This document shows, one piece after another, positions 1-51,846 of a DNA stretch of 51,846 nucleotides (positions are counted from its first letter, which is position 1; every line of letters starts with the position of its first letter). The notes beneath the pieces were generated by a model. The model saw nothing but the letters and a program-made list of their open reading frames with translations. It was not told the DNA's origin and made no database searches. The translations under genes and the position numbers were made by a program. Origin of the DNA: Verrucomicrobiota bacterium (GTDB taxonomy: Bacteria > Verrucomicrobiota > Verrucomicrobiia > Chthoniobacterales > UBA10450); contig QHPD01000126.1 of assembly GCA_003218975.1 (NCBI GenBank), forward strand, positions 1 through 51,846. Direction: 5' to 3'.

Positions 1-1296
1 CGTTCCGTAATGAAAATCCATTTTGACCGGCTCGATGCGAAAACTCGCGCCCGGCACTTTCGCGTGGATTCGCAATGAAATTCCTTCATCGGGCTGTATC
101 CGAATGACGAGCACGTTCTGATCGCACAACTCTTTGTTGAAAAGAACGGCGGGCGCTTTTTTGAAGTGAATGGAAATCTCGGTCGCCGATTTGGGGAGCC
201 GTTTCCCGACGCGCATGTAAATTGGCACATCAGCCCAGCGCCAGTTGTCGATGAACAGACGCAACGCGACGAACGTCTCCGTTTGCGAATCCGGCTTGAC
301 GTTTTGCTCCTGGCGATAACCCACGACCGGGTCGCCGTGGATCGCGCCTTCGGTGTACTGGCCGCGCACAACATTGGCCGCCACTTCGTTGCGCGACAAA
401 TGGCGGAGCGACCGGATCACTTTCACTTTTTCGTCTCGAATACTGTCGGCGCCGAGATCAGTAGGCGGTTCCATGGCCACAAGGCAAAGGAGCTGGAGCA
501 AGTGGTTCTGCACCATGTCGCGCAAGGCGCCTGCGTGTTCGTAAAAACCGGCGCGAGTCTCAACCCCCAGCGTTTCCGCCGCGGTGATTTGTACCGAGTC
601 GACGTAATGCGTGTTCCAGAGCGGCGCGAAAATCGCGTTCGCGAATCGGAGGACGAGGATATTCTGCGCGGTTTCTTTGCCCAGAAAATGATCGATGCGG
701 TAGGTCTGCTCTTCGGTGAACGAGTTGCGCACGATTCGGTTGAGCTCGCGCGCCGAGGGGAGATCGGTGCCGAACGGTTTCTCGACGATTACGCGGGCCC
801 AGCTCCCTTTGCAGGTTTCATTTAAGCCGGCTGCTTTCAGATGCTTTAGAATTGATTCGAATTGGTCTGGAGCAGCGGCCAGATAAAAGAGGCGGTTGCC
901 ACGGGTGCCCGATTCCTTGTCGATCTTATCGAGACGCTTCGCCAGAGTTTTATATCCGCCCTCGTCTTCGAACTCGCTTCGATGATAAACGATCGATTCG
1001 GCAAACGTTTTCCAAATGTCATCGCGGACTGTCTGGCGCGAAAACTTGCGACTCGCGTTTTCGAGCTCGTTTCGGAATTGGTCGTCGCTTTTCTCTCGCC
1101 GGGCGAAACCGACGATTGTCACGGCCGGCGGGAGATCGCCATCGGCGGCAAGGTTGTAGAGCGCGGGAATCAGTTTGCGATGAGTAAGATCGCCGGTAGC
1201 ACCGAAGATCACGATGGTGCACGGCTGTGGCACTGCGCGGATGGAGATGCCTTCGCGCAGCGGATTCAGGGACGGCTGATCTGCGCCTCGATTCAT
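1..1296 (-). CDS. zwf: Glucose-6-phosphate 1-dehydrogenase, C-terminus cut by window edge
   Basis: Oxidises glucose 6-phosphate to 6-phosphogluconolactone with NADP+, the entry step of the oxidative pentose phosphate pathway, in the cytoplasm. The minus strand is open from an ATG at 1296 to the window edge, giving 432 codons of a family usually near 500 residues. Visible motifs are the nucleotide-binding GATGDL (residues 32-37), EKPFG, and the active-site RIDHFLGKE. The last visible residues (FHYGT) match the conserved region some 70-80 residues before the usual C-terminus. The start lies 18 nt after the stop of the upstream phosphatase-GlyA fusion, so the two are probably cotranscribed. The family call is secure; the missing C-terminus cannot be judged. 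Confidence 0.95.
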   Translation of the reverse strand, partial: MNRGADQPSLNPLREGISIRAVPQPCTIVIFGATGDLTHRKLIPALYNLAADGDLPPAVTIVGFARREKSDDQFRNELENASRKFSRQTVRDDIWKTFAESIVYHRSEFEDEGGYKTLAKRLDKIDKESGTRGNRLFYLAAAPDQFESILKHLKAAGLNETCKGSWARVIVEKPFGTDLPSARELNRIVRNSFTEEQTYRIDHFLGKETAQNILVLRFANAIFAPLWNTHYVDSVQITAAETLGVETRAGFYEHAGALRDMVQNHLLQLLCLVAMEPPTDLGADSIRDEKVKVIRSLRHLSRNEVAANVVRGQYTEGAIHGDPVVGYRQEQNVKPDSQTETFVALRLFIDNWRWADVPIYMRVGKRLPKSATEISIHFKKAPAVLFNKELCDQNVLVIRIQPDEGISLRIHAKVPGASFRIEPVKMDFHYGT

Positions 1297-1314
1297 GTGC
1301 GAGAAAAGCGGCTG

Positions 1315-3117
1315 CTACCAGGGCAGCGAAAATCTTCTGGTTAAATCGAGCACCTTTCGCCGGACTCGCTCGAGCGCGTCGGCATCGCTGCGATGTTCCA
1401 GCGTCTCAACAATAAGGTCCGCGATTTCCAGCATCTCTTCCTCTTTCATGCCGCGCGTGGTGACGGCTGGTGTTCCAATCCTTATGCCGCCTGGCTTGAA
1501 AATTGGATATGTGTCAAACGGAATCGCATTTTTGTTGACGGTGATCCCGGCGCGATCAAGCACTTCCTGCGCTTCCTTGCCGTTAATTTCCTTCGGGCGA
1601 AGATCGACAAGCATGAGGTGATTGTCGGTGCCGCCTGAAACGATGCGATATCCGTGATTGGCGAGACCGGCGGCGAGCGCTTTCGCATTCAAGACTACTT
1701 GCCGCTGATATTCGCGGAATTGCGGCTGGAGCGCTTCGTGAAAACAGACCGCTTTGGCGGCAATCACGTGCATGAGCGGGCCGCCCTGCACGCCGGGGAA
1801 GAGGGTCGAGTCGATGATCTTGGCGAATTTTTCCTCGCACATCACGATGCCGCCGCGCGGACCGCGCAGGCTTTTGTGCGTAGTCGTGGTGATGAATTGC
1901 GCATGCGGAATTGGACTGGGATGCTGGCCGGCCGCCACCAGTCCGGCAATGTGCGCCATGTCGATGAAAAGAATCGCGCCGACCGAATCGGCAATTTGCC
2001 CGAGCCTGGGAAAATCGAAAGTGCGCGGATAAGCGGACGCGCCGGCGGTAATCATCGCGGGCCGCACCTCTTCGGCCAGTTTTTGCAGCGCGTCGTAATC
2101 GATTTGCTCGGTCTTCTGATCGACGCCGTAGTGTGTGACTTGATAAAATTTGCCGGAGAAATTTGCAGGATGCCCATGGCTGAGATGTCCTCCGTGCGCG
2201 AGGTTCATCGTCAGGATTTTGTCGCCCGGTTTAATGGCGGCGAAATAGACTGCCATGTTCGCCTGTGTGCCGCTATGCGGCTGCACATTCACGTGCTCGC
2301 AGCCAAAGAGTCGTTTCGCGCGATCAATCGCCAACTGTTCAGCAACATCGACATTCTCGCACCCGCCATACCAGCGCTTTCGGGGGTAACCTTCGGCATA
2401 CTTGTTCGTGAGCACACTACCTTGCGCTTCCATCACTGCGCGGCTCGTGAAATTCTCCGAGGCGATCAGTTCGATATTTTCGCGTTGCCGTTTTTCTTCC
2501 GCCGTGATCATATCGAAAATCTCCGGATCCACTCTGCGCAAAGCGTCGCCGTAACGTGGCGAAGATGTCGATCTAATCATTCCCGTTTTAATTTGCGGAG
2601 CATGGTTGCTCACTGAATAGGAAATGTCAGGCCCGCGCGCCGTGCCCGGCCGGACCAACTCGCCCTGTTCGACGAAGGTGAGCACGCTGGGCAAAGCATT
2701 TTTGACGATGCGTGCGCAATCCTCGTAAACTTCCCGGCCGAGACCGATCGGGTCAGGCACATCGCGCCATACAGTTGTGCCGGGCTGTTCAAATTCGCGA
2801 AGCAAAAAGGATTTTTCCGCGCCTTGAGGGAAGAGCATCTCGATGGTCTCGAGATGCGCGCCAGTCATGGCGAAAATGTGCGTGGCGCGATCGACCAGTG
2901 CTGCCGTGAGCGGCTGGCTGCGGAGACCGCTAATATCCACGCCTTCCTCTTCGCAAACTTGCACCGCATAAAGGCTCGGTGGTTGCCCGCGCACCGCGTG
3001 CACGCCCGCCGAAGCGACCTCGATGTCTTTGCGGTTTCCAAGCAAGCGGCGAAATAGCCCTTCGGCAATGGGGCTGCGGCAAATATTACCTGTGCAAACG
3101 AACAGAACGCTTTTCAC
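1315..3117 (-). CDS. glyA: LMW protein-tyrosine/arginine phosphatase fused to serine hydroxymethyltransferase
   Basis: One uninterrupted 600-residue frame joins two enzymes. Residues 1-150 are a low-molecular-weight phosphatase: P-loop CTGNICRS at residues 8-15 and the general-acid motif DPIG near 122. Residues 180-600 are a full-length serine hydroxymethyltransferase, which interconverts serine and glycine with tetrahydrofolate and PLP; the PLP lysine is K415 in [11 protein letters not shown]. About 30 residues rich in P, G and S link them. Met180 could be an independent glyA start (2580), but only a weak purine stretch precedes it and no stop ends the phosphatase. In Bacillus the phosphatase ywlE and glyA are near neighbours, so the pairing has precedent as a gene order. 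A stop lost through sequence error cannot be excluded. Confidence 0.9.
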
Positions 3118-3217
3118 GATTCAGGCTGCGCGAGCGCGCGAGACCTGCAACCTAGAATCGAACCAGCCTAAGTCAATTTGGCCAATGTGAGAGCGCCGCG
3201 ATAGTTCGATTGTATTT

Positions 3218-3481
3218 CTATCCGCGAGGCAGTTGCAGCCTGAACTTGTGCCAAAGATAAAGAACCAGAATCGCTCCAAGGATGGAGACGATTATCCCCC
3301 CGGGATGAAATCGGCCGCCCGCGCTTGGCGGGTAGAACAGATGCGTTACGGCCCCGCCGATGATCGAGCCGACAATCCCGAGCACGATGGTCCACATGAT
3401 TGACAGATGCGTATGCAAGAGCGCCTTGGCGACACAGCCTGCAAGAAAACCAACAATGACATACCAGATGAGATGCAGCAT
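3218..3481 (-). CDS. GlsB/YeaQ/YmgE-family stress-response membrane protein
   Basis: A small integral membrane protein (87 residues) of the transglycosylase-associated protein family, often induced by envelope or general stress; its molecular function is not settled. Three hydrophobic segments are visible: around LIWYVIVGFLAGCVA, IVLGIVGSIIGGAV, and IIVSILGAILVLYLW, with the glycine-rich spacing typical of the family. The ATG at 3481 is chosen over an upstream start at 3526 because a perfect AGGAGG sits just before it (3485-3490 on the plus strand as its complement). It lies alone between the phosphatase-GlyA gene and the divergent CNB-DUF1003 gene. Confidence 0.8.
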   Translation of the reverse strand: MLHLIWYVIVGFLAGCVAKALLHTHLSIMWTIVLGIVGSIIGGAVTHLFYPPSAGGRFHPGGIIVSILGAILVLYLWHKFRLQLPRG

Positions 3482-3743
3482 ATTTTCCTCCTGTTGAAAC
3501 GGAGATCCGACGTTGAAGCGCAGCAATAGCAGACTGGCTCGTTAAATGCCATGCAAAAATTTGTTCTCTTTGCCGCAGACGAACTCCCAGCTGCAACGCT
3601 AGCGGACCACTGTAACGGCGCTGCCTGAGCGAACAGGGATCGCGTACGCCAGGAGCGCGAGCGATCTGCTGGGGCGGCGACACTATGCAGCGCCAGGATA
3701 ATTGGCGCTTCTCGCCGGCGCACCCACTCGCTATTGTTAAGTG

Positions 3744-4568
3744 ATGACCGTTGAGACGCTGCGTCAGGTTCCGTTATTTGAATCGCTCGACGACGAAGCC
3801 GCAAAAAAGTTGTACGAATTGCTGGAGAGCCTCGACTGCAAAGCCAACACATTCTTGTTTCGCGCCGGCGAGGCAGGCGATGCGATGTACATAATTGAGC
3901 GCGGGAAGGTGCGAATTTGTGTTCAGGCCACCGATGGGCATGAGGTGACGCTGACGGAATTGGGACGGGGAGATTTTTTTGGTGAAATGGCGCTGTTAGA
4001 TGGCCAACGACGTTCAGCCGACGCCGTGGTGGCCGAGGACTCCCGCCTGGCAGTGCTCTTGCGCGAGCATTTTCTTTCTTTTATGCGGAGCAGTCCGGAT
4101 GTCGCCTTGGAAATGCTGACCGCCCTTGCCAACCGGCTGCGGCATACGGATGAGCTGTTGCGTCATAGCGCCACCCGCAATGTAAATGTGGAGGAAGCGG
4201 CGACTCTCACCTTCGCAGACCGCGCCGCAGACATCATCGCGTCGTTCGGCGGCAGTTGGAAATTCATCATCTCGGCAGTGATATCTCTTAATGCCTGGGT
4301 GCTGTTGAACACCTGGTTGCTCATGGACAGAGGATTCGATCCATATCCCTACCTCTTCCTCTGTGTCGTACTTAATATGCTTCAGGCGCTCCAAGCCCCC
4401 ATTATCATGATGTCGCAAAATCGGCAGGCGCATAAAGACCGGATTCGCTCCGATCTCGATTACCAGTTGAATTTGAAAAACGAACTTGCACTGCAGGAGA
4501 TTCTCGATCGCTTAAAGATACTCGAACGCGATTGCCTGCGACTGGCATCGGAAAAACAACGCGAATAA
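3744..4568 (+). CDS. Cyclic nucleotide-binding domain + DUF1003 membrane protein
   Basis: The N-terminal ~125 residues form a CNB (CAP-family effector) domain with the phosphate-cassette-like FFGEMALLDGQRRSA. The C-terminal half is DUF1003, with two membrane helices (WKFIISAVISLNAWVLLNTW and the segment ending in MMSQNRQ) and a charged tail predicted to be helical. The protein probably senses a cyclic nucleotide or similar ligand at the membrane; the output is unknown. A GTG at 3741 directly precedes the ATG at 3744 in the same frame, so the start is uncertain by one codon. It is one of two CNB-containing genes in this window, the other being the peptide exporter at 15652-18765. Confidence 0.8.
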   Translation: MTVETLRQVPLFESLDDEAAKKLYELLESLDCKANTFLFRAGEAGDAMYIIERGKVRICVQATDGHEVTLTELGRGDFFGEMALLDGQRRSADAVVAEDSRLAVLLREHFLSFMRSSPDVALEMLTALANRLRHTDELLRHSATRNVNVEEAATLTFADRAADIIASFGGSWKFIISAVISLNAWVLLNTWLLMDRGFDPYPYLFLCVVLNMLQALQAPIIMMSQNRQAHKDRIRSDLDYQLNLKNELALQEILDRLKILERDCLRLASEKQRE

Positions 4569-4665
4569 AAGTTATAGCCGCGCGGCTTGTGCGGCGATGT
4601 TGGAAAAACCGACGCATCCCTTGGGTTGCCGCATTCGTTAGTCTGATTACCGTTATGCTCCTTCT

Positions 4666-4854
4666 ATGAAAAAGCTAGTAGGCCTCGTGTTTGTGATCAC
4701 CTTGCTGAATCTTGTATTATCCGGCTGCGCAAGTCCAGGTCCGAACCCCGAGCAGGCGTCACGCGAGGCGGAGCAACAACGCGAAGCCGAGCGACAGCAG
4801 GCGGAGTTTCGCAAGGGTCTTCCTCCGGTGACTAATCCCGGCCGGGGTCAGTGA
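4666..4854 (+). CDS. Small lipoprotein, hypothetical
   Basis: A 62-residue protein beginning MKKLVGLVFVITLLNLVLSGC: a lysine-rich start, a hydrophobic stretch and a lipobox (LSGC) with the modified cysteine near residue 21. The mature part is about 40 residues, rich in Glu, Gln and Arg (EAEQQREAERQQAE), probably a short helix, ending PVTNPGRGQ. It should be lipidated and membrane-anchored. It is not recognisable beyond being a lipoprotein. It stands alone between the CNB-DUF1003 gene and the lipid A acyltransferase. Confidence 0.7.
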   Translation: MKKLVGLVFVITLLNLVLSGCASPGPNPEQASREAEQQREAERQQAEFRKGLPPVTNPGRGQ

Positions 4855-4933
4855 ACGTCTCTAAACGCGAGACGCTGCTTCGCCGTTGCCGCGCACACTA
4901 GCCACGCGTTTAGCGGCATGCTTAAAGTGAGAA

Positions 4934-5944
4934 ATGCGTTCGCGATGGAAACGAATTCGCTACCGGCTTGAATGGCTCGGACTTCTACTTACGGCAAAAC
5001 TGATCCCGTTGTTGTCGCGCAGGGCCTGCCATTATTTGGCGCGAATCGCCGCAGCCACCATGGTCGTCTTTGATCGGCATCGATTCGACGTCGCGTTGAA
5101 TAATCTCGAGGTCGCATTCGGTAATGAATTATCCCCGCGCGAGCGGCGCAGAATAGCCCGCCAATCATTTCAGCATTTTGCGCGTACGATGGTCGATCTT
5201 TTCTGGAGCTCGCGCTTAACACGCGAAAATTTTTCTCGCTACATTGAGTGGCAGAATTTCGAGGAAACGGGCCGGTCCACTGACCCGGACCGCAGCGTAA
5301 TAATCGCGTGTTATCACTACAGCAACTTCGAATGGCTCAGCCTGGCCTGCGGTTTTCTCGATTTGAAAGGCACAATCATTGCCCAGGAATTCAAAAATTC
5401 GCTGCTTGATCCAATCTTCAAAAAACTGCGGGAACAATCGGGTCACATATTCATTGCCCGCGAGCGTAGTCTCCTCCGACTCTTCAAGGCGCTCCGGCGA
5501 AAAGCCAGCACCGCGCTATTGGTCGATCTGACTGTGCCGCCGGCTCAGGGCGCGGTGGCGATTGATTGTTTTGGATTAAAAACCAGCGTGACTTCCGCGC
5601 ACGCCTGGCTGCACGAACAGACCGGCGCCTCGATCGTTCCTGCGCATTGCGAGCCGCTGCCAGATGGACGCTACCGGCTCATTTTTCACCCGAAGATCGA
5701 CAATACTGCCGGGATGACCCATCAACAGATCGCGCAGGCATGCTGGAATTCATTCGAACCGTATGTGCGAAAAGATCCCGCGCCCTGGCTCTGGATGTAT
5801 AAACACTGGCGTTACCGGCCCGTCAAAACCGACCGGCCCTACCCGTTTTACGCGAATCCTATGTGGCGGTTCGACGAAATGGTCCAGCGCGACCGAGTCA
5901 ATCCTATCGGAGGAACGGGTCCGGAGTCAGGTAGGCGCGACTGA
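4934..5944 (+). CDS. LpxL/HtrB-like lysophospholipid (lipid A) acyltransferase
   Basis: A member of the bacterial lipid A biosynthesis acyltransferase family, which transfers a secondary acyl chain from acyl-ACP to Kdo-lipid A at the inner membrane. Residues ~15-45 form a hydrophobic anchor, and the catalytic H-x4-E motif is visible as CYHYSNFEW. An FIARERS-like block and a C-terminal PWLWMYKHWRYRP block match the family's WxxxH...R end. The length (336) is usual for the family. Context (lpxI at 48.6 kb and an acyl carrier protein at 32.8 kb) agrees with an LPS-type outer membrane. Which acyl position it modifies cannot be told. Confidence 0.8.
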   Translation: MRSRWKRIRYRLEWLGLLLTAKLIPLLSRRACHYLARIAAATMVVFDRHRFDVALNNLEVAFGNELSPRERRRIARQSFQHFARTMVDLFWSSRLTRENFSRYIEWQNFEETGRSTDPDRSVIIACYHYSNFEWLSLACGFLDLKGTIIAQEFKNSLLDPIFKKLREQSGHIFIARERSLLRLFKALRRKASTALLVDLTVPPAQGAVAIDCFGLKTSVTSAHAWLHEQTGASIVPAHCEPLPDGRYRLIFHPKIDNTAGMTHQQIAQACWNSFEPYVRKDPAPWLWMYKHWRYRPVKTDRPYPFYANPMWRFDEMVQRDRVNPIGGTGPESGRRD

Positions 5945-6009
5945 CCTTAATCGCCTTCTGCTGGCGGGGCGAGACTCCGTCGAGCCGACGAAATTCCGAA
6001 GGATGAACT

Positions 6010-6045
6010 ATTTTCGCCACTGATAAACACAGATTAACGCAGATA
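6010..6045. repeat. Dispersed 'ACTGATAAACACAGATTAACGCAGAT'-type repeat (single copy here)
   Basis: The AT-rich stretch around CACTGATAAACACAGATTAA, followed by CGCAGATAG, lies in the gap after the acyltransferase and overlaps the 3' end of the S74 gene remnant. I recall near-identical strings as dispersed intergenic repeats in Verrucomicrobia and Planctomycetes genomes. Only one copy is in this window, so its repeat nature rests on memory and not on the sequence shown. Confidence 0.35.
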
Positions 6046-7340
6046 GATGTTAATGACCATTCGTGGTGCAGGCTTTCTCGCTTCAAGCTGGGCACTCACC
6101 TTTTGAATTTGTGCGGCCTGCTCTTTGAGCTGTGCGGTCAGAACCTCCATCCCTTTCTTTAGCTGCGTGATCGTGGCTTCTTGTTCCTGTGCCTTGCGAC
6201 CTTGTTCCTGGACTTTACGGTGCTCTTTGAGAAACTCATTAAGCAACATCGCGTTCACTGCGTCGTAGCGGACGGTGTAGATTTCGCCATTCTCATCGCG
6301 CACGACGAGACCCGGATTCACTCCGGTCACTTCCTCGGCGATTAATCCAAACTGTGGTGTTTCGGTCGTGTCGCTTTTATAGTGAAACGTCACCGGCTTG
6401 AGCCCAAGAATCGTTTCGCTCGCTTTGTCCATCGGCTTGATCTCCTTCTTAAATCGGCGCGAGGAGCTGGTCGTGCCGAGCTGGCCCACGGTATCTATCA
6501 GTACGGGTATGGCCGCATTTGCTGTTGTTACCCCCACGAATACCGGCGATAAAGGTAGCCGTGTGTTTAGGATGCGATATGCCCACTGAATCCGTGAAGG
6601 CAGCCGAAGTACCAATGCGTATTGTATTAGAATTGGTAGAAATGCCGGCATTGCCGATGTAGATATTGTTAGTGCCACTGCTCACGGCCTCGCCAGCGAA
6701 CTCGCCCAGGGCAATGTTTTGGCTGCCGCTAAAGCTGAGCCAGAGCGCATAGACGCCAAAAGCCGTGTTTGCGATGCCGCTGGTGTTGTTGTAAAGCGCG
6801 GTAAGACCGTTGGCTGTGTTGCCGAGCCCGGTGGTGTTCTTAAGGAGCGCTTGAAAACCTTCGGCCGTGTTTCTGATTCCGGTTGTGTTCGCTCTGAGCG
6901 CTTGATAACCGACAGCCACGTTGCCGCTGGCGGTGTTGGCATTGAGCGCTTGGAAGCCCATGACGGTGTTGCTATGGCCTCCAGTATTGGCCGCAAGGGC
7001 TCCCTGCCCCAAAGCCATGTTGAAGCTGCCCGAGGTGTTTTTGACAAGGGCATTTTCACCTACCGCCGTGTTGTAGCTGCCGCCGGTATTGCTCAAGAGT
7101 GCCTGACCATCCACGGCAGTGTTGATACCCCCATTGGTGTCCGCCTTGAGCGCACTAAAGCCGAGAGCCGTATTGAAGGTGCCAAAAGAGAATATTAAAT
7201 CCCTCAGCCGTGTTGAAGCCCGGGTAAGCTCCATCCGGCGCCGGAGTCACCGCTCGCGCGCTTGGTAAAAGCGCAAAACAAGCGAGCACGAGCGCGGCAA
7301 ACAGTGAAGTTGTTGTTTTAGATTGACTGTGTGAGTTCAT
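6034..7340 (-). pseudogene. Hep/Hag-repeat surface protein with peptidase-S74 chaperone tail, frameshifted
   Basis: Three reading frames together encode one protein. A signal peptide starts at the ATG at 7340 (MNSHSQSKTTTSLFAAL...ARA). About twelve 14-15-residue YadA-head-like repeats of the form GFxALxxNTTGxxNTA follow. Then come the self-cleaving chaperone signature SSSRRFKKEI and a coiled-coil tail ending NIYLR. The first frame ends in TAG soon after NTAEG; the second frame takes over near 7193, apparently after a small non-triplet deletion. The second break is a run of five C at 6531-6535, where four would join IAGIRG to VTTANA in one frame. Intact relatives are trimeric fibre-like surface proteins with intramolecular-chaperone S74 domains. 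Either the gene is dead, or the homopolymer break is a sequencing error. Confidence 0.8.
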
Positions 7341-7553
7341 AGAGCTTTCTTTCTTTTTCCCGTTGAGTTGATTCTGCATTGGCAGGCCTGAAAGAGGCGA
7401 AGAACGGGGCGCGCGACTCCTTCGACCCGATTCAGATCTCTTAAGGGCGTCGAGTTTTGAAGAAATTTCGGCAGCCTGACAACAAAAAACCGGCCCACTT
7501 ACCTGCGAAATTTTTCTTTCGTCAATCGGGGCGACGTTGTTCTTTGTTCGCCG

Positions 7554-9158
7554 ATGACTGCAGCGGACGACCGGCAAATGAGCACCCGGGCAACGGGCGT
7601 TGTTGGCATCGCCATTCTGTCCAGTCGTGTCCTCGGTTTGATTCGCGAAATGGTGTTTGCGGGTTTGTTTGGGGCCGGAAAAAATCTCGACGCGTTCTTA
7701 ATGGCGTTTCGCTTGCCGAATCTGTTGCGCGATTTGTTTGCCGAGGGCGCGCTTTCGACAGCCTTCATCACGACATTCTCAAAAAAGATTGCCATCGAGG
7801 GCGACCAATCGGCCTGGCGGCTGGCCAACAAGGTCGCGACACTTACGGCCGTTTTCATGAGCGCAGTGACTGTGCTCGGCATCGTGTTCGCGCCGCAGCT
7901 TGTTGATCTCTTAACGTGGGGAAGTTGGTCGCCAGACAAGACTGCGCTGACGATTTTGCTTACTCGAATCATGTGGCCATTCATGCTGCTGGTATCGCTT
8001 GCTGCGCTCGTGATGGGAATGCTCAACGCGAAACACGTTTTCGGTCCGCCGGCCATGGCATCGAGTTACTTTAATCTCGGTTCAATCATCGGTGGCGTGG
8101 CAATCGGTTGGTCGATCGATCCCCATTTCGGCTCCCGGTCACTCGTGGGGTTGGCGATCGGGACTCTTCTTGGCGGGGCCTGGCAATTGATAGGGCAATT
8201 TCCTTCGCTGTGGCATGTCGGCTACAAATATCGCGGCGATTTTCACTGGCGCGACGAAGGCGTGCGCACGGTGCTGACATTAATGGGACCGGCGGTAATC
8301 GCCGCCAGCGCTGTGCAGGTAAATGTCCTGATCAATAGCGGTTTTGCGGCCAGTCTTGGAAACGGCCCGGTGAGCTGGCTCAACATTGCGTTTCGGCTAA
8401 TGCAATTGCCGTTGGGAATTTTCGGCGTCGCCATCGGCACCGTTACCCTTCCGCTGGTATCGAAGAGCGCCGCCGTCGGAAACACGGATGAGTTTCGTAC
8501 GATCCTGGCACGTGGAATGCGACTCGCGTTTTTGCTTACGATACCGTCGGCAATAGGACTCGCCATGCTTGCATCGCCAATCATCAGCGTGATCTATCAG
8601 CACGGGCGGTTCACTGCCGAAATGACACGGCAGACTGCAGGCGCGTTACAATTTTACGCTATCGGCCTTGTTTCTTATGCTGTGTTGAAAGTGCTGACGC
8701 CTGCGTTCTACGCGATCGGCAAACGTAACACCCCGATGGTCGTGAGTTTTCTGGCGATCGGCGCGAATCTCTTTCTCAACTGGCTTTTTACATTCCAACT
8801 TGGCTGGGGCCACCGCGGCCTTGCGTTTTCGACGAGTCTCGTTGCAACGATCAATTTTCTGTTGCTTTACGCGCTGATGCGCCGTCATACGCGCAGATTG
8901 GAGACACGCCAGACGCTAATCGGTCTTGGAAAGATTTGTCTTGCTGGTGCACTCCTGGCACTCGTCTGCTGGGTGGCTAATTACTGGTGGCTTGATGCGT
9001 GGGCGAGCCTGCGCTTCTTCCAGAAGTTAGGCACGCTTCTCGGGGCGGTTGCATTTGGGGCAATGACGTTTTTCGGCGCAGCCTTTTTGTTGCGGATAGA
9101 TGAGGTGCAGGACATCATCGATGTTTTCCGGCGACGACTTGGAAGTCGGGAATTGTAG
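7554..9158 (+). CDS. murJ: Lipid II flippase MurJ
   Basis: Flips undecaprenyl-linked lipid II across the inner membrane for peptidoglycan synthesis. The 534-residue protein is a MviN/MurJ-family (MOP superfamily) protein: it opens with the typical VVGIAILSSRVLGLIREMV and GKNLDAFLMAFRLPNLLRDLFAEGALSTAF, shown here in two pieces of a continuous motif, and has about 14 hydrophobic segments. A second in-frame ATG at 7578 (MSTRATG) is close to the family's usual start and may be the true one. Its stop codon overlaps a strong hairpin shared with the convergent PLP-enzyme gene. Confidence 0.95.
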   Translation: MTAADDRQMSTRATGVVGIAILSSRVLGLIREMVFAGLFGAGKNLDAFLMAFRLPNLLRDLFAEGALSTAFITTFSKKIAIEGDQSAWRLANKVATLTAVFMSAVTVLGIVFAPQLVDLLTWGSWSPDKTALTILLTRIMWPFMLLVSLAALVMGMLNAKHVFGPPAMASSYFNLGSIIGGVAIGWSIDPHFGSRSLVGLAIGTLLGGAWQLIGQFPSLWHVGYKYRGDFHWRDEGVRTVLTLMGPAVIAASAVQVNVLINSGFAASLGNGPVSWLNIAFRLMQLPLGIFGVAIGTVTLPLVSKSAAVGNTDEFRTILARGMRLAFLLTIPSAIGLAMLASPIISVIYQHGRFTAEMTRQTAGALQFYAIGLVSYAVLKVLTPAFYAIGKRNTPMVVSFLAIGANLFLNWLFTFQLGWGHRGLAFSTSLVATINFLLLYALMRRHTRRLETRQTLIGLGKICLAGALLALVCWVANYWWLDAWASLRFFQKLGTLLGAVAFGAMTFFGAAFLLRIDEVQDIIDVFRRRLGSREL

Positions 9159-9203
9159 GGCGTTTGTTTCAGATGCCTTGTGGCGTTTCGCAGAAACGCC
9201 CTA
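9156..9203. terminator. Bidirectional hairpin between convergent murJ and PLP-enzyme genes
   Basis: A perfect 10-bp inverted repeat, TAGGGCGTTT (9156-9165) and AAACGCCCTA (9194-9203), brackets an inner GGCGTTT...AAACGCC alternative pairing. The left arm includes the murJ stop codon. It lies exactly between two convergent genes, where a shared terminator is expected, but neither flank has a long T-run, so termination strength is uncertain. Confidence 0.5.
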
Positions 9204-9207
9204 TAAA

Positions 9208-10323
9208 TTACCTCAGTGCTTGATCGAGGTCCTCGATCAAATCGTCCGCGTTTTCGAGGCCAATGGATAACCGTAGCAAACCTTCGTCTGAAGTTGTGCC
9301 GGGCCCCTCGATGGATGCGCGATGCTCAATCAAGCTTTCCACGCCGCCCAAACTTGTGGCCCGAATGAAAATTTTCGTTTTCGCCGTCACTGACATCGCG
9401 GCGTCGCGTCCATCCTTCACTTCAAACGAAAGCATCCCGCCAAAGGATGACATCTGCCGAGCCGCAATCTCATGGCCCGGCTGCGACTGCAGCCCAGGAT
9501 AATGCACGCGGGCTACCTGCGGGTGGCTGGCGAGGAAACCCGCAACTTTCATCGCGTTCTCCGAGTGCGCGCGCATCCGCCACGGCAACGTGCGCATGCC
9601 GCGCAAAATCAGCCAGCAATCGAAAGGTGAGGGGACTGCGCCGCCCTCGTATTGGATGCTGCGGATGCGTTGAAAAAAATCATCCTCCATTTTGGCAACG
9701 ACAATTCCTCCCAGAACATCACAATGCCCGCCGAAATATTTCGTTGTTGAGTGCAGGATTAAATCGGCGCCGAGATCGAAAGGCCGCTGCAGCACCGGCG
9801 CCCAAGTGTTGTCGCAAACGAAAAGCGCGCCGGCACCGCGCACAATTTCCGAGACGGCACCAAGATCGACAACTTTAAGCAAAGGATTGGATGGCGTTTC
9901 GGCCCAGGCCAGTTTTGTGCTTGGCTTTAAAGCTTTTTTCACCGCAGCAAGATCGCTCATGTCCACGAAATCGGCTTCGAGTCCCCAGCGCAGAAAAATT
10001 TCGCGGATCAATCGCGATGTGCCGTAGTAGGCATCGATGTGCGCCAGTACGTGATCGCCCGGTGCCAATGCTTGAAAGATGGACATCGTTGCGCCGGTTC
10101 CGGAGCCGAAGGCCGCTGCAGCTGCCCCACCTTCGAGCACGCTGATCCCGCGCTCTAGGGCCTCTCGATTAGGGTTGTTGTTGCGCGTGTACATAAAACC
10201 GCGCGAGTAGGTGCCTTCGATGTCGCGCTCGAAGGTTGTGGAAAGATAAATCGGGGCGGCTACTGCTCCCGTTGCGGGATCAACGCCATGCCCGGCGTGA
10301 ACGGCTAGAGTTTCAATTTTCAT
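9208..10323 (-). CDS. Cys/Met-metabolism PLP-dependent enzyme (cystathionine gamma-synthase/lyase family)
   Basis: A trans-sulfuration enzyme of the Cys/Met metabolism PLP family (371 residues from the chosen start). It carries YTRNNNPNREALE, the PLP-lysine motif STTKYFGGHCDVLGG, and the C-terminal SLGGVESLIEHRAS typical of cystathionine gamma-synthases, gamma-lyases and methionine gamma-lyases. The sequence alone does not say which. The start is placed at 10323 (MKIETLAVHAGHG), where homology begins; an in-frame extension to 10431 exists but looks non-coding. It acts in the cytoplasm and stands alone, divergent from glutamate dehydrogenase. Confidence 0.85.
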   Translation of the reverse strand: MKIETLAVHAGHGVDPATGAVAAPIYLSTTFERDIEGTYSRGFMYTRNNNPNREALERGISVLEGGAAAAAFGSGTGATMSIFQALAPGDHVLAHIDAYYGTSRLIREIFLRWGLEADFVDMSDLAAVKKALKPSTKLAWAETPSNPLLKVVDLGAVSEIVRGAGALFVCDNTWAPVLQRPFDLGADLILHSTTKYFGGHCDVLGGIVVAKMEDDFFQRIRSIQYEGGAVPSPFDCWLILRGMRTLPWRMRAHSENAMKVAGFLASHPQVARVHYPGLQSQPGHEIAARQMSSFGGMLSFEVKDGRDAAMSVTAKTKIFIRATSLGGVESLIEHRASIEGPGTTSDEGLLRLSIGLENADDLIEDLDQALR

Positions 10324-10603
10324 GTCGGACGCGACGTTACTGAATTTCAAACGCGATTGTCGATCTTTGTGCGCTTTGGCGTCCGCGAGTGTCAGCCAGC
10401 TTGACTGGCCCGGCAGGTTGGGAGCCTGCAAGCCGTTTTCGCGCGGTTGTCGATCCTTCGGCGCATTTGCCTCATGCGTCGCATCTGCCCTATTAAAGAG
10501 GCGTTTTGGATTTGACTCGCGAAACGTTTCGGAGTTGACGCCGCCACTTCACCAGCGCAAATAGCAAGCCTGCGTTTTGCGGAAGGTTCCGACAGAGATC
10601 GCA

Positions 10604-11869
10604 ATGACGACGATTTACGATGATGAAGTTTTCCAGATGGCCTGCGAGCAGTTTCGCGTCATCGCAGATTATTTGAACATCGACAAGGACGATCGCGAGT
10701 GGGCGACGTATCCGAAACGCGCCGTCGCCGTAACGTTGCCAGTGCACATGGACGATGGCAGCACTAAAGCCTTCCAAGGTTATCGCGTTCAACATCACAT
10801 CGCGCTCGGCCCGACCAAGGGCGGCACCCGTTTCGCGCCTTCGTTGTCGATGGGCGAGACAGCTGCCCTGGCGATGTGGATGAGCTGGAAATGCGCGTTG
10901 GCGCAATTGCCGTACGGCGGTGCCAAAGGCGGAGTGGCCGTCGATCCAACGAAGTTATCACGCACCGAGCTGGAGGCGGTCTCGCGCCGTTACATGCAGG
11001 AAATGATTCCGTTCGTCGGACCGCACACCGACATCATGGGGCCGGACATGGGCACCAACGAACAGATCATGGCCTGGTTCATGGACACCTACTCCGTTTA
11101 CATGGGCTACGCCGTCAATGAAATCGTCACCGGCAAACCGGTCGCCATCGGTGGCACCGAAGGCCGGCGCGAAGCAACCGGGCGCGGCGCTGTTTACCTC
11201 ATCGAGCGGGCCATGAGCATGTTGAAAATGGATCCCGAAAAGTGTACCGCCATCGTGCAGGGGTTTGGCAACGTCGGCTCAGTCGCGGCTCTTTCGCTCG
11301 CCTACAAAAGCGGCTTCAAAATCGTTGGCATCAGCGACGCGCACGCTGCGATCTACAATCCGAAGGGAATCGACGTTAAAGCGGCCGAACAACATGTCCT
11401 AAAGAAAGGAAACCTGCGGGCGTTTGCTCAGGGCGACCATGTCAATCCAAACGAATTACTCATCCTCCCATGTGACGTACTTATCCCGGCCGCGGTCGAT
11501 CGCGTAATTACTGGCAAAAATGCCGGTCAGCTCAAATGCCGCATCCTTGCCGAAGCCGCTAATGGCCCGACCACGCCCGAGGCAGATCTGATTCTGGAAA
11601 ATCGCTGGGACGAGATCTTCGTCATACCCGACATTCTCTGCAACGCCGGCGGCGTGATTGTTTCCTACTTTGAATGGGTGCAGGGCTTGCAGGCGTTTCT
11701 GTGGTCGGAAATGGAAGTGACCGATAAACTTTTCCGCATCCTTGAACATTCATTTGCGCAGGTGATCAAGCGGGCGAAAGAGCACAAGATTTCGCATCGC
11801 ACAGCAGCCATGGCCATCGGCGTCGAACGCGTCATCAAGGCAAAACAGGTGCGCGGGTTGTTCCCATGA
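10604..11869 (+). CDS. gdhA: Glu/Leu/Phe/Val dehydrogenase (glutamate dehydrogenase)
   Basis: Reversibly deaminates glutamate to 2-oxoglutarate and ammonia with NAD(P)+, linking nitrogen and carbon metabolism. The 421-residue protein has the substrate block KGGTRFAP, the catalytic-lysine motif PYGGAKGGV, and the Rossmann motif GFGNVGSVAA. The length is that of hexameric small GDHs. The ATG at 10604 (MTTIYDDEVF) is preferred over a TTG at 10577. The next gene starts immediately after its stop, so the two are probably cotranscribed. Cofactor preference is not called. Confidence 0.92.
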   Translation: MTTIYDDEVFQMACEQFRVIADYLNIDKDDREWATYPKRAVAVTLPVHMDDGSTKAFQGYRVQHHIALGPTKGGTRFAPSLSMGETAALAMWMSWKCALAQLPYGGAKGGVAVDPTKLSRTELEAVSRRYMQEMIPFVGPHTDIMGPDMGTNEQIMAWFMDTYSVYMGYAVNEIVTGKPVAIGGTEGRREATGRGAVYLIERAMSMLKMDPEKCTAIVQGFGNVGSVAALSLAYKSGFKIVGISDAHAAIYNPKGIDVKAAEQHVLKKGNLRAFAQGDHVNPNELLILPCDVLIPAAVDRVITGKNAGQLKCRILAEAANGPTTPEADLILENRWDEIFVIPDILCNAGGVIVSYFEWVQGLQAFLWSEMEVTDKLFRILEHSFAQVIKRAKEHKISHRTAAMAIGVERVIKAKQVRGLFP

Positions 11870-12820
11870 GTGGCCATGAAGTTTTCGCATTCCGAAGAAA
11901 AGCGGGAAGATCGATACCTCGACACTCTGACTGATGAGGAGAACGGTCTTCGAATGGTCGTCTCGCGTCTCGGCGCGGAATTAGTCAGTCTAGCACGAAT
12001 CAATGAAGCCGGAGAGTGGACTGGCTTTCTTTACCGGGACAACGATGTGTCAACGCCATCTCAGGGATGGGCAAACCACGCGACGGTCATGGGCTATTAT
12101 CTTCATCGGCTGAAAAATGGTCGCAGCGTGTACCAGGGTCGCGAAATCAGAGGCGGCAACCACGGATTTCTTCGCTCTAAGACATGGCGCTTTGTGGAAT
12201 CTTCAGCCGGTGACAGCGCCTCGTTGAGATATCAAATCACACCGCACGATTTCTCGCCGAGCGAGTATCCGCTAAAGGTTAGCGTGGATCTGATTTACAA
12301 CATCGACAACGATAAAGTGAGCGTGGTTTTCGAATTTCGGAACCATGAACCTGAGTTGACCGCGCACGTGGCATTCGGGTTACATCCCGGATTCGCCGCG
12401 GACTCCTTTGAGAGCTTTCATCTTCAAATGCCAAAGGGGCTTTATCGTCGATACTTTTCGCCTGGAAATTATCTGTCGGGGGAAACGCGCGACATCGAAT
12501 TCCCCGGTGGCGAAATGCCGTTTTCAAAGAACGAATTGGCCGGTTCGATCATCCTCGAGCTGGTTGATGTCCGAAGGCGGAAATTCTCCTATGTCGATCC
12601 GCCGAGTGGCCGGTGGGTGACGATGGATCTTACAGGCGTACCATACGTGACATTGTGGTCCGACGGCGGGCCGTTTCTCTGCATCGAGCCCTGCTGGGGC
12701 TTGACCGATCATCACGACCAGCGCGCGTTCGAGGACAAGAAGGGCATTCAAATCATCCCGCCACGCGGGAAATTGCGCGCCTCCTTCACCATGACACCGC
12801 AACTCGCTTCGTGCGATTAG
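11870..12820 (+). CDS. Aldose 1-epimerase family protein
   Basis: A galactose-mutarotase-like protein that probably interconverts the anomers of a sugar or sugar phosphate, or is a related non-catalytic sugar-binding beta-sandwich. Supporting blocks are GLRMVVSRLGAELVSL, a His in GGNHGFLRS, HVAFGLHPGF, and CIEPCWGL near the end; the His residues and the late Glu match the positions of the family's catalytic His/Glu. The start is GTG at 11870 or ATG at 11876 (MKFSHSEEK). It abuts the glutamate dehydrogenase stop. Confidence 0.8.
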   Translation: MAMKFSHSEEKREDRYLDTLTDEENGLRMVVSRLGAELVSLARINEAGEWTGFLYRDNDVSTPSQGWANHATVMGYYLHRLKNGRSVYQGREIRGGNHGFLRSKTWRFVESSAGDSASLRYQITPHDFSPSEYPLKVSVDLIYNIDNDKVSVVFEFRNHEPELTAHVAFGLHPGFAADSFESFHLQMPKGLYRRYFSPGNYLSGETRDIEFPGGEMPFSKNELAGSIILELVDVRRRKFSYVDPPSGRWVTMDLTGVPYVTLWSDGGPFLCIEPCWGLTDHHDQRAFEDKKGIQIIPPRGKLRASFTMTPQLASCD

Positions 12821-12872
12821 CTACCGAGTGCCAGTCAAATATTGAGGAGCGATCTGCGTAGGACGCGTACGT

Positions 12873-12907
12873 AAAAAACCGCACCGCGGGATCGAACCAT
12901 GGTGCGG
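12873..12907 (-). terminator. Rho-independent terminator of the peptide/exporter cluster
   Basis: On the minus strand a CCGCACC (12901-12907) and GGTGCGG (12879-12885) stem with a 15-nt loop is followed by TTTTTT (12873-12878). This is a good intrinsic terminator 14 nt after the stop of the second peptide gene. The opposite strand has only a short CTCTTT tail, so it may weakly terminate the epimerase gene too. Confidence 0.75.
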
Positions 12908-12920
12908 CTCTTTGACCTTA

Positions 12921-13052
12921 TTAGTGGCCTGTGTGGCCTATATGGCCTGTATGGCCGGTGCCGCCTTTGGCGTCTTTCACTGGCTTAAGGTCTTGGACCT
13001 TGATCTCTTTTTTGGTTTTCTTTCCTTTTTTTTCTTCTTTCTTGTCTTGCAT
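12921..13052 (-). CDS. Double-glycine leader-type peptide, His-Gly-Thr repeat core
   Basis: A 43-residue peptide starting with MQDKKEEKKGKK. It then carries the motif IKVQDLKPVKDAKGG, ending in a double glycine at residues 30-31, followed by a 12-residue core TGHTGHIGHTGH. The core DNA is a 9-bp tandem repeat (GGCCTGTGT-like units). It ends in two consecutive TAA stops, then the terminator. It starts 5 nt after the stop of the upstream peptide gene, with an AAGGA purine tract inside that gene. The shared D-L-x-P-x-x-D-x-K-G-G motif and the peptidase-C39 exporter upstream suggest cleavage after GG and secretion of the His-rich core. No modification enzyme is nearby. Function unknown; metal binding by the His residues is possible. 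Confidence 0.75.
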   Translation of the reverse strand: MQDKKEEKKGKKTKKEIKVQDLKPVKDAKGGTGHTGHIGHTGH

Positions 13053-13057
13053 GGTTT

Positions 13058-13243
13058 TTAGTTTTCCTTGTTTTTTGTGTCTTCTGTTGTGTCAGTGGCA
13101 CCGAACAGCAATTGATGCCCGCCCTTAACGTCCTGTTTTGGAATCAGGTCATCCAGGCGAATCAATTTATCTTTTCTGCGCTTAGGCCTTTGATTCTCTG
13201 ACTCTCCGGCGGGCGCATTTTTTTTGTTCTTCGGTGCACTCAC
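13058..13243 (-). CDS. Double-glycine leader-type peptide, acidic Thr-rich core
   Basis: A 61-residue peptide from a GTG start preceded by GGAGAG at good spacing. The highly basic, lysine-rich N-terminal part leads to IRLDDLIPKQDVKGG, matching the motif of the downstream peptide, with the double glycine at residues 41-42. The predicted core is HQLLFGATDTTEDTKNKEN, chemically unlike the His-Gly core next door. Motif conservation with divergent cores is what one expects of leader peptides exported by a common C39 transporter. A GG-N10-GC promoter candidate lies about 100 nt upstream. No known bacteriocin family is recognised. Confidence 0.72.
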   Translation of the reverse strand: MSAPKNKKNAPAGESENQRPKRRKDKLIRLDDLIPKQDVKGGHQLLFGATDTTEDTKNKEN

Positions 13244-13340
13244 TTTGGCTCTCCATATTATCAGTATTCATGCCAAGTTTCGCAAGACTCAGCCAAAATA
13301 AAAGAGGTCATCGCATTTGTTCTTAGACGAGAAGTGTTTA

Positions 13341-13356
13341 TGCAACGCGTCCTCCA
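13341..13356 (-). promoter_or_regulatory. Candidate sigma-54 (-24/-12) promoter of the peptide genes
   Basis: On the minus strand TGGAGGACGCGTTGCA keeps the invariant GG-N10-GC spacing and a full TTGCA -12 element, but only TGG of the -24 element. It sits in the 200-bp gap between a sigma-54 activator gene and the first peptide gene. A second site at 13261-13276 (TTGGCATG plus a poor -12) is a weaker alternative. GG-N10-GC occurs often by chance, so this is suggestive only. Confidence 0.3.
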
Positions 13357-13444
13357 CGAAAAATCCAAATTTCCAATTAAAATTGAAGTCAGCGTGTAGT
13401 TCATTCTAAGACCGCGTCGGCTCATTTTTTAGACCACCCTTGCT

Positions 13445-14446
13445 CTACTTTGGAACCACGTTTCGGAGATGGCGCGCGAGTGTGGAGCGAGAAATACCAA
13501 GCAGTTTCGCCGCACGCCGTTGGTTCTGATTTGCCTGCTCGAAGACGAACCGGACGTGTCTCCTAACGGCACTCGTGAGTGAGAGATCAATAGCAGGGTT
13601 TTGCGGTTGGTTATTGCCGAGCACCGGAACCGATTTGCCGTTGTCGGTTCTAGTCCGATCGGTCTCTAGATCAGGAGGAAAAACGACATGTTCGGGCAAA
13701 ATCACCGAACCGTTGCAAAACAACGTCATGGCGCGCACAGTGTGGCTCAGCTCGCGAAGGTTTCCGCGCCACTCGTGGTGAAGCAACTTCTCCATCGCTT
13801 CAGGATGAATGGCGGTGATGTTTTTCCCTTCTTTCAAGCCGGCTGCTTTCAATTCCGCGGCAATTAGTGCTGGCAATTCCTGCACCCGTTCTCGAAGGGG
13901 AGGGATGAGCAGAGTGAGGCCGTTCAATCGCTGATAGAGGTCCTCGCGAAATTTTCCCAGACGCACTCGTTCGCGCAGCGAACAGTTTGAGGCGCAAATG
14001 ATTCGCGCGTTGGAAGTGAGCATTCGTTCCGAGCCGAGCCGTTCAAATTCGCCGTATTCGAGCACGCGCAGGATTTTCACCTGTGCGAGCGGACTCATTT
14101 CCGAGATCTCATCCAAAAAAAGCGTGCCGCCATCGGCTAATTCGAACTTTCCCTTGACGGTTTGCTGTGCGCCCGTAAAGGCCCCGCGCTCATGACCGAA
14201 GAGTTGGCTTTCGAGTAACGTGTCGCTGATCGCCGAGGCGTTAAATGCGATGAACGAGCGACCAGCTCGTGTTGATGAATTGTGGATTGCATGGGCGAGC
14301 AAGGTTTTACCTGTGCCAGTCTCTCCAAGCAGGACCACTGGAACGTCAGACTTCGCTGCGAGCGCCGCCAATTGCAGGCACCGTGCCATGGCGGCGTTGC
14401 TCGTTGTAAGGTCTTCGAGTCTTAGTCTGGATGGCGGTTCTTGCAC
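13445..14446 (-). CDS. Sigma-54-dependent transcriptional activator (AAA+ and Fis-type HTH, no sensor domain)
   Basis: A 333-residue bacterial enhancer-binding protein. Walker A GETGTGKT is at residues 41-48, the sigma-54 contact loop GAFTGA at 88-93, Walker B with GGTLFLDE at 106-113, and the arginine region REDLYQRL follows. A C-terminal Fis-like helix-turn-helix (RRAAKLLGISRSTLARHL, ~310-327) completes it. There is no N-terminal receiver, GAF or PAS domain, only ~15 residues before the AAA+ core, so control must come from its level, its partners or another protein. It starts 5 nt after the HlyD gene stop and precedes the peptide genes, which it presumably activates. Confidence 0.9.
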   Translation of the reverse strand: MQEPPSRLRLEDLTTSNAAMARCLQLAALAAKSDVPVVLLGETGTGKTLLAHAIHNSSTRAGRSFIAFNASAISDTLLESQLFGHERGAFTGAQQTVKGKFELADGGTLFLDEISEMSPLAQVKILRVLEYGEFERLGSERMLTSNARIICASNCSLRERVRLGKFREDLYQRLNGLTLLIPPLRERVQELPALIAAELKAAGLKEGKNITAIHPEAMEKLLHHEWRGNLRELSHTVRAMTLFCNGSVILPEHVVFPPDLETDRTRTDNGKSVPVLGNNQPQNPAIDLSLTSAVRRHVRFVFEQANQNQRRAAKLLGISRSTLARHLRNVVPK

Positions 14447-14451
14447 CGAAA

Positions 14452-15639
14452 TTATTGCCTCATGCTCTCCCGTAATTGGCGAATCGGCTCGAACGCGTAC
14501 TCGATCATCGTCCGACCACCGACGATGATGTGCGCCTCTCCTCTCATTCCAACCCGCAGGGGCAAGCTTTGGCCTGCTCGCCCAGAGATCTCCGAACGAT
14601 CAAGTGAGGCCAGCGCGATGAAGTGCGAACCATCGCTGGAAGTGACAGCTGACGGGCTGATCCAGTCGAGCTTTCCAGTCACGGCGCCGTAGCGCTGGTA
14701 TGGAAAAGCTTGAAAAAAAAGCCGGACGCGCTGTGCGACGGCGAGCTTTGGAAGACCGGCTTCGTTTAATGTCATTCGAGCGCGTGGTTTCGCATCCTTC
14801 CGCGCAATTTGGCAGAGTACCTGACCCGGCTGCACAACGCTGCCCGTCGTGCGCTCCTCCATGGAAATGATCACGCCCTCATAGCGACTCCGAACTGTCA
14901 GCAAGTTTTGGTTGGCATTTTCCAAGTCGGTTTTTAAAGCTCCAATGCGCATCTTTAATTTTTCAATTTCGGACTGCTGCTCGGCCCGTTGGCGGGCATG
15001 CTCCGTTTCCATTCTCTCACGGTCGAGGTTCACCTGCTGCACAGTCCTTTGGGCGACGCTCAAATCTTTTTCTGAACCGGCTAAATCGAGCTTCAGCTTT
15101 ACAAGATCGATTTCCGATTCGCCGCCCAGCTTGGCTAATTTCTCCATGCGCGTGACCAGTTCGCGACTCGTGCTGGCATGATTCTCACGAAATTTTACTT
15201 CGCTTTTTGCTTGCTCAATCTCTGCGTTTTTGATCCCAATTTGCGGGGCGTAAGCGCTCTCATATCGAGCGAGGCTTTCTTCCTTGCTGTGTAAGTCCTC
15301 CGTGAGCGTTCGGAACTGCGTATCCAAGCCGCGAATCTCGTCCGAACGCAAGACATACAATTCCTCACCAGCTTTCACGGGTTGACCTTCATCCACCCCA
15401 ACATGGCTAATGATAGCTCGCACGGGCGATTGGATCGGATCGGCGCCGGCGGCGGGAACCAGGACGAATGGACAGCTTACCGTCTCCGGCAGTCGCATCA
15501 CAATTGCGATAAGCAGTGCGAACAAAAACGCCCCCAGCAATATCCAGGCCGCCGAACGGATAATCCAAGGCGGTGGCTCCTGTGGCAACATTTCGGATTC
15601 AACATCAAGCGAGCCGCGTTCGGTTAATTGTGAGCTCAT
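14452..15639 (-). CDS. HlyD-family periplasmic adaptor of a peptide exporter
   Basis: A membrane fusion protein linking an ABC exporter to the outer membrane. One membrane helix is at about residues 26-48 (IIRSAAWILLGAFLFALLIAIVM). A biotinyl-lipoyl half follows near 68-95 (SPVRAIISHVGVDEGQPVKAGEEL). A long coiled coil spans ~100-245, then the second lipoyl half (YEGVIISMEERTTGSVVQPGQVL) and a beta-barrel region. The length of 395 is usual. It begins 12 nt after the exporter gene stop and ends 5 nt before the sigma-54 activator, so all are likely on one transcript. The outer-membrane (TolC-like) component is not in this window. Confidence 0.9.
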   Translation of the reverse strand: MSSQLTERGSLDVESEMLPQEPPPWIIRSAAWILLGAFLFALLIAIVMRLPETVSCPFVLVPAAGADPIQSPVRAIISHVGVDEGQPVKAGEELYVLRSDEIRGLDTQFRTLTEDLHSKEESLARYESAYAPQIGIKNAEIEQAKSEVKFRENHASTSRELVTRMEKLAKLGGESEIDLVKLKLDLAGSEKDLSVAQRTVQQVNLDRERMETEHARQRAEQQSEIEKLKMRIGALKTDLENANQNLLTVRSRYEGVIISMEERTTGSVVQPGQVLCQIARKDAKPRARMTLNEAGLPKLAVAQRVRLFFQAFPYQRYGAVTGKLDWISPSAVTSSDGSHFIALASLDRSEISGRAGQSLPLRVGMRGEAHIIVGGRTMIEYAFEPIRQLRESMRQ

Positions 15640-15651
15640 GGAGATGGTGGT

Positions 15652-18600
15652 TTAGATCCCCAGTTGCTGGCTTGAAAGATAATAATACAGACCGCGTTGT
15701 GCCATCAGCTCGTCATGAGTTCCAATCTCGGCAACGCTTCCCTGTTCGAGCACCACGATCGAGTGCGCTTCGCGAATGGTACTGAGCCGATGCGCGATCA
15801 CAATCGTGGTGCGGCCTGCCATTAATCGACCGAGATTTTCCTGAATCGCGCGTTCCGATTCTGTGTCCAGAGCGCTGGTTGCCTCATCGAAGATTAATAC
15901 AGGCGGATTATTATAGATTGCCCGCGCGATTGCGATGCGCTGCTTCTGCCCACCCGAAAGAGAAAGCCCCGATTCACCAATCTTTGTCTCATAACCGAGC
16001 GGAAGACGCATAATGAAATCGTGCGCCGCTGCGGCTTGCGCGGCGGCAAGCACCCGATCGAGATCTGGCTCCGGGTCCCCAAACGAAATATTGCGCGCGA
16101 TCGTGTCGTTAAACATGTGGTTCTCCTGCAGGACTGTTCCGATGTTTCTGCGGACGTCGCGATAATTGAGGGTCTTTAGATCGATATTGTCGAAATAGAT
16201 GGTCCCTTCAGTAGGTTCAAGCAGCCCGGCGATTAATTTGATCAGGGTCGTTTTCCCGCAGCCGCTGCGCCCCACGAATGCCACCATGCGCCCTGGAGCC
16301 AGATCCAGCGTGAGGTTCTTCAAAATGTCGGGCGATTCGGGGCCGCCGTATCTAAAGCTGACCCCGCGCAGTTCGATTCGCCCTTCGAGGCTATGCACCG
16401 GCACAAGCCTGGAACGATCGTGCCCCTGTTCGGGATCCTGCTCGAAAATGTCATTCAGCCGATTCAGCAGGACGACGGCCTGTTGCAGGGTGTCCCATAC
16501 CCCGAGAGCACGCAAAATTCCTGCGTAGGCCATGGCCGTCAGTGAACTAAACGCGACGAAACCGCCAACGCTCAAGTGCCCGTTAATGACCTGAGTCGCG
16601 CCGACCCATAGAAAAATCGCAGTAGATAGCAGGCCGATGCTTTGAAGAACGCTGTCCCACGACATGACAATGAAGGTCGATTTGAAAAGTTTTCGTGAGA
16701 CGGCGAGAAATTCGTTCAGCATGGCGTCACGAAATGCGCTCTCAGCCGATGCGGCTTTCACTGCCTCGATGCCTTTGATGGCATCAATTTGATGCGAACT
16801 ATATCTACCCTGGCTTTCTTCCACGCCCTGATACAGCGGACGAAGCACTTTTACCGAAAAAATCATCAGCCCCGCATACAGCGGCGTCGTTGCCAGAAAC
16901 GCGATGGTGAGCAAGGGACTGTACATCGCCATCAAAATCACCGCGCCGACGAGAAGGACTACGGCCAGCAGCGCAGAAATTCCGTGTTGCACAGCAAATT
17001 CTCGAACCTGCCTCGCACCTTCGAGCCGTCGTTGGATGTCGCCTGTTCGCCGGCTTGTGAAATAAGTCATTGGCAGGGCAAGAAGTTTTCGGCTCAAGAA
17101 ATCGAGGACCGCGGTATCGAGGCGCACGGCCACAAACGCCAGCAAGTACTCCTGCGCGAGACTAGCGAGTTGCACGAAGACAAGCGCGGCAAGCATACCG
17201 AGCAAGATCAGCTTCAAAAGGCCCAGTTCGTTTTCGACAATGACCTTATCGACCACCATTTGGGTGAACACCGGGAAGAGCAGTTGCAGAAAACTGACAG
17301 CGACAGCCAGCCCCAGCACTTGCAGCAAGATGACCTTAGAACGTGCGATAAATGGAAGGACCCACGCCAGCGTCGGTTTGCTTTCCGGTGCCTGTTCAAA
17401 CGCGGGCGTGTAATCGAACAGCGCTGCATACCCTGTCCACTTCGCTTCAAATTCGCGTCGGGGAAGCTTTCGCAAGCCACGCGCAGGGTCGGCCACGCGG
17501 GCGAACTGCTCATCGACGTCGTAGAGCACGATCCAGTGATTTCCTTCCCAATGCGCAATGGCTGGCAACGGCATTAGCGAGAGATTGCGAAGCGAGATTT
17601 TCAGTGCGCGCGCGGCCAGTCCAAGTTCCGTTGCGGCGCGGGAAAGCGCCTTGAGACTCGTGCCGTCCGTTGCCGTGTGACACAGCTGCCGGATCCGCGC
17701 CAGGCTCACTTTCCGTCCAAAATAGCGGCAGATCATTCCGAGACTGGCTGCGCCGCAATCCATCTCATCGATCTGCATGATGTGATCGATTTTGCGAATC
17801 CGCTTGCCGCGTTTGCGGAACAAGCCCTGTTCATCGGCAAAGGGCGCCTCTTTGTCTTCCGCCTCGGCTGAAGGACGTTCACCATCCAGCTGGACTTTGT
17901 TCTGCACCTGTGTTTCGGCAGGCAGCAGTTCGCTAGTAAAATCCAGCGGAATACGCGCTTCCGTTTTTGCCTGGTAAACCGCGAGACGCTCGCCCAGCAG
18001 TTTGTCGAACTCGGGAAACCGGCGCCGCAATTCCCGCACCGATTTCGGCTCGAGGGAAAGCAATTCGCAATGGGTGAATGCCTCAACGGACGCCGCGCGA
18101 GGCGATCCGTTCAAGATGGACAGCTCTCCAAAAAAATCGCCCTCGCGGTAAAAAGCCAGATTGCGTTCTCCTCCGTCCACTCCGGAGAATGCGCGCGCCC
18201 GACCTTTCTGGAGGATGTACAACGGACCAGCATCATCTCCTTCGCGAATGATCAAGTTTCCTTTTTCAAACGTCACTGGCTTGAGCTTATCGATCATACT
18301 GCGCAGCACGGGTGTCGGAAGCCGGCCGAAATTACTGAACTGATAAAGAAAGCTCTGCAGGGCCCTGTTCCGGCCCGTTGTCTCTACATATTGCTTTAAA
18401 TCAGGTACCCGGCGGACGAGCTGCAGAAAATCATCTCGATCGATCCGCAGAACGTCCACGGCTGTGCTGCAGCGCACCGTGGCATTTCGCGTTCCTCCTT
18501 CCGACAATGCTGCTTCTCCAAACGAGTCACCCGGTTTCAAGACGCCCAGCGGGATTTCCTCTCCGTCGGGTTTGATTTTCAGCGCCCGCGCTCGTCCTCT

Positions 18601-18765
18601 GGTCAAAACGTAAAACGAATCGGCCGGATCGTCTTGTTTTACGATCACGTCCCCGAATTCGTAGTGTTCTTCCTGTAACAGCGGCTCGATCGCGCCAAAG
18701 TGCTCATCGGACAGAAACTGGAAGACCGATGAACGCCGTAGAATTTCGCTGTCTTGAACTTTCAT
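15652..18765 (-). CDS. Peptidase-C39 ABC exporter with two N-terminal cyclic-nucleotide-binding domains
   Basis: A 1037-residue fusion. Two CNB domains (~10-125 and ~135-255) have phosphate-cassette-like FGEAALSEGG and FGELSILNGSPRAAS. A peptidase C39 domain (~325-455) has a catalytic Cys337 in DEMDCGAAS, His410 in GNHWIVL and Asp426 in ADPARG. The transmembrane domain spans ~470-760. The ABC ATPase has Walker A at 832-839, LSGGQ at 936-940, Walker B VLIFDE at 956-961 and the H-loop His at 992. All catalytic residues are present. Such transporters cut leaders after GG and export the core. The CNB fusion recalls cyanobacterial HetC-like exporters and suggests ligand gating. It overlaps the upstream parvulin gene by 4 nt. 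Confidence 0.95.
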   Translation of the reverse strand: MKVQDSEILRRSSVFQFLSDEHFGAIEPLLQEEHYEFGDVIVKQDDPADSFYVLTRGRARALKIKPDGEEIPLGVLKPGDSFGEAALSEGGTRNATVRCSTAVDVLRIDRDDFLQLVRRVPDLKQYVETTGRNRALQSFLYQFSNFGRLPTPVLRSMIDKLKPVTFEKGNLIIREGDDAGPLYILQKGRARAFSGVDGGERNLAFYREGDFFGELSILNGSPRAASVEAFTHCELLSLEPKSVRELRRRFPEFDKLLGERLAVYQAKTEARIPLDFTSELLPAETQVQNKVQLDGERPSAEAEDKEAPFADEQGLFRKRGKRIRKIDHIMQIDEMDCGAASLGMICRYFGRKVSLARIRQLCHTATDGTSLKALSRAATELGLAARALKISLRNLSLMPLPAIAHWEGNHWIVLYDVDEQFARVADPARGLRKLPRREFEAKWTGYAALFDYTPAFEQAPESKPTLAWVLPFIARSKVILLQVLGLAVAVSFLQLLFPVFTQMVVDKVIVENELGLLKLILLGMLAALVFVQLASLAQEYLLAFVAVRLDTAVLDFLSRKLLALPMTYFTSRRTGDIQRRLEGARQVREFAVQHGISALLAVVLLVGAVILMAMYSPLLTIAFLATTPLYAGLMIFSVKVLRPLYQGVEESQGRYSSHQIDAIKGIEAVKAASAESAFRDAMLNEFLAVSRKLFKSTFIVMSWDSVLQSIGLLSTAIFLWVGATQVINGHLSVGGFVAFSSLTAMAYAGILRALGVWDTLQQAVVLLNRLNDIFEQDPEQGHDRSRLVPVHSLEGRIELRGVSFRYGGPESPDILKNLTLDLAPGRMVAFVGRSGCGKTTLIKLIAGLLEPTEGTIYFDNIDLKTLNYRDVRRNIGTVLQENHMFNDTIARNISFGDPEPDLDRVLAAAQAAAAHDFIMRLPLGYETKIGESGLSLSGGQKQRIAIARAIYNNPPVLIFDEATSALDTESERAIQENLGRLMAGRTTIVIAHRLSTIREAHSIVVLEQGSVAEIGTHDELMAQRGLYYYLSSQQLGI

Positions 18766-19853
18766 TCCGCTGGAGCTGAAACGCCGCCGATCCGCCGCTC
18801 TAAGTACCTGCTGGCGAGTTCGGAGAAATGCCGAGCCAGCAAGCGCTGATCGATCCGCGATTTGACGGTCGGATCGTCTGGTTGTGGCTCAACCTTGCTA
18901 ATGATACGGCAGAGTTCGAATCCGTCGCCGCGCGCGAGCGGCTCGAGCACATCGCCCGCTGAAACGCTTAAAAATCTCTGCTGGCCTTCGGCCGGGATGT
19001 CTTCCAGAAGAAAGTCGGCGCGCCGATACGGATAGCGCCCTTCTGCAGCAACTTCTTCCATCGACATTCCGTCTTCACGCACGCAGAACAGCGCTTCCTG
19101 CGCGGCATCGCGTGATTCCAGTTCGATCACTTCAGTTTCGAATCGCGTCAGAGGTAACCGCAATATTGCCAATTCCCGCTTGCGCGCCAGCGGAACAACC
19201 AGCGTTTCGTAACGTCTCCGGTAGGCCGACTCGAGTGCAAGCATTTCATTGAACCAAGTCGCATCGCGCCCCAGTCTTTCCAGCCGCTTTCCGAGCTGTG
19301 CTCGCTTGATCCCGGCACGATCAAGAAAACTTCGTTCTTCAGCCGAAACGGCATCTGGAGTGATCTCTTTTTCAGCGCAACGCGCGGCGAGACGCCAGAT
19401 CAGTTGGGTCGTCATGTGGTCTAATTCCCCGGAGAGAATCAAGTCCGCTACAAACAGCTCGCGCAGCTCTGGCGCTGCGGAATCATATCCGACTTTCTCC
19501 GGGGAAATGTTTTCACGAACCGCACTGGCGCAATATTCGCGGGTAAAGTAATCGCTGAAGTCATCAAACGTCAGCCCCCGATTGGCCAGCCATGTTTCTG
19601 TCTCCTCCGCGGTGATCAGATCATGTTGGTAGCGAAACGCTTCCGCCGCGGCAGAAATTTCCGACTCATCCAAATCCAGCTCTAATTCGTCTGCTCGGTT
19701 CTCAGCTGCCACAACATGGAGAAATTTTTCCCATTTCTTGTCGAGTTCGCCTCGGAAAATAGCCGCGTCGATCGCGTCCCCCGCTGTATATTCCTGTTCT
19801 CCGCATGCGCACACCACCAAATCATGATGTGAGACTGACTCTGTGCCCGGCAT
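18762..19853 (-). CDS. SurA/PpiC-like parvulin-type protein of the exporter cluster
   Basis: A 363-residue protein resembling SurA_N plus PpiC-type rotamase proteins encoded with peptidase-containing ABC exporters. The helical N-terminal half (to ~205) is chaperone-like. The C-terminal region (~230-345) has the weak parvulin pattern of beta strands with AAQEALFCVREDGMSMEEVA, LLEDIPAEGQQRFLSVSAGDVLEPL and FELCRIISK. No signal peptide or membrane helix is seen, unlike periplasmic SurA, so it probably works in the cytoplasm, perhaps holding precursor peptides. It is the first gene of the cluster and its stop overlaps the exporter start (ATGA). Isomerase activity is unproven. Confidence 0.7.
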   Translation of the reverse strand: MPGTESVSHHDLVVCACGEQEYTAGDAIDAAIFRGELDKKWEKFLHVVAAENRADELELDLDESEISAAAEAFRYQHDLITAEETETWLANRGLTFDDFSDYFTREYCASAVRENISPEKVGYDSAAPELRELFVADLILSGELDHMTTQLIWRLAARCAEKEITPDAVSAEERSFLDRAGIKRAQLGKRLERLGRDATWFNEMLALESAYRRRYETLVVPLARKRELAILRLPLTRFETEVIELESRDAAQEALFCVREDGMSMEEVAAEGRYPYRRADFLLEDIPAEGQQRFLSVSAGDVLEPLARGDGFELCRIISKVEPQPDDPTVKSRIDQRLLARHFSELASRYLERRIGGVSAPAE

Positions 19854-19923
19854 GGAAATTGAAGTTTGTACATCGTTTTAGAAGAATGTCGAGCCTCATT
19901 AGAGTGGCGCCGAAACCTCCAAA

Positions 19924-19940
19924 TGCACGAAAATGGCCGG
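19924..19940 (-). promoter_or_regulatory. Candidate sigma-54 promoter upstream of the exporter operon
   Basis: On the minus strand CCGGCCATTTTCGTGCA has GG-N10-GC spacing and GTGCA at -12, roughly 70 nt before the parvulin start at 19853. It fits a cluster that encodes its own sigma-54 activator. About one such spacing match per 256 positions is expected by chance, so confidence is low. Confidence 0.22.
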
Positions 19941-20000
19941 CTTTGGCGGCTAAAAGAGTGATTTGACGGAAGCCATCATCACGCGATTGAGTTCACTCAG

Positions 20001-20915
20001 ATGTCGGCGCCTCCGGTTCGAGCTTTACTCGCGCAGTCGATTGATTATGCGGGAATGTTCCCGCCCTGCAATCTTGGGCTTGAACCAGCCCTGCAGAATC
20101 AAGCGGACTATGTGCGCTCGCCAGAAGCGTGGATGCTTGGTGGATTCGTCCTTCCCGTTGACCAATTCGATGCGGCCAGGGAACTCCTTTCGCAGTTCGA
20201 TCCCTTACATCCGCTCCGCGTTGCCGCGCTGGGACCCAAAACGGAAAATGCAGATGTTTTTCTTGAAGCTCTCGTAGATGCTGACGCAGCGATTCGTTCA
20301 TTGTCGAAGTACGATGTCGATCTCGTATCGATTAGTCACCTCGAGATGTTTTTGCCGCACGATGTGGATCTTGCATTGCTGAGAGAGGCGAGATCGATCG
20401 TAGGTGATTTGCCGGTTTTCTGGGAAGCGCCGCCGGACCGGGCAGAGCAAACCATCGCGTTGCTCGCCGAGCACAATTCCGATGCGAGCTTAGCCACCTT
20501 CGGTTACAAATTGCGCACTGGCGGCGTAACGGCGGATGCATTTCCCACTTCGGCGAAGATCGCCAGGGCGCTCGTGACGCCGGCTACGCATCAACTCCCA
20601 ATCAAGTTCACGGCCGGTCTGCATCATCCAATTCGACAATTTCGCGATGAGGTGACAACGAAGATGCATGGATTCCTCAATGTGCTCGGCGCGGCCGTCC
20701 TTGCGGCAGAGCATCGATGGGATGCACACCAAACCTCGATCATGCTGGAAGATGAAAACCCGGATTCGTTTTCTTTTGCCCAAGATTTTTTCGCGTGGCG
20801 CGAATGGAAGATCGACGTGGAACGGCTGCGATACCGCCGGAAATTCGTCGCGTCGTTCGGCAGTTGCAGCTTCGACGAGCCGCGCGACGATCTGCGCGCT
20901 CTCGGACTTGTTTAA
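20001..20915 (+). CDS. Conserved hypothetical protein linked to fumarylacetoacetase
   Basis: A 304-residue soluble protein that I do not recognise by name. It starts MSAPPVRALLAQSIDYAGMFPP. It contains alternating strand/helix segments, for example LPVFWEAPP, LATFGYKLRTGG, LPIKFTAGLHHPIR and HGFLNVLGAAVLAA, which suggest an alpha/beta barrel-like fold. Conserved-looking Lys, His and Gly clusters (KFTAGLHHP) could form an active site. It lies 98 nt upstream of fumarylacetoacetase on the same strand, so a role around tyrosine or homogentisate breakdown is possible but only by context. Confidence 0.6.
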   Translation: MSAPPVRALLAQSIDYAGMFPPCNLGLEPALQNQADYVRSPEAWMLGGFVLPVDQFDAARELLSQFDPLHPLRVAALGPKTENADVFLEALVDADAAIRSLSKYDVDLVSISHLEMFLPHDVDLALLREARSIVGDLPVFWEAPPDRAEQTIALLAEHNSDASLATFGYKLRTGGVTADAFPTSAKIARALVTPATHQLPIKFTAGLHHPIRQFRDEVTTKMHGFLNVLGAAVLAAEHRWDAHQTSIMLEDENPDSFSFAQDFFAWREWKIDVERLRYRRKFVASFGSCSFDEPRDDLRALGLV

Positions 20916-21001
20916 ATCACCACGAAGGACATGAAGATCACGAAGCTCTTGAAAAAGGAAAATTAAAATAACTCTTCGTGTCCTCTGTGATCTTCGTGAT
21001 T
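20916..21001. repeat. Imperfect inverted repeat of (GA)TCACGAAG / CTTCGTGAT units
   Basis: Immediately after the stop of the preceding gene, ATCACCACGAAGGACATGAA with ATCACGAAG (20916-20945) faces CTTCGTGTCC and ATCTTCGTGATT (20974-21001) across an A-rich loop. The arms can pair imperfectly as a hairpin. The strings resemble dispersed ACGAAG-rich repeats I recall from Verrucomicrobia. It fills almost the entire intergenic gap, and could attenuate or terminate transcription between the two genes. Confidence 0.5.
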
Positions 21002-21012
21002 AAATCATAAGC

Positions 21013-22272
21013 ATGGCTCTTCGTTCGTTCGTCGAGATCGCAAAAAATTCGCACTTTCCGATGGAGAACCTTCCGTTTGGCGTTTTCAAGCCGCACGATG
21101 GAGCCACACGCGTAGGAGTCGCCATCGGCGATTTGATTGTCGATCTTCCCGTGCTGGAAGAGCTCGGTCATTTCCGGTCGTCGGAGTTTCAGGACCGAAA
21201 GATATTCTCCGAGGATTCGCTGAACGCATTTCTCGCGCTAGGCCGGCCGGCGTGGCGAAAGACACGCGAGATTCTTCAACATCTCCTTTCCGCTGAGACG
21301 CCAACGCTGCGCGATGACGTGCGGCTGCGCGAAAAAGTTTTTCACTCACAAAAAGATGTAGTGATGAAACTGCCGGCGCGCATTGGCAATTACACCGATT
21401 TTTATTCATCGTATCACCACGCGCACAACGTCGGCACCATGTTGCGCGGACCGGAGAACGCTCTGATGCCGAACTGGAAATGGTTGCCCGTGGCGTATCA
21501 CGGACGCGCCAGCTCGGTTGTGATCAGCAGGACTGATGTGCGCCGGCCGCAAGGGCAAATCAAACCACCAGACGCATCCGCGCCGATTTTTGGTCCGACG
21601 AAAAGTCTCGATTACGAACTGGAAATGGCGTTCCTGATCGGCCCAGGCAATTCGTTGGGCGAACCGGTGCCGATCGACCGCGCGATCGATCACATCTTCG
21701 GCTTTGTCCTGATGAATGACTGGAGTGCGCGCGATATTCAGGCGTGGGAATATCAGCCGCTCGGCCCGTTTCTGGCCAAGAACTTCTGCACCAGTATTTC
21801 GCCATGGGTCGTCACGCTGGAAGCGCTCGACCCGTTCCGTAAATCACTGCCACGACAGGACCCTGAACCGCTCCCGTATCTACGTTGGAAAAACGATTTC
21901 ACGTTCGATATTCGACTCGAAGCGCATCTGCAAACTTCGTCGATGGACGCGCCGCATGGGATTACGTACACAAATTTCCAAAATCTTTACTGGAGCATCG
22001 CGCAGCAACTTGCTCATCACACCGTGAACGGTTGCAACCTCGAACCCGGCGATTTACTTGCCAGCGGCACCATCAGCGGCGCGACAGAAGAATCGCGCGG
22101 TTGCATGTTGGAGTTGACCTGGCGCGGCGCGAATCCATTTAAACTCCCGAATGGCGAAATGCGCAAATGGCTCGAAAACGGCGACACCCTTACCATCACC
22201 GGCTGGTGCCAGGGCGACGGTTATCGCATTGGCTTCGGCGAAGTGAGCGGACGCGTGTTGCCTGTGGTGTGA
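21013..22272 (+). CDS. fahA: Fumarylacetoacetase
   Basis: Hydrolyses fumarylacetoacetate to fumarate and acetoacetate, the last step of phenylalanine/tyrosine (homogentisate) catabolism. The 419-residue protein shows the N-terminal FAH domain (HFPMENLPFGVF), FYSSYHHAHNVGTMLRG, the metal-site block DYELEMAFLIGPGN, NDWSARDIQAWEYQPLGPF and SGTISG. The ATG at 21013 gives the length expected of the family. Other homogentisate pathway enzymes are not in the window; the unknown gene upstream is the only likely partner. Confidence 0.95.
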   Translation: MALRSFVEIAKNSHFPMENLPFGVFKPHDGATRVGVAIGDLIVDLPVLEELGHFRSSEFQDRKIFSEDSLNAFLALGRPAWRKTREILQHLLSAETPTLRDDVRLREKVFHSQKDVVMKLPARIGNYTDFYSSYHHAHNVGTMLRGPENALMPNWKWLPVAYHGRASSVVISRTDVRRPQGQIKPPDASAPIFGPTKSLDYELEMAFLIGPGNSLGEPVPIDRAIDHIFGFVLMNDWSARDIQAWEYQPLGPFLAKNFCTSISPWVVTLEALDPFRKSLPRQDPEPLPYLRWKNDFTFDIRLEAHLQTSSMDAPHGITYTNFQNLYWSIAQQLAHHTVNGCNLEPGDLLASGTISGATEESRGCMLELTWRGANPFKLPNGEMRKWLENGDTLTITGWCQGDGYRIGFGEVSGRVLPVV

Positions 22273-22293
22273 GCTAATAAGGAATTCACTACG

Positions 22294-22749
22294 TCAGGGT
22301 ACCACGTTATTATTTGTGTCTTTTATATGCAGTGAGAATTCCTCGCCGCTGCCGCTTGGAGAGTCGACCACGCCGAGACTTAGCCTGGCATCTTTGTCGC
22401 CAAAGAAATTGAGCGATGGTTTCCCACTTGGCGTTAGCAACAAGACTGCTTTCTGAATTCCGTTAAGGTCCCGAAAGGAGAGGATCGCTCAGCCGTCGCG
22501 CGTTGCTCCGAGCGATATGGAGTTCTTCCCAGAATCACCGATAACTTCTATCGATCCGGCAACGAGCGTATCAACTTTCACCGAGTCCACAGCAAGCTTC
22601 TCAGGCCGTTTGAGAATCCAGCCATTCTTAAAATCATAACAGAGCAGCACCACGAATACCGCTGCCATTAGCAGGAGAAATCCAAACAGAAGCCTGTTAC
22701 GCTTCTCGAGACGTTTTACTCGCTCTACCAAGTCCTGATTCATCTCCAC
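22294..22749 (-). pseudogene. Small membrane-anchored protein interrupted by an in-frame TGA
   Basis: From the ATG at 22749 an 86-residue product has a charged coil (LVERVKRLEKRNR), one membrane helix (LLFGFLLLMAAVFVVLLCY) and an extracytoplasmic part ending SISLGATRDG. There a TGA (22489-22491) stops it. The same frame continues for 64 more codons (AILSFRDLNGIQKAVLLLTP and onward through KPSLNFFGDKDARLSLGVV) to a second TGA at 22294. This continues the strand-turn pattern of the first part and looks coding. So this is a 151-codon gene with one nonsense codon, or a sequence error. I recognise no function; related proteins have beta-rich DG/DKD repeats. Confidence 0.6.
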
Positions 22750-22859
22750 CAGACAGTCACTTTCACATTAGGAATGACAAGCGAGGTCAGTCTTCATTTT
22801 GCTACGAGGCAAATCGCGTAGAAGGGGCTGGGTGAAATGTAAACAATTAACATCCTCGA

Positions 22860-24212
22860 TCAGGAGTTTGCGGTTACACTGGGCGCCACCGCCTGGGCTT
22901 GCTTGGTTAGTGTGATACGACCGAGGATCGACAACATTAACATGCCGCCGATGATGCCGAATGGAGCCATGAAATAAAAATAGTTGCCCCAGCTTCGATC
23001 GAGGAGCGCGCCAAGAAAGTAACCCGCGAAACTTCCGCCAAAATATTGAAAAGAATCGATCACGCCTGCAGCAGAGCCTGCCATTTTCGCTCCGCCGATG
23101 TCCATCGCGGCCGCGGTTCCGAGAATCGAGTGCGTGGAGTTTGCTGTGAGCGAAATCAGAACCAGGAAAAAGATGGCGGCATTGACCGAGTGGAACTGCG
23201 CGGCTGCAAGAATGATCCCGCTCTCCAGGAAATAGAGAAACGCCGCAACAGGCGCGCGGCGTCCGTCAAAGAGTTTATCTGAAACGAAACCCGAAATCAG
23301 CGAACCAGCGGACGCTACGAACGGGATTGAGGCGGCGAGTATTTGAAATTGCGCAGACTGAAAATTGACGTGGTGCACTTCGCGCATGAAAAGCGGAAAC
23401 CATTGGTCGATGCCCTGACGGACTGCGCCGGTACACGCGTACGCGCACGCTACGACCCAGACGACCGGATTTCTGGCGATAACCCTGAACACATCGATGA
23501 TTCTGATCTGAACGTGGCCGGCGGTTTCTTCGTGAGGATTTACCGGAGGAAATCCGGCTTGTTCCGGCGTATCTCTCACGATCAACGCCATGCAGATCGC
23601 GGCGACAAGCGCGATCCCGGCGGGAACCCAAAACAGCCAACGCCAATGCAACGGCGGAATCCGGATTAAGCCGAGGAATACGAAACCGCCGAGCAAAGCC
23701 GCGCCGAGATTATTGATTCCGAATCTGCCCAGGTTAATCATGAATCCAAAAATCCCAGCAAATCCGCCGCGCTCGGTATGACGGAACCACGCGGTGTTGA
23801 TCTTCACCATGCCCGGCGCGCCGAACGCCTGCACGTAGCCGTCGATTCCGCGAATCAACACGAAGAGCCAAAGCAAGCCCCAAAACGAGGCGACACCGAA
23901 CGCCACGTTCATGGTGATTGTGCCCGCCGCTCCGATCAGCATCGCGCGTTTTCCGCCGAGGCGGTCGGTCAGGAAACCGTTGATAATCAGACCACAGGCA
24001 TAGGCGAGCAGCGCAGTCGTGATGATCGAGCCGATCTGCGCCTTACTGAATCCCAGCTCATTGCGAATCTCGCTGCTCGCCAGCGGCAGATTGTATCGGC
24101 ACATGTAAAACGAGGTGTACAGCAGTCCAATGAACGCCCAGTTTAATCCGCGCCGCGGGCGAAAAGCCGGCGGATGCGGCACAAGAACGGAAGCGCACGC
24201 CGGCCCAGTCAT
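22860..24212 (-). CDS. MFS transporter, organophosphate:phosphate antiporter (OPA)-like
   Basis: A 450-residue, ~12-helix major facilitator. The N-terminal WAFIGLLYTSFYMCRYNLPL corresponds to the OPA signature with the phosphate-binding Arg in YxCRxNL. INGFLTDRLGGKRAM is the MFS loop 2-3 motif. GlpT/UhpT-like family members exchange sugar phosphates or glycerol 3-phosphate for phosphate; the substrate is not readable here. It follows the dehydrogenase gene by 57 nt on the same strand, so cotranscription is possible. Confidence 0.85.
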   Translation of the reverse strand: MTGPACASVLVPHPPAFRPRRGLNWAFIGLLYTSFYMCRYNLPLASSEIRNELGFSKAQIGSIITTALLAYACGLIINGFLTDRLGGKRAMLIGAAGTITMNVAFGVASFWGLLWLFVLIRGIDGYVQAFGAPGMVKINTAWFRHTERGGFAGIFGFMINLGRFGINNLGAALLGGFVFLGLIRIPPLHWRWLFWVPAGIALVAAICMALIVRDTPEQAGFPPVNPHEETAGHVQIRIIDVFRVIARNPVVWVVACAYACTGAVRQGIDQWFPLFMREVHHVNFQSAQFQILAASIPFVASAGSLISGFVSDKLFDGRRAPVAAFLYFLESGIILAAAQFHSVNAAIFFLVLISLTANSTHSILGTAAAMDIGGAKMAGSAAGVIDSFQYFGGSFAGYFLGALLDRSWGNYFYFMAPFGIIGGMLMLSILGRITLTKQAQAVAPSVTANS

Positions 24213-24269
24213 TCGCGGGAGGATGCGTTAAGACGGCGAGTCAACGCAATGGGAAATCAGGGAAACGAC

Positions 24270-25634
24270 TTATGAAATCCAGATCGTTTTTGCGTTCGTG
24301 AACTCGCGAATGCCGGCGGCGCCGAGCTCGCGACCGAAGCCCGAACGTTTCACACCGCCAAAAGGCAAGCGTGGATCGGATGCGACCATGGCGTTGACGA
24401 ACACCATTCCGGTCTCCAGTTCTGAGGCGAAGAGTTCTTGCTCCGCGGGATCGTTAGTCCACGCGCTGGCGCCGAGGCCAAATGTGCTGTCGTTCGCGAG
24501 TTCGACCGCATCCGCCGCATCGCGTACGCGGAAAACAGAGGCTACCGGCCCGAAAACTTCTTCGCGATAAGCCGGTGATTCCTTCGGAACATCGACAAGA
24601 ACCGTCGGCTCGTAAAAAAATCCGGGGCCGTGGATCCGATTTCCGCCCGTTAGCACTTTTGCGCCTGCCGCGATCGATTTCTGCACCTGCTCGTGCACGC
24701 CCTGCAGGATTTGTTCCGTCGCCAGCGGACCGATCTCCGTCGTCTCGTCAAATGGATCGCCGACTTTCAACGCGCGCATGTGCTGAACGAATTGGTCAAG
24801 AAACCGGTCGTAAATTTCGTCGGCAACGAGAAACCTCTTCCCGGCGATGCACGATTGGCCGCTGTTAATCGTGCGCGCTTTGACGGCAGTTGTAAGCGCA
24901 GATTCGAAATCCGCGCTCGGCATCACAATGAAGGGATCGCTGCCGCCTAGCTCGAGCACGCTCTTTTTGATTTGCCGCGCGGCAGTGCTCGCAACTTCGC
25001 TTCCCGCTCTTTCACTGCCGGTAAGCGTCACCGCTTTGATTCGGGGATCGACAATCACTTTTTCCACTTGTTTGGCTTCGATCAGGAGCGCTTGAAACAC
25101 GCCCTCTTCGAACCCGGCTCGGCAAAGGATTTTTTCAATCGCGAGCGCGCATTGCGGCACATTGGCGGCATGTTTCAAGACTCCCACGTTTCCCGCCATC
25201 AAGGCCGGTGCCGCGAATCGAAACACCTGCCAGAACGGAAAATTCCACGGCATAATGGCGAGGACCGGGCCAAGGGACTCGTAGCGCACGTAACTCCGAG
25301 CGGCATCGGTCTGCGCTGCCTCGTCTTCCAAAAATCGCTCGCCGTTCTCAGCGTAAAATCGGCAAGCGCGCGCGCATTTCTCGACTTCTTCGGTGGCGGC
25401 GCGAAACAGCTTTCCCATCTCCAGCGTGATGATCCGCGCGAGTTCGTCCTTCTCGGCATGCAGCAACGGCGCCACAGTCATCATGAGCTGCGCCCGCTTC
25501 GCAAACGGTTGCCGGCGATAACGCAAAAACGCGCGCTCGGCGCGGCTCAATCGCTTCTCGATTTCCGCATCGTTGAAAGCGGAAAAATCCTTCAGCTTTT
25601 CGCCCGTCGCCGGATTGATAGACGTGATTGGCAT
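24270..25634 (-). CDS. NAD(P)-dependent aldehyde dehydrogenase, succinate-semialdehyde (Sad/GabD)-like
   Basis: Oxidises an aldehyde to an acid, most likely succinate semialdehyde to succinate judging by similarity to the 454-residue YneI/Sad class. Visible blocks are ITLEMGK, the NAD region PWNFPFWQ, the general-base Glu in LELGGSDPFIV, and the catalytic Cys in NSGQSCIAGKRF. RLPFGGVKRSGFGRELG is at the C-terminus. Cofactor and substrate are inferred from the family only. Upstream on the same strand is the ergothioneine/ABC operon, separated by about 100 nt. Confidence 0.88.
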   Translation of the reverse strand: MPITSINPATGEKLKDFSAFNDAEIEKRLSRAERAFLRYRRQPFAKRAQLMMTVAPLLHAEKDELARIITLEMGKLFRAATEEVEKCARACRFYAENGERFLEDEAAQTDAARSYVRYESLGPVLAIMPWNFPFWQVFRFAAPALMAGNVGVLKHAANVPQCALAIEKILCRAGFEEGVFQALLIEAKQVEKVIVDPRIKAVTLTGSERAGSEVASTAARQIKKSVLELGGSDPFIVMPSADFESALTTAVKARTINSGQSCIAGKRFLVADEIYDRFLDQFVQHMRALKVGDPFDETTEIGPLATEQILQGVHEQVQKSIAAGAKVLTGGNRIHGPGFFYEPTVLVDVPKESPAYREEVFGPVASVFRVRDAADAVELANDSTFGLGASAWTNDPAEQELFASELETGMVFVNAMVASDPRLPFGGVKRSGFGRELGAAGIREFTNAKTIWIS

Positions 25635-25735
25635 TTATCAATCTAACGCAAGCTTCCCGGATCGCGACCCAGGCGCATACGCAAATCCGCCACAGCGGAT
25701 TCGTCCCCATCGGCGGACGACACGTGTGCGCTACT

Positions 25736-27202
25736 CTATAAACGCAGGCCTTTTGGAATCAAAACGCGATCGAGCAAATCGAAAAGCCATTGCACGATTA
25801 GCGCGAGCAGCGCTGCGGGAATAGCCCCTTCCAAAATTGTGACGTGATCGTTCAAGTTCAGTCCGCTCAGGATTGGCTCGCCGAGTCCGCCCGCGCCGAT
25901 CAACGCAGCAAGCGTAGCTGTTCCCACGTTAATGACGGCGCTCGTTTTGATTCCCGATAAAATCGATCGCGACGCCATCGGCAAATAAATTTGCCAGAGC
26001 CGCGCCGCAGGACTGAGTCCCAGCGCAACTGCGGATTCGCGCAGCGATCGCGGAATGTCCTGCAAGCCGCTCGCGGTATTGCGCACGATTGGCAGTAATC
26101 CGTAGAGAAAAAGCGCCGCAATTGCAGTGCGAACGCTGATCCCGAAGAACGGCAGAGGAACAAGCAGCGCGAGCAACGCCAGCGACGGGATTGTTTGCAC
26201 CATGCCAGCGAAACCGAGGATCGTATGCCCAACCGGCCCGCCGCGGCTGGCGAATATGCCGAGCGGAATTCCGATGAGCACGGCCAACGCCAACGAAACG
26301 CCTGCCAGTTGCAGGTGGCGGAGTGTCCACCGAGAAAGTTTATGCGGGAACGATTCGCCAAATGCGGAAGTTGTTGATCTTGCGCCGCCCTCAAAATAAA
26401 GGCTCGCCGCTCTCGTGTAATTTTTTGTGCGTTCGGCTTCAGCGTTGAGCGTCGTCATCCGCTTTTCGTCCAGCGTTCCTTCAAGGCGGCGCAACGCAGC
26501 AATTGCATCCGGGCGCAAAGACAATCGGAACAAAAACACCGCATCGTAATTTGGGAAAAACTTCAGGTCGTCTTCAAGCACGATGAGATCGTACTCGGCA
26601 ATCTTTGCATCCGTCGAGTAGGCGTCCTTCACGTCAATCGAGCCGTTGGCAAGAGCTGCGTAACCAAGCGCATGATCAATTCCGATTACGTTCTGTTGAG
26701 GAAGGCCGTAGCGGTCGCGTAAAGGCTGCCAGCCATCGTGCCGAGCTAAAAACTCGTGGGTGAGCCCGATCTTAAGCTCAGGATGATTGCGCAGATCGCT
26801 GATCGTGCGCACGCCGAGTCGCTGCGCTTCAGTGCGACGTATGACCAGCGCATACGTGTTATTAAACCCGAGCGATTCGGTTATCCCAACGCCAAATTTG
26901 GCGAGCGCATCACGAATTTCATTGAGTGATAACGCGCGGTCCGTTTTGAGAATCTCTTGCGCGATGGTACCCGTGTATTCCGGGTAGGCGTCGATTTGTT
27001 CTCCGTACAATGCCTGCCAGAGAATGATCGTGCCGCCCATGCCCTGCCGGTGTTCCGTTGGGACGCCGGCATCGTTCAGTGCCCGTTTAGCAATCTCGCC
27101 CAGGACGTAGGATTCAGTGAATTTTTTCGAACCGATTACTACCGGACTCGCAGCGAGATTTGAGAATGCAGCGGCAAATGAGATTACGAAGGCCAATTTC
27201 AT
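25736..27202 (-). CDS. Substrate-binding-permease fusion of an OpuC/EgtU-type ABC importer
   Basis: A 488-residue fusion. A signal-peptide-like start (MKLAFVISFAAAFSNLAAS) leads into an OpuAC-type binding domain (~20-285; IGSKKFTESYVLGEI, MGGTIILWQALYGEQIDAYPEYTGT in two continuous blocks). Then comes an OpuCB-type permease (~300-485) with the EAA-like loop ESAVALGLSPAARLWQIYLP and GAGGLGEPILSGL. Homologues carry glycine betaine, choline or carnitine, but the EgtU branch is specific for ergothioneine. Here the gene overlaps the ATPase gene by 4 nt and follows egtB-egtD, so ergothioneine (or hercynine) is the best guess. The domain order is binding domain first; described pneumococcal EgtU, as I recall it, has the permease first. 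Confidence 0.82.
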   Translation of the reverse strand: MKLAFVISFAAAFSNLAASPVVIGSKKFTESYVLGEIAKRALNDAGVPTEHRQGMGGTIILWQALYGEQIDAYPEYTGTIAQEILKTDRALSLNEIRDALAKFGVGITESLGFNNTYALVIRRTEAQRLGVRTISDLRNHPELKIGLTHEFLARHDGWQPLRDRYGLPQQNVIGIDHALGYAALANGSIDVKDAYSTDAKIAEYDLIVLEDDLKFFPNYDAVFLFRLSLRPDAIAALRRLEGTLDEKRMTTLNAEAERTKNYTRAASLYFEGGARSTTSAFGESFPHKLSRWTLRHLQLAGVSLALAVLIGIPLGIFASRGGPVGHTILGFAGMVQTIPSLALLALLVPLPFFGISVRTAIAALFLYGLLPIVRNTASGLQDIPRSLRESAVALGLSPAARLWQIYLPMASRSILSGIKTSAVINVGTATLAALIGAGGLGEPILSGLNLNDHVTILEGAIPAALLALIVQWLFDLLDRVLIPKGLRL

Positions 27203-27942
27203 GTCAAAGCGACTCGGCGCTGCGCGTTGATAAATTCGGAAACGAAAGGATTGGCTGGTCTCTCGCGAAGATTGACAATGGAACCTTGTTGCACGATCCG
27301 GCCTTCGTTCATCAGGACGATTTCATCGCCGAAATAAATTGCTTCTGCCAGGTCGTGGGTGACGAACAATACTGTTTGCCCCAAGCGCACGAAGATTTCC
27401 TTCAAATCTTTTTGCAAAGCTGCGCGCACAAGCGGATCGAGCGCGCCGAGCGGTTCATCGAGCAACAGTAATTCCGGCGAGAGCATTAACGCGCGCATCA
27501 AACTGACCCGCTGCCGCTGACCGCCGGAAAGTTCGAGGGGATATCGTTCGAGGAAATTATCAGAAAATCGGGTGAGCTCGCATAGTTCCATTAGACGCGT
27601 GCGCATTTCAGAATGGGATTTTCCGAGATGACGCGCCATCAGCAGGACGTTTGCGCGTGCCGTGAGATGAGGGAACAGACCGCCTTCCTGAATCACGTAA
27701 CCGATCCGTCGCCGCAACATGTCGATGTTGCCGGTTGTGATCCGTAACCCGTTGAAGGTGATTGCGCCGGAATCCGGTTCGACCAAGCCGATGATGAGCC
27801 TTAGCAGAGTCGATTTGCCGCAACCGCTCGGCCCGATCAAGACGGTTGTTTTGCCGCACACCGCTGAAAGATTCGTCGGATGCAGCGCAGACGCATCGGT
27901 GTAGCGCTTGCTGACTTCAACGAGTTCGACCAGCGCGTTCAT
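27199..27942 (-). CDS. ABC importer ATPase, OpuCA/EgtV-like
   Basis: The energising subunit (247 residues) for the fused binding protein-permease downstream. It has Walker A GPSGCGKST, a Q-loop QEGGLFPHLT, signature LSGGQRQR, Walker B LLLLDEPLGALD and H-loop THD. It lacks the C-terminal CBS pair found in full-length osmoregulatory OpuA/OpuCA ATPases, which argues against an osmolyte-gated system and fits an EgtV-like subunit. Stop and start overlap as ATGA with the next gene. It begins 30 nt after the egtD stop. Confidence 0.88.
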   Translation of the reverse strand: MNALVELVEVSKRYTDASALHPTNLSAVCGKTTVLIGPSGCGKSTLLRLIIGLVEPDSGAITFNGLRITTGNIDMLRRRIGYVIQEGGLFPHLTARANVLLMARHLGKSHSEMRTRLMELCELTRFSDNFLERYPLELSGGQRQRVSLMRALMLSPELLLLDEPLGALDPLVRAALQKDLKEIFVRLGQTVLFVTHDLAEAIYFGDEIVLMNEGRIVQQGSIVNLRERPANPFVSEFINAQRRVALT

Positions 27943-27972
27943 TCTTGTAACCGCGTGTTGCCGCGGGCGGGG

Positions 27973-28950
27973 TCATCGACCCCGGCTACAGATGAAATAG
28001 AAAACGCCGAACCAGCGCGCGTCGTCAGTCCACATTTGAGAGAAATCAAACCCAGCCTCACGCGTGAGCTCGATGACGCTTTCCTTCGTATATTTGTAAG
28101 AATATTCCGTGGCGATTCTCTCGCCGGCGCGAAAATCAAATTGGCGATCCTGAACGCGGACGGTCTGGTCGATCTCACTGATGAGATAAATCTCGATCCG
28201 GCTCTCGGTTGAATTGTAAACCGCGTAATGCTGCCACTGTTCCAAATCGAAGTCGGCGCCGAGCTCGCGATTGGCGCGGGCGAGCAAGTTTAAATTGAAT
28301 TGCGCGGTCACGCCGGCGCTGTCGTTGTAAGCGCGCTCGAGAACATGTCGATCTTTTTGCAGATCGACGCCGATCAGAAGTCCACCGCCGCGTCTGCAAT
28401 GATTGGCAACGCGCTGCAAGAATTGCCGGGCGGCGTCTGGCTCAAAGTTGCCAATGGTAGATCCGGGGAAATAAACAATCTTGCGTAGAGCTTGCCGTGC
28501 TGGCGATGGTAAACGGATCGGTTCAAGATAATCGGCGCAGACCGGCAGAATTTCTAGCGTCGGGAAAATTTTTCGAAACGACGCGGTCGATCGTTCCAGT
28601 TGCTTCTTTGAGATATCCACCGGGATATAGGCAGCCGGCACCTCCAGTTTTTCGAGCAGGATGCGCGTCTTTGTTCCTGCGCCCGTGCCGAGGCCGATCA
28701 GCTCGATGTTCGGGCCGAGCGCCCTTGCGATGTCGCCACAGTAGCGATCAAGAATCTGAAGCTCTGCGCGCGTGAGGTAGTATTCGGGAAGTTCGGAGAT
28801 TTTTTGGAAGAGCGCCGCGCCGCGCGCGTCGTAGAAGTATTTGCACGGCAGCGTGCGCGGTGTGCTCGAGAGGCCCGCAATCGCCTCGGAAAGAAACTCC
28901 GACTTCGCCGGCTCGCGGTCGAGCACGGCGGCGTGTGCTTCGTGATTCAT
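27973..28950 (-). CDS. egtD: L-histidine N-alpha-methyltransferase
   Basis: Trimethylates histidine to hercynine with three S-adenosylmethionine, the first committed step of ergothioneine synthesis. The 325-residue protein shows PCKYFYDARGAALF, the SAM-binding IGLGTGAGTKTRILLE, YFPGSTIGNF, and YNDSAGVTAQFNLNLL, which line the histidine pocket of the family. It overlaps egtB by 4 nt (ATGA), so the pair is translationally coupled, and it is followed by the ABC importer genes. Confidence 0.94.
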   Translation of the reverse strand: MNHEAHAAVLDREPAKSEFLSEAIAGLSSTPRTLPCKYFYDARGAALFQKISELPEYYLTRAELQILDRYCGDIARALGPNIELIGLGTGAGTKTRILLEKLEVPAAYIPVDISKKQLERSTASFRKIFPTLEILPVCADYLEPIRLPSPARQALRKIVYFPGSTIGNFEPDAARQFLQRVANHCRRGGGLLIGVDLQKDRHVLERAYNDSAGVTAQFNLNLLARANRELGADFDLEQWQHYAVYNSTESRIEIYLISEIDQTVRVQDRQFDFRAGERIATEYSYKYTKESVIELTREAGFDFSQMWTDDARWFGVFYFICSRGR

Positions 28951-30335
28951 TTCGGATCGCGCGCGAGCCGGATGCCGGTGAATTGCCAGCGCTTCTCAGG
29001 CTGGAAAAAGTTGCGGTAAGTGCGGCGAATGTGCGTGCACGAGGTGGCGCAGGAGCCACCGCGTAAAACGTACTGATTGCACATGAACTTCCCATTGTAT
29101 TCACCAAGCGCACCTGGTGCAGCGCGATACCCGGGGTAAGGCGCATAGGCGCTGCGCGTCCATTCCCAGACGTCGCCGAACATTTGCTGAAGATGTTCGC
29201 CACGGCGAATCCGTCCATTGGCGGATCGATCTTGTGCGGAGGCGACCAATGGTTGTGGATGAAATCTCTCGGTCTCGACGAAATTACCTTCGATTGCACA
29301 ATCGAACGCCGCGCGCTCCCATTCAAACTCCGTCGGAAGTCGTGCGCCTGCCCAGTTCACATACGCGTCGGCTTCAAAATAACTGACGTGAGCAACCGGC
29401 TCGTTTTCTTCGACGGGACGAAAGCCCGAAAGAGTAAAATTCCACCACGTGCCGTCGCGTTTCGTCCAGTAGAGCGGCGCTTGCCAGCCTTGTTCGTTTA
29501 CAGTCATCCAACCGAGCGACAGCCAGAATTCCGGCCGCGCGTAACCGTTGTCGTCGATGAAAGCGATATATTCTCCGTTCGTCACGGGTCGCGAAGCGAG
29601 AGAAAACGAGGGGACCAGCACTCGATGTCGCGGGCTTTCGTTGTCGTAGGCGAAGCCGCTTCCGTCATGACCGATCTCGACCGTTGCCTCTTGGAAGTCG
29701 ACGAAGCCCATTGGCATGGTCTGTGCCCCAGGGTTGTCGATCTTGCTTGCCGAGCCGCAGTCTTGCGAAGGCTGGCGCTCGCGAAAAACGGGATAGAGCG
29801 GATTTTGCGCGAAGACGTGTTTAATGTCGGTGAGCAGCAATTCCTGGTGCTGTTGCTCGTGATGCATGCCAAGAATCAGGATCGGCTCGATTTCCTCGAG
29901 AAGTTTTTCGTCGGCGCTGGGAAGGAGGTCGCCGATGTGTGAATCGATCGACGAGCGATAGCGTTGAGCTTCCTTGACGGTTGGGCGCGAGATCAACCCG
30001 CGCAGGTCGCGCCGGTGCATAGTGCCCGCGGCGTTATAATAGGAGTTGAACAGAAAAGCGTATTCTGGAATTTCCGCGCGATATCCTGGCAACCAGTTTT
30101 TCAGGATGAACGTCTCGAAAAACCATGTCGTATGCGCCAGATGCCATTTGGTTGGGCTTACATCCGGGATCGACTGCACGACATAATCCTCGGGTTCGAG
30201 ATTCGCGCACAATCCGGTGGTGAAATTTCTAATTTGATGAAAACGGCCGAGCAACTCCTCAGCACGCGACGCGCTCCCATCCAAACGAGGTTTGGCTGGC
30301 GCTCTATCAACGGCGGACGGGACTGCCGAGCTCAA
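28947..30335 (-). CDS. egtB: Ergothioneine biosynthesis sulfoxide synthase EgtB
   Basis: An iron-dependent oxygenase that joins hercynine to a thiol donor (cysteine or gamma-glutamylcysteine) to give the sulfoxide precursor of ergothioneine. The 462-residue protein has an N-terminal DinB_2 domain with iron-ligand histidines (HLAHTTWFFETF; MHHEQQHQELLL). A C-terminal FGE-sulfatase-like domain carries GARLPTEFEWERAAF, DVWEWTRSAY and VLRGGSCAT. The start is TTG at 30335, overlapping the stop of the upstream gene (TTGA). No egtC, egtA or egtE is seen nearby, so the thiol donor and C-S lyase are open questions. Confidence 0.93.
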   Translation of the reverse strand: MSSAVPSAVDRAPAKPRLDGSASRAEELLGRFHQIRNFTTGLCANLEPEDYVVQSIPDVSPTKWHLAHTTWFFETFILKNWLPGYRAEIPEYAFLFNSYYNAAGTMHRRDLRGLISRPTVKEAQRYRSSIDSHIGDLLPSADEKLLEEIEPILILGMHHEQQHQELLLTDIKHVFAQNPLYPVFRERQPSQDCGSASKIDNPGAQTMPMGFVDFQEATVEIGHDGSGFAYDNESPRHRVLVPSFSLASRPVTNGEYIAFIDDNGYARPEFWLSLGWMTVNEQGWQAPLYWTKRDGTWWNFTLSGFRPVEENEPVAHVSYFEADAYVNWAGARLPTEFEWERAAFDCAIEGNFVETERFHPQPLVASAQDRSANGRIRRGEHLQQMFGDVWEWTRSAYAPYPGYRAAPGALGEYNGKFMCNQYVLRGGSCATSCTHIRRTYRNFFQPEKRWQFTGIRLARDPK

Positions 30336-30733
30336 ACAATTCCGCCCTCCTGTTCGAGTTCCTCTCTGCGCGCCTCGAGCATCTGATCATGCATGGCTTC
30401 TTCCAAGCCGTCGATCACGAGATGCTCGCCAACAGTTTCCTCTTCCTCAACCCCGGGACGTGGCGCGCGATGACCTTTGGAACCTGCGACCATATCCCAT
30501 TCCTCTGTCAGATCGGCGTTATCTGGAGTTTCCTCAGGAGGCGTATTGTTCTCTGCGCCCGCCAACTCACGGCGCGCCTGTGCCCAATCTGCATCCGTGA
30601 ATTCGTCGGGATTACGCTCGTCGATCATCGCGATTTCTCTCGCGCGTTTTTCCACCTCCTCCGGAGAAGGGGCGCCGACCCCGTTGCCATGCAGTGAAAT
30701 TTTTCCGGCGCCAGGTTGTGAGTAATCCTTCAT
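30332..30733 (-). CDS. Hypothetical acidic protein, first gene of the ergothioneine operon
   Basis: A 133-residue, strongly acidic soluble protein. A helical block VEKRAREIAMIDERNPDEFTDADW continues into AQARREL, reminiscent of DUF2934-type short proteins. A disordered Pro/Glu-rich middle follows, then a second helix with LEEAMHDQMLEARREELEQ. No catalytic motif is visible. Its TGA overlaps the TTG of egtB, so translation of the two should be coupled. The start at 30733 (MKDYSQPGAG) is preferred to a 24-residue upstream extension that looks random. Function unknown. Confidence 0.6.
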   Translation of the reverse strand: MKDYSQPGAGKISLHGNGVGAPSPEEVEKRAREIAMIDERNPDEFTDADWAQARRELAGAENNTPPEETPDNADLTEEWDMVAGSKGHRAPRPGVEEEETVGEHLVIDGLEEAMHDQMLEARREELEQEGGIV

Positions 30734-30837
30734 AACCAATAATACCAAGGCTACGGCATATCCGTTGCTACACTTTGGACTACAGATTGCCGGGTTGCAA
30801 TGCAAGCGCGGAAAAATGGCGACTTCCTTTTGAAAAA

Positions 30838-31716
30838 ATGGCTGAGCGAAAGTTGGTTCAACTGGGAAACGAGCACGTCCTTGCGTTTGAGGAATACGGC
30901 GATGAAAAGGGGGTACCAGTGATATTTTGCCATGGATGGCCGAGCTCGCGCACGATGGCGCAACTGACCCACGAACCGGCGCGCGATCTCGGGATTCGCA
31001 TCATTTCACCGGATCGCCCGGGAATCAGCGGCTCCAGTTTCCAACCCAATCGGAAATTACTCGATTGGCCGGCAGTGGTGCAACGGCTGGCGGATGACCT
31101 TGGGATCGGCGAATTCCGAATGCTCGCCATTTCCGGTGGCGCTCCCTACGCCTACGTGACGGCGCGCGCAATGCCCGAGCGCGTCCTTGCAATTGCGATC
31201 GTGAGCGGCGCAATTTCGCTTGTCGATCTTGCCGACCGCAAGGGATTGCTCCCACTTTACCGATGGATGCTGGCGCTCTATCGGACGCGGCCGCAACTCT
31301 TACGAAGATTATTTCAGTTGGCGCGGCCGGTCCTGTCATTGCGGCCGCCTGTTCGTCTGCGCCCGCTCGTTTTGAAAATGTTGATGCTGCAAGCGTGCGA
31401 TGCAGAGAGTCTGCGCGATTCCGCCGCATTCGAAGCGGTTTTTGAAAGTCAACGCCGCGCTTGGCGCGGATCGGCTGAGGGCGTTATTGCCGACGCGCAG
31501 ATTTATGCTCAATCGTGGGGTTTTCCGCTCGAGGAGGTGCGGGTGCCCGTTCGGCTGTGGCACGGAAAACAAGACCGGGCGTTTGCGGTTCGGTTGGCGG
31601 AAGAAATCGCGGCGCGTTTGCCCAACTGCAAAACGCGTTACGTCGAGGGCGCAGGGCATTATTCGTTGCCGATTCGGTACGCAGGGGAAATTCTTGAGGA
31701 CTTGATTTCAGTGTAG
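30838..31716 (+). CDS. Alpha/beta-fold hydrolase
   Basis: A 292-residue serine hydrolase of unknown substrate. An oxyanion-loop HGWPSSR comes early and SPDRPGISGSS follows. The nucleophile elbow is AISGGAPYA (A in place of the first Gly of GxSxG). The likely acid is Asp in GKQDRAF and the base His in GAGHYSLPIR. The start at 30838 is chosen because homology begins there, although an in-frame start at 30775 exists. It ends 12 nt before the LOG-family gene on the same strand. Confidence 0.8.
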   Translation: MAERKLVQLGNEHVLAFEEYGDEKGVPVIFCHGWPSSRTMAQLTHEPARDLGIRIISPDRPGISGSSFQPNRKLLDWPAVVQRLADDLGIGEFRMLAISGGAPYAYVTARAMPERVLAIAIVSGAISLVDLADRKGLLPLYRWMLALYRTRPQLLRRLFQLARPVLSLRPPVRLRPLVLKMLMLQACDAESLRDSAAFEAVFESQRRAWRGSAEGVIADAQIYAQSWGFPLEEVRVPVRLWHGKQDRAFAVRLAEEIAARLPNCKTRYVEGAGHYSLPIRYAGEILEDLISV

Positions 31717-31728
31717 TGGAAACTGGCG

Positions 31729-32799
31729 ATGGAAGATTTTACGGAAGCAGCAATCCAGGATCAGCCCAGGCGGCTGTGGAGCGTCGCTCCGCCGTTTGAC
31801 GCGCGTGTCCGCCAATTAGTTCGCGATTGGGGTGCGGAAGAATCGCCCGAGCTGATCGAAGAAATGATTGTAACCGCGCTAAAGATCGCACGCGACCGGA
31901 TGAACGTGGCCGATCTCAAGCTGATCAACCGCTCGGTAAGGGAGATGCGCTACGCCGCAAAGGTGTTCGCCCCATTTCAACATTTGCGGAAAGTCGCCGT
32001 TTTTGGCTCCGCTCGCTCTTCGGCGGATTCACCGGAATTCAAAGTGGCTGAAGATTTCGCCCGGAAAATGGTGGCGCACAATTTCATGGTGATCACCGGA
32101 GGCGGAGACGGAATCATGGGTGCAGCGCAGAAGGGCGCGGGCCGCGAACGTAGCTTCGGCCTGAACATTCGCCTGCCTTCGGAGCAACAAGCCAACGTGG
32201 TCATCAAAGGCGATCGGAAGCTGGTTAACTTGAATTATTTTTTCACGCGCAAACTGAATTTTGTGAAAGAGGCGCACGCGTTCGCGATGTTTCCCGGCGG
32301 CTTCGGAACGTTGGACGAGACATTCGAAGTGCTCACGCTCATGCAGACGGGCAAGGCACGCCTGATTCCGGTCGTCCTCTTGGACCGGCCCCGAGGAAAT
32401 TATTGGAAGACGTGGATGAAATTTCTGACCAGCCGGCTGCTTAAGCCTGGCATCATTTCACCCGAAGATCTTTCATTCTTCAAAATCATGCACGACGTTC
32501 GGGAAGCGGTAGCGGAGATTTTGGAGTTCTACAAAATCTATCACTCCGCGCGTTGGGTGGGAGACCGCTTCGTCATTCGCATCAATCATCGTTTGTCGAA
32601 GCAGGCGATTGTCCATCTTAACCAGAAGTTCGCCGACATCGTGAAGCGCGGCAATATCATCCAGGCCGCCGCGCTGCGTCAGGAAAAAAACGAGCCCGAG
32701 GTTTGGGATCTGCCGCGACTGATTCTTACTCCCTATCGCAACAGGTTTGGGCGGGTGCGTGAGCTGATCGACGCGATCAACTCTTCCCAGCTCGCGTAG
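31729..32799 (+). CDS. LOG-family (TIGR00730-type) nucleotide phosphoribohydrolase-like protein, long form
   Basis: A Rossmann-fold lysine-decarboxylase-like protein (356 residues) with GGGDGIMGAAQKGA and FPGGFGTLDETFE, the PGGxGTxxE signature of cytokinin-activating LOG phosphoribohydrolases and bacterial PpnN-like nucleotidases. An N-terminal ~80-residue helical part and a C-terminal ~100-residue extension (SARWVGDRFVIRINHRL) make it longer than plant LOG. It probably cleaves nucleoside 5'-monophosphates to base and ribose 5-phosphate; the substrate is not defined. Confidence 0.82.
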   Translation: MEDFTEAAIQDQPRRLWSVAPPFDARVRQLVRDWGAEESPELIEEMIVTALKIARDRMNVADLKLINRSVREMRYAAKVFAPFQHLRKVAVFGSARSSADSPEFKVAEDFARKMVAHNFMVITGGGDGIMGAAQKGAGRERSFGLNIRLPSEQQANVVIKGDRKLVNLNYFFTRKLNFVKEAHAFAMFPGGFGTLDETFEVLTLMQTGKARLIPVVLLDRPRGNYWKTWMKFLTSRLLKPGIISPEDLSFFKIMHDVREAVAEILEFYKIYHSARWVGDRFVIRINHRLSKQAIVHLNQKFADIVKRGNIIQAAALRQEKNEPEVWDLPRLILTPYRNRFGRVRELIDAINSSQLA

Positions 32800-32814
32800 G
32801 ACGGACGTCGATTG

Positions 32815-33102
32815 CTATGCGCTCGCCGCAGCTGGTCCGGTTATCGCGCGCTTTTCGAGAATATAATCGTGAATCGTGTTCACGGTGCGAAGCGCTTTCC
32901 CAGCGACCTCTGAGTTTGGCACACCGACGCCAAACGTTTTCTCCATGCTCACCACCAGTTCAAGGGCGTCAATGGAGTCGAGGCCGAGGCCGTTCGGGCC
33001 GAAAAGCGGTAGATCGTCGTCAATTTCATCGGGAGTGGTTTGCAGCATCAAATTTTTTACGAGCATCTCTTTGATGCGTGCGCGCAAATCTGGCTCGGAC
33101 AT
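32815..33102 (-). CDS. Acyl carrier protein
   Basis: A 95-residue acyl carrier-like protein. The 4'-phosphopantetheine serine is about residue 43 in GLGLDSIDALELV, followed by the family helix VVSMEKTFGV. It is longer than housekeeping AcpP at both ends and lies alone, not next to fab genes, so it may serve a specialised pathway; it could also be a second ACP for lipid A-type acylation. The ATG at 33102 (MSEPDLRARI) is chosen over an upstream start at 33255 that would overlap the TatA-like gene. Confidence 0.85.
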   Translation of the reverse strand: MSEPDLRARIKEMLVKNLMLQTTPDEIDDDLPLFGPNGLGLDSIDALELVVSMEKTFGVGVPNSEVAGKALRTVNTIHDYILEKRAITGPAAASA

Positions 33103-33193
33103 AACAAGGTCGCGATTTTGTCGCAAATTGCGCGTTGGGTCAAACGTGTAGAGTGCGCACCGACTTAGCTCTGCGGCTGTGGATACCCCGCCA

Positions 33194-33532
33194 CTATACC
33201 TGACTGGCTTTATCTCCTGGCGTAACTGCCTGACTTGGATCCTGCCGCATCTCACTGCTCGCCGGCTGATTTTCGACTCGGGGTACCGTTGATTGCGCGG
33301 GTTTTACGTCGGATTTCGCCGTTTCGGCCTCGGATTTCCCGGCCTTATTCAGCTCGTCGCTGAACTCGTCCTTCGCCTTTTGGAATTCCTTGACGGCTTG
33401 GCCCATTCCACGGGCGAGTTCGGGCAACTTCTTTGCGCCGAACAGGACGAGGATGATCAGCAGAATGATGATCAGGTCCGGCCCGGCCAAGTTCATGAAG
33501 CTGGCAAGCAAACTCATAAGAGACTTCAACAT
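33194..33532 (-). CDS. tatA: Sec-independent translocase subunit TatA/TatE-like
   Basis: A pore-forming component of the twin-arginine translocation system for folded proteins. One membrane helix (PDLIIILLIILVLFGAKKLPELA) is followed by an amphipathic helix (RGMGQAVKEFQKAKDEF) and a polar tail; the FGxxKLPEL motif is characteristic. It has 112 residues from the ATG at 33532; ATGs at 33517 and 33496 are possible alternatives. TatB/TatC are not in the window. It is divergent from the Ku gene, with about 90 nt between starts. Confidence 0.85.
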   Translation of the reverse strand: MLKSLMSLLASFMNLAGPDLIIILLIILVLFGAKKLPELARGMGQAVKEFQKAKDEFSDELNKAGKSEAETAKSDVKPAQSTVPRVENQPASSEMRQDPSQAVTPGDKASQV

Positions 33533-33624
33533 CAGACCGTTTCCAGAAGTTGCAAGGTAATTCGGCACACAGATCTGCTCGCATTTGACACTTCCCCGCT
33601 GCTGTGGAAAGAGCATTCCCACCC

Positions 33625-34485
33625 ATGCGTCCCATCTGGAAAGGCAGTATTAGCTTCGGGCTGGTTTATATTCCGGTGGCAGTTTACCCGGCCACACGCG
33701 AGGAGAAGATCAGTTTCCGACAGCTTCGCTCCAGTGACCTGAGCCCGATCAAATATAAAAAGGTCGCGGAGGCGGATTCAAAAGAGGTCCTGGCCGACCA
33801 GATCGTAAAAGGCTTCGAGTACGAGCGCGGCCGTTACGTGGTCATGAAGGACGAAGACTTCGAAAAAGTTCGGATCGAATCGACACATTCCATCGACATC
33901 ACCGACTTTGTCGAGCTGGAACAGGTCGATCCGAAGTTTTTCTACAAGCCGTACTTCCTCGAGCCGCAAAGGGGTGGCGAAAAGGCGTACGCGGTTTTGC
34001 ACAAGGCCCTGAGCGGCACTGTCAAGATTGGCATTGCCAAAGTGGTGATCAGCAATCGCGAGCACCTGGCGGCGGTGAAACCGGACGGCTTGTTCCTGAT
34101 TCTGGAGCTAATGCATTTCGCGAGTGAGATTTTGAGCGCCGAGGTTTTGAAGAACGGATCGACCACAGCCGTGAGCGACAAAGAATTAAAAATGGCCCAG
34201 GCGCTCATCGACACCATGACCGTTTCCTGGCAGCCGGAGAAATATCGTGACGAATATCGGACAGCGCTGATGGAAATCATCGAGCAGAAGGCGAAGCACA
34301 AGGAGATCGCGGCTAAGGCGTCCCCGCCTCCGGCACCGACCAACGTTGTCGATCTTGTGAAAGTGTTACAGGAAAGCCTTAGCCGCACTCAATCCGTCAG
34401 ACAAAAACGCGCCCCGGCGCGTTCCAGCGGGCGTTCGACGGCAGCGCTGGTCAAGCAAAAGCGACGCGTGGGCGCGCTGGGTTGA
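33625..34485 (+). CDS. ku: Non-homologous end-joining protein Ku
   Basis: Forms a ring on double-strand DNA ends and recruits a ligase (usually LigD). The 286-residue protein begins MRPIWKGSISFGLVYIPV and contains RVVMKDE-like YVVMKDEDF, DPKFFYKPYFLEPQ, KAYAVLHKAL and ELMHFASEIL, typical of bacterial Ku. The tail is basic (RQKRAPARSSGRS), as in other bacterial Ku. No ligD lies beside it here, so the partner ligase must be elsewhere. The start at 33625 is chosen over 33604 because homology begins there. Confidence 0.94.
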   Translation: MRPIWKGSISFGLVYIPVAVYPATREEKISFRQLRSSDLSPIKYKKVAEADSKEVLADQIVKGFEYERGRYVVMKDEDFEKVRIESTHSIDITDFVELEQVDPKFFYKPYFLEPQRGGEKAYAVLHKALSGTVKIGIAKVVISNREHLAAVKPDGLFLILELMHFASEILSAEVLKNGSTTAVSDKELKMAQALIDTMTVSWQPEKYRDEYRTALMEIIEQKAKHKEIAAKASPPPAPTNVVDLVKVLQESLSRTQSVRQKRAPARSSGRSTAALVKQKRRVGALG

Positions 34486-34534
34486 TTCGTCCGGTTGCAA
34501 GTCGGGGGATTCTCATTAGAATCAACACCTCTGT

Positions 34535-34804
34535 ATGGCAAAGGCTGCCTGGATTAATCGCAACGAACGCAAACGCGCAACGGTAAAGAAATACGCCGCG
34601 TTGCGTGCCGAACTCAAGGCGAAGAAGGACTACGCCGGGCTCGCACAGTTGCCGCGCGACGCCAGTCCCTCCCGCGTGGTAAATCGCTGCGAAGTGACGG
34701 GCCGCAGGCGGGCATTCATTCGCAGGTTTAGGATGTCGCGGCTTACATTTCGTGAGCTGGCCTCGCAAGGGCTCATCCCAGGCGTAAGTAAGTCGAGTTG
34801 GTAG
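34535..34804 (+). CDS. rpsN: 30S ribosomal protein S14, zinc-independent (C-minus) type
   Basis: An 89-residue S14 beginning [17 protein letters not shown], with the conserved [26 protein letters not shown] and the ending [11 protein letters not shown]. It has one cysteine and no paired CxxC zinc site, so it belongs to the C-minus form. It stands alone between Ku and a CNNM/CBS protein, outside the ribosomal-protein clusters where S14 usually lies; it may be the only copy or a zinc-starvation alternative. Confidence 0.95.
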
Positions 34805-34850
34805 AATTGACCGAAGGTCGATCGAGGGATGCTGTGTAGGCATCCGTGCA

Positions 34851-36248
34851 ATGAATTCGTTCTTATTTTCTTCTTCGGCAGTGCTTCCCTTTGCGGACGC
34901 GCTCATGACTCGTTGGGATTCGCCAGCAGTTCTGGTTGGTAAACTCGCGGTGATCGCCGCACTGGTGGCGTTAAACGGCTTCTTTGTGGCATGCGAGTTT
35001 GCCATCGTCAAAGTGCGTGCGAGTCAGCTCGACACTTTAGCGGAGGAGGGGAACATGCGCGCGCGGTTTGCCAAATATGTGCGCGGACATCTCGACGCTT
35101 ATCTTTCTGCGACGCAGCTTGGCATCACGCTGGCGAGCTTGGCACTCGGCTGGATCGGCGAACAATTTCTTGTTAACATCCTGGAGCCGTTTTTTGCGCT
35201 GGCTAACATCCACTCGCATGCCTTTGCTACTTCGGTTTCAGTCACACTTGCCTTCATCGGCATCACATTTCTCCATATTGTCTTCGGCGAACTCGGACCA
35301 AAATACACGGCAATTGCAAATCCGTTGTCGGTTGTGCTCCGGCTTATTCGGCCGTTAGGAGCCTTTTATGTTTTGTTCAAGCCGGCGATTTGGCTGTTGC
35401 ACAAATCTTCCAATTTCCTTCTGCAGACCGTGCTGCGTCGTCAACCGGTTCCAAGCACCGAGCTGGCGCACAGCGAAGAAGAACTGCGGTTAATTCTCGA
35501 GCAGAGCGAGAAATCCGAGGAAGTCTCGGCGCTTGGCCGCAGCTTGCTGATGAATGTCCTCGACCTGCGGGACCGCGTGGTGCGCGACATAATGACCCCG
35601 CGTGGGGAAATCGTTTATCTCGATTTGGAAGACGAATTCGAGGCGAACGCGAGAAAAGCCATCGAGTCCCAGCATACGCGTTTTCCGTTATGCCGCGAAA
35701 ATCTCGATAACACGGTTGGCCTCATACACATCAAGGAACTGCTTCCGATGATGCGCGACCCGCATCCCGATTTGCTAAAGATCAAGCGCGATCTGATTCC
35801 CGTGCCGGAAATGATGCCGCTGGAGAAATTGCTCAAATTATTTTTAACCAAGCACGCGCATCTAGCGTTGGTGGTGGACGAGTTTGGCGGCACCGTTGGC
35901 ATGGTGACACTGGAAAACGTGCTCGAGGAACTAGTCGGCGATATTCAGGACGAATTCGATTTTGAGAAGGAAGAATTCCGCAAGATCAGCGTGGGCGAAT
36001 TTACTGTGGACGGCACACTTGGGTTGTATGAACTGAACGATCTCGCCAAGCTTGAATTGGCGAACGCAGACGTAAGCACCATCGGCGGCTACGTCACGCA
36101 TCTGCTGGGTCATCTGCCCAAACAGGGTGAACAAGTTAAGATCGACAGTTATCTCGTGACCGTTTCGCAAACCGACGGTCGTCGTATCAATCAGCTTCAC
36201 TTCAAGAAGTTGAGCGACGCCATCGCGCCGGCGCCCAGCAAGTTGTAG
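34851..36248 (+). CDS. CNNM/CorC-HlyC family membrane protein with CBS pair
   Basis: A 465-residue 'hemolysin family' protein. The N-terminal CNNM (DUF21) domain has about four membrane segments ([25 protein letters not shown]-like [17 protein letters not shown]). A central CBS pair ([39 protein letters not shown] in two adjacent blocks) follows, with a C-terminal CorC_HlyC domain ([24 protein letters not shown]). Relatives are implicated in Mg2+ or Co2+ efflux, not in true haemolysis. It lies near mntH, a metal importer, but with 180 nt between them. Confidence 0.88.
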
Positions 36249-36412
36249 CGAGCATCGAGGGCACCGGCCTGCAAGCGATGAACTGGGTGCGGCTTCCAAT
36301 TTCCTGCGCGGGGATGGTCGCTGGCGCAACTGCGCAGTAAATGCCTCAATCATGCGAAGCGTGGAAGGCCTGATGTTCCATTCCCTCCACGTCGTGATAG
36401 CATGAAAGTAGC

Positions 36413-36426
36413 TTAGCGTTGCCTAA
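36413..36426 (+). promoter_or_regulatory. Candidate DtxR/MntR-type operator before mntH
   Basis: TTAGCGTTGCCTAA matches the inverted repeat TTAGG-N4-CCTAA used by DtxR/IdeR-family metal repressors at 9 of 10 fixed bases. It ends 2 nt before the mntH ATG, where a bound repressor would block translation or transcription start. No DtxR-type regulator gene is in the window. Confidence 0.45.
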
Positions 36427-36428
36427 AC

Positions 36429-37835
36429 ATGAATCGATCCAAGAGCGCTATGGCGGCGGAACCGGTGCGCATCTGGCGGAGATCGACCGGCGCGGTCTCA
36501 CTGCCGGAGGTGCACCGCAGCGTAGTCGTTCCCGTGACAGCCTCGTTCTGGCGAAAGCTGATCGCGTTCTCGGGCCCAGGTTTTCTAGTCGCGGTCGGTT
36601 ACATGGATCCGGGCAACTGGGCCACGGATTTGGCCGGTGGCGCGCAGTTCGGTTATTCGCTGCTGGCGGTGATCATGGTCTCGAACTTCATGGCCATTCT
36701 GCTCCAACATTTGTGCGTCAAACTGGGCGTCGCCACAGGACGGGACCTCGCCCAGGCGTGCCGTGATCATTATTCGACGCCAGTAGTCTGGTTTCTCTGG
36801 ATCATTTGCGAACTAGCGATCTCCGCATGCGACCTCGCCGAAGTGGTCGGTTCGGCGATTGGGCTGCAATTGCTGTTCAAAATTCCGCTAGTATGGGGCT
36901 GCCTGATCACCGCGTCGGACGTGATGCTCGTATTGTATCTGCAAACGAAAGGCTTTCGTTACATCGAGGCGATCGTCATTACGCTTATCGCTATTATTGG
37001 CAGCTGTTTCGCGGCCGAACTCCTTTTTTCAAAGCCAAGTGTGACCGGCATCCTGTCAGGGTTCGTTCCGGGGCCGCATATTGTGACGAACCAAGGGATG
37101 CTCTACGTCAGCATTGGCATCCTCGGCGCAACGGTAATGCCGCATAATCTCTACCTGCACTCGTCGATCGTGCAGACGCGGAAATTCGAACAGACACCGG
37201 TGGGCCGACGCCAGGCGATTAAGTTTGCCACAATCGACTCGACGTTCGCGCTCATGTTCGCGCTGTTCATCAACGCAGCGATTCTGATTCTGTCGGCTGC
37301 TGTTTTTCATTGGTCAGGCCATCAGAACGTCGCGGAAATTCAAGATGCCTACCGGCTGCTTAGTCCGCTGCTCGGTGTCGGTGTGGCAAGCATCCTGTTT
37401 GCTGTCGCACTGCTTGCTTCCGGGCAGAACTCGACCCTCACCGGCACGCTGGCCGGCCAAATCGTGATGGAAGGTTTTCTCAATTTGCGGATCAAACCAT
37501 GGATGCGCAGGCTGATCACGCGGCTCATCGCCATTGTTCCCGCCGTAATCGTGATCGGCATTTTTGGCGAAGGCAAAACCACAGAGTTGCTCGTTGCCAG
37601 CCAGGTCGCGTTAAGCATGCAGCTCGGCTTTGCCGTCTGGCCGCTGATGCGGTTTACCGGGGAACGCGCGAAGATGGGCGAGTTTGCAAATCGGCTTTGG
37701 CTGCAACTTCTCGGCTGGACTACAGCGGGGATTATCATTTTGCTAAATGTGAAATTGCTTCTGGATACGTTTTTGCCCGACGCCGCGCTCAAATCCCTCT
37801 ACGGCTTCTTCCATATTCCCGCTCCAACCCAGTAA
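36429..37835 (+). CDS. mntH: NRAMP-family Mn2+/Fe2+ transporter
   Basis: A proton-coupled divalent metal importer of 468 residues with about 11 membrane helices. The metal-binding helix 1 motif DPGN is in VGYMDPGNWATD, and helix 6 has MPHNLYLHSSIV. The first ~35 residues are a polar extension. The start codon is just after a DtxR-like box, suggesting metal-dependent repression. The universal stress gene begins 1 nt after its stop and is surely cotranscribed. Confidence 0.93.
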   Translation: MNRSKSAMAAEPVRIWRRSTGAVSLPEVHRSVVVPVTASFWRKLIAFSGPGFLVAVGYMDPGNWATDLAGGAQFGYSLLAVIMVSNFMAILLQHLCVKLGVATGRDLAQACRDHYSTPVVWFLWIICELAISACDLAEVVGSAIGLQLLFKIPLVWGCLITASDVMLVLYLQTKGFRYIEAIVITLIAIIGSCFAAELLFSKPSVTGILSGFVPGPHIVTNQGMLYVSIGILGATVMPHNLYLHSSIVQTRKFEQTPVGRRQAIKFATIDSTFALMFALFINAAILILSAAVFHWSGHQNVAEIQDAYRLLSPLLGVGVASILFAVALLASGQNSTLTGTLAGQIVMEGFLNLRIKPWMRRLITRLIAIVPAVIVIGIFGEGKTTELLVASQVALSMQLGFAVWPLMRFTGERAKMGEFANRLWLQLLGWTTAGIIILLNVKLLLDTFLPDAALKSLYGFFHIPAPTQ

Positions 37836-37836
37836 A

Positions 37837-38262
37837 ATGTATAAACACATCCTCATTCCGCTCGAGAACAGCGTCGCTGATGAGACTATCCTGACGCACA
37901 TCAAACCTCTCGCGCGCATGACCGGCGCGAAGTTGCTTCTGGTTCACGTCGCCGACGGCTGGGTGGCGCGTAATTTTCAGCAACTCAAACTCGCCGAGAG
38001 CCAGGAAATGAGAGAGGACCGCGCCTATTTGGAAACGCGGACGCGCGAGCTGACGGAGGAAGGCTTCGCATGCGATGCCGTTCTCGCGCTAGGGGAACCG
38101 TCTGACGAAATCATCAAACTTGCCCGCGAAAGGAATGTCGATCTTATCGCGATGACGACTCACGGCCATCGGTTCATCAGCGACGTTGTTTACGGCGCGA
38201 CTGCGGACAAAGTGCGGCACGCCGTCGATGTGCCGGTGTTGCTGGTACGCGCCGCAAAGTAG
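37837..38262 (+). CDS. Universal stress protein, UspA family
   Basis: A 141-residue UspA-fold protein beginning MYKHILIPLENSVADETILTH in two blocks, with LLLVHVADGWV, and the C-terminal IAMTTHGHRFISDVVYGATADKV...VPVLLV. The ATP-binding G-2x-G-9x-G(S/T) pattern is altered: THGHRFISDVVYGAT has Arg at the second Gly, so ATP binding is uncertain. It is in one operon with mntH, suggesting a link to metal or oxidative stress. Confidence 0.88.
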   Translation: MYKHILIPLENSVADETILTHIKPLARMTGAKLLLVHVADGWVARNFQQLKLAESQEMREDRAYLETRTRELTEEGFACDAVLALGEPSDEIIKLARERNVDLIAMTTHGHRFISDVVYGATADKVRHAVDVPVLLVRAAK

Positions 38263-38325
38263 CGCGAGCATCTCAATTGCGAACTGATTGAAAGCAAGCC
38301 AGAGGCTTGCTCTACTCTTGAACGC

Positions 38326-39528
38326 GTGAAGGTCCTTTTCCTCACCAACGAATATCCGCCACACATTTACGGCGGGGCTGGCGCACACATAGGTTATCTC
38401 TCGCGTGAGCTGGCAAAGCTGATGATGGTCGAGGTGCGCTGCTTTGGCGATCAACGCCTCGACGAAGGCAGCCTTAAAGTTACGGGTTTCGAGCTCGACA
38501 CAACCGATTTCACTTGTCCGAAGCCGTTGCGCTCAGCCTTCGGCGCAGTGCGCCGCTGCACCGATTTCAACACAACGAACATCGATGCCGATATCGTGCA
38601 TTGCCATACGTGGTACACCCATTTCGGCGGGGTTCTGGCGAGAAAGAACTACGGCATCCCGCTCGTCATTACGGTGCATTCACTGGAACCGCTCCGGCCA
38701 TGGAAACGCGAGCAGCTCGCCGGGGGATACGATTTCTCGCTTTGGGTTGAGAAGACCGCGCTGGAAATGGCAGACGCCATCATTGCTGTTTCCGGCGAGA
38801 CCAAGCGTGACATCGAGCGTTTGTTCAATGTCGATCCTGCGCGGGTGCATGTGATCCACAACGGCATCGATCTCGAGGAGTATCGAAAGATCGATTCCGT
38901 TGTGGCGCTTAAGCATTATGGCATTGACCCGAGGCAGCCGTATCTGCTCTTTGTTGGCCGGATTACCCGACAAAAAGGCTTCATCCACTTGATGCGCGCG
39001 ATCCAATTCATGGACCGCGATTTTCAAATTGTGCTTTGCGCTGCCGCTCCCGACACGCCCGAGATTGCAAAAGAAATGAAGACCGCAGTGGAGCGCGCGA
39101 AGGCGCAGCGGCCAGGAATCGTTTGGATCGACGAAATGGTCGATCAAAAAATTGCTTGCGAACTTTACTCACACGCCGCCGTGTTCGTTTGCCCTTCGAT
39201 CTACGAGCCGTTCGGCATCATCAATCTCGAGGCCATGGCATGCGAGAGTCCGGTCGTGGCCAGCGCAGTGGGTGGAATTCAGGAAGTCGTTGTCGATGGA
39301 GAGACCGGTTTTCTGGTGCCGCTCGAGCAAATGGAAGAAAGCCCCTTCGAGCTGACAAGTCCGGAGAAGTTTGCGCGCGATCTCGCGGTCAAAATCAATC
39401 AGTTAATGAAAGATCCAGAACTGCGTGAAAAATTTGGGAAGGCCGGGCGCAAACGTGTCGAAGAAAAATTCAGTTGGTCGGCCATCGCACGAAAAACCAA
39501 AGCGCTTTATGAGACGTTGAAGCGTTAA
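38326..39528 (+). CDS. Glycogen synthase / GT4-type glucosyltransferase (corynebacterial GlgA type)
   Basis: A 400-residue two-domain glycosyltransferase. The N-terminal KVLFLTNEYPPHIYGGAGAH has the donor-loop GGAG, and the C-terminal domain has LLFVGRITRQKGFIHLM and the E-x7-E block EPFGIINLEAMACESPVVAS. Architecture and length match the actinobacterial-type glycogen synthase/GlgM group, which uses ADP-glucose, rather than classic 480-residue GlgA; another sugar acceptor is possible. The start is GTG at 38326. It is not linked to other glg genes here. Confidence 0.8.
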   Translation: MKVLFLTNEYPPHIYGGAGAHIGYLSRELAKLMMVEVRCFGDQRLDEGSLKVTGFELDTTDFTCPKPLRSAFGAVRRCTDFNTTNIDADIVHCHTWYTHFGGVLARKNYGIPLVITVHSLEPLRPWKREQLAGGYDFSLWVEKTALEMADAIIAVSGETKRDIERLFNVDPARVHVIHNGIDLEEYRKIDSVVALKHYGIDPRQPYLLFVGRITRQKGFIHLMRAIQFMDRDFQIVLCAAAPDTPEIAKEMKTAVERAKAQRPGIVWIDEMVDQKIACELYSHAAVFVCPSIYEPFGIINLEAMACESPVVASAVGGIQEVVVDGETGFLVPLEQMEESPFELTSPEKFARDLAVKINQLMKDPELREKFGKAGRKRVEEKFSWSAIARKTKALYETLKR

Positions 39529-39598
39529 AGCGTTTTTAGATTTAGTATTTCGCGGCTTCAACGCTTCAATGGTTTAACGTTTTAACGTCTGCAGAGCC

Positions 39599-40615
39599 AT
39601 GTTCGTCGATCGAGTTCGGATTTTTGCGCAGGCCGGCAAGGGCGGGCGCGGTTGTGTGAGTTTTCGGCGGGAAAAATTTGTGCCGAAGGGCGGCCCCGAT
39701 GGCGGCGACGGCGGACGCGGCGGCAACGTCATCTTGCGAGCGGATCGACACGTCGATAATCTATCGAATCTTTTTTACGAGCCGATCATCAAGGCGAAAA
39801 ACGGCGGGCACGGCATGGGGAAGAAAATGGCAGGCCGCGCAGGTGCCGACAAAATTGTGAAAGTGCCACTCGGGACTGTCGTTCACCAACTCGCGTCCGA
39901 GAAATTTGAATTTCGAAATTCGAATTTCGAATCTCAGCCGCTTATCGATCTTACGCGCGAGGACGAGGAATTTGTGCTTTGCCGCGGTGGAGCTGGAGGG
40001 AAAGGCAATGTTCATTTCAAAAGCTCGCGTAATCGCGCGCCGCGCCAATACACCGATGGCGAGGAAGGGGAGGAGGGATACTTCCTGCTCGAGCTACGAA
40101 CAATAGCGGATGCGGCATTAGTGGGTTATCCGAACGCGGGCAAATCGACATTGCTGCGGAAAATTTCGGCGGCGCGTCCGAAGGTGGCGGCTTATCCGTT
40201 CACAACACTGCATCCGGTCATCGGCGTAGTGGAATTTCCGGGTTATCGCCGCGCAACAATTGCCGACATTCCCGGCTTGATCGAAGGTGCGCATCGCGGC
40301 CTTGGACTTGGCCACGAGTTTTTGCGGCACATCACGCGCTGCCGCGTTTTGCTGTTCGTTGTCGATGTGGCGGGAAGTGAAGGACGTAATCCAGCCGAGG
40401 ATTTGCAAAATCTTCGGCGTGAAATCGATCTTTACGACCCGACACTGTCCGCGCGCTCCTGGTTGGTCATCGCAAACAAAATGGATTTGCCGAATACAGA
40501 GGAGAATCTGAAAGCGTTGCGAACGCGGTTTCCCAAGCTCGACATCGTCCCAACTTCAGCCGTGAGAACTGAAGGGATCGAGGAGCTGAAAAGGAAGTTG
40601 GCCGAATGGTTGTAG
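39599..40615 (+). CDS. obg: GTPase Obg/CgtA, with a small in-frame palindromic insertion
   Basis: An essential ribosome-assembly and stringent-response GTPase (338 residues). The Gly-rich Obg fold (GGPDGGDGGRGGNV) is followed by the G domain: G1 GYPNAGKSTLL, G3 DIPGLIEGA, G4 NKMD and G5 TSAV. Between VVHQLA and LIDLT, residues ~103-112 (FEFRNSNFES) add about 11 residues relative to typical Obg, encoded by a palindromic repeat at 39905-39934 (GAATTTCGAAATTCGAATTT). The insertion keeps the frame and is probably tolerated in a surface loop. The gene lacks the C-terminal TGS/OCT extension. Confidence 0.93.
   Translation: MFVDRVRIFAQAGKGGRGCVSFRREKFVPKGGPDGGDGGRGGNVILRADRHVDNLSNLFYEPIIKAKNGGHGMGKKMAGRAGADKIVKVPLGTVVHQLASEKFEFRNSNFESQPLIDLTREDEEFVLCRGGAGGKGNVHFKSSRNRAPRQYTDGEEGEEGYFLLELRTIADAALVGYPNAGKSTLLRKISAARPKVAAYPFTTLHPVIGVVEFPGYRRATIADIPGLIEGAHRGLGLGHEFLRHITRCRVLLFVVDVAGSEGRNPAEDLQNLRREIDLYDPTLSARSWLVIANKMDLPNTEENLKALRTRFPKLDIVPTSAVRTEGIEELKRKLAEWL
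39905..39934. repeat. Short palindromic insertion within obg
   Basis: Nested palindromes (AATTTCGAAATT at 39909-39920, ATTCGAAT at 39918-39925, then ATTTCGAAT) form an AT-rich segment unlike the GC-rich flanks. It encodes the extra loop residues of Obg described above. It looks like a small mobile palindromic element that inserted in frame. Confidence 0.45.
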
Positions 40616-40620
40616 CAGCC

Positions 40621-40643
40621 GGGCGACAACTATAGTGTCGCCC
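40621..40643. terminator. Hairpin after obg
   Basis: An 8-bp stem GGGCGACA / TGTCGCCC with a 7-nt loop starts 6 nt after the obg stop. A T-run (TTTTTT) follows only about 14 nt later, so this is a weak or Rho-assisted terminator, or a palindromic repeat. Confidence 0.4.
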
Positions 40644-40717
40644 AAACAGACACCATTTTTTCCGTGAATTTAGGGTGGACAAGCCCGGGATCCCCAGCCA
40701 GACTTGGCCCTTGATCT

Positions 40718-41944
40718 ATGGGTAAACGGGTCATAGCAAGCTATTGCTCCAGCTTTCTTAAGGTGGAGATGCTGCACATTTATCGGCAAATAAAGGCGCT
40801 GCGCGGCGTGGACACGTTTGTGGTGACGAAAGAGCTGCAAAACGCACAGTATTTTCCGTTTCGTGATGTCGAAATTATTCCCAAGCGGCGCACGAACCTG
40901 TTAGTGCACGGCTGGCTGAAATTCGTAGAACGGCGTCCGCCCATTGTTTACCGAGGCGAGTATCAGACGCTCGATTCGTTATTGAAACGGCACGACGCCG
41001 ACCTCATGCACATTTATTTTGGCCATACGGGAGTGCATTTGCTTCCCTTCATCGAGCAATGGGACAAGCCATGCGTGGTATCTTTCCATGGCGCGGACGT
41101 GGCAGATAAACCGGAAATCAAAAATTACCATGGGAAATTGCGCCGGCTGTTTGATGCTGTCCCGCTGGTTTTGGCCCGCTCGCAGTCGCTGGCGGATCGA
41201 TTAATGGAATTTGGGTGCCCGTCCGAGAAGCTGCGCATCAATCGCACCGGTGTCCCACTAGATGAATTTCCATTTGTGGATCGGCAACCGCCACCCGATG
41301 GCAAGTGGAAGATAATCCAGGCGTGCAGATTGATTCCCAAAAAAGGCGTGGCGACCAGCTTGCGCGCGTTCGCGATTTTCAAGAAAGACCATCCAGAAGC
41401 GGAATTTTTCATTGCGGGTAAAGGCCCTTTGCAACCGGAATTGGAGATGCTGGCCGCAGGGCTGGGGATCTTCAAAGACGTCCACTTCATCGGCTTTTTA
41501 TCACAACCGGAACTGCTGAAGCTTTACGCGAGTTCGCACCTGCTTTTACATCCGAGCGAGACTTTGCCAAATCAAGACCAGGAAGGCGTGCCGAACTCGG
41601 TCTTGGAAGCGATGGCAACCGGATTGCCAGTCGTGGCCACGCGACACGGCGGAATCCCCGAGGCGGTCGACCACGGCCGGAATGGTTTGCTCCTGCCTGA
41701 GGAGGACCACGTTGGGTTAGCCTATGCCATGGAGCAAATCACACGTTCGCACGGTCTTCTGAGGGAGATGGGGTTGCGCGCGCGAAGCATGATTGTCGAT
41801 CGCTTCGCACAGGAGGCGCAGATCGACCAATTGGAATCCTTTTACGAAGAAGCGATCAGGATGAATGGCGCCGCCGAGCCTGAGAATTCAAAGCGAATCG
41901 CAGAGTTCGGTCCCTCGTTTGCTGAACGGGTTCCGGCAGAATAA
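40718..41944 (+). CDS. Glycosyltransferase family 4 protein
   Basis: A 408-residue GT-B retaining glycosyltransferase. The acceptor half has HIYFGHTGVHLLPF and VSFHGADVADK, the donor half IIQACRLIPKKGVATSLRAF, EFFIAGKGPLQPELE and the E-x7-E block with GVPNSVLEAMATGLPVVATRHGGIPEAV. It resembles WcaL/colanic-acid-type transferases for exopolysaccharide or LPS. No signal or membrane segment is seen. It is a lone gene between obg and the atp operon; donor and acceptor sugars are unknown. Confidence 0.85.
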   Translation: MGKRVIASYCSSFLKVEMLHIYRQIKALRGVDTFVVTKELQNAQYFPFRDVEIIPKRRTNLLVHGWLKFVERRPPIVYRGEYQTLDSLLKRHDADLMHIYFGHTGVHLLPFIEQWDKPCVVSFHGADVADKPEIKNYHGKLRRLFDAVPLVLARSQSLADRLMEFGCPSEKLRINRTGVPLDEFPFVDRQPPPDGKWKIIQACRLIPKKGVATSLRAFAIFKKDHPEAEFFIAGKGPLQPELEMLAAGLGIFKDVHFIGFLSQPELLKLYASSHLLLHPSETLPNQDQEGVPNSVLEAMATGLPVVATRHGGIPEAVDHGRNGLLLPEEDHVGLAYAMEQITRSHGLLREMGLRARSMIVDRFAQEAQIDQLESFYEEAIRMNGAAEPENSKRIAEFGPSFAERVPAE

Positions 41945-42084
41945 GCTACGACCCAAAGAATTTCGTTTGTCATCCCCGCAAAACCCGCTTTGGTAGGCAC
42001 GTCGCAAGCGCGCCTTGTGTTAACGTCAAGCCTTCGCGGCTGACGGGGAAGAAAACTGGAGCCGCAGCTTTGCCACTAATCGAG

Positions 42085-42984
42085 ATGCGGAACCGTTATC
42101 TATCGCTGCCGATCTTAACGCTCGTCTGTGCCATTGCCGTCGCTGCATCGACGTTCGCAGCGGCGCCTGAAAAAGCCGAGCACGAGGCTTTGCCATTAAA
42201 TCCGGCGCCTCTAGTGCAGATCGGAAAGTTCGGGATCACAAATTCAATGTTGGTGACGTGGATTGTGGCCACTGGGATCATCATTCTTGCGCAGGCCGCA
42301 ACACGCAAGATCAAACCAATTCCAAGTGGCGCGCAAAACTTTTGGGAATGGCTGGTCGAAGGGCTCTACAATTTCCTAGAGGGAATTATTGGTCGCAAAC
42401 TGGTGCAGAAGACGTTTTGGTTTTTTGCGACGCTCTTCATTTTCATTTTGTTCGTGAACTGGTTTGGGTTGATTCCAGGCGTCGGAACGATTGGTTGGGG
42501 TCATCACGATCCAACCACTGGCCTCTTTCACATCGACCGCCCGCTTCTGCGCGGAGGCAATGCCGATTTGAACATGACCACGGCCATGGCTGCGATCTTC
42601 TTTTTGCTCTGGCTCATCTGGGCGATTCAGGCGAATGGCATTGGAGGGTTTTTGCTCCATCTGTTTGGACCGAAAGGCGAGACTTCGGGCATCCTGAAAC
42701 TTGTAATGGTCGTTATCTTCTTTTTGGTCGGATGGCTCGAGATCATCTCAATCCTGTTTCGCCCCGTCTCGCTGAGTTTTCGACTTTTCGGAAACATATA
42801 TGCGGGCGAGAGTACATTGGAGGTGATGTCGAAAATGGTGCCCTTTCTATCATGGCTGCTTCCGCTTCCCTTTTACTTTTTGGAAATACTTGTGGGAGTT
42901 GTGCAGGCGCTTGTCTTCATGCTGCTGACCGCCGTTTTCACGCTCCTTATTGCGGAACATCAGTCGGAAACAGCACATTCATGA
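42085..42984 (+). CDS. atpB: F0F1 ATP synthase subunit a
   Basis: The membrane stator channel subunit (299 residues) through which protons reach the c-ring. An N-terminal hydrophobic stretch (LPILTLVCAIAVAASTF) is followed by a polar region and five to six helices. The essential Arg is in SLSFRLFGNIYAGE, and FNW-like VNWFGLIPG marks helix 2. The ATG at 42085 (MRNRYLS) is preferred to a TTG at 42070. It is the first gene of the atp operon; no atpI is visible upstream. Confidence 0.92.
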   Translation: MRNRYLSLPILTLVCAIAVAASTFAAAPEKAEHEALPLNPAPLVQIGKFGITNSMLVTWIVATGIIILAQAATRKIKPIPSGAQNFWEWLVEGLYNFLEGIIGRKLVQKTFWFFATLFIFILFVNWFGLIPGVGTIGWGHHDPTTGLFHIDRPLLRGGNADLNMTTAMAAIFFLLWLIWAIQANGIGGFLLHLFGPKGETSGILKLVMVVIFFLVGWLEIISILFRPVSLSFRLFGNIYAGESTLEVMSKMVPFLSWLLPLPFYFLEILVGVVQALVFMLLTAVFTLLIAEHQSETAHS

Positions 42985-43036
42985 AAAATTTGGGCAACCT
43001 CATGACGAGGTCGCCAAACCAACCAAAGATAAAACT

Positions 43037-43252
43037 ATGATACTACCACTACTGGCAGAGATGAGCGGAAGCATTCACGTCGGCCTCGCGGCGATGGGCG
43101 TGGGAATCGGAATCGGCCTTACCGGCATGGGAATGGCGACAGCAGTTGGTCGGAACCCTGGTGCGTTTACGCCGGTCCTAGTGCATGGAATTCTGGCCAT
43201 CGCATTCACCGAGGCGATCGTGTTCTACGCGCTGTTTCTTCTTCCTCATTAA
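43037..43252 (+). CDS. atpE: F0F1 ATP synthase subunit c
   Basis: The 71-residue c-ring monomer: helix 1 with the packing motif GVGIGIGLTGMGMATAVGRNPGA, a polar loop, and helix 2 with the ion-binding carboxylate in AIAFTEAIVFYALFL. The residues after the Glu are A-I, not the Ser/Thr of Na+-binding rings, so protons are the likely ion. The ATG at 43037 is chosen; an in-frame extension to 42950 overlaps atpB and lacks similarity. Confidence 0.93.
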   Translation: MILPLLAEMSGSIHVGLAAMGVGIGIGLTGMGMATAVGRNPGAFTPVLVHGILAIAFTEAIVFYALFLLPH

Positions 43253-43297
43253 GTTTTTTCGGCGCGTCGGCCAAGCCGACACGCATGAACCTATATT

Positions 43298-43840
43298 ATG
43301 AATTTGCTGTTAGTCGCCGCGACGGGAGGTTTCAGCAAAACATTGCAGGATACGGCCGAGACTTTCGGCTGGAATCCATGGCTGTTTTTCTCGCAGGTGG
43401 TCAGCTTCGCAATCGTCGCTTTCCTGCTTCGACGCTTCGCTTACAAACCGATCCTCGCGGTACTGGAGGAGCGCCGGCGCAAGATTGAGGAGGGACAGCT
43501 CAATGCGGAAAAAATAAGAAAAGAACTGGCCGAAGCGGAAAAGCGCTACCAGGAAATCGTTGCCAAAGCCAATGCCGATGCGCAAAAGATGATCGATGAG
43601 GCGCGCGAGAGCGCTGCGCACTTGTCGGAGCGCAAACAGCAGGAAGCGATTGCCGCCGCGGAGCAGATCATCGCAAAGGCGCGCGAAGCCAGTGCGATCG
43701 AGCACGAGCGCACCATGGAAGCGCTGAAGCGCGAACTGGGGCGGCTTGTGGTTGATACGACAGCAAAAGTCACCGGCAAAGTGCTCACCGCCGAAGACCA
43801 ACAGCGCCTGCAGGAGGAGACAGCCCGCCAACTCGCCTGA
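43298..43840 (+). CDS. atpF: F0F1 ATP synthase subunit b
   Basis: The peripheral stalk subunit (180 residues). One membrane helix near the N-terminus (WNPWLFFSQVVSFAIVAFLL) is followed by a long charged coiled coil (EERRRKIEEGQLNAEKIRKELAEAEKRYQEI read as continuous short blocks) that dimerises and binds delta. Its TGA shares one base with the atpH ATG at 43840. Confidence 0.92.
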   Translation: MNLLLVAATGGFSKTLQDTAETFGWNPWLFFSQVVSFAIVAFLLRRFAYKPILAVLEERRRKIEEGQLNAEKIRKELAEAEKRYQEIVAKANADAQKMIDEARESAAHLSERKQQEAIAAAEQIIAKAREASAIEHERTMEALKRELGRLVVDTTAKVTGKVLTAEDQQRLQEETARQLA

Positions 43841-44232
43841 TGAAGATCAATAAGGAAATTCGCCGGCTGTCGCGTGAAATGCTTCGAGCAAGTTTTACCG
43901 ACGGCCAACTCGATCCCGGCCGGATCGGCACGCTCGTTGACTCCCTCATTGCGAGAAAACCGCGCCATTATATCGACGTTCTGAAAAATTACAGGCGTCT
44001 GCTCCGGCTCGAACTGGAAAAGCGCCGGGCCCGAGTCGAAACAGCAAGCGATCTGGACACAAAAATCCGTTCGAAGCTGGTCGACAGCCTGAAGGAAAAA
44101 TATGGGGGCGATCTGACTGCGGAATTCGTCGTCAGCCCAGAGCTTCTTGGCGGGATGCGGGTTCGCGTCGGCAGCGACGTTTGGGATGGAACCGTGCGCA
44201 ATCGACTCGAACAACTTCAGCAACAACTTTAA
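43840..44232 (+). CDS. atpH: F0F1 ATP synthase subunit delta, shortened
   Basis: Joins the peripheral stalk to the top of F1. This copy is 130 residues against about 175-180 usual. The C-terminal signature is present ([30 protein letters not shown] in two adjoining blocks), and the region missing is most of the N-terminal six-helix domain. No frameshift is evident: atpF overlaps it by 1 nt and its own start is well defined, so the short form seems real. Confidence 0.85.
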
Positions 44233-44240
44233 TCCAAACC

Positions 44241-45773
44241 ATGAGCAGCATACTCGAAGAGATCGAAACCAAAATTGAGGGACTCAAAACATCGACAACG
44301 AAAAGCAACGTAGGCGTGGTGCGCGAAACCGGGGATGGCGTGGCACGCATCGAGGGCCTGAGCGACGTCATGCTCAACGAGATGATCGAGTTTCCAAATG
44401 GCGTCTTTGGGCTGGCGTTGAATCTCGAAGAAACTGAGGTCGGCGCGATTCTACTCGGCGAGACGACAAAGGTTTCAGAGGGCGACGAAGTAAAAACGAC
44501 TGGCAGACTTCTTTCCGTTCCCGTGGGCAAAGCGTTGCTCGGCCGGGTCGTGAACACGCTGGGTCAGCCCTTGGATGGCAAGGGGCCAATTAAGACGGAC
44601 ACATTTTATCCGCTCGAAAAAATTGCGCCCGGCGTAATCAAGCGCCGCGGTGTGAATCAGCCGGTCCAGACCGGCATCATGGCGATCGACGCAATGATCC
44701 CAATTGGCCGCGGCCAGCGCGAGTTGATCATCGGCGACCGCGCAACCGGCAAAACCACCATCGCCATCGACACCATCATTAGTCAGGCGCGCCTGAACAA
44801 GGCTGCCGAGGACGCGGGGGATAAAGATTATCGGCTGCTCTACTGCATTTACGTCGCGATTGGCCAGAAAAACTCCAACGTGGCACGCGTGCTCGACGTT
44901 TTCGATAAAGAAGGTGCAATGCCGTACACGACCATCATTTCCGCGCCTGCATCGGACACTGCGACCAATCAGTATCTGGCGCCGTTTGCTGGCGCTGCGA
45001 TGGGCGAATGGTTCATGGATAACGGCATGGACGCGCTCATCATCTACGATGATTTATCGAAGCACGCGGTTGCTTATAGACAGGTTTCGCTGGTGCTGAA
45101 GCGGCCCTCGGGTCGCGAAGCGTATCCCGGCGACGTGTTTTACCTACACTCGCGCTTGCTCGAACGCGCCGCGCGCATGAACGAGCAATTCGGCGGCGGA
45201 TCGTTGACCGCGCTGCCGATCATTGAGACCCAGGCCGGCGACGTATCGGCTTACATTCCCACAAATGTGATCTCGATCACCGACGGGCAGATTTATCTCG
45301 AGACCGATCTTTTTTATCAAGGCATTCGGCCAGCCATTTCAGTCGGGTTATCTGTAAGCCGCGTTGGATCTGCGGCGCAGATCAAAGCGATCAAACAAGT
45401 GGCCGGCAAGGTAAAGCTCGATCTGGCGCAGTTCCGCGAGCTAGCTGTCTTTGCACAATTTGGTTCCGATCTGGATGCGGCAACGAGAGCGCGGCTCGAT
45501 CGGGGTCAACGTATTGTCGAGCTGTTCAAGCAAAAACAGTATAATCCGATCCCGGTGGAAGAGCAGGTGGCCGTGATGTGGGCGATGCAAAATGGCTATA
45601 TTGATCCCGTGCCTGTCCAGCGTGTCAAAGAATTCCAATTGAAACTCCAAGAGTGGCTGCAAACGCGCAAGGAAGGATTGCTCCGGACGATTCGCGAGAA
45701 AAAGCAGCTCGATCAGGAGATCGAGTCGCAACTCAAAGCCGCGCTGGATGAATTCCAAACGACGTGGCGATGA
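44241..45773 (+). CDS. atpA: F0F1 ATP synthase subunit alpha
   Basis: Non-catalytic nucleotide-binding subunit (510 residues) of the F1 hexamer. Features: the N-terminal [17 protein letters not shown], the P-loop [31 protein letters not shown], and the arginine-finger region [16 protein letters not shown]. The ATG at 44241 ([11 protein letters not shown]) starts 8 nt after the atpH stop; the in-frame extension to 44181 overlaps atpH and is discounted. Confidence 0.96.
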
Positions 45774-45791
45774 TCTCCTTGCAGTTTTGAC

Positions 45792-46667
45792 ATGGCGAAC
45801 ACACAAGATATCCGGCGCCGGATCAAATCGATTCGCAACACCGCGCAGATCACCAAGGCAATGCAGATGGTGGCTGCATCCAAGATGCGCAAAGCGCAGC
45901 AACACGCGCTGGCAGGTCGGCCTTATGCCGCGCTAATGAACAAGGTCCTGGTCTCGCTGCAAAGACGCACTGATCCGCGATTGCATCCGCTCCTGCATAT
46001 TCGGCCGGTGAAAAAAGAACTTGTCTTGATTATCAGCACCGACAAGGGCCTCTGCGGTGCGTTAAACACGAATCTCTTCCGCGAAGCCGCAAACTTTGAC
46101 TCAGCTAAAACTGCCTTTGTGGTCACCGGAAAAAAGGCGCGGCAGTTCATCGCACGAACGAAGCGGGAGTTGCTCGCCGATTTTGAATTGAAAGACGCGC
46201 CTACGTTCGTCGAGACGAAACCGATTGCCAAATTTTGCATGGAAAAGTTTCTCAATCGCGACGTGGACAAGGTGTCCGTTCTCTACACGCATTTCATCAA
46301 CACGATCAACCAGCGCTCGGTGGTGCAAACATTGTTGCCGATCAGCAGTTTTGATTTGCCCAAGAGCGAATCGGATGAAAAGGCGAAGCAAGATGTCGAT
46401 CCAATGCTCGGCTACGTGTTCGAGCCGAATGCGGAAACGGTGCTGGACATGATGCTTCCCTACTATTTGCAGTATCAGCTTTTCCAAATGATCCTCGACG
46501 CGCGCGCATCCGAGCACAGCGCGCGAATGGTGGCGATGAAAAATGCCACCGACAACGCGAACCAGTTCATCAAGGACCTGACGCTCGAGTACAACAAGAT
46601 GCGCCAGGCTGGCATCACCATGGAGTTGCTCGAGATCGCCACCGCGCAGATGTCGCTTGGTGGCTGA
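45792..46667 (+). CDS. atpG: F0F1 ATP synthase subunit gamma
   Basis: The central rotor shaft (291 residues). The N-terminal helix TQDIRRRIKSIRNTAQITKAMQMVAASKMRKAQ, given here as a known family block read in parts, and the C-terminal ARMVAMKNATDNANQFIKDL match the family's two coiled-coil helices. The middle has LIISTDKGLCGALNTNL. Spacing to atpA is 18 nt and to atpD 9 nt. Confidence 0.95.
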   Translation: MANTQDIRRRIKSIRNTAQITKAMQMVAASKMRKAQQHALAGRPYAALMNKVLVSLQRRTDPRLHPLLHIRPVKKELVLIISTDKGLCGALNTNLFREAANFDSAKTAFVVTGKKARQFIARTKRELLADFELKDAPTFVETKPIAKFCMEKFLNRDVDKVSVLYTHFINTINQRSVVQTLLPISSFDLPKSESDEKAKQDVDPMLGYVFEPNAETVLDMMLPYYLQYQLFQMILDARASEHSARMVAMKNATDNANQFIKDLTLEYNKMRQAGITMELLEIATAQMSLGG

Positions 46668-48086
<1,419 letters not shown>

Positions 48087-48090
48087 AACC

Positions 48091-48498
48091 ATGACCTTGA
48101 AACTCGAGATCGTTACGCCGGAGGAAAAAATCTATTCCGAAGACGTTGATATGGTCACGTTGCCCGGTTCGGAGGGCGAGCTCGGCGTTTATCCCAAGCA
48201 CGTCCCGCTGCTCACCACTTTGAAGCCCGGCGAATTGCGAGTCGTAAAGGACCGGCTCGAAACCGCCCTAGCGATTGGCGAAGGATTTGTCGAGATCAAA
48301 GCCGATGCGGTTTCAGTGCTAACGGACATGGCACTCGAATCCGAGAAGATCGACATTGCGGCCGCCGAAGCGGCGGTCGAGCGGGCGAAGGCGGCGATGA
48401 AAGAAGATCACACCGCCGAAGAAGTGGCCGCCATCCAAGCGTCATTGCAGAAAGCGCTCGCCCAATTGCACGTCAAACGCCGCCGCCATCATGGCTAG
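48091..48498 (+). CDS. atpC: F0F1 ATP synthase subunit epsilon
   Basis: The rotor-foot subunit that couples gamma to the c-ring and can inhibit ATP hydrolysis. The 135-residue protein has the beta-sandwich with VTLPGSEGELGVYPKHVPLLT and a C-terminal helical hairpin (AAEAAVERAKAAMKEDHTAEEVAAIQ in parts). It starts 4 nt after atpD and ends the operon, followed by a strong hairpin. Confidence 0.94.
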   Translation: MTLKLEIVTPEEKIYSEDVDMVTLPGSEGELGVYPKHVPLLTTLKPGELRVVKDRLETALAIGEGFVEIKADAVSVLTDMALESEKIDIAAAEAAVERAKAAMKEDHTAEEVAAIQASLQKALAQLHVKRRRHHG

Positions 48499-48507
48499 CA
48501 ATTGTAG

Positions 48508-48536
48508 AGGCGCTTGTGTCAAGCGCCTGTTTATTT
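48508..48536 (+). terminator. Terminator of the atp operon
   Basis: A perfect 9-bp stem, AGGCGCTTG (48508-48516) and CAAGCGCCT (48520-48528), with loop TGT, followed by GTTTATTT. It starts 10 nt after the atpC stop. The same hairpin motif is also the kind of short dispersed palindrome common in this group. Confidence 0.65.
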
Positions 48537-48616
48537 CAAATTCGGTGTCCGCCGCGGCGGACATCGCTTCGTACATTGAAGCTTTCCTGCTCTCGGCGCG
48601 CTGGTAATCTTGATTC

Positions 48617-49444
48617 GTGACGAAGCCGGAGACTTTCGGCATCATCGCCGGCAACGGCGTTTACCCACGATTGCTTGCCGATTCAGCGCGAAAAGCTGGC
48701 GTTAAACAAATCGTTGCGGCGGCGTTCACTGGCGAGACCGATCCGATACTCGGGCAACATGTCGATCTAATCGAATGGATGCGCGTCGGCCAACTCGGTC
48801 GATTGCTCAGATTTTTTCGCGAAGAAAAAGTTCATCACGCGATTATGGCCGGCCAAATCGCGCCGAAAAATCTTTTCGATTTGCATCCAGACTGGAAAGC
48901 ACTGTTGTTGCTTGGAAAACTCAGACAGCGCAATGCCGAGTCCATCTTCGCGGCTATTGCAGATGAGCTCGCGAAAATCGATGTCGCCCTTTTGCCGGCC
49001 ACGACTTTTCTCGAAGATTCAATAGCCACTGCCGGACTGATCGCGGGACCGAAACTATCGCGCCGCGAAGAGGAAGATGTGGATCTTGGCTGGAAAATCG
49101 CCAAGGAAATCGCGCGACTCAACATCGGGCAGACCGTAATCGTCAAAAACGGAACGATTATCGCGGTCGAAGCTTTCGAAGGAACAAACGAAGCGATCAG
49201 ACGCTGCGGCGCGCTCGCGCGCAAAGATGCGATCATGGCCAAAGTTGCCAAGCCAAATCAAGACATGCGGTTTGATGTTCCGGTGATCGGCGTTGAAACA
49301 GTTCGCGTTGCGGCAGACGCGAAATTGCGCGTTATCGCTACCGAAGCGGGAAAGACGTTGCTGCTCGAGAAAGACGCGATTATCGATCTTGCCAATCGCT
49401 CGAAGATTTCGATCGTCGCTCGCTTGTTGCGCAAGATGCAGTGA
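48617..49444 (+). CDS. lpxI: UDP-2,3-diacylglucosamine diphosphatase LpxI
   Basis: Hydrolyses UDP-2,3-diacylglucosamine to lipid X and UMP in lipid A synthesis, replacing LpxH in organisms lacking it. The 275-residue protein matches LpxI (formerly DUF1009): an N-terminal FGIIAGNGVYPRLLADSARKAG block, GQIAPKNLFDL, and a C-terminal GQTVIVKNGTIIAVEAFEGTNEAIRR and PVIGVETV region. The start is GTG at 48617. It is a lone gene after atpC. With the LpxL-like acyltransferase it supports an LPS-bearing outer membrane. Confidence 0.92.
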   Translation: MTKPETFGIIAGNGVYPRLLADSARKAGVKQIVAAAFTGETDPILGQHVDLIEWMRVGQLGRLLRFFREEKVHHAIMAGQIAPKNLFDLHPDWKALLLLGKLRQRNAESIFAAIADELAKIDVALLPATTFLEDSIATAGLIAGPKLSRREEEDVDLGWKIAKEIARLNIGQTVIVKNGTIIAVEAFEGTNEAIRRCGALARKDAIMAKVAKPNQDMRFDVPVIGVETVRVAADAKLRVIATEAGKTLLLEKDAIIDLANRSKISIVARLLRKMQ

Positions 49445-49615
49445 TTTTGTGTATTGAATGAAGCGGGCAACGGTGTTCAAAAGAAGAAAACGTGGTGGCG
49501 ATGGGAACTTCGCGCCACGCTGATGAAAATGACATTCTCGGGAAAGTTGCGATTGCTTCAAAGGCAAAGGCGTGGTAGAATTAACCAAACGCGATGTGGG
49601 AGGCCATTTTCGCGC

Positions 49616-49798
49616 ATGAATACACAAATCCCACACATCAATGTAATCCGATCTGCTTGGCGCCGCCGAGCCAAGAAGGACATCAAAGTTCGTGACCTGA
49701 AGCCACTAACAGATGTCAAAGGTGGCGGGGGTGGTACGGGCAATTCCAAACCCACGACAGGCGCCACTGGCACCACTGGCACTACTGGCAGCCACTAA
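49616..49798 (+). CDS. Orphan double-glycine leader-type peptide
   Basis: A 60-residue peptide with the ATG at 49616 preceded by GGGAGG. It has an N-terminal basic region (IRSAWRRRAKK), then IKVRDLKPLTDVKGG, matching the peptides at 12921-13243 at the D-L-x-P-x-x-D-[VA]-K-G-G positions. A Gly/Thr-rich core (GGGTGNSKPTTGATGTTGTT followed by GSH) follows. Its core resembles the Thr-Gly-His repeat of the 43-residue peptide. It lies about 36 kb from the exporter cluster, so it would be a substrate in trans. No modification or immunity gene adjoins it. An upstream in-frame extension to 49454 looks non-coding. Confidence 0.7.
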   Translation: MNTQIPHINVIRSAWRRRAKKDIKVRDLKPLTDVKGGGGGTGNSKPTTGATGTTGTTGSH

Positions 49799-50094
49799 TA
49801 AGGATAAAGAGTCGCACCGTCATTCGACGCGCGAAATCGTAATTCGAATCAGGACAGTACCGATCTACGAAGGGATGCGCTGCCGTTCCGTTCGCTGTGG
49901 TATGCCGAGCCGAATGCGAATCGGCTTAAACGCGAAAAGATCGATTGGTTATTGCACGAGGGTATTTGCGAGCCACGTCGGAGCGAGACGATCTTAGTCA
50001 TCACTCAAAAATTTAGGTGCCGGTCGCTTTCTTTCCTACCCTTCGGTCGAGTTCGCCGAAGCTTTCACAGAGTTTATTTCGGGGCCAAATCTGA
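49799..50094. other. Intergenic stretch, no convincing gene
   Basis: No credible complete gene is seen. An open but start-less plus-strand frame from 49874 reads DALPFRSLWYAEPNA, a string I associate from memory with small Verrucomicrobia proteins, so it may be a decayed fragment; this is weak. Confidence 0.25.
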
Positions 50095-50421
50095 TCAGGT
50101 TTTTGAACTTTTCCAAAAGACAAAGCCGGCAATAACCATCGCGCCGATTGAAAACCAATCCGCCACGGTCCATACGCCGCGACTGAGAGGGAGCGGAAAG
50201 ATTGGATTAAACAGAGCCGCTAGCGCGGCAAAAATGCACAACCACACCATGCGCTTCATTTGAAAAGAGGTGACCGCAGAATAAGCAAACACCGCACAAC
50301 AAACCCAGCGCAGCAATGTGTAGAAATTGTCAGGCTGTTTCTCAGCCGCAGCGAAAACGAGCATCACAGCTCCAATCAGCCAGGCGGGGTAGAGTAGAAA
50401 AATCGTGCTCCCGGCTTTCAT
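50095..50421 (-). CDS. Small DUF6804-like membrane protein
   Basis: A 108-residue protein with about four hydrophobic helices (IFLLYPAWLIGAVMLVF; LRWVCCAVFAYSAVT; VWLCIFAALAALFNPIFPLPLSR; DWFSIGAMVIAGFVFW). The FNPxxPxxLSR block resembles DUF6804 proteins, whose function is unknown. The start at 50421 (MKAGSTIF) is a choice; a GTG at 50439 is equally possible. It is the last gene before the tRNA fragment and accessory region. Confidence 0.6.
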   Translation of the reverse strand: MKAGSTIFLLYPAWLIGAVMLVFAAAEKQPDNFYTLLRWVCCAVFAYSAVTSFQMKRMVWLCIFAALAALFNPIFPLPLSRGVWTVADWFSIGAMVIAGFVFWKSSKT

Positions 50422-50503
50422 TGCTGCGGAAGCGAGCACTTTCCATCATCGTCCACTTAGTTGCAATCGCCGATCAAAAATCTACAATCTACAATTCTTA
50501 CAC

Positions 50504-50541
50504 GGGGTCTTAGCTCAGTTGGTAGAGCGCCTCAATGGCAT
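50504..50541 (+). tRNA. tRNA-Ala(GGC), 5' half only (truncated)
   Basis: GGGGTCTTAGCTCAGTTGGT continues into AGAGC and CCTCA ATGGCAT: acceptor strand, D-arm, anticodon stem 5' side and loop with T33 and anticodon GGC (50537-50539). The 3' side of the anticodon stem should read TGAGG but the sequence turns to CGATTCC, and no variable or T arm follows. The tRNA is cut exactly after the anticodon loop, as if something integrated there or the assembly is chimeric. Confidence 0.75.
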
Positions 50542-50863
50542 CGATTCCGGGGCGATATTCCCAAATAATCTCAACTTGATCTAACGCGCTCAATCATAGG
50601 TAAACCGCCAAATTCGCGGTATCCCACCTTACGCTCAAATATGCTTAAAAAATTCCATGAGTGGATAAAATGGTGGACAAAGACGCCAAATCGGGTAGAG
50701 CGCCTCAGTTTTTCCTCAATCGATTTGCTGACCGCTTCAATTAACGCCCCTCGCTTTCCAGACCACGATGGCCTTTCCAGCGTCGCAGGATCGCGCTAGA
50801 ATCATTTTTGATTGCCGGATGACAGACGGTCCCGGCCCGTAGATTTACGGCAACGTAGGAACA
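50542..50863. other. Non-coding junction with repeats downstream of the tRNA fragment
   Basis: No gene is seen. It holds a second tRNA-like fragment (GGTAGAGCGCCTCA at 50694-50707, identical to 50521-50534), the sequence AAATGGTGGACAAAGACG at 50668-50685 (16 of 18 match to 51671-51688), and the first copy of the 32-bp direct repeat at 50789. Confidence 0.5.
50789..50820. repeat. 32-bp direct repeat, copy 1
   Basis: GATCGCGCTAGAATC followed by ATTTTTGATTGCCGGAT. It matches copy 2 at 51519-51550 at 30 of 32 positions in the same orientation and lies outside any gene. Confidence 0.7.
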
Positions 50864-51205
50864 TTATCGTGTCTCATTTGAATCCCGTTCACCCGCCTTG
50901 AGGCACACCCGTGGATTTTGCTGGATGCACATGAGAGAATCCCAGGCCAGTTCTTTCACTAATTTTCCTTCATCACCGGGCGGAAATTGCCCAGGCCATT
51001 TGTCCAAAATCCCTTGTTTTATCTCTTGTATTTCCAAGAAGTAGGTTCTCAGTCTATTGCCGTTGTCCATTCGATCTAGACGATCCAGCTTTGCAATTTT
51101 GCGTCGCTTGAGAGTTACCCTCACAGTGCCAAACACGAAGGAAACCACGAGCTTCAATATCACGTACGCAATGACGAGTGCTATTATGAGCAGTATTGTT
51201 TTCAT
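50864..51205 (-). CDS. Hypothetical membrane-anchored protein (second gene of a two-gene cassette)
   Basis: A 113-residue protein with one N-terminal helix (ILLIIALVIAYVILKLVVSFVFG) and a charged, mostly helical remainder (RRKIAKLDRLDRMD; EIQEIKQGILDKWPGQFPPGDE) with two Cys residues late (SLMCIQQNPRVCLKAG). The motif PGDEGKLVKELAWDSL may be a conserved surface. Its start overlaps the stop of the upstream gene (ATGA). Both lie between two 32-bp direct repeats. I recognise no family. Confidence 0.5.
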   Translation of the reverse strand: MKTILLIIALVIAYVILKLVVSFVFGTVRVTLKRRKIAKLDRLDRMDNGNRLRTYFLEIQEIKQGILDKWPGQFPPGDEGKLVKELAWDSLMCIQQNPRVCLKAGERDSNETR

Positions 51206-51471
51206 TCGTCAGCGCGATCTTCGTCAACGAGATAAGCCGCCGCGCCTAACGTCAGAATGCGCTTCCGAGAATCGTGCGTGTCGTAAATAGCCCCGCCACA
51301 ATCTATATTGGGATCACCGGAAAATTCCGCCCAACGAGCCAACAGAAACGCTCGCGCCTGATCGGTGGTCTTGAATGTCGCCCTGTGCAACACACCCTTC
51401 AAATAATGTTTCACAACCACTTCGTAACGCTCATCACTTTCGGTCGAACTCATGTCGCAGATAATAGACAA
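51202..51471 (-). CDS. Hypothetical protein (first gene of a two-gene cassette)
   Basis: An 89-residue soluble protein with no membrane segment (VVVKHYLKGVLHRATFKTTD; FLLARWAEFSGDPNIDCGGA; RILTLGAAAYLVDED). Starts at 51471 or 51453 (MSSTESDERYE) are both possible. It overlaps the downstream membrane protein gene by 4 nt, implying coupled translation. A toxin-antitoxin-like or immunity-like pair is conceivable from size and arrangement only. Confidence 0.5.
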   Translation of the reverse strand: MSIICDMSSTESDERYEVVVKHYLKGVLHRATFKTTDQARAFLLARWAEFSGDPNIDCGGAIYDTHDSRKRILTLGAAAYLVDEDRADE

Positions 51472-51518
51472 AATCGCGCTGTCTGAACAACAGAATCAGA
51501 CCGATTACGGCTGCTGAA

Positions 51519-51550
51519 GATCGCGCTAGAATCGTTTCTGATTGCCGGAT
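51519..51550. repeat. 32-bp direct repeat, copy 2
   Basis: GATCGCGCTAGAATC followed by GTTTCTGATTGCCGGAT, 30 of 32 identical to copy 1 (50789-50820), same orientation. The two copies start 730 bp apart and enclose the cassette. Confidence 0.7.
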
Positions 51551-51692
51551 AGCGAAAATGATGCGGCCCGCGATGTCATCGACGATTCCTGCACACGTTT
51601 ACGAGATTCGCCCGTCAACGGTTAAGCGGCATTTTGTCCGAAATGGCTCAAACCCTTGGCGAGCGGGAAGAAATGGTGGATAAAGGCGGACG

Positions 51693-51846
51693 GTGATCAC
51701 GACGCCGACGGTTTTGGTTCTTGGCGCGGGAGCAAGCTATCCGTACGGATTCCCTACCGCTAAAGAATTGAAAGGGCTAATCTGTGAGACTTTCTCACAC
51801 CGGGAGGCACCAGCCAGTCGGTTGCTCGGCGACAATTCTGATTATT
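51693..51846 (+). CDS. SIR2-like NAD-binding domain protein, N-terminus only
   Basis: The plus strand is open from a GTG at 51693, preceded by AAGGCGGA, to the window end (51 codons). It begins VITTPTVLVLGAGASYPYGF in the one-letter code, with PTAKELKGLICETF next. The GAGAS-x-PYGxPTA block is characteristic of SIR2-like (SIR2_2) NAD-binding folds, many of which are NADase effectors in anti-phage defence. The rest of the gene is outside the window, so a defence role is an inference from family and from the nearby tRNA fragment and repeats. Confidence 0.6.
   Translation, partial: MITTPTVLVLGAGASYPYGFPTAKELKGLICETFSHREAPASRLLGDNSDY

Follow-up and report, generated by a model that had tools for sequence, protein, structure and literature searches.

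A putative D-L-x-P double-glycine leader class linked to a double-cNMP C39 exporter operon in Verrucomicrobiota

Several described C39 exporters act on small precursors that carry a double-glycine (GG) leader. The classical leader of the ComA/LahT type has hydrophobic residues at positions -4, -7 and -12 and Glu at -8, and a Lys at -7 strongly impairs its cutting (PMC6363468). In Synechococcus elongatus, PteB is the exporter of several small GG proteins that are required for biofilm, and a Cys-to-Ala change in this related C39 exporter lowers the secretion of its small GG peptides (PMC4997328). Also, HetC of Nostoc PCC 7120, a C39 exporter with a single cNMP-binding domain, binds ppGpp (PMC10986499). 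Here we describe two adjacent small peptides encoded at the end of an operon with a C39 exporter, within a window (the whole stretch of DNA analysed) of 51,846 nucleotides from a soil Verrucomicrobiota bacterium. In our estimation, the probability is around 85% that both peptides are precursors on which the exporter of their own operon acts, that they carry leaders of a distinct class and that they are cut after GG and exported. In the literature searched (subscription papers mostly outside it), we found neither the letters of the leader motif nor such Verrucomicrobial precursors.

The operon runs on the minus strand from a SurA/PrsA-like chaperone through a double-cNMP-C39 ABC exporter, an HlyD protein and a receiver-less sigma-54 activator to the two peptides, which come last. 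The first gene (18762..19853; 363 residues, no signal peptide seen) is predicted to encode a helical chaperone core with a parvulin-fold domain at residues 232-326; its AlphaFold model has a pLDDT of 94.3, and in structural comparison (Foldseek, VIA-align) 93 residues superpose on 3gpk with Z 11.8 and 2.1 A. By inspection of the alignment consensus, this family seems to have lost the His positions that are usually catalytic in parvulins. The exporter (15652..18765; 1037 residues) comprises two cNMP-binding domains, a C39 peptidase and the ABC transmembrane and ATPase domains, and its C39 residues Q331, C337, H410 and D426 are invariant in the exporter alignment. It is followed by the HlyD-type periplasmic adaptor (14452..15639) and by the activator (13445..14446), which contains AAA+ and Fis-type HTH domains and lacks a receiver or sensor domain. 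The genome also encodes TolC-type proteins and sigma-54 itself (rpoN). Besides the peptides, the operon genes are limited to the chaperone-like protein, exporter, HlyD and activator, and no modifying enzyme of the ATP-grasp or any other RiPP type was found among them. Two tRNA-like features were observed in the window: an ARAGORN call of tRNA-Asn at 13582-13668 (plus strand), opposite to the activator gene and probably spurious, and a tRNA 5'-half-like stretch at 50510-50560, GGGGTCTTAGCTCAGTTGGTAGAGCGCCTC, which lacks the remainder and is perhaps an old integration site.

Both peptide ORFs exist where the initial annotation had placed them, on the minus strand. Peptide 1 (13243-13058; 61 aa) has a GTG start with GGAG about 8 nt upstream, and peptide 2 (13052-12921; 43 aa) has an ATG start located five bases past the end of peptide 1. 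Since the ribosome site of peptide 2, AAGGAA, lies inside or overlaps the 3' end of peptide 1, translation of both is probably coupled. The leader of peptide 1 through GG (13118..13243) goes from the GTG start over a Lys/Arg-rich stretch to IRLDDLIPKQDVKGG; the cut would fall between ...KLIRLDDLIPKQDVKGG and HQLLFGATDTTEDTKNKEN, the latter constituting, with the stop, the post-GG segment (13058..13117). In peptide 2 the leader through GG (12960..13052), MQDKKEEKKGKKTKKEIKVQDLKPVKDAKGG, would be cut between ...KEIKVQDLKPVKDAKGG and the core TGHTGHIGHTGH, a Gly/His/Thr repeat that with the stop occupies 12921..12959. Just 3' of peptide 2 (12873..12907, minus strand) a stem resembling a terminator, CCGCACC/GGTGCGG with a T run behind it, can be read by eye, its loop being longer than the terminator scan allows. 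The residues D, L, P, D, K, G and G described as common to both peptides are indeed shared, and the hydrophobic spacing reported at -4, -10, -13 and -15 from the cut is correct for both.

The motif common to the two peptides exceeds chance. In the form I-x-V/L-x-D-L-x-P-x-x-D-x-x-G-G it recurs in 112 precursor ORFs from relatives, obtained on reading the flanks of exporter orthologues. The DNA pattern for D-L-x-P-x-x-D-x-K-G-G has five sites in the 3.06 Mb genome versus none for the reversed control; besides peptides 1 and 2, these comprise a site at 49.6 kb in the window, a site on contig 6 and another on contig 165. Among 24,525 small ORFs from related loci, a leader HMM gave dozens of matches below 1e-5, the best E among reversed ORFs being 0.47. 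Pfam and NCBIfam models, including those for NHLP/Nif11, gave only chance-level matches to the precursors. We conclude that this is a real leader class, unmatched in the family libraries searched, which most likely serves C39-dependent export.

We coined the names A to F for the classes of precursors distinguished in this analysis. Class A, the type of peptide 1, is normally single copy and first in the array, with the form ...LIRLDDLIPKQDVTGG-HQLLFGATDT. Class B, the type of peptide 2, is present in one to several copies that join ...IKVRDLKPKKDAKGG to a different core each time, as exemplified by the core of peptide 2, GQHTGQHTGQH, GGHLGGGHLGG and AGRTIAGRTEH. The orphan classes C to F sit elsewhere in the genomes, away from the operon, and a search for a neighbour gene common to orphan precursors gave none that was consistent. 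The window itself holds a third precursor of the same leader family, of class C (49616..49798, plus strand), with ...IKVRDLKPLTDVKGG before the cut and GGGTGNSKPTTGATGTTGTTGSH after it; it is away from the operon, its Gly/Thr core ends in SH, and its class is found across the genus at unrelated sites. Class F orphans, seen at four loci, depart from the Gly-rich cores in that their tails, AERIAKAQRVFSRWLKKSKK, are long, cationic and helix-like. Other recurring payload modules were also observed: the core LLLPAVQ(K/A)xREAAR stands directly after GG in small ORFs near four related exporters of different phyla, and Opitutaceae precursors with related leaders at two loci end in or carry (F)LNPQPLPP.

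Identities were computed pairwise among deduplicated members, over the last 15 leader residues for the leaders and with the operon-linked set for class B. Leaders are 85% identical in class A and 83% in operon class B; core identity is 46% in class A and 21% in class B, the same value as that of shuffled cores (21%). Leader codons are under purifying selection, with pN/pS of 0.20 in class A and 0.16 in class B; class B codons after GG are saturated (pN/pS 1.16, ungapped). As the leader is conserved and the core lies at the shuffled level, peptide 2 fits a leader plus a hypervariable core. In class A, conservation runs through GG into LLFGATD, and peptide 1 would therefore have a fixed, conserved payload rather than a leader plus a free core. 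The pattern of a conserved left part and a variable right part, taken in the initial annotation as indicative of leader-core precursors, holds for the family overall; the cores, described there as unrelated, are variable in the case of peptide 2, but that of peptide 1 is itself conserved among orthologues. It had also been considered that the motif may belong to a larger folded domain continuing through GG, and class A agrees with this in part. That the motif is a piece of a small folded protein, uncut at GG, is nonetheless highly improbable. The stretch into LLFGATD and the loss of GG in a few copies are consistent with it, but class B has no conservation past GG, core length over all non-A members ranges from 6 to 109 residues, and the N-terminal part of the precursors is Lys-rich and variable. 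At three loci, class A copies with a lost GG or a frameshift were observed, class B copies alongside being intact.

Turning to the leader itself, position -8 is Pro in 110 of 110 members, a constancy to which the search pattern contributed by requiring Pro there; divergent leaders without this Pro, for instance the DLKSKKNPKGG form of Opitutaceae, were found only in a later profile search. Position -7 is most often Lys, Leu at -10 and Asp at -11 are present in nearly all members, -4 is mostly Val or Ala, and -12 is Arg or Asp. The classical combination of hydrophobic residues at -4, -7 and -12 with Glu at -8 is absent from these leaders. Because Pro is always found at -8 and mostly Lys at -7, the same binding mode as for classical GG leaders is unlikely, and recognition probably differs. 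In this sense, the proposal that the motif defines a leader class separate from the classical bacteriocin double-glycine leader is upheld by these two positions and by the family libraries. With Pro at -8 and Lys at -7, these leaders offer a direct biochemical test of how such a sequence can be read by a C39 peptidase.

Exporter orthologues occur in 30 of 78 related genomes, a count that leaves out two genomes whose matches are distant C39 exporters with 31-35% identity. The leader profile matches 28 of the 30 exporter-bearing genomes versus 4 of the 48 others (Fisher 1e-14, a value that is too small as kin genomes are treated as independent). The profile was seeded with exporter-flanking peptides, so that the figure of 28/30 is partly built in and that of 4/48 is not; the absence of the leader from exporter-less genomes is the informative half of the co-occurrence. 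Leader matches without an exporter come from four genomes that are drafts with 80-90% completeness. Across 286 genomes sampled class-wide, the convincing leader matches are confined to four genomes, all of them exporter-bearing; in two further genomes of this sample the exporter is present and the leader profile finds no recognisable leader. The expected clustering of matches near C39 exporters was confirmed, 73 of 83 lying within 3 kb downstream on the same strand, a region that makes up 6.6% of the searched sequence. The extension to Planctomycetota failed, with no convincing case and a single exporter locus that has no leader match. When 85,000 species were scanned with the cNMP-C39 part, 80 loci emerged, in Verrucomicrobiota, Acidobacteriota, Gemmatimonadota and, in a few cases, other phyla. 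The order chaperone-exporter-HlyD-activator-peptides is kept in many loci of Verrucomicrobiota and in some of Acidobacteriota and Gemmatimonadota. Some members of the latter two phyla also have related leaders behind this operon, and recognisable leaders are missing from many distant exporter loci. A broader profile applied to 22 genomes found extra copies, for example 14 leader matches in one Opitutaceae genome; since this profile includes sequences from some of the 22, only the extra copies there are new information. On an 18 kb contig of one relative, seven leader matches in both orientations around the operon denote a local expansion. A short leader profile makes such peptides findable in raw genomes, where family models miss them; most of the relatives are soil bacteria that have not been cultured, and next to nothing is known of the peptides they secrete.

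We propose that the C39 domain recognises the leader [IV]-x-[VLI]-x-D-L-x-P-x-x-D-[AVP]-[KRT]-G-G and cuts the precursors after GG, and that what remains would leave by the ABC channel and HlyD towards an outer-membrane factor encoded at another locus, for which the genome has TolC-type proteins. The SurA/PrsA-like protein probably keeps the precursors export-competent, and the sigma-54 activator probably turns on the peptide genes. One exporter would serve many payloads, both the operon peptides and those of single genes scattered round the genome: peptide 1 would be a conserved companion, and peptide 2 and the scattered genes would provide diverse, mostly Gly-rich, Cys-poor and apparently unmodified payloads. 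Low-complexity, Cys-poor and fast-changing repeats in several copies per genome may point to a structural role, in which secreted Gly-rich peptides would act on the cell surface or within a biofilm matrix, as with the PteB-exported EbfG, and GG-motif proteins required for biofilm provide a precedent (PMC4997328); we hold this as a tentative possibility, as class B cores of 9-40 residues are short for matrix proteins and carry no surface anchor. It is rather doubtful that this is an ordinary bacteriocin or microcin locus, in which antimicrobial payloads would be attached to a classical GG leader that has drifted. Class II microcin loci do combine a C39-ABC exporter, HlyD and small GG precursors, the cores diversify fast and the class F tails are cationic and helix-like; however, the conserved operon genes, both in the window and in relatives, include no immunity-like gene that we could see (small genes of no known family could still be one), Gly/His/Thr/Gln repeats dominate the payloads, which have 6 Cys in 2670 core residues, and the leaders depart from the classical consensus at positions -7, -8 and -10.

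Regulation of the proposed precursor operon may involve a sigma-54-like -24/-12 site, TTGGCATGAATACTGATA (13259..13276, minus strand), located 15 nt before the start of peptide 1. Alignment of upstream regions places the element YTGGCAYG-N4-NTGNT at a fixed position 15-20 nt before the class A start; in relatives, six orphan class E genes are preceded by it at a distance of 54-58 nt, which suggests that the two classes may form one regulon. Compared with the sigma-54 consensus TGGCAC-N5-TTGC, the -24 part and the spacing match, and the -12 part, CTGAT, deviates from TTGCW; a search for the strict consensus (GC at -12) upstream of all precursors gave no clear common site. In the window the element ahead of peptide 1 can also be read as a sigma-70 site, although only the GGCA and TG parts are conserved family-wide. 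The exact element occurs only twice in this genome; the other copy (G000:C8:819-836, minus strand; L264) precedes an ORF resembling a MASE1-type membrane sensor. Of 30 loci with the activator gene, 23 have class A, versus 1 of the 18 that lack the activator (p 2e-6, related genomes being counted), and the loci with both include Gemmatimonadota (VRLEDLAPPEDVRGG-GRKRLFG) and an Acidobacterium. This association, an activator without a sensor domain and the shared site before class A and class E genes would fit class A as an exported or retained regulator of the adjacent activator, linking export capacity to payload-gene expression, with class B as the true products. We regard this as unlikely, since the correlation counts related genomes, the -12 element is off consensus and class A could simply be the first payload. 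If class A does regulate the activator, gene expression would be tied to export capacity in a manner that is new. A broader reading, improbable to a similar degree, is that the D-L-x-P...GG leaders form a new class read by the double-cNMP exporter, and that this exporter, as a nucleotide sensor, makes up a feedback loop with the receiver-less activator and class A, which would control a genome-wide, fast-changing payload set in Verrucomicrobiota and in part, at least, of Acidobacteriota and Gemmatimonadota.

Comparison with known systems locates the proposed exporter and precursors within the broad C39/PCAT precursor class, as an exporter with intact Gln, Cys, His and Asp and a conserved GG leader with variable core are both present. 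As in AMS/PCAT and classical double-glycine systems (LahT/LahA, ComA/ComC, CvaB/colicin V), a C39-ABC exporter stands beside small precursors; the leaders differ from the classical ones in their hydrophobic residues at -4, -10, -13 and -15, invariant Pro-8 and near-invariant Asp-11/Leu-10, without Leu-7, Glu-8 and Leu-12. The C39-ABC part resembles NHLP/Nif11-type exporters (TIGR03796; 8e-163, 543 bits), but remains below the curated cut-off of 853, and the precursors match no Nif11 or nitrile-hydratase leader model. Graspetide loci share with the operon a weak match of its first gene to TIGR04500, a PpiC-related peptide maturation protein (PMC8939145), at 7.6e-12 and 45 bits versus a cut-off of 180; graspetide membership was rejected on this score and by the lack of an ATP-grasp enzyme in the operon. 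PteB/EbfG also has one C39 exporter for several small GG peptides (PMC4997328); it belongs to another group of organisms and another architecture, in contrast to the sigma-54 activator and scattered precursors found here. Neither PteB nor HetC is described with this operon. HetC has the cNMP-binding domain in front of C39-ABC (PMC10986499), an arrangement which is present here in an extended version: HetC carries a single cNMP domain and lacks a linked HlyD, whereas the Verrucomicrobial locus combines two cNMP domains with HlyD, a chaperone, an activator and precursor arrays.
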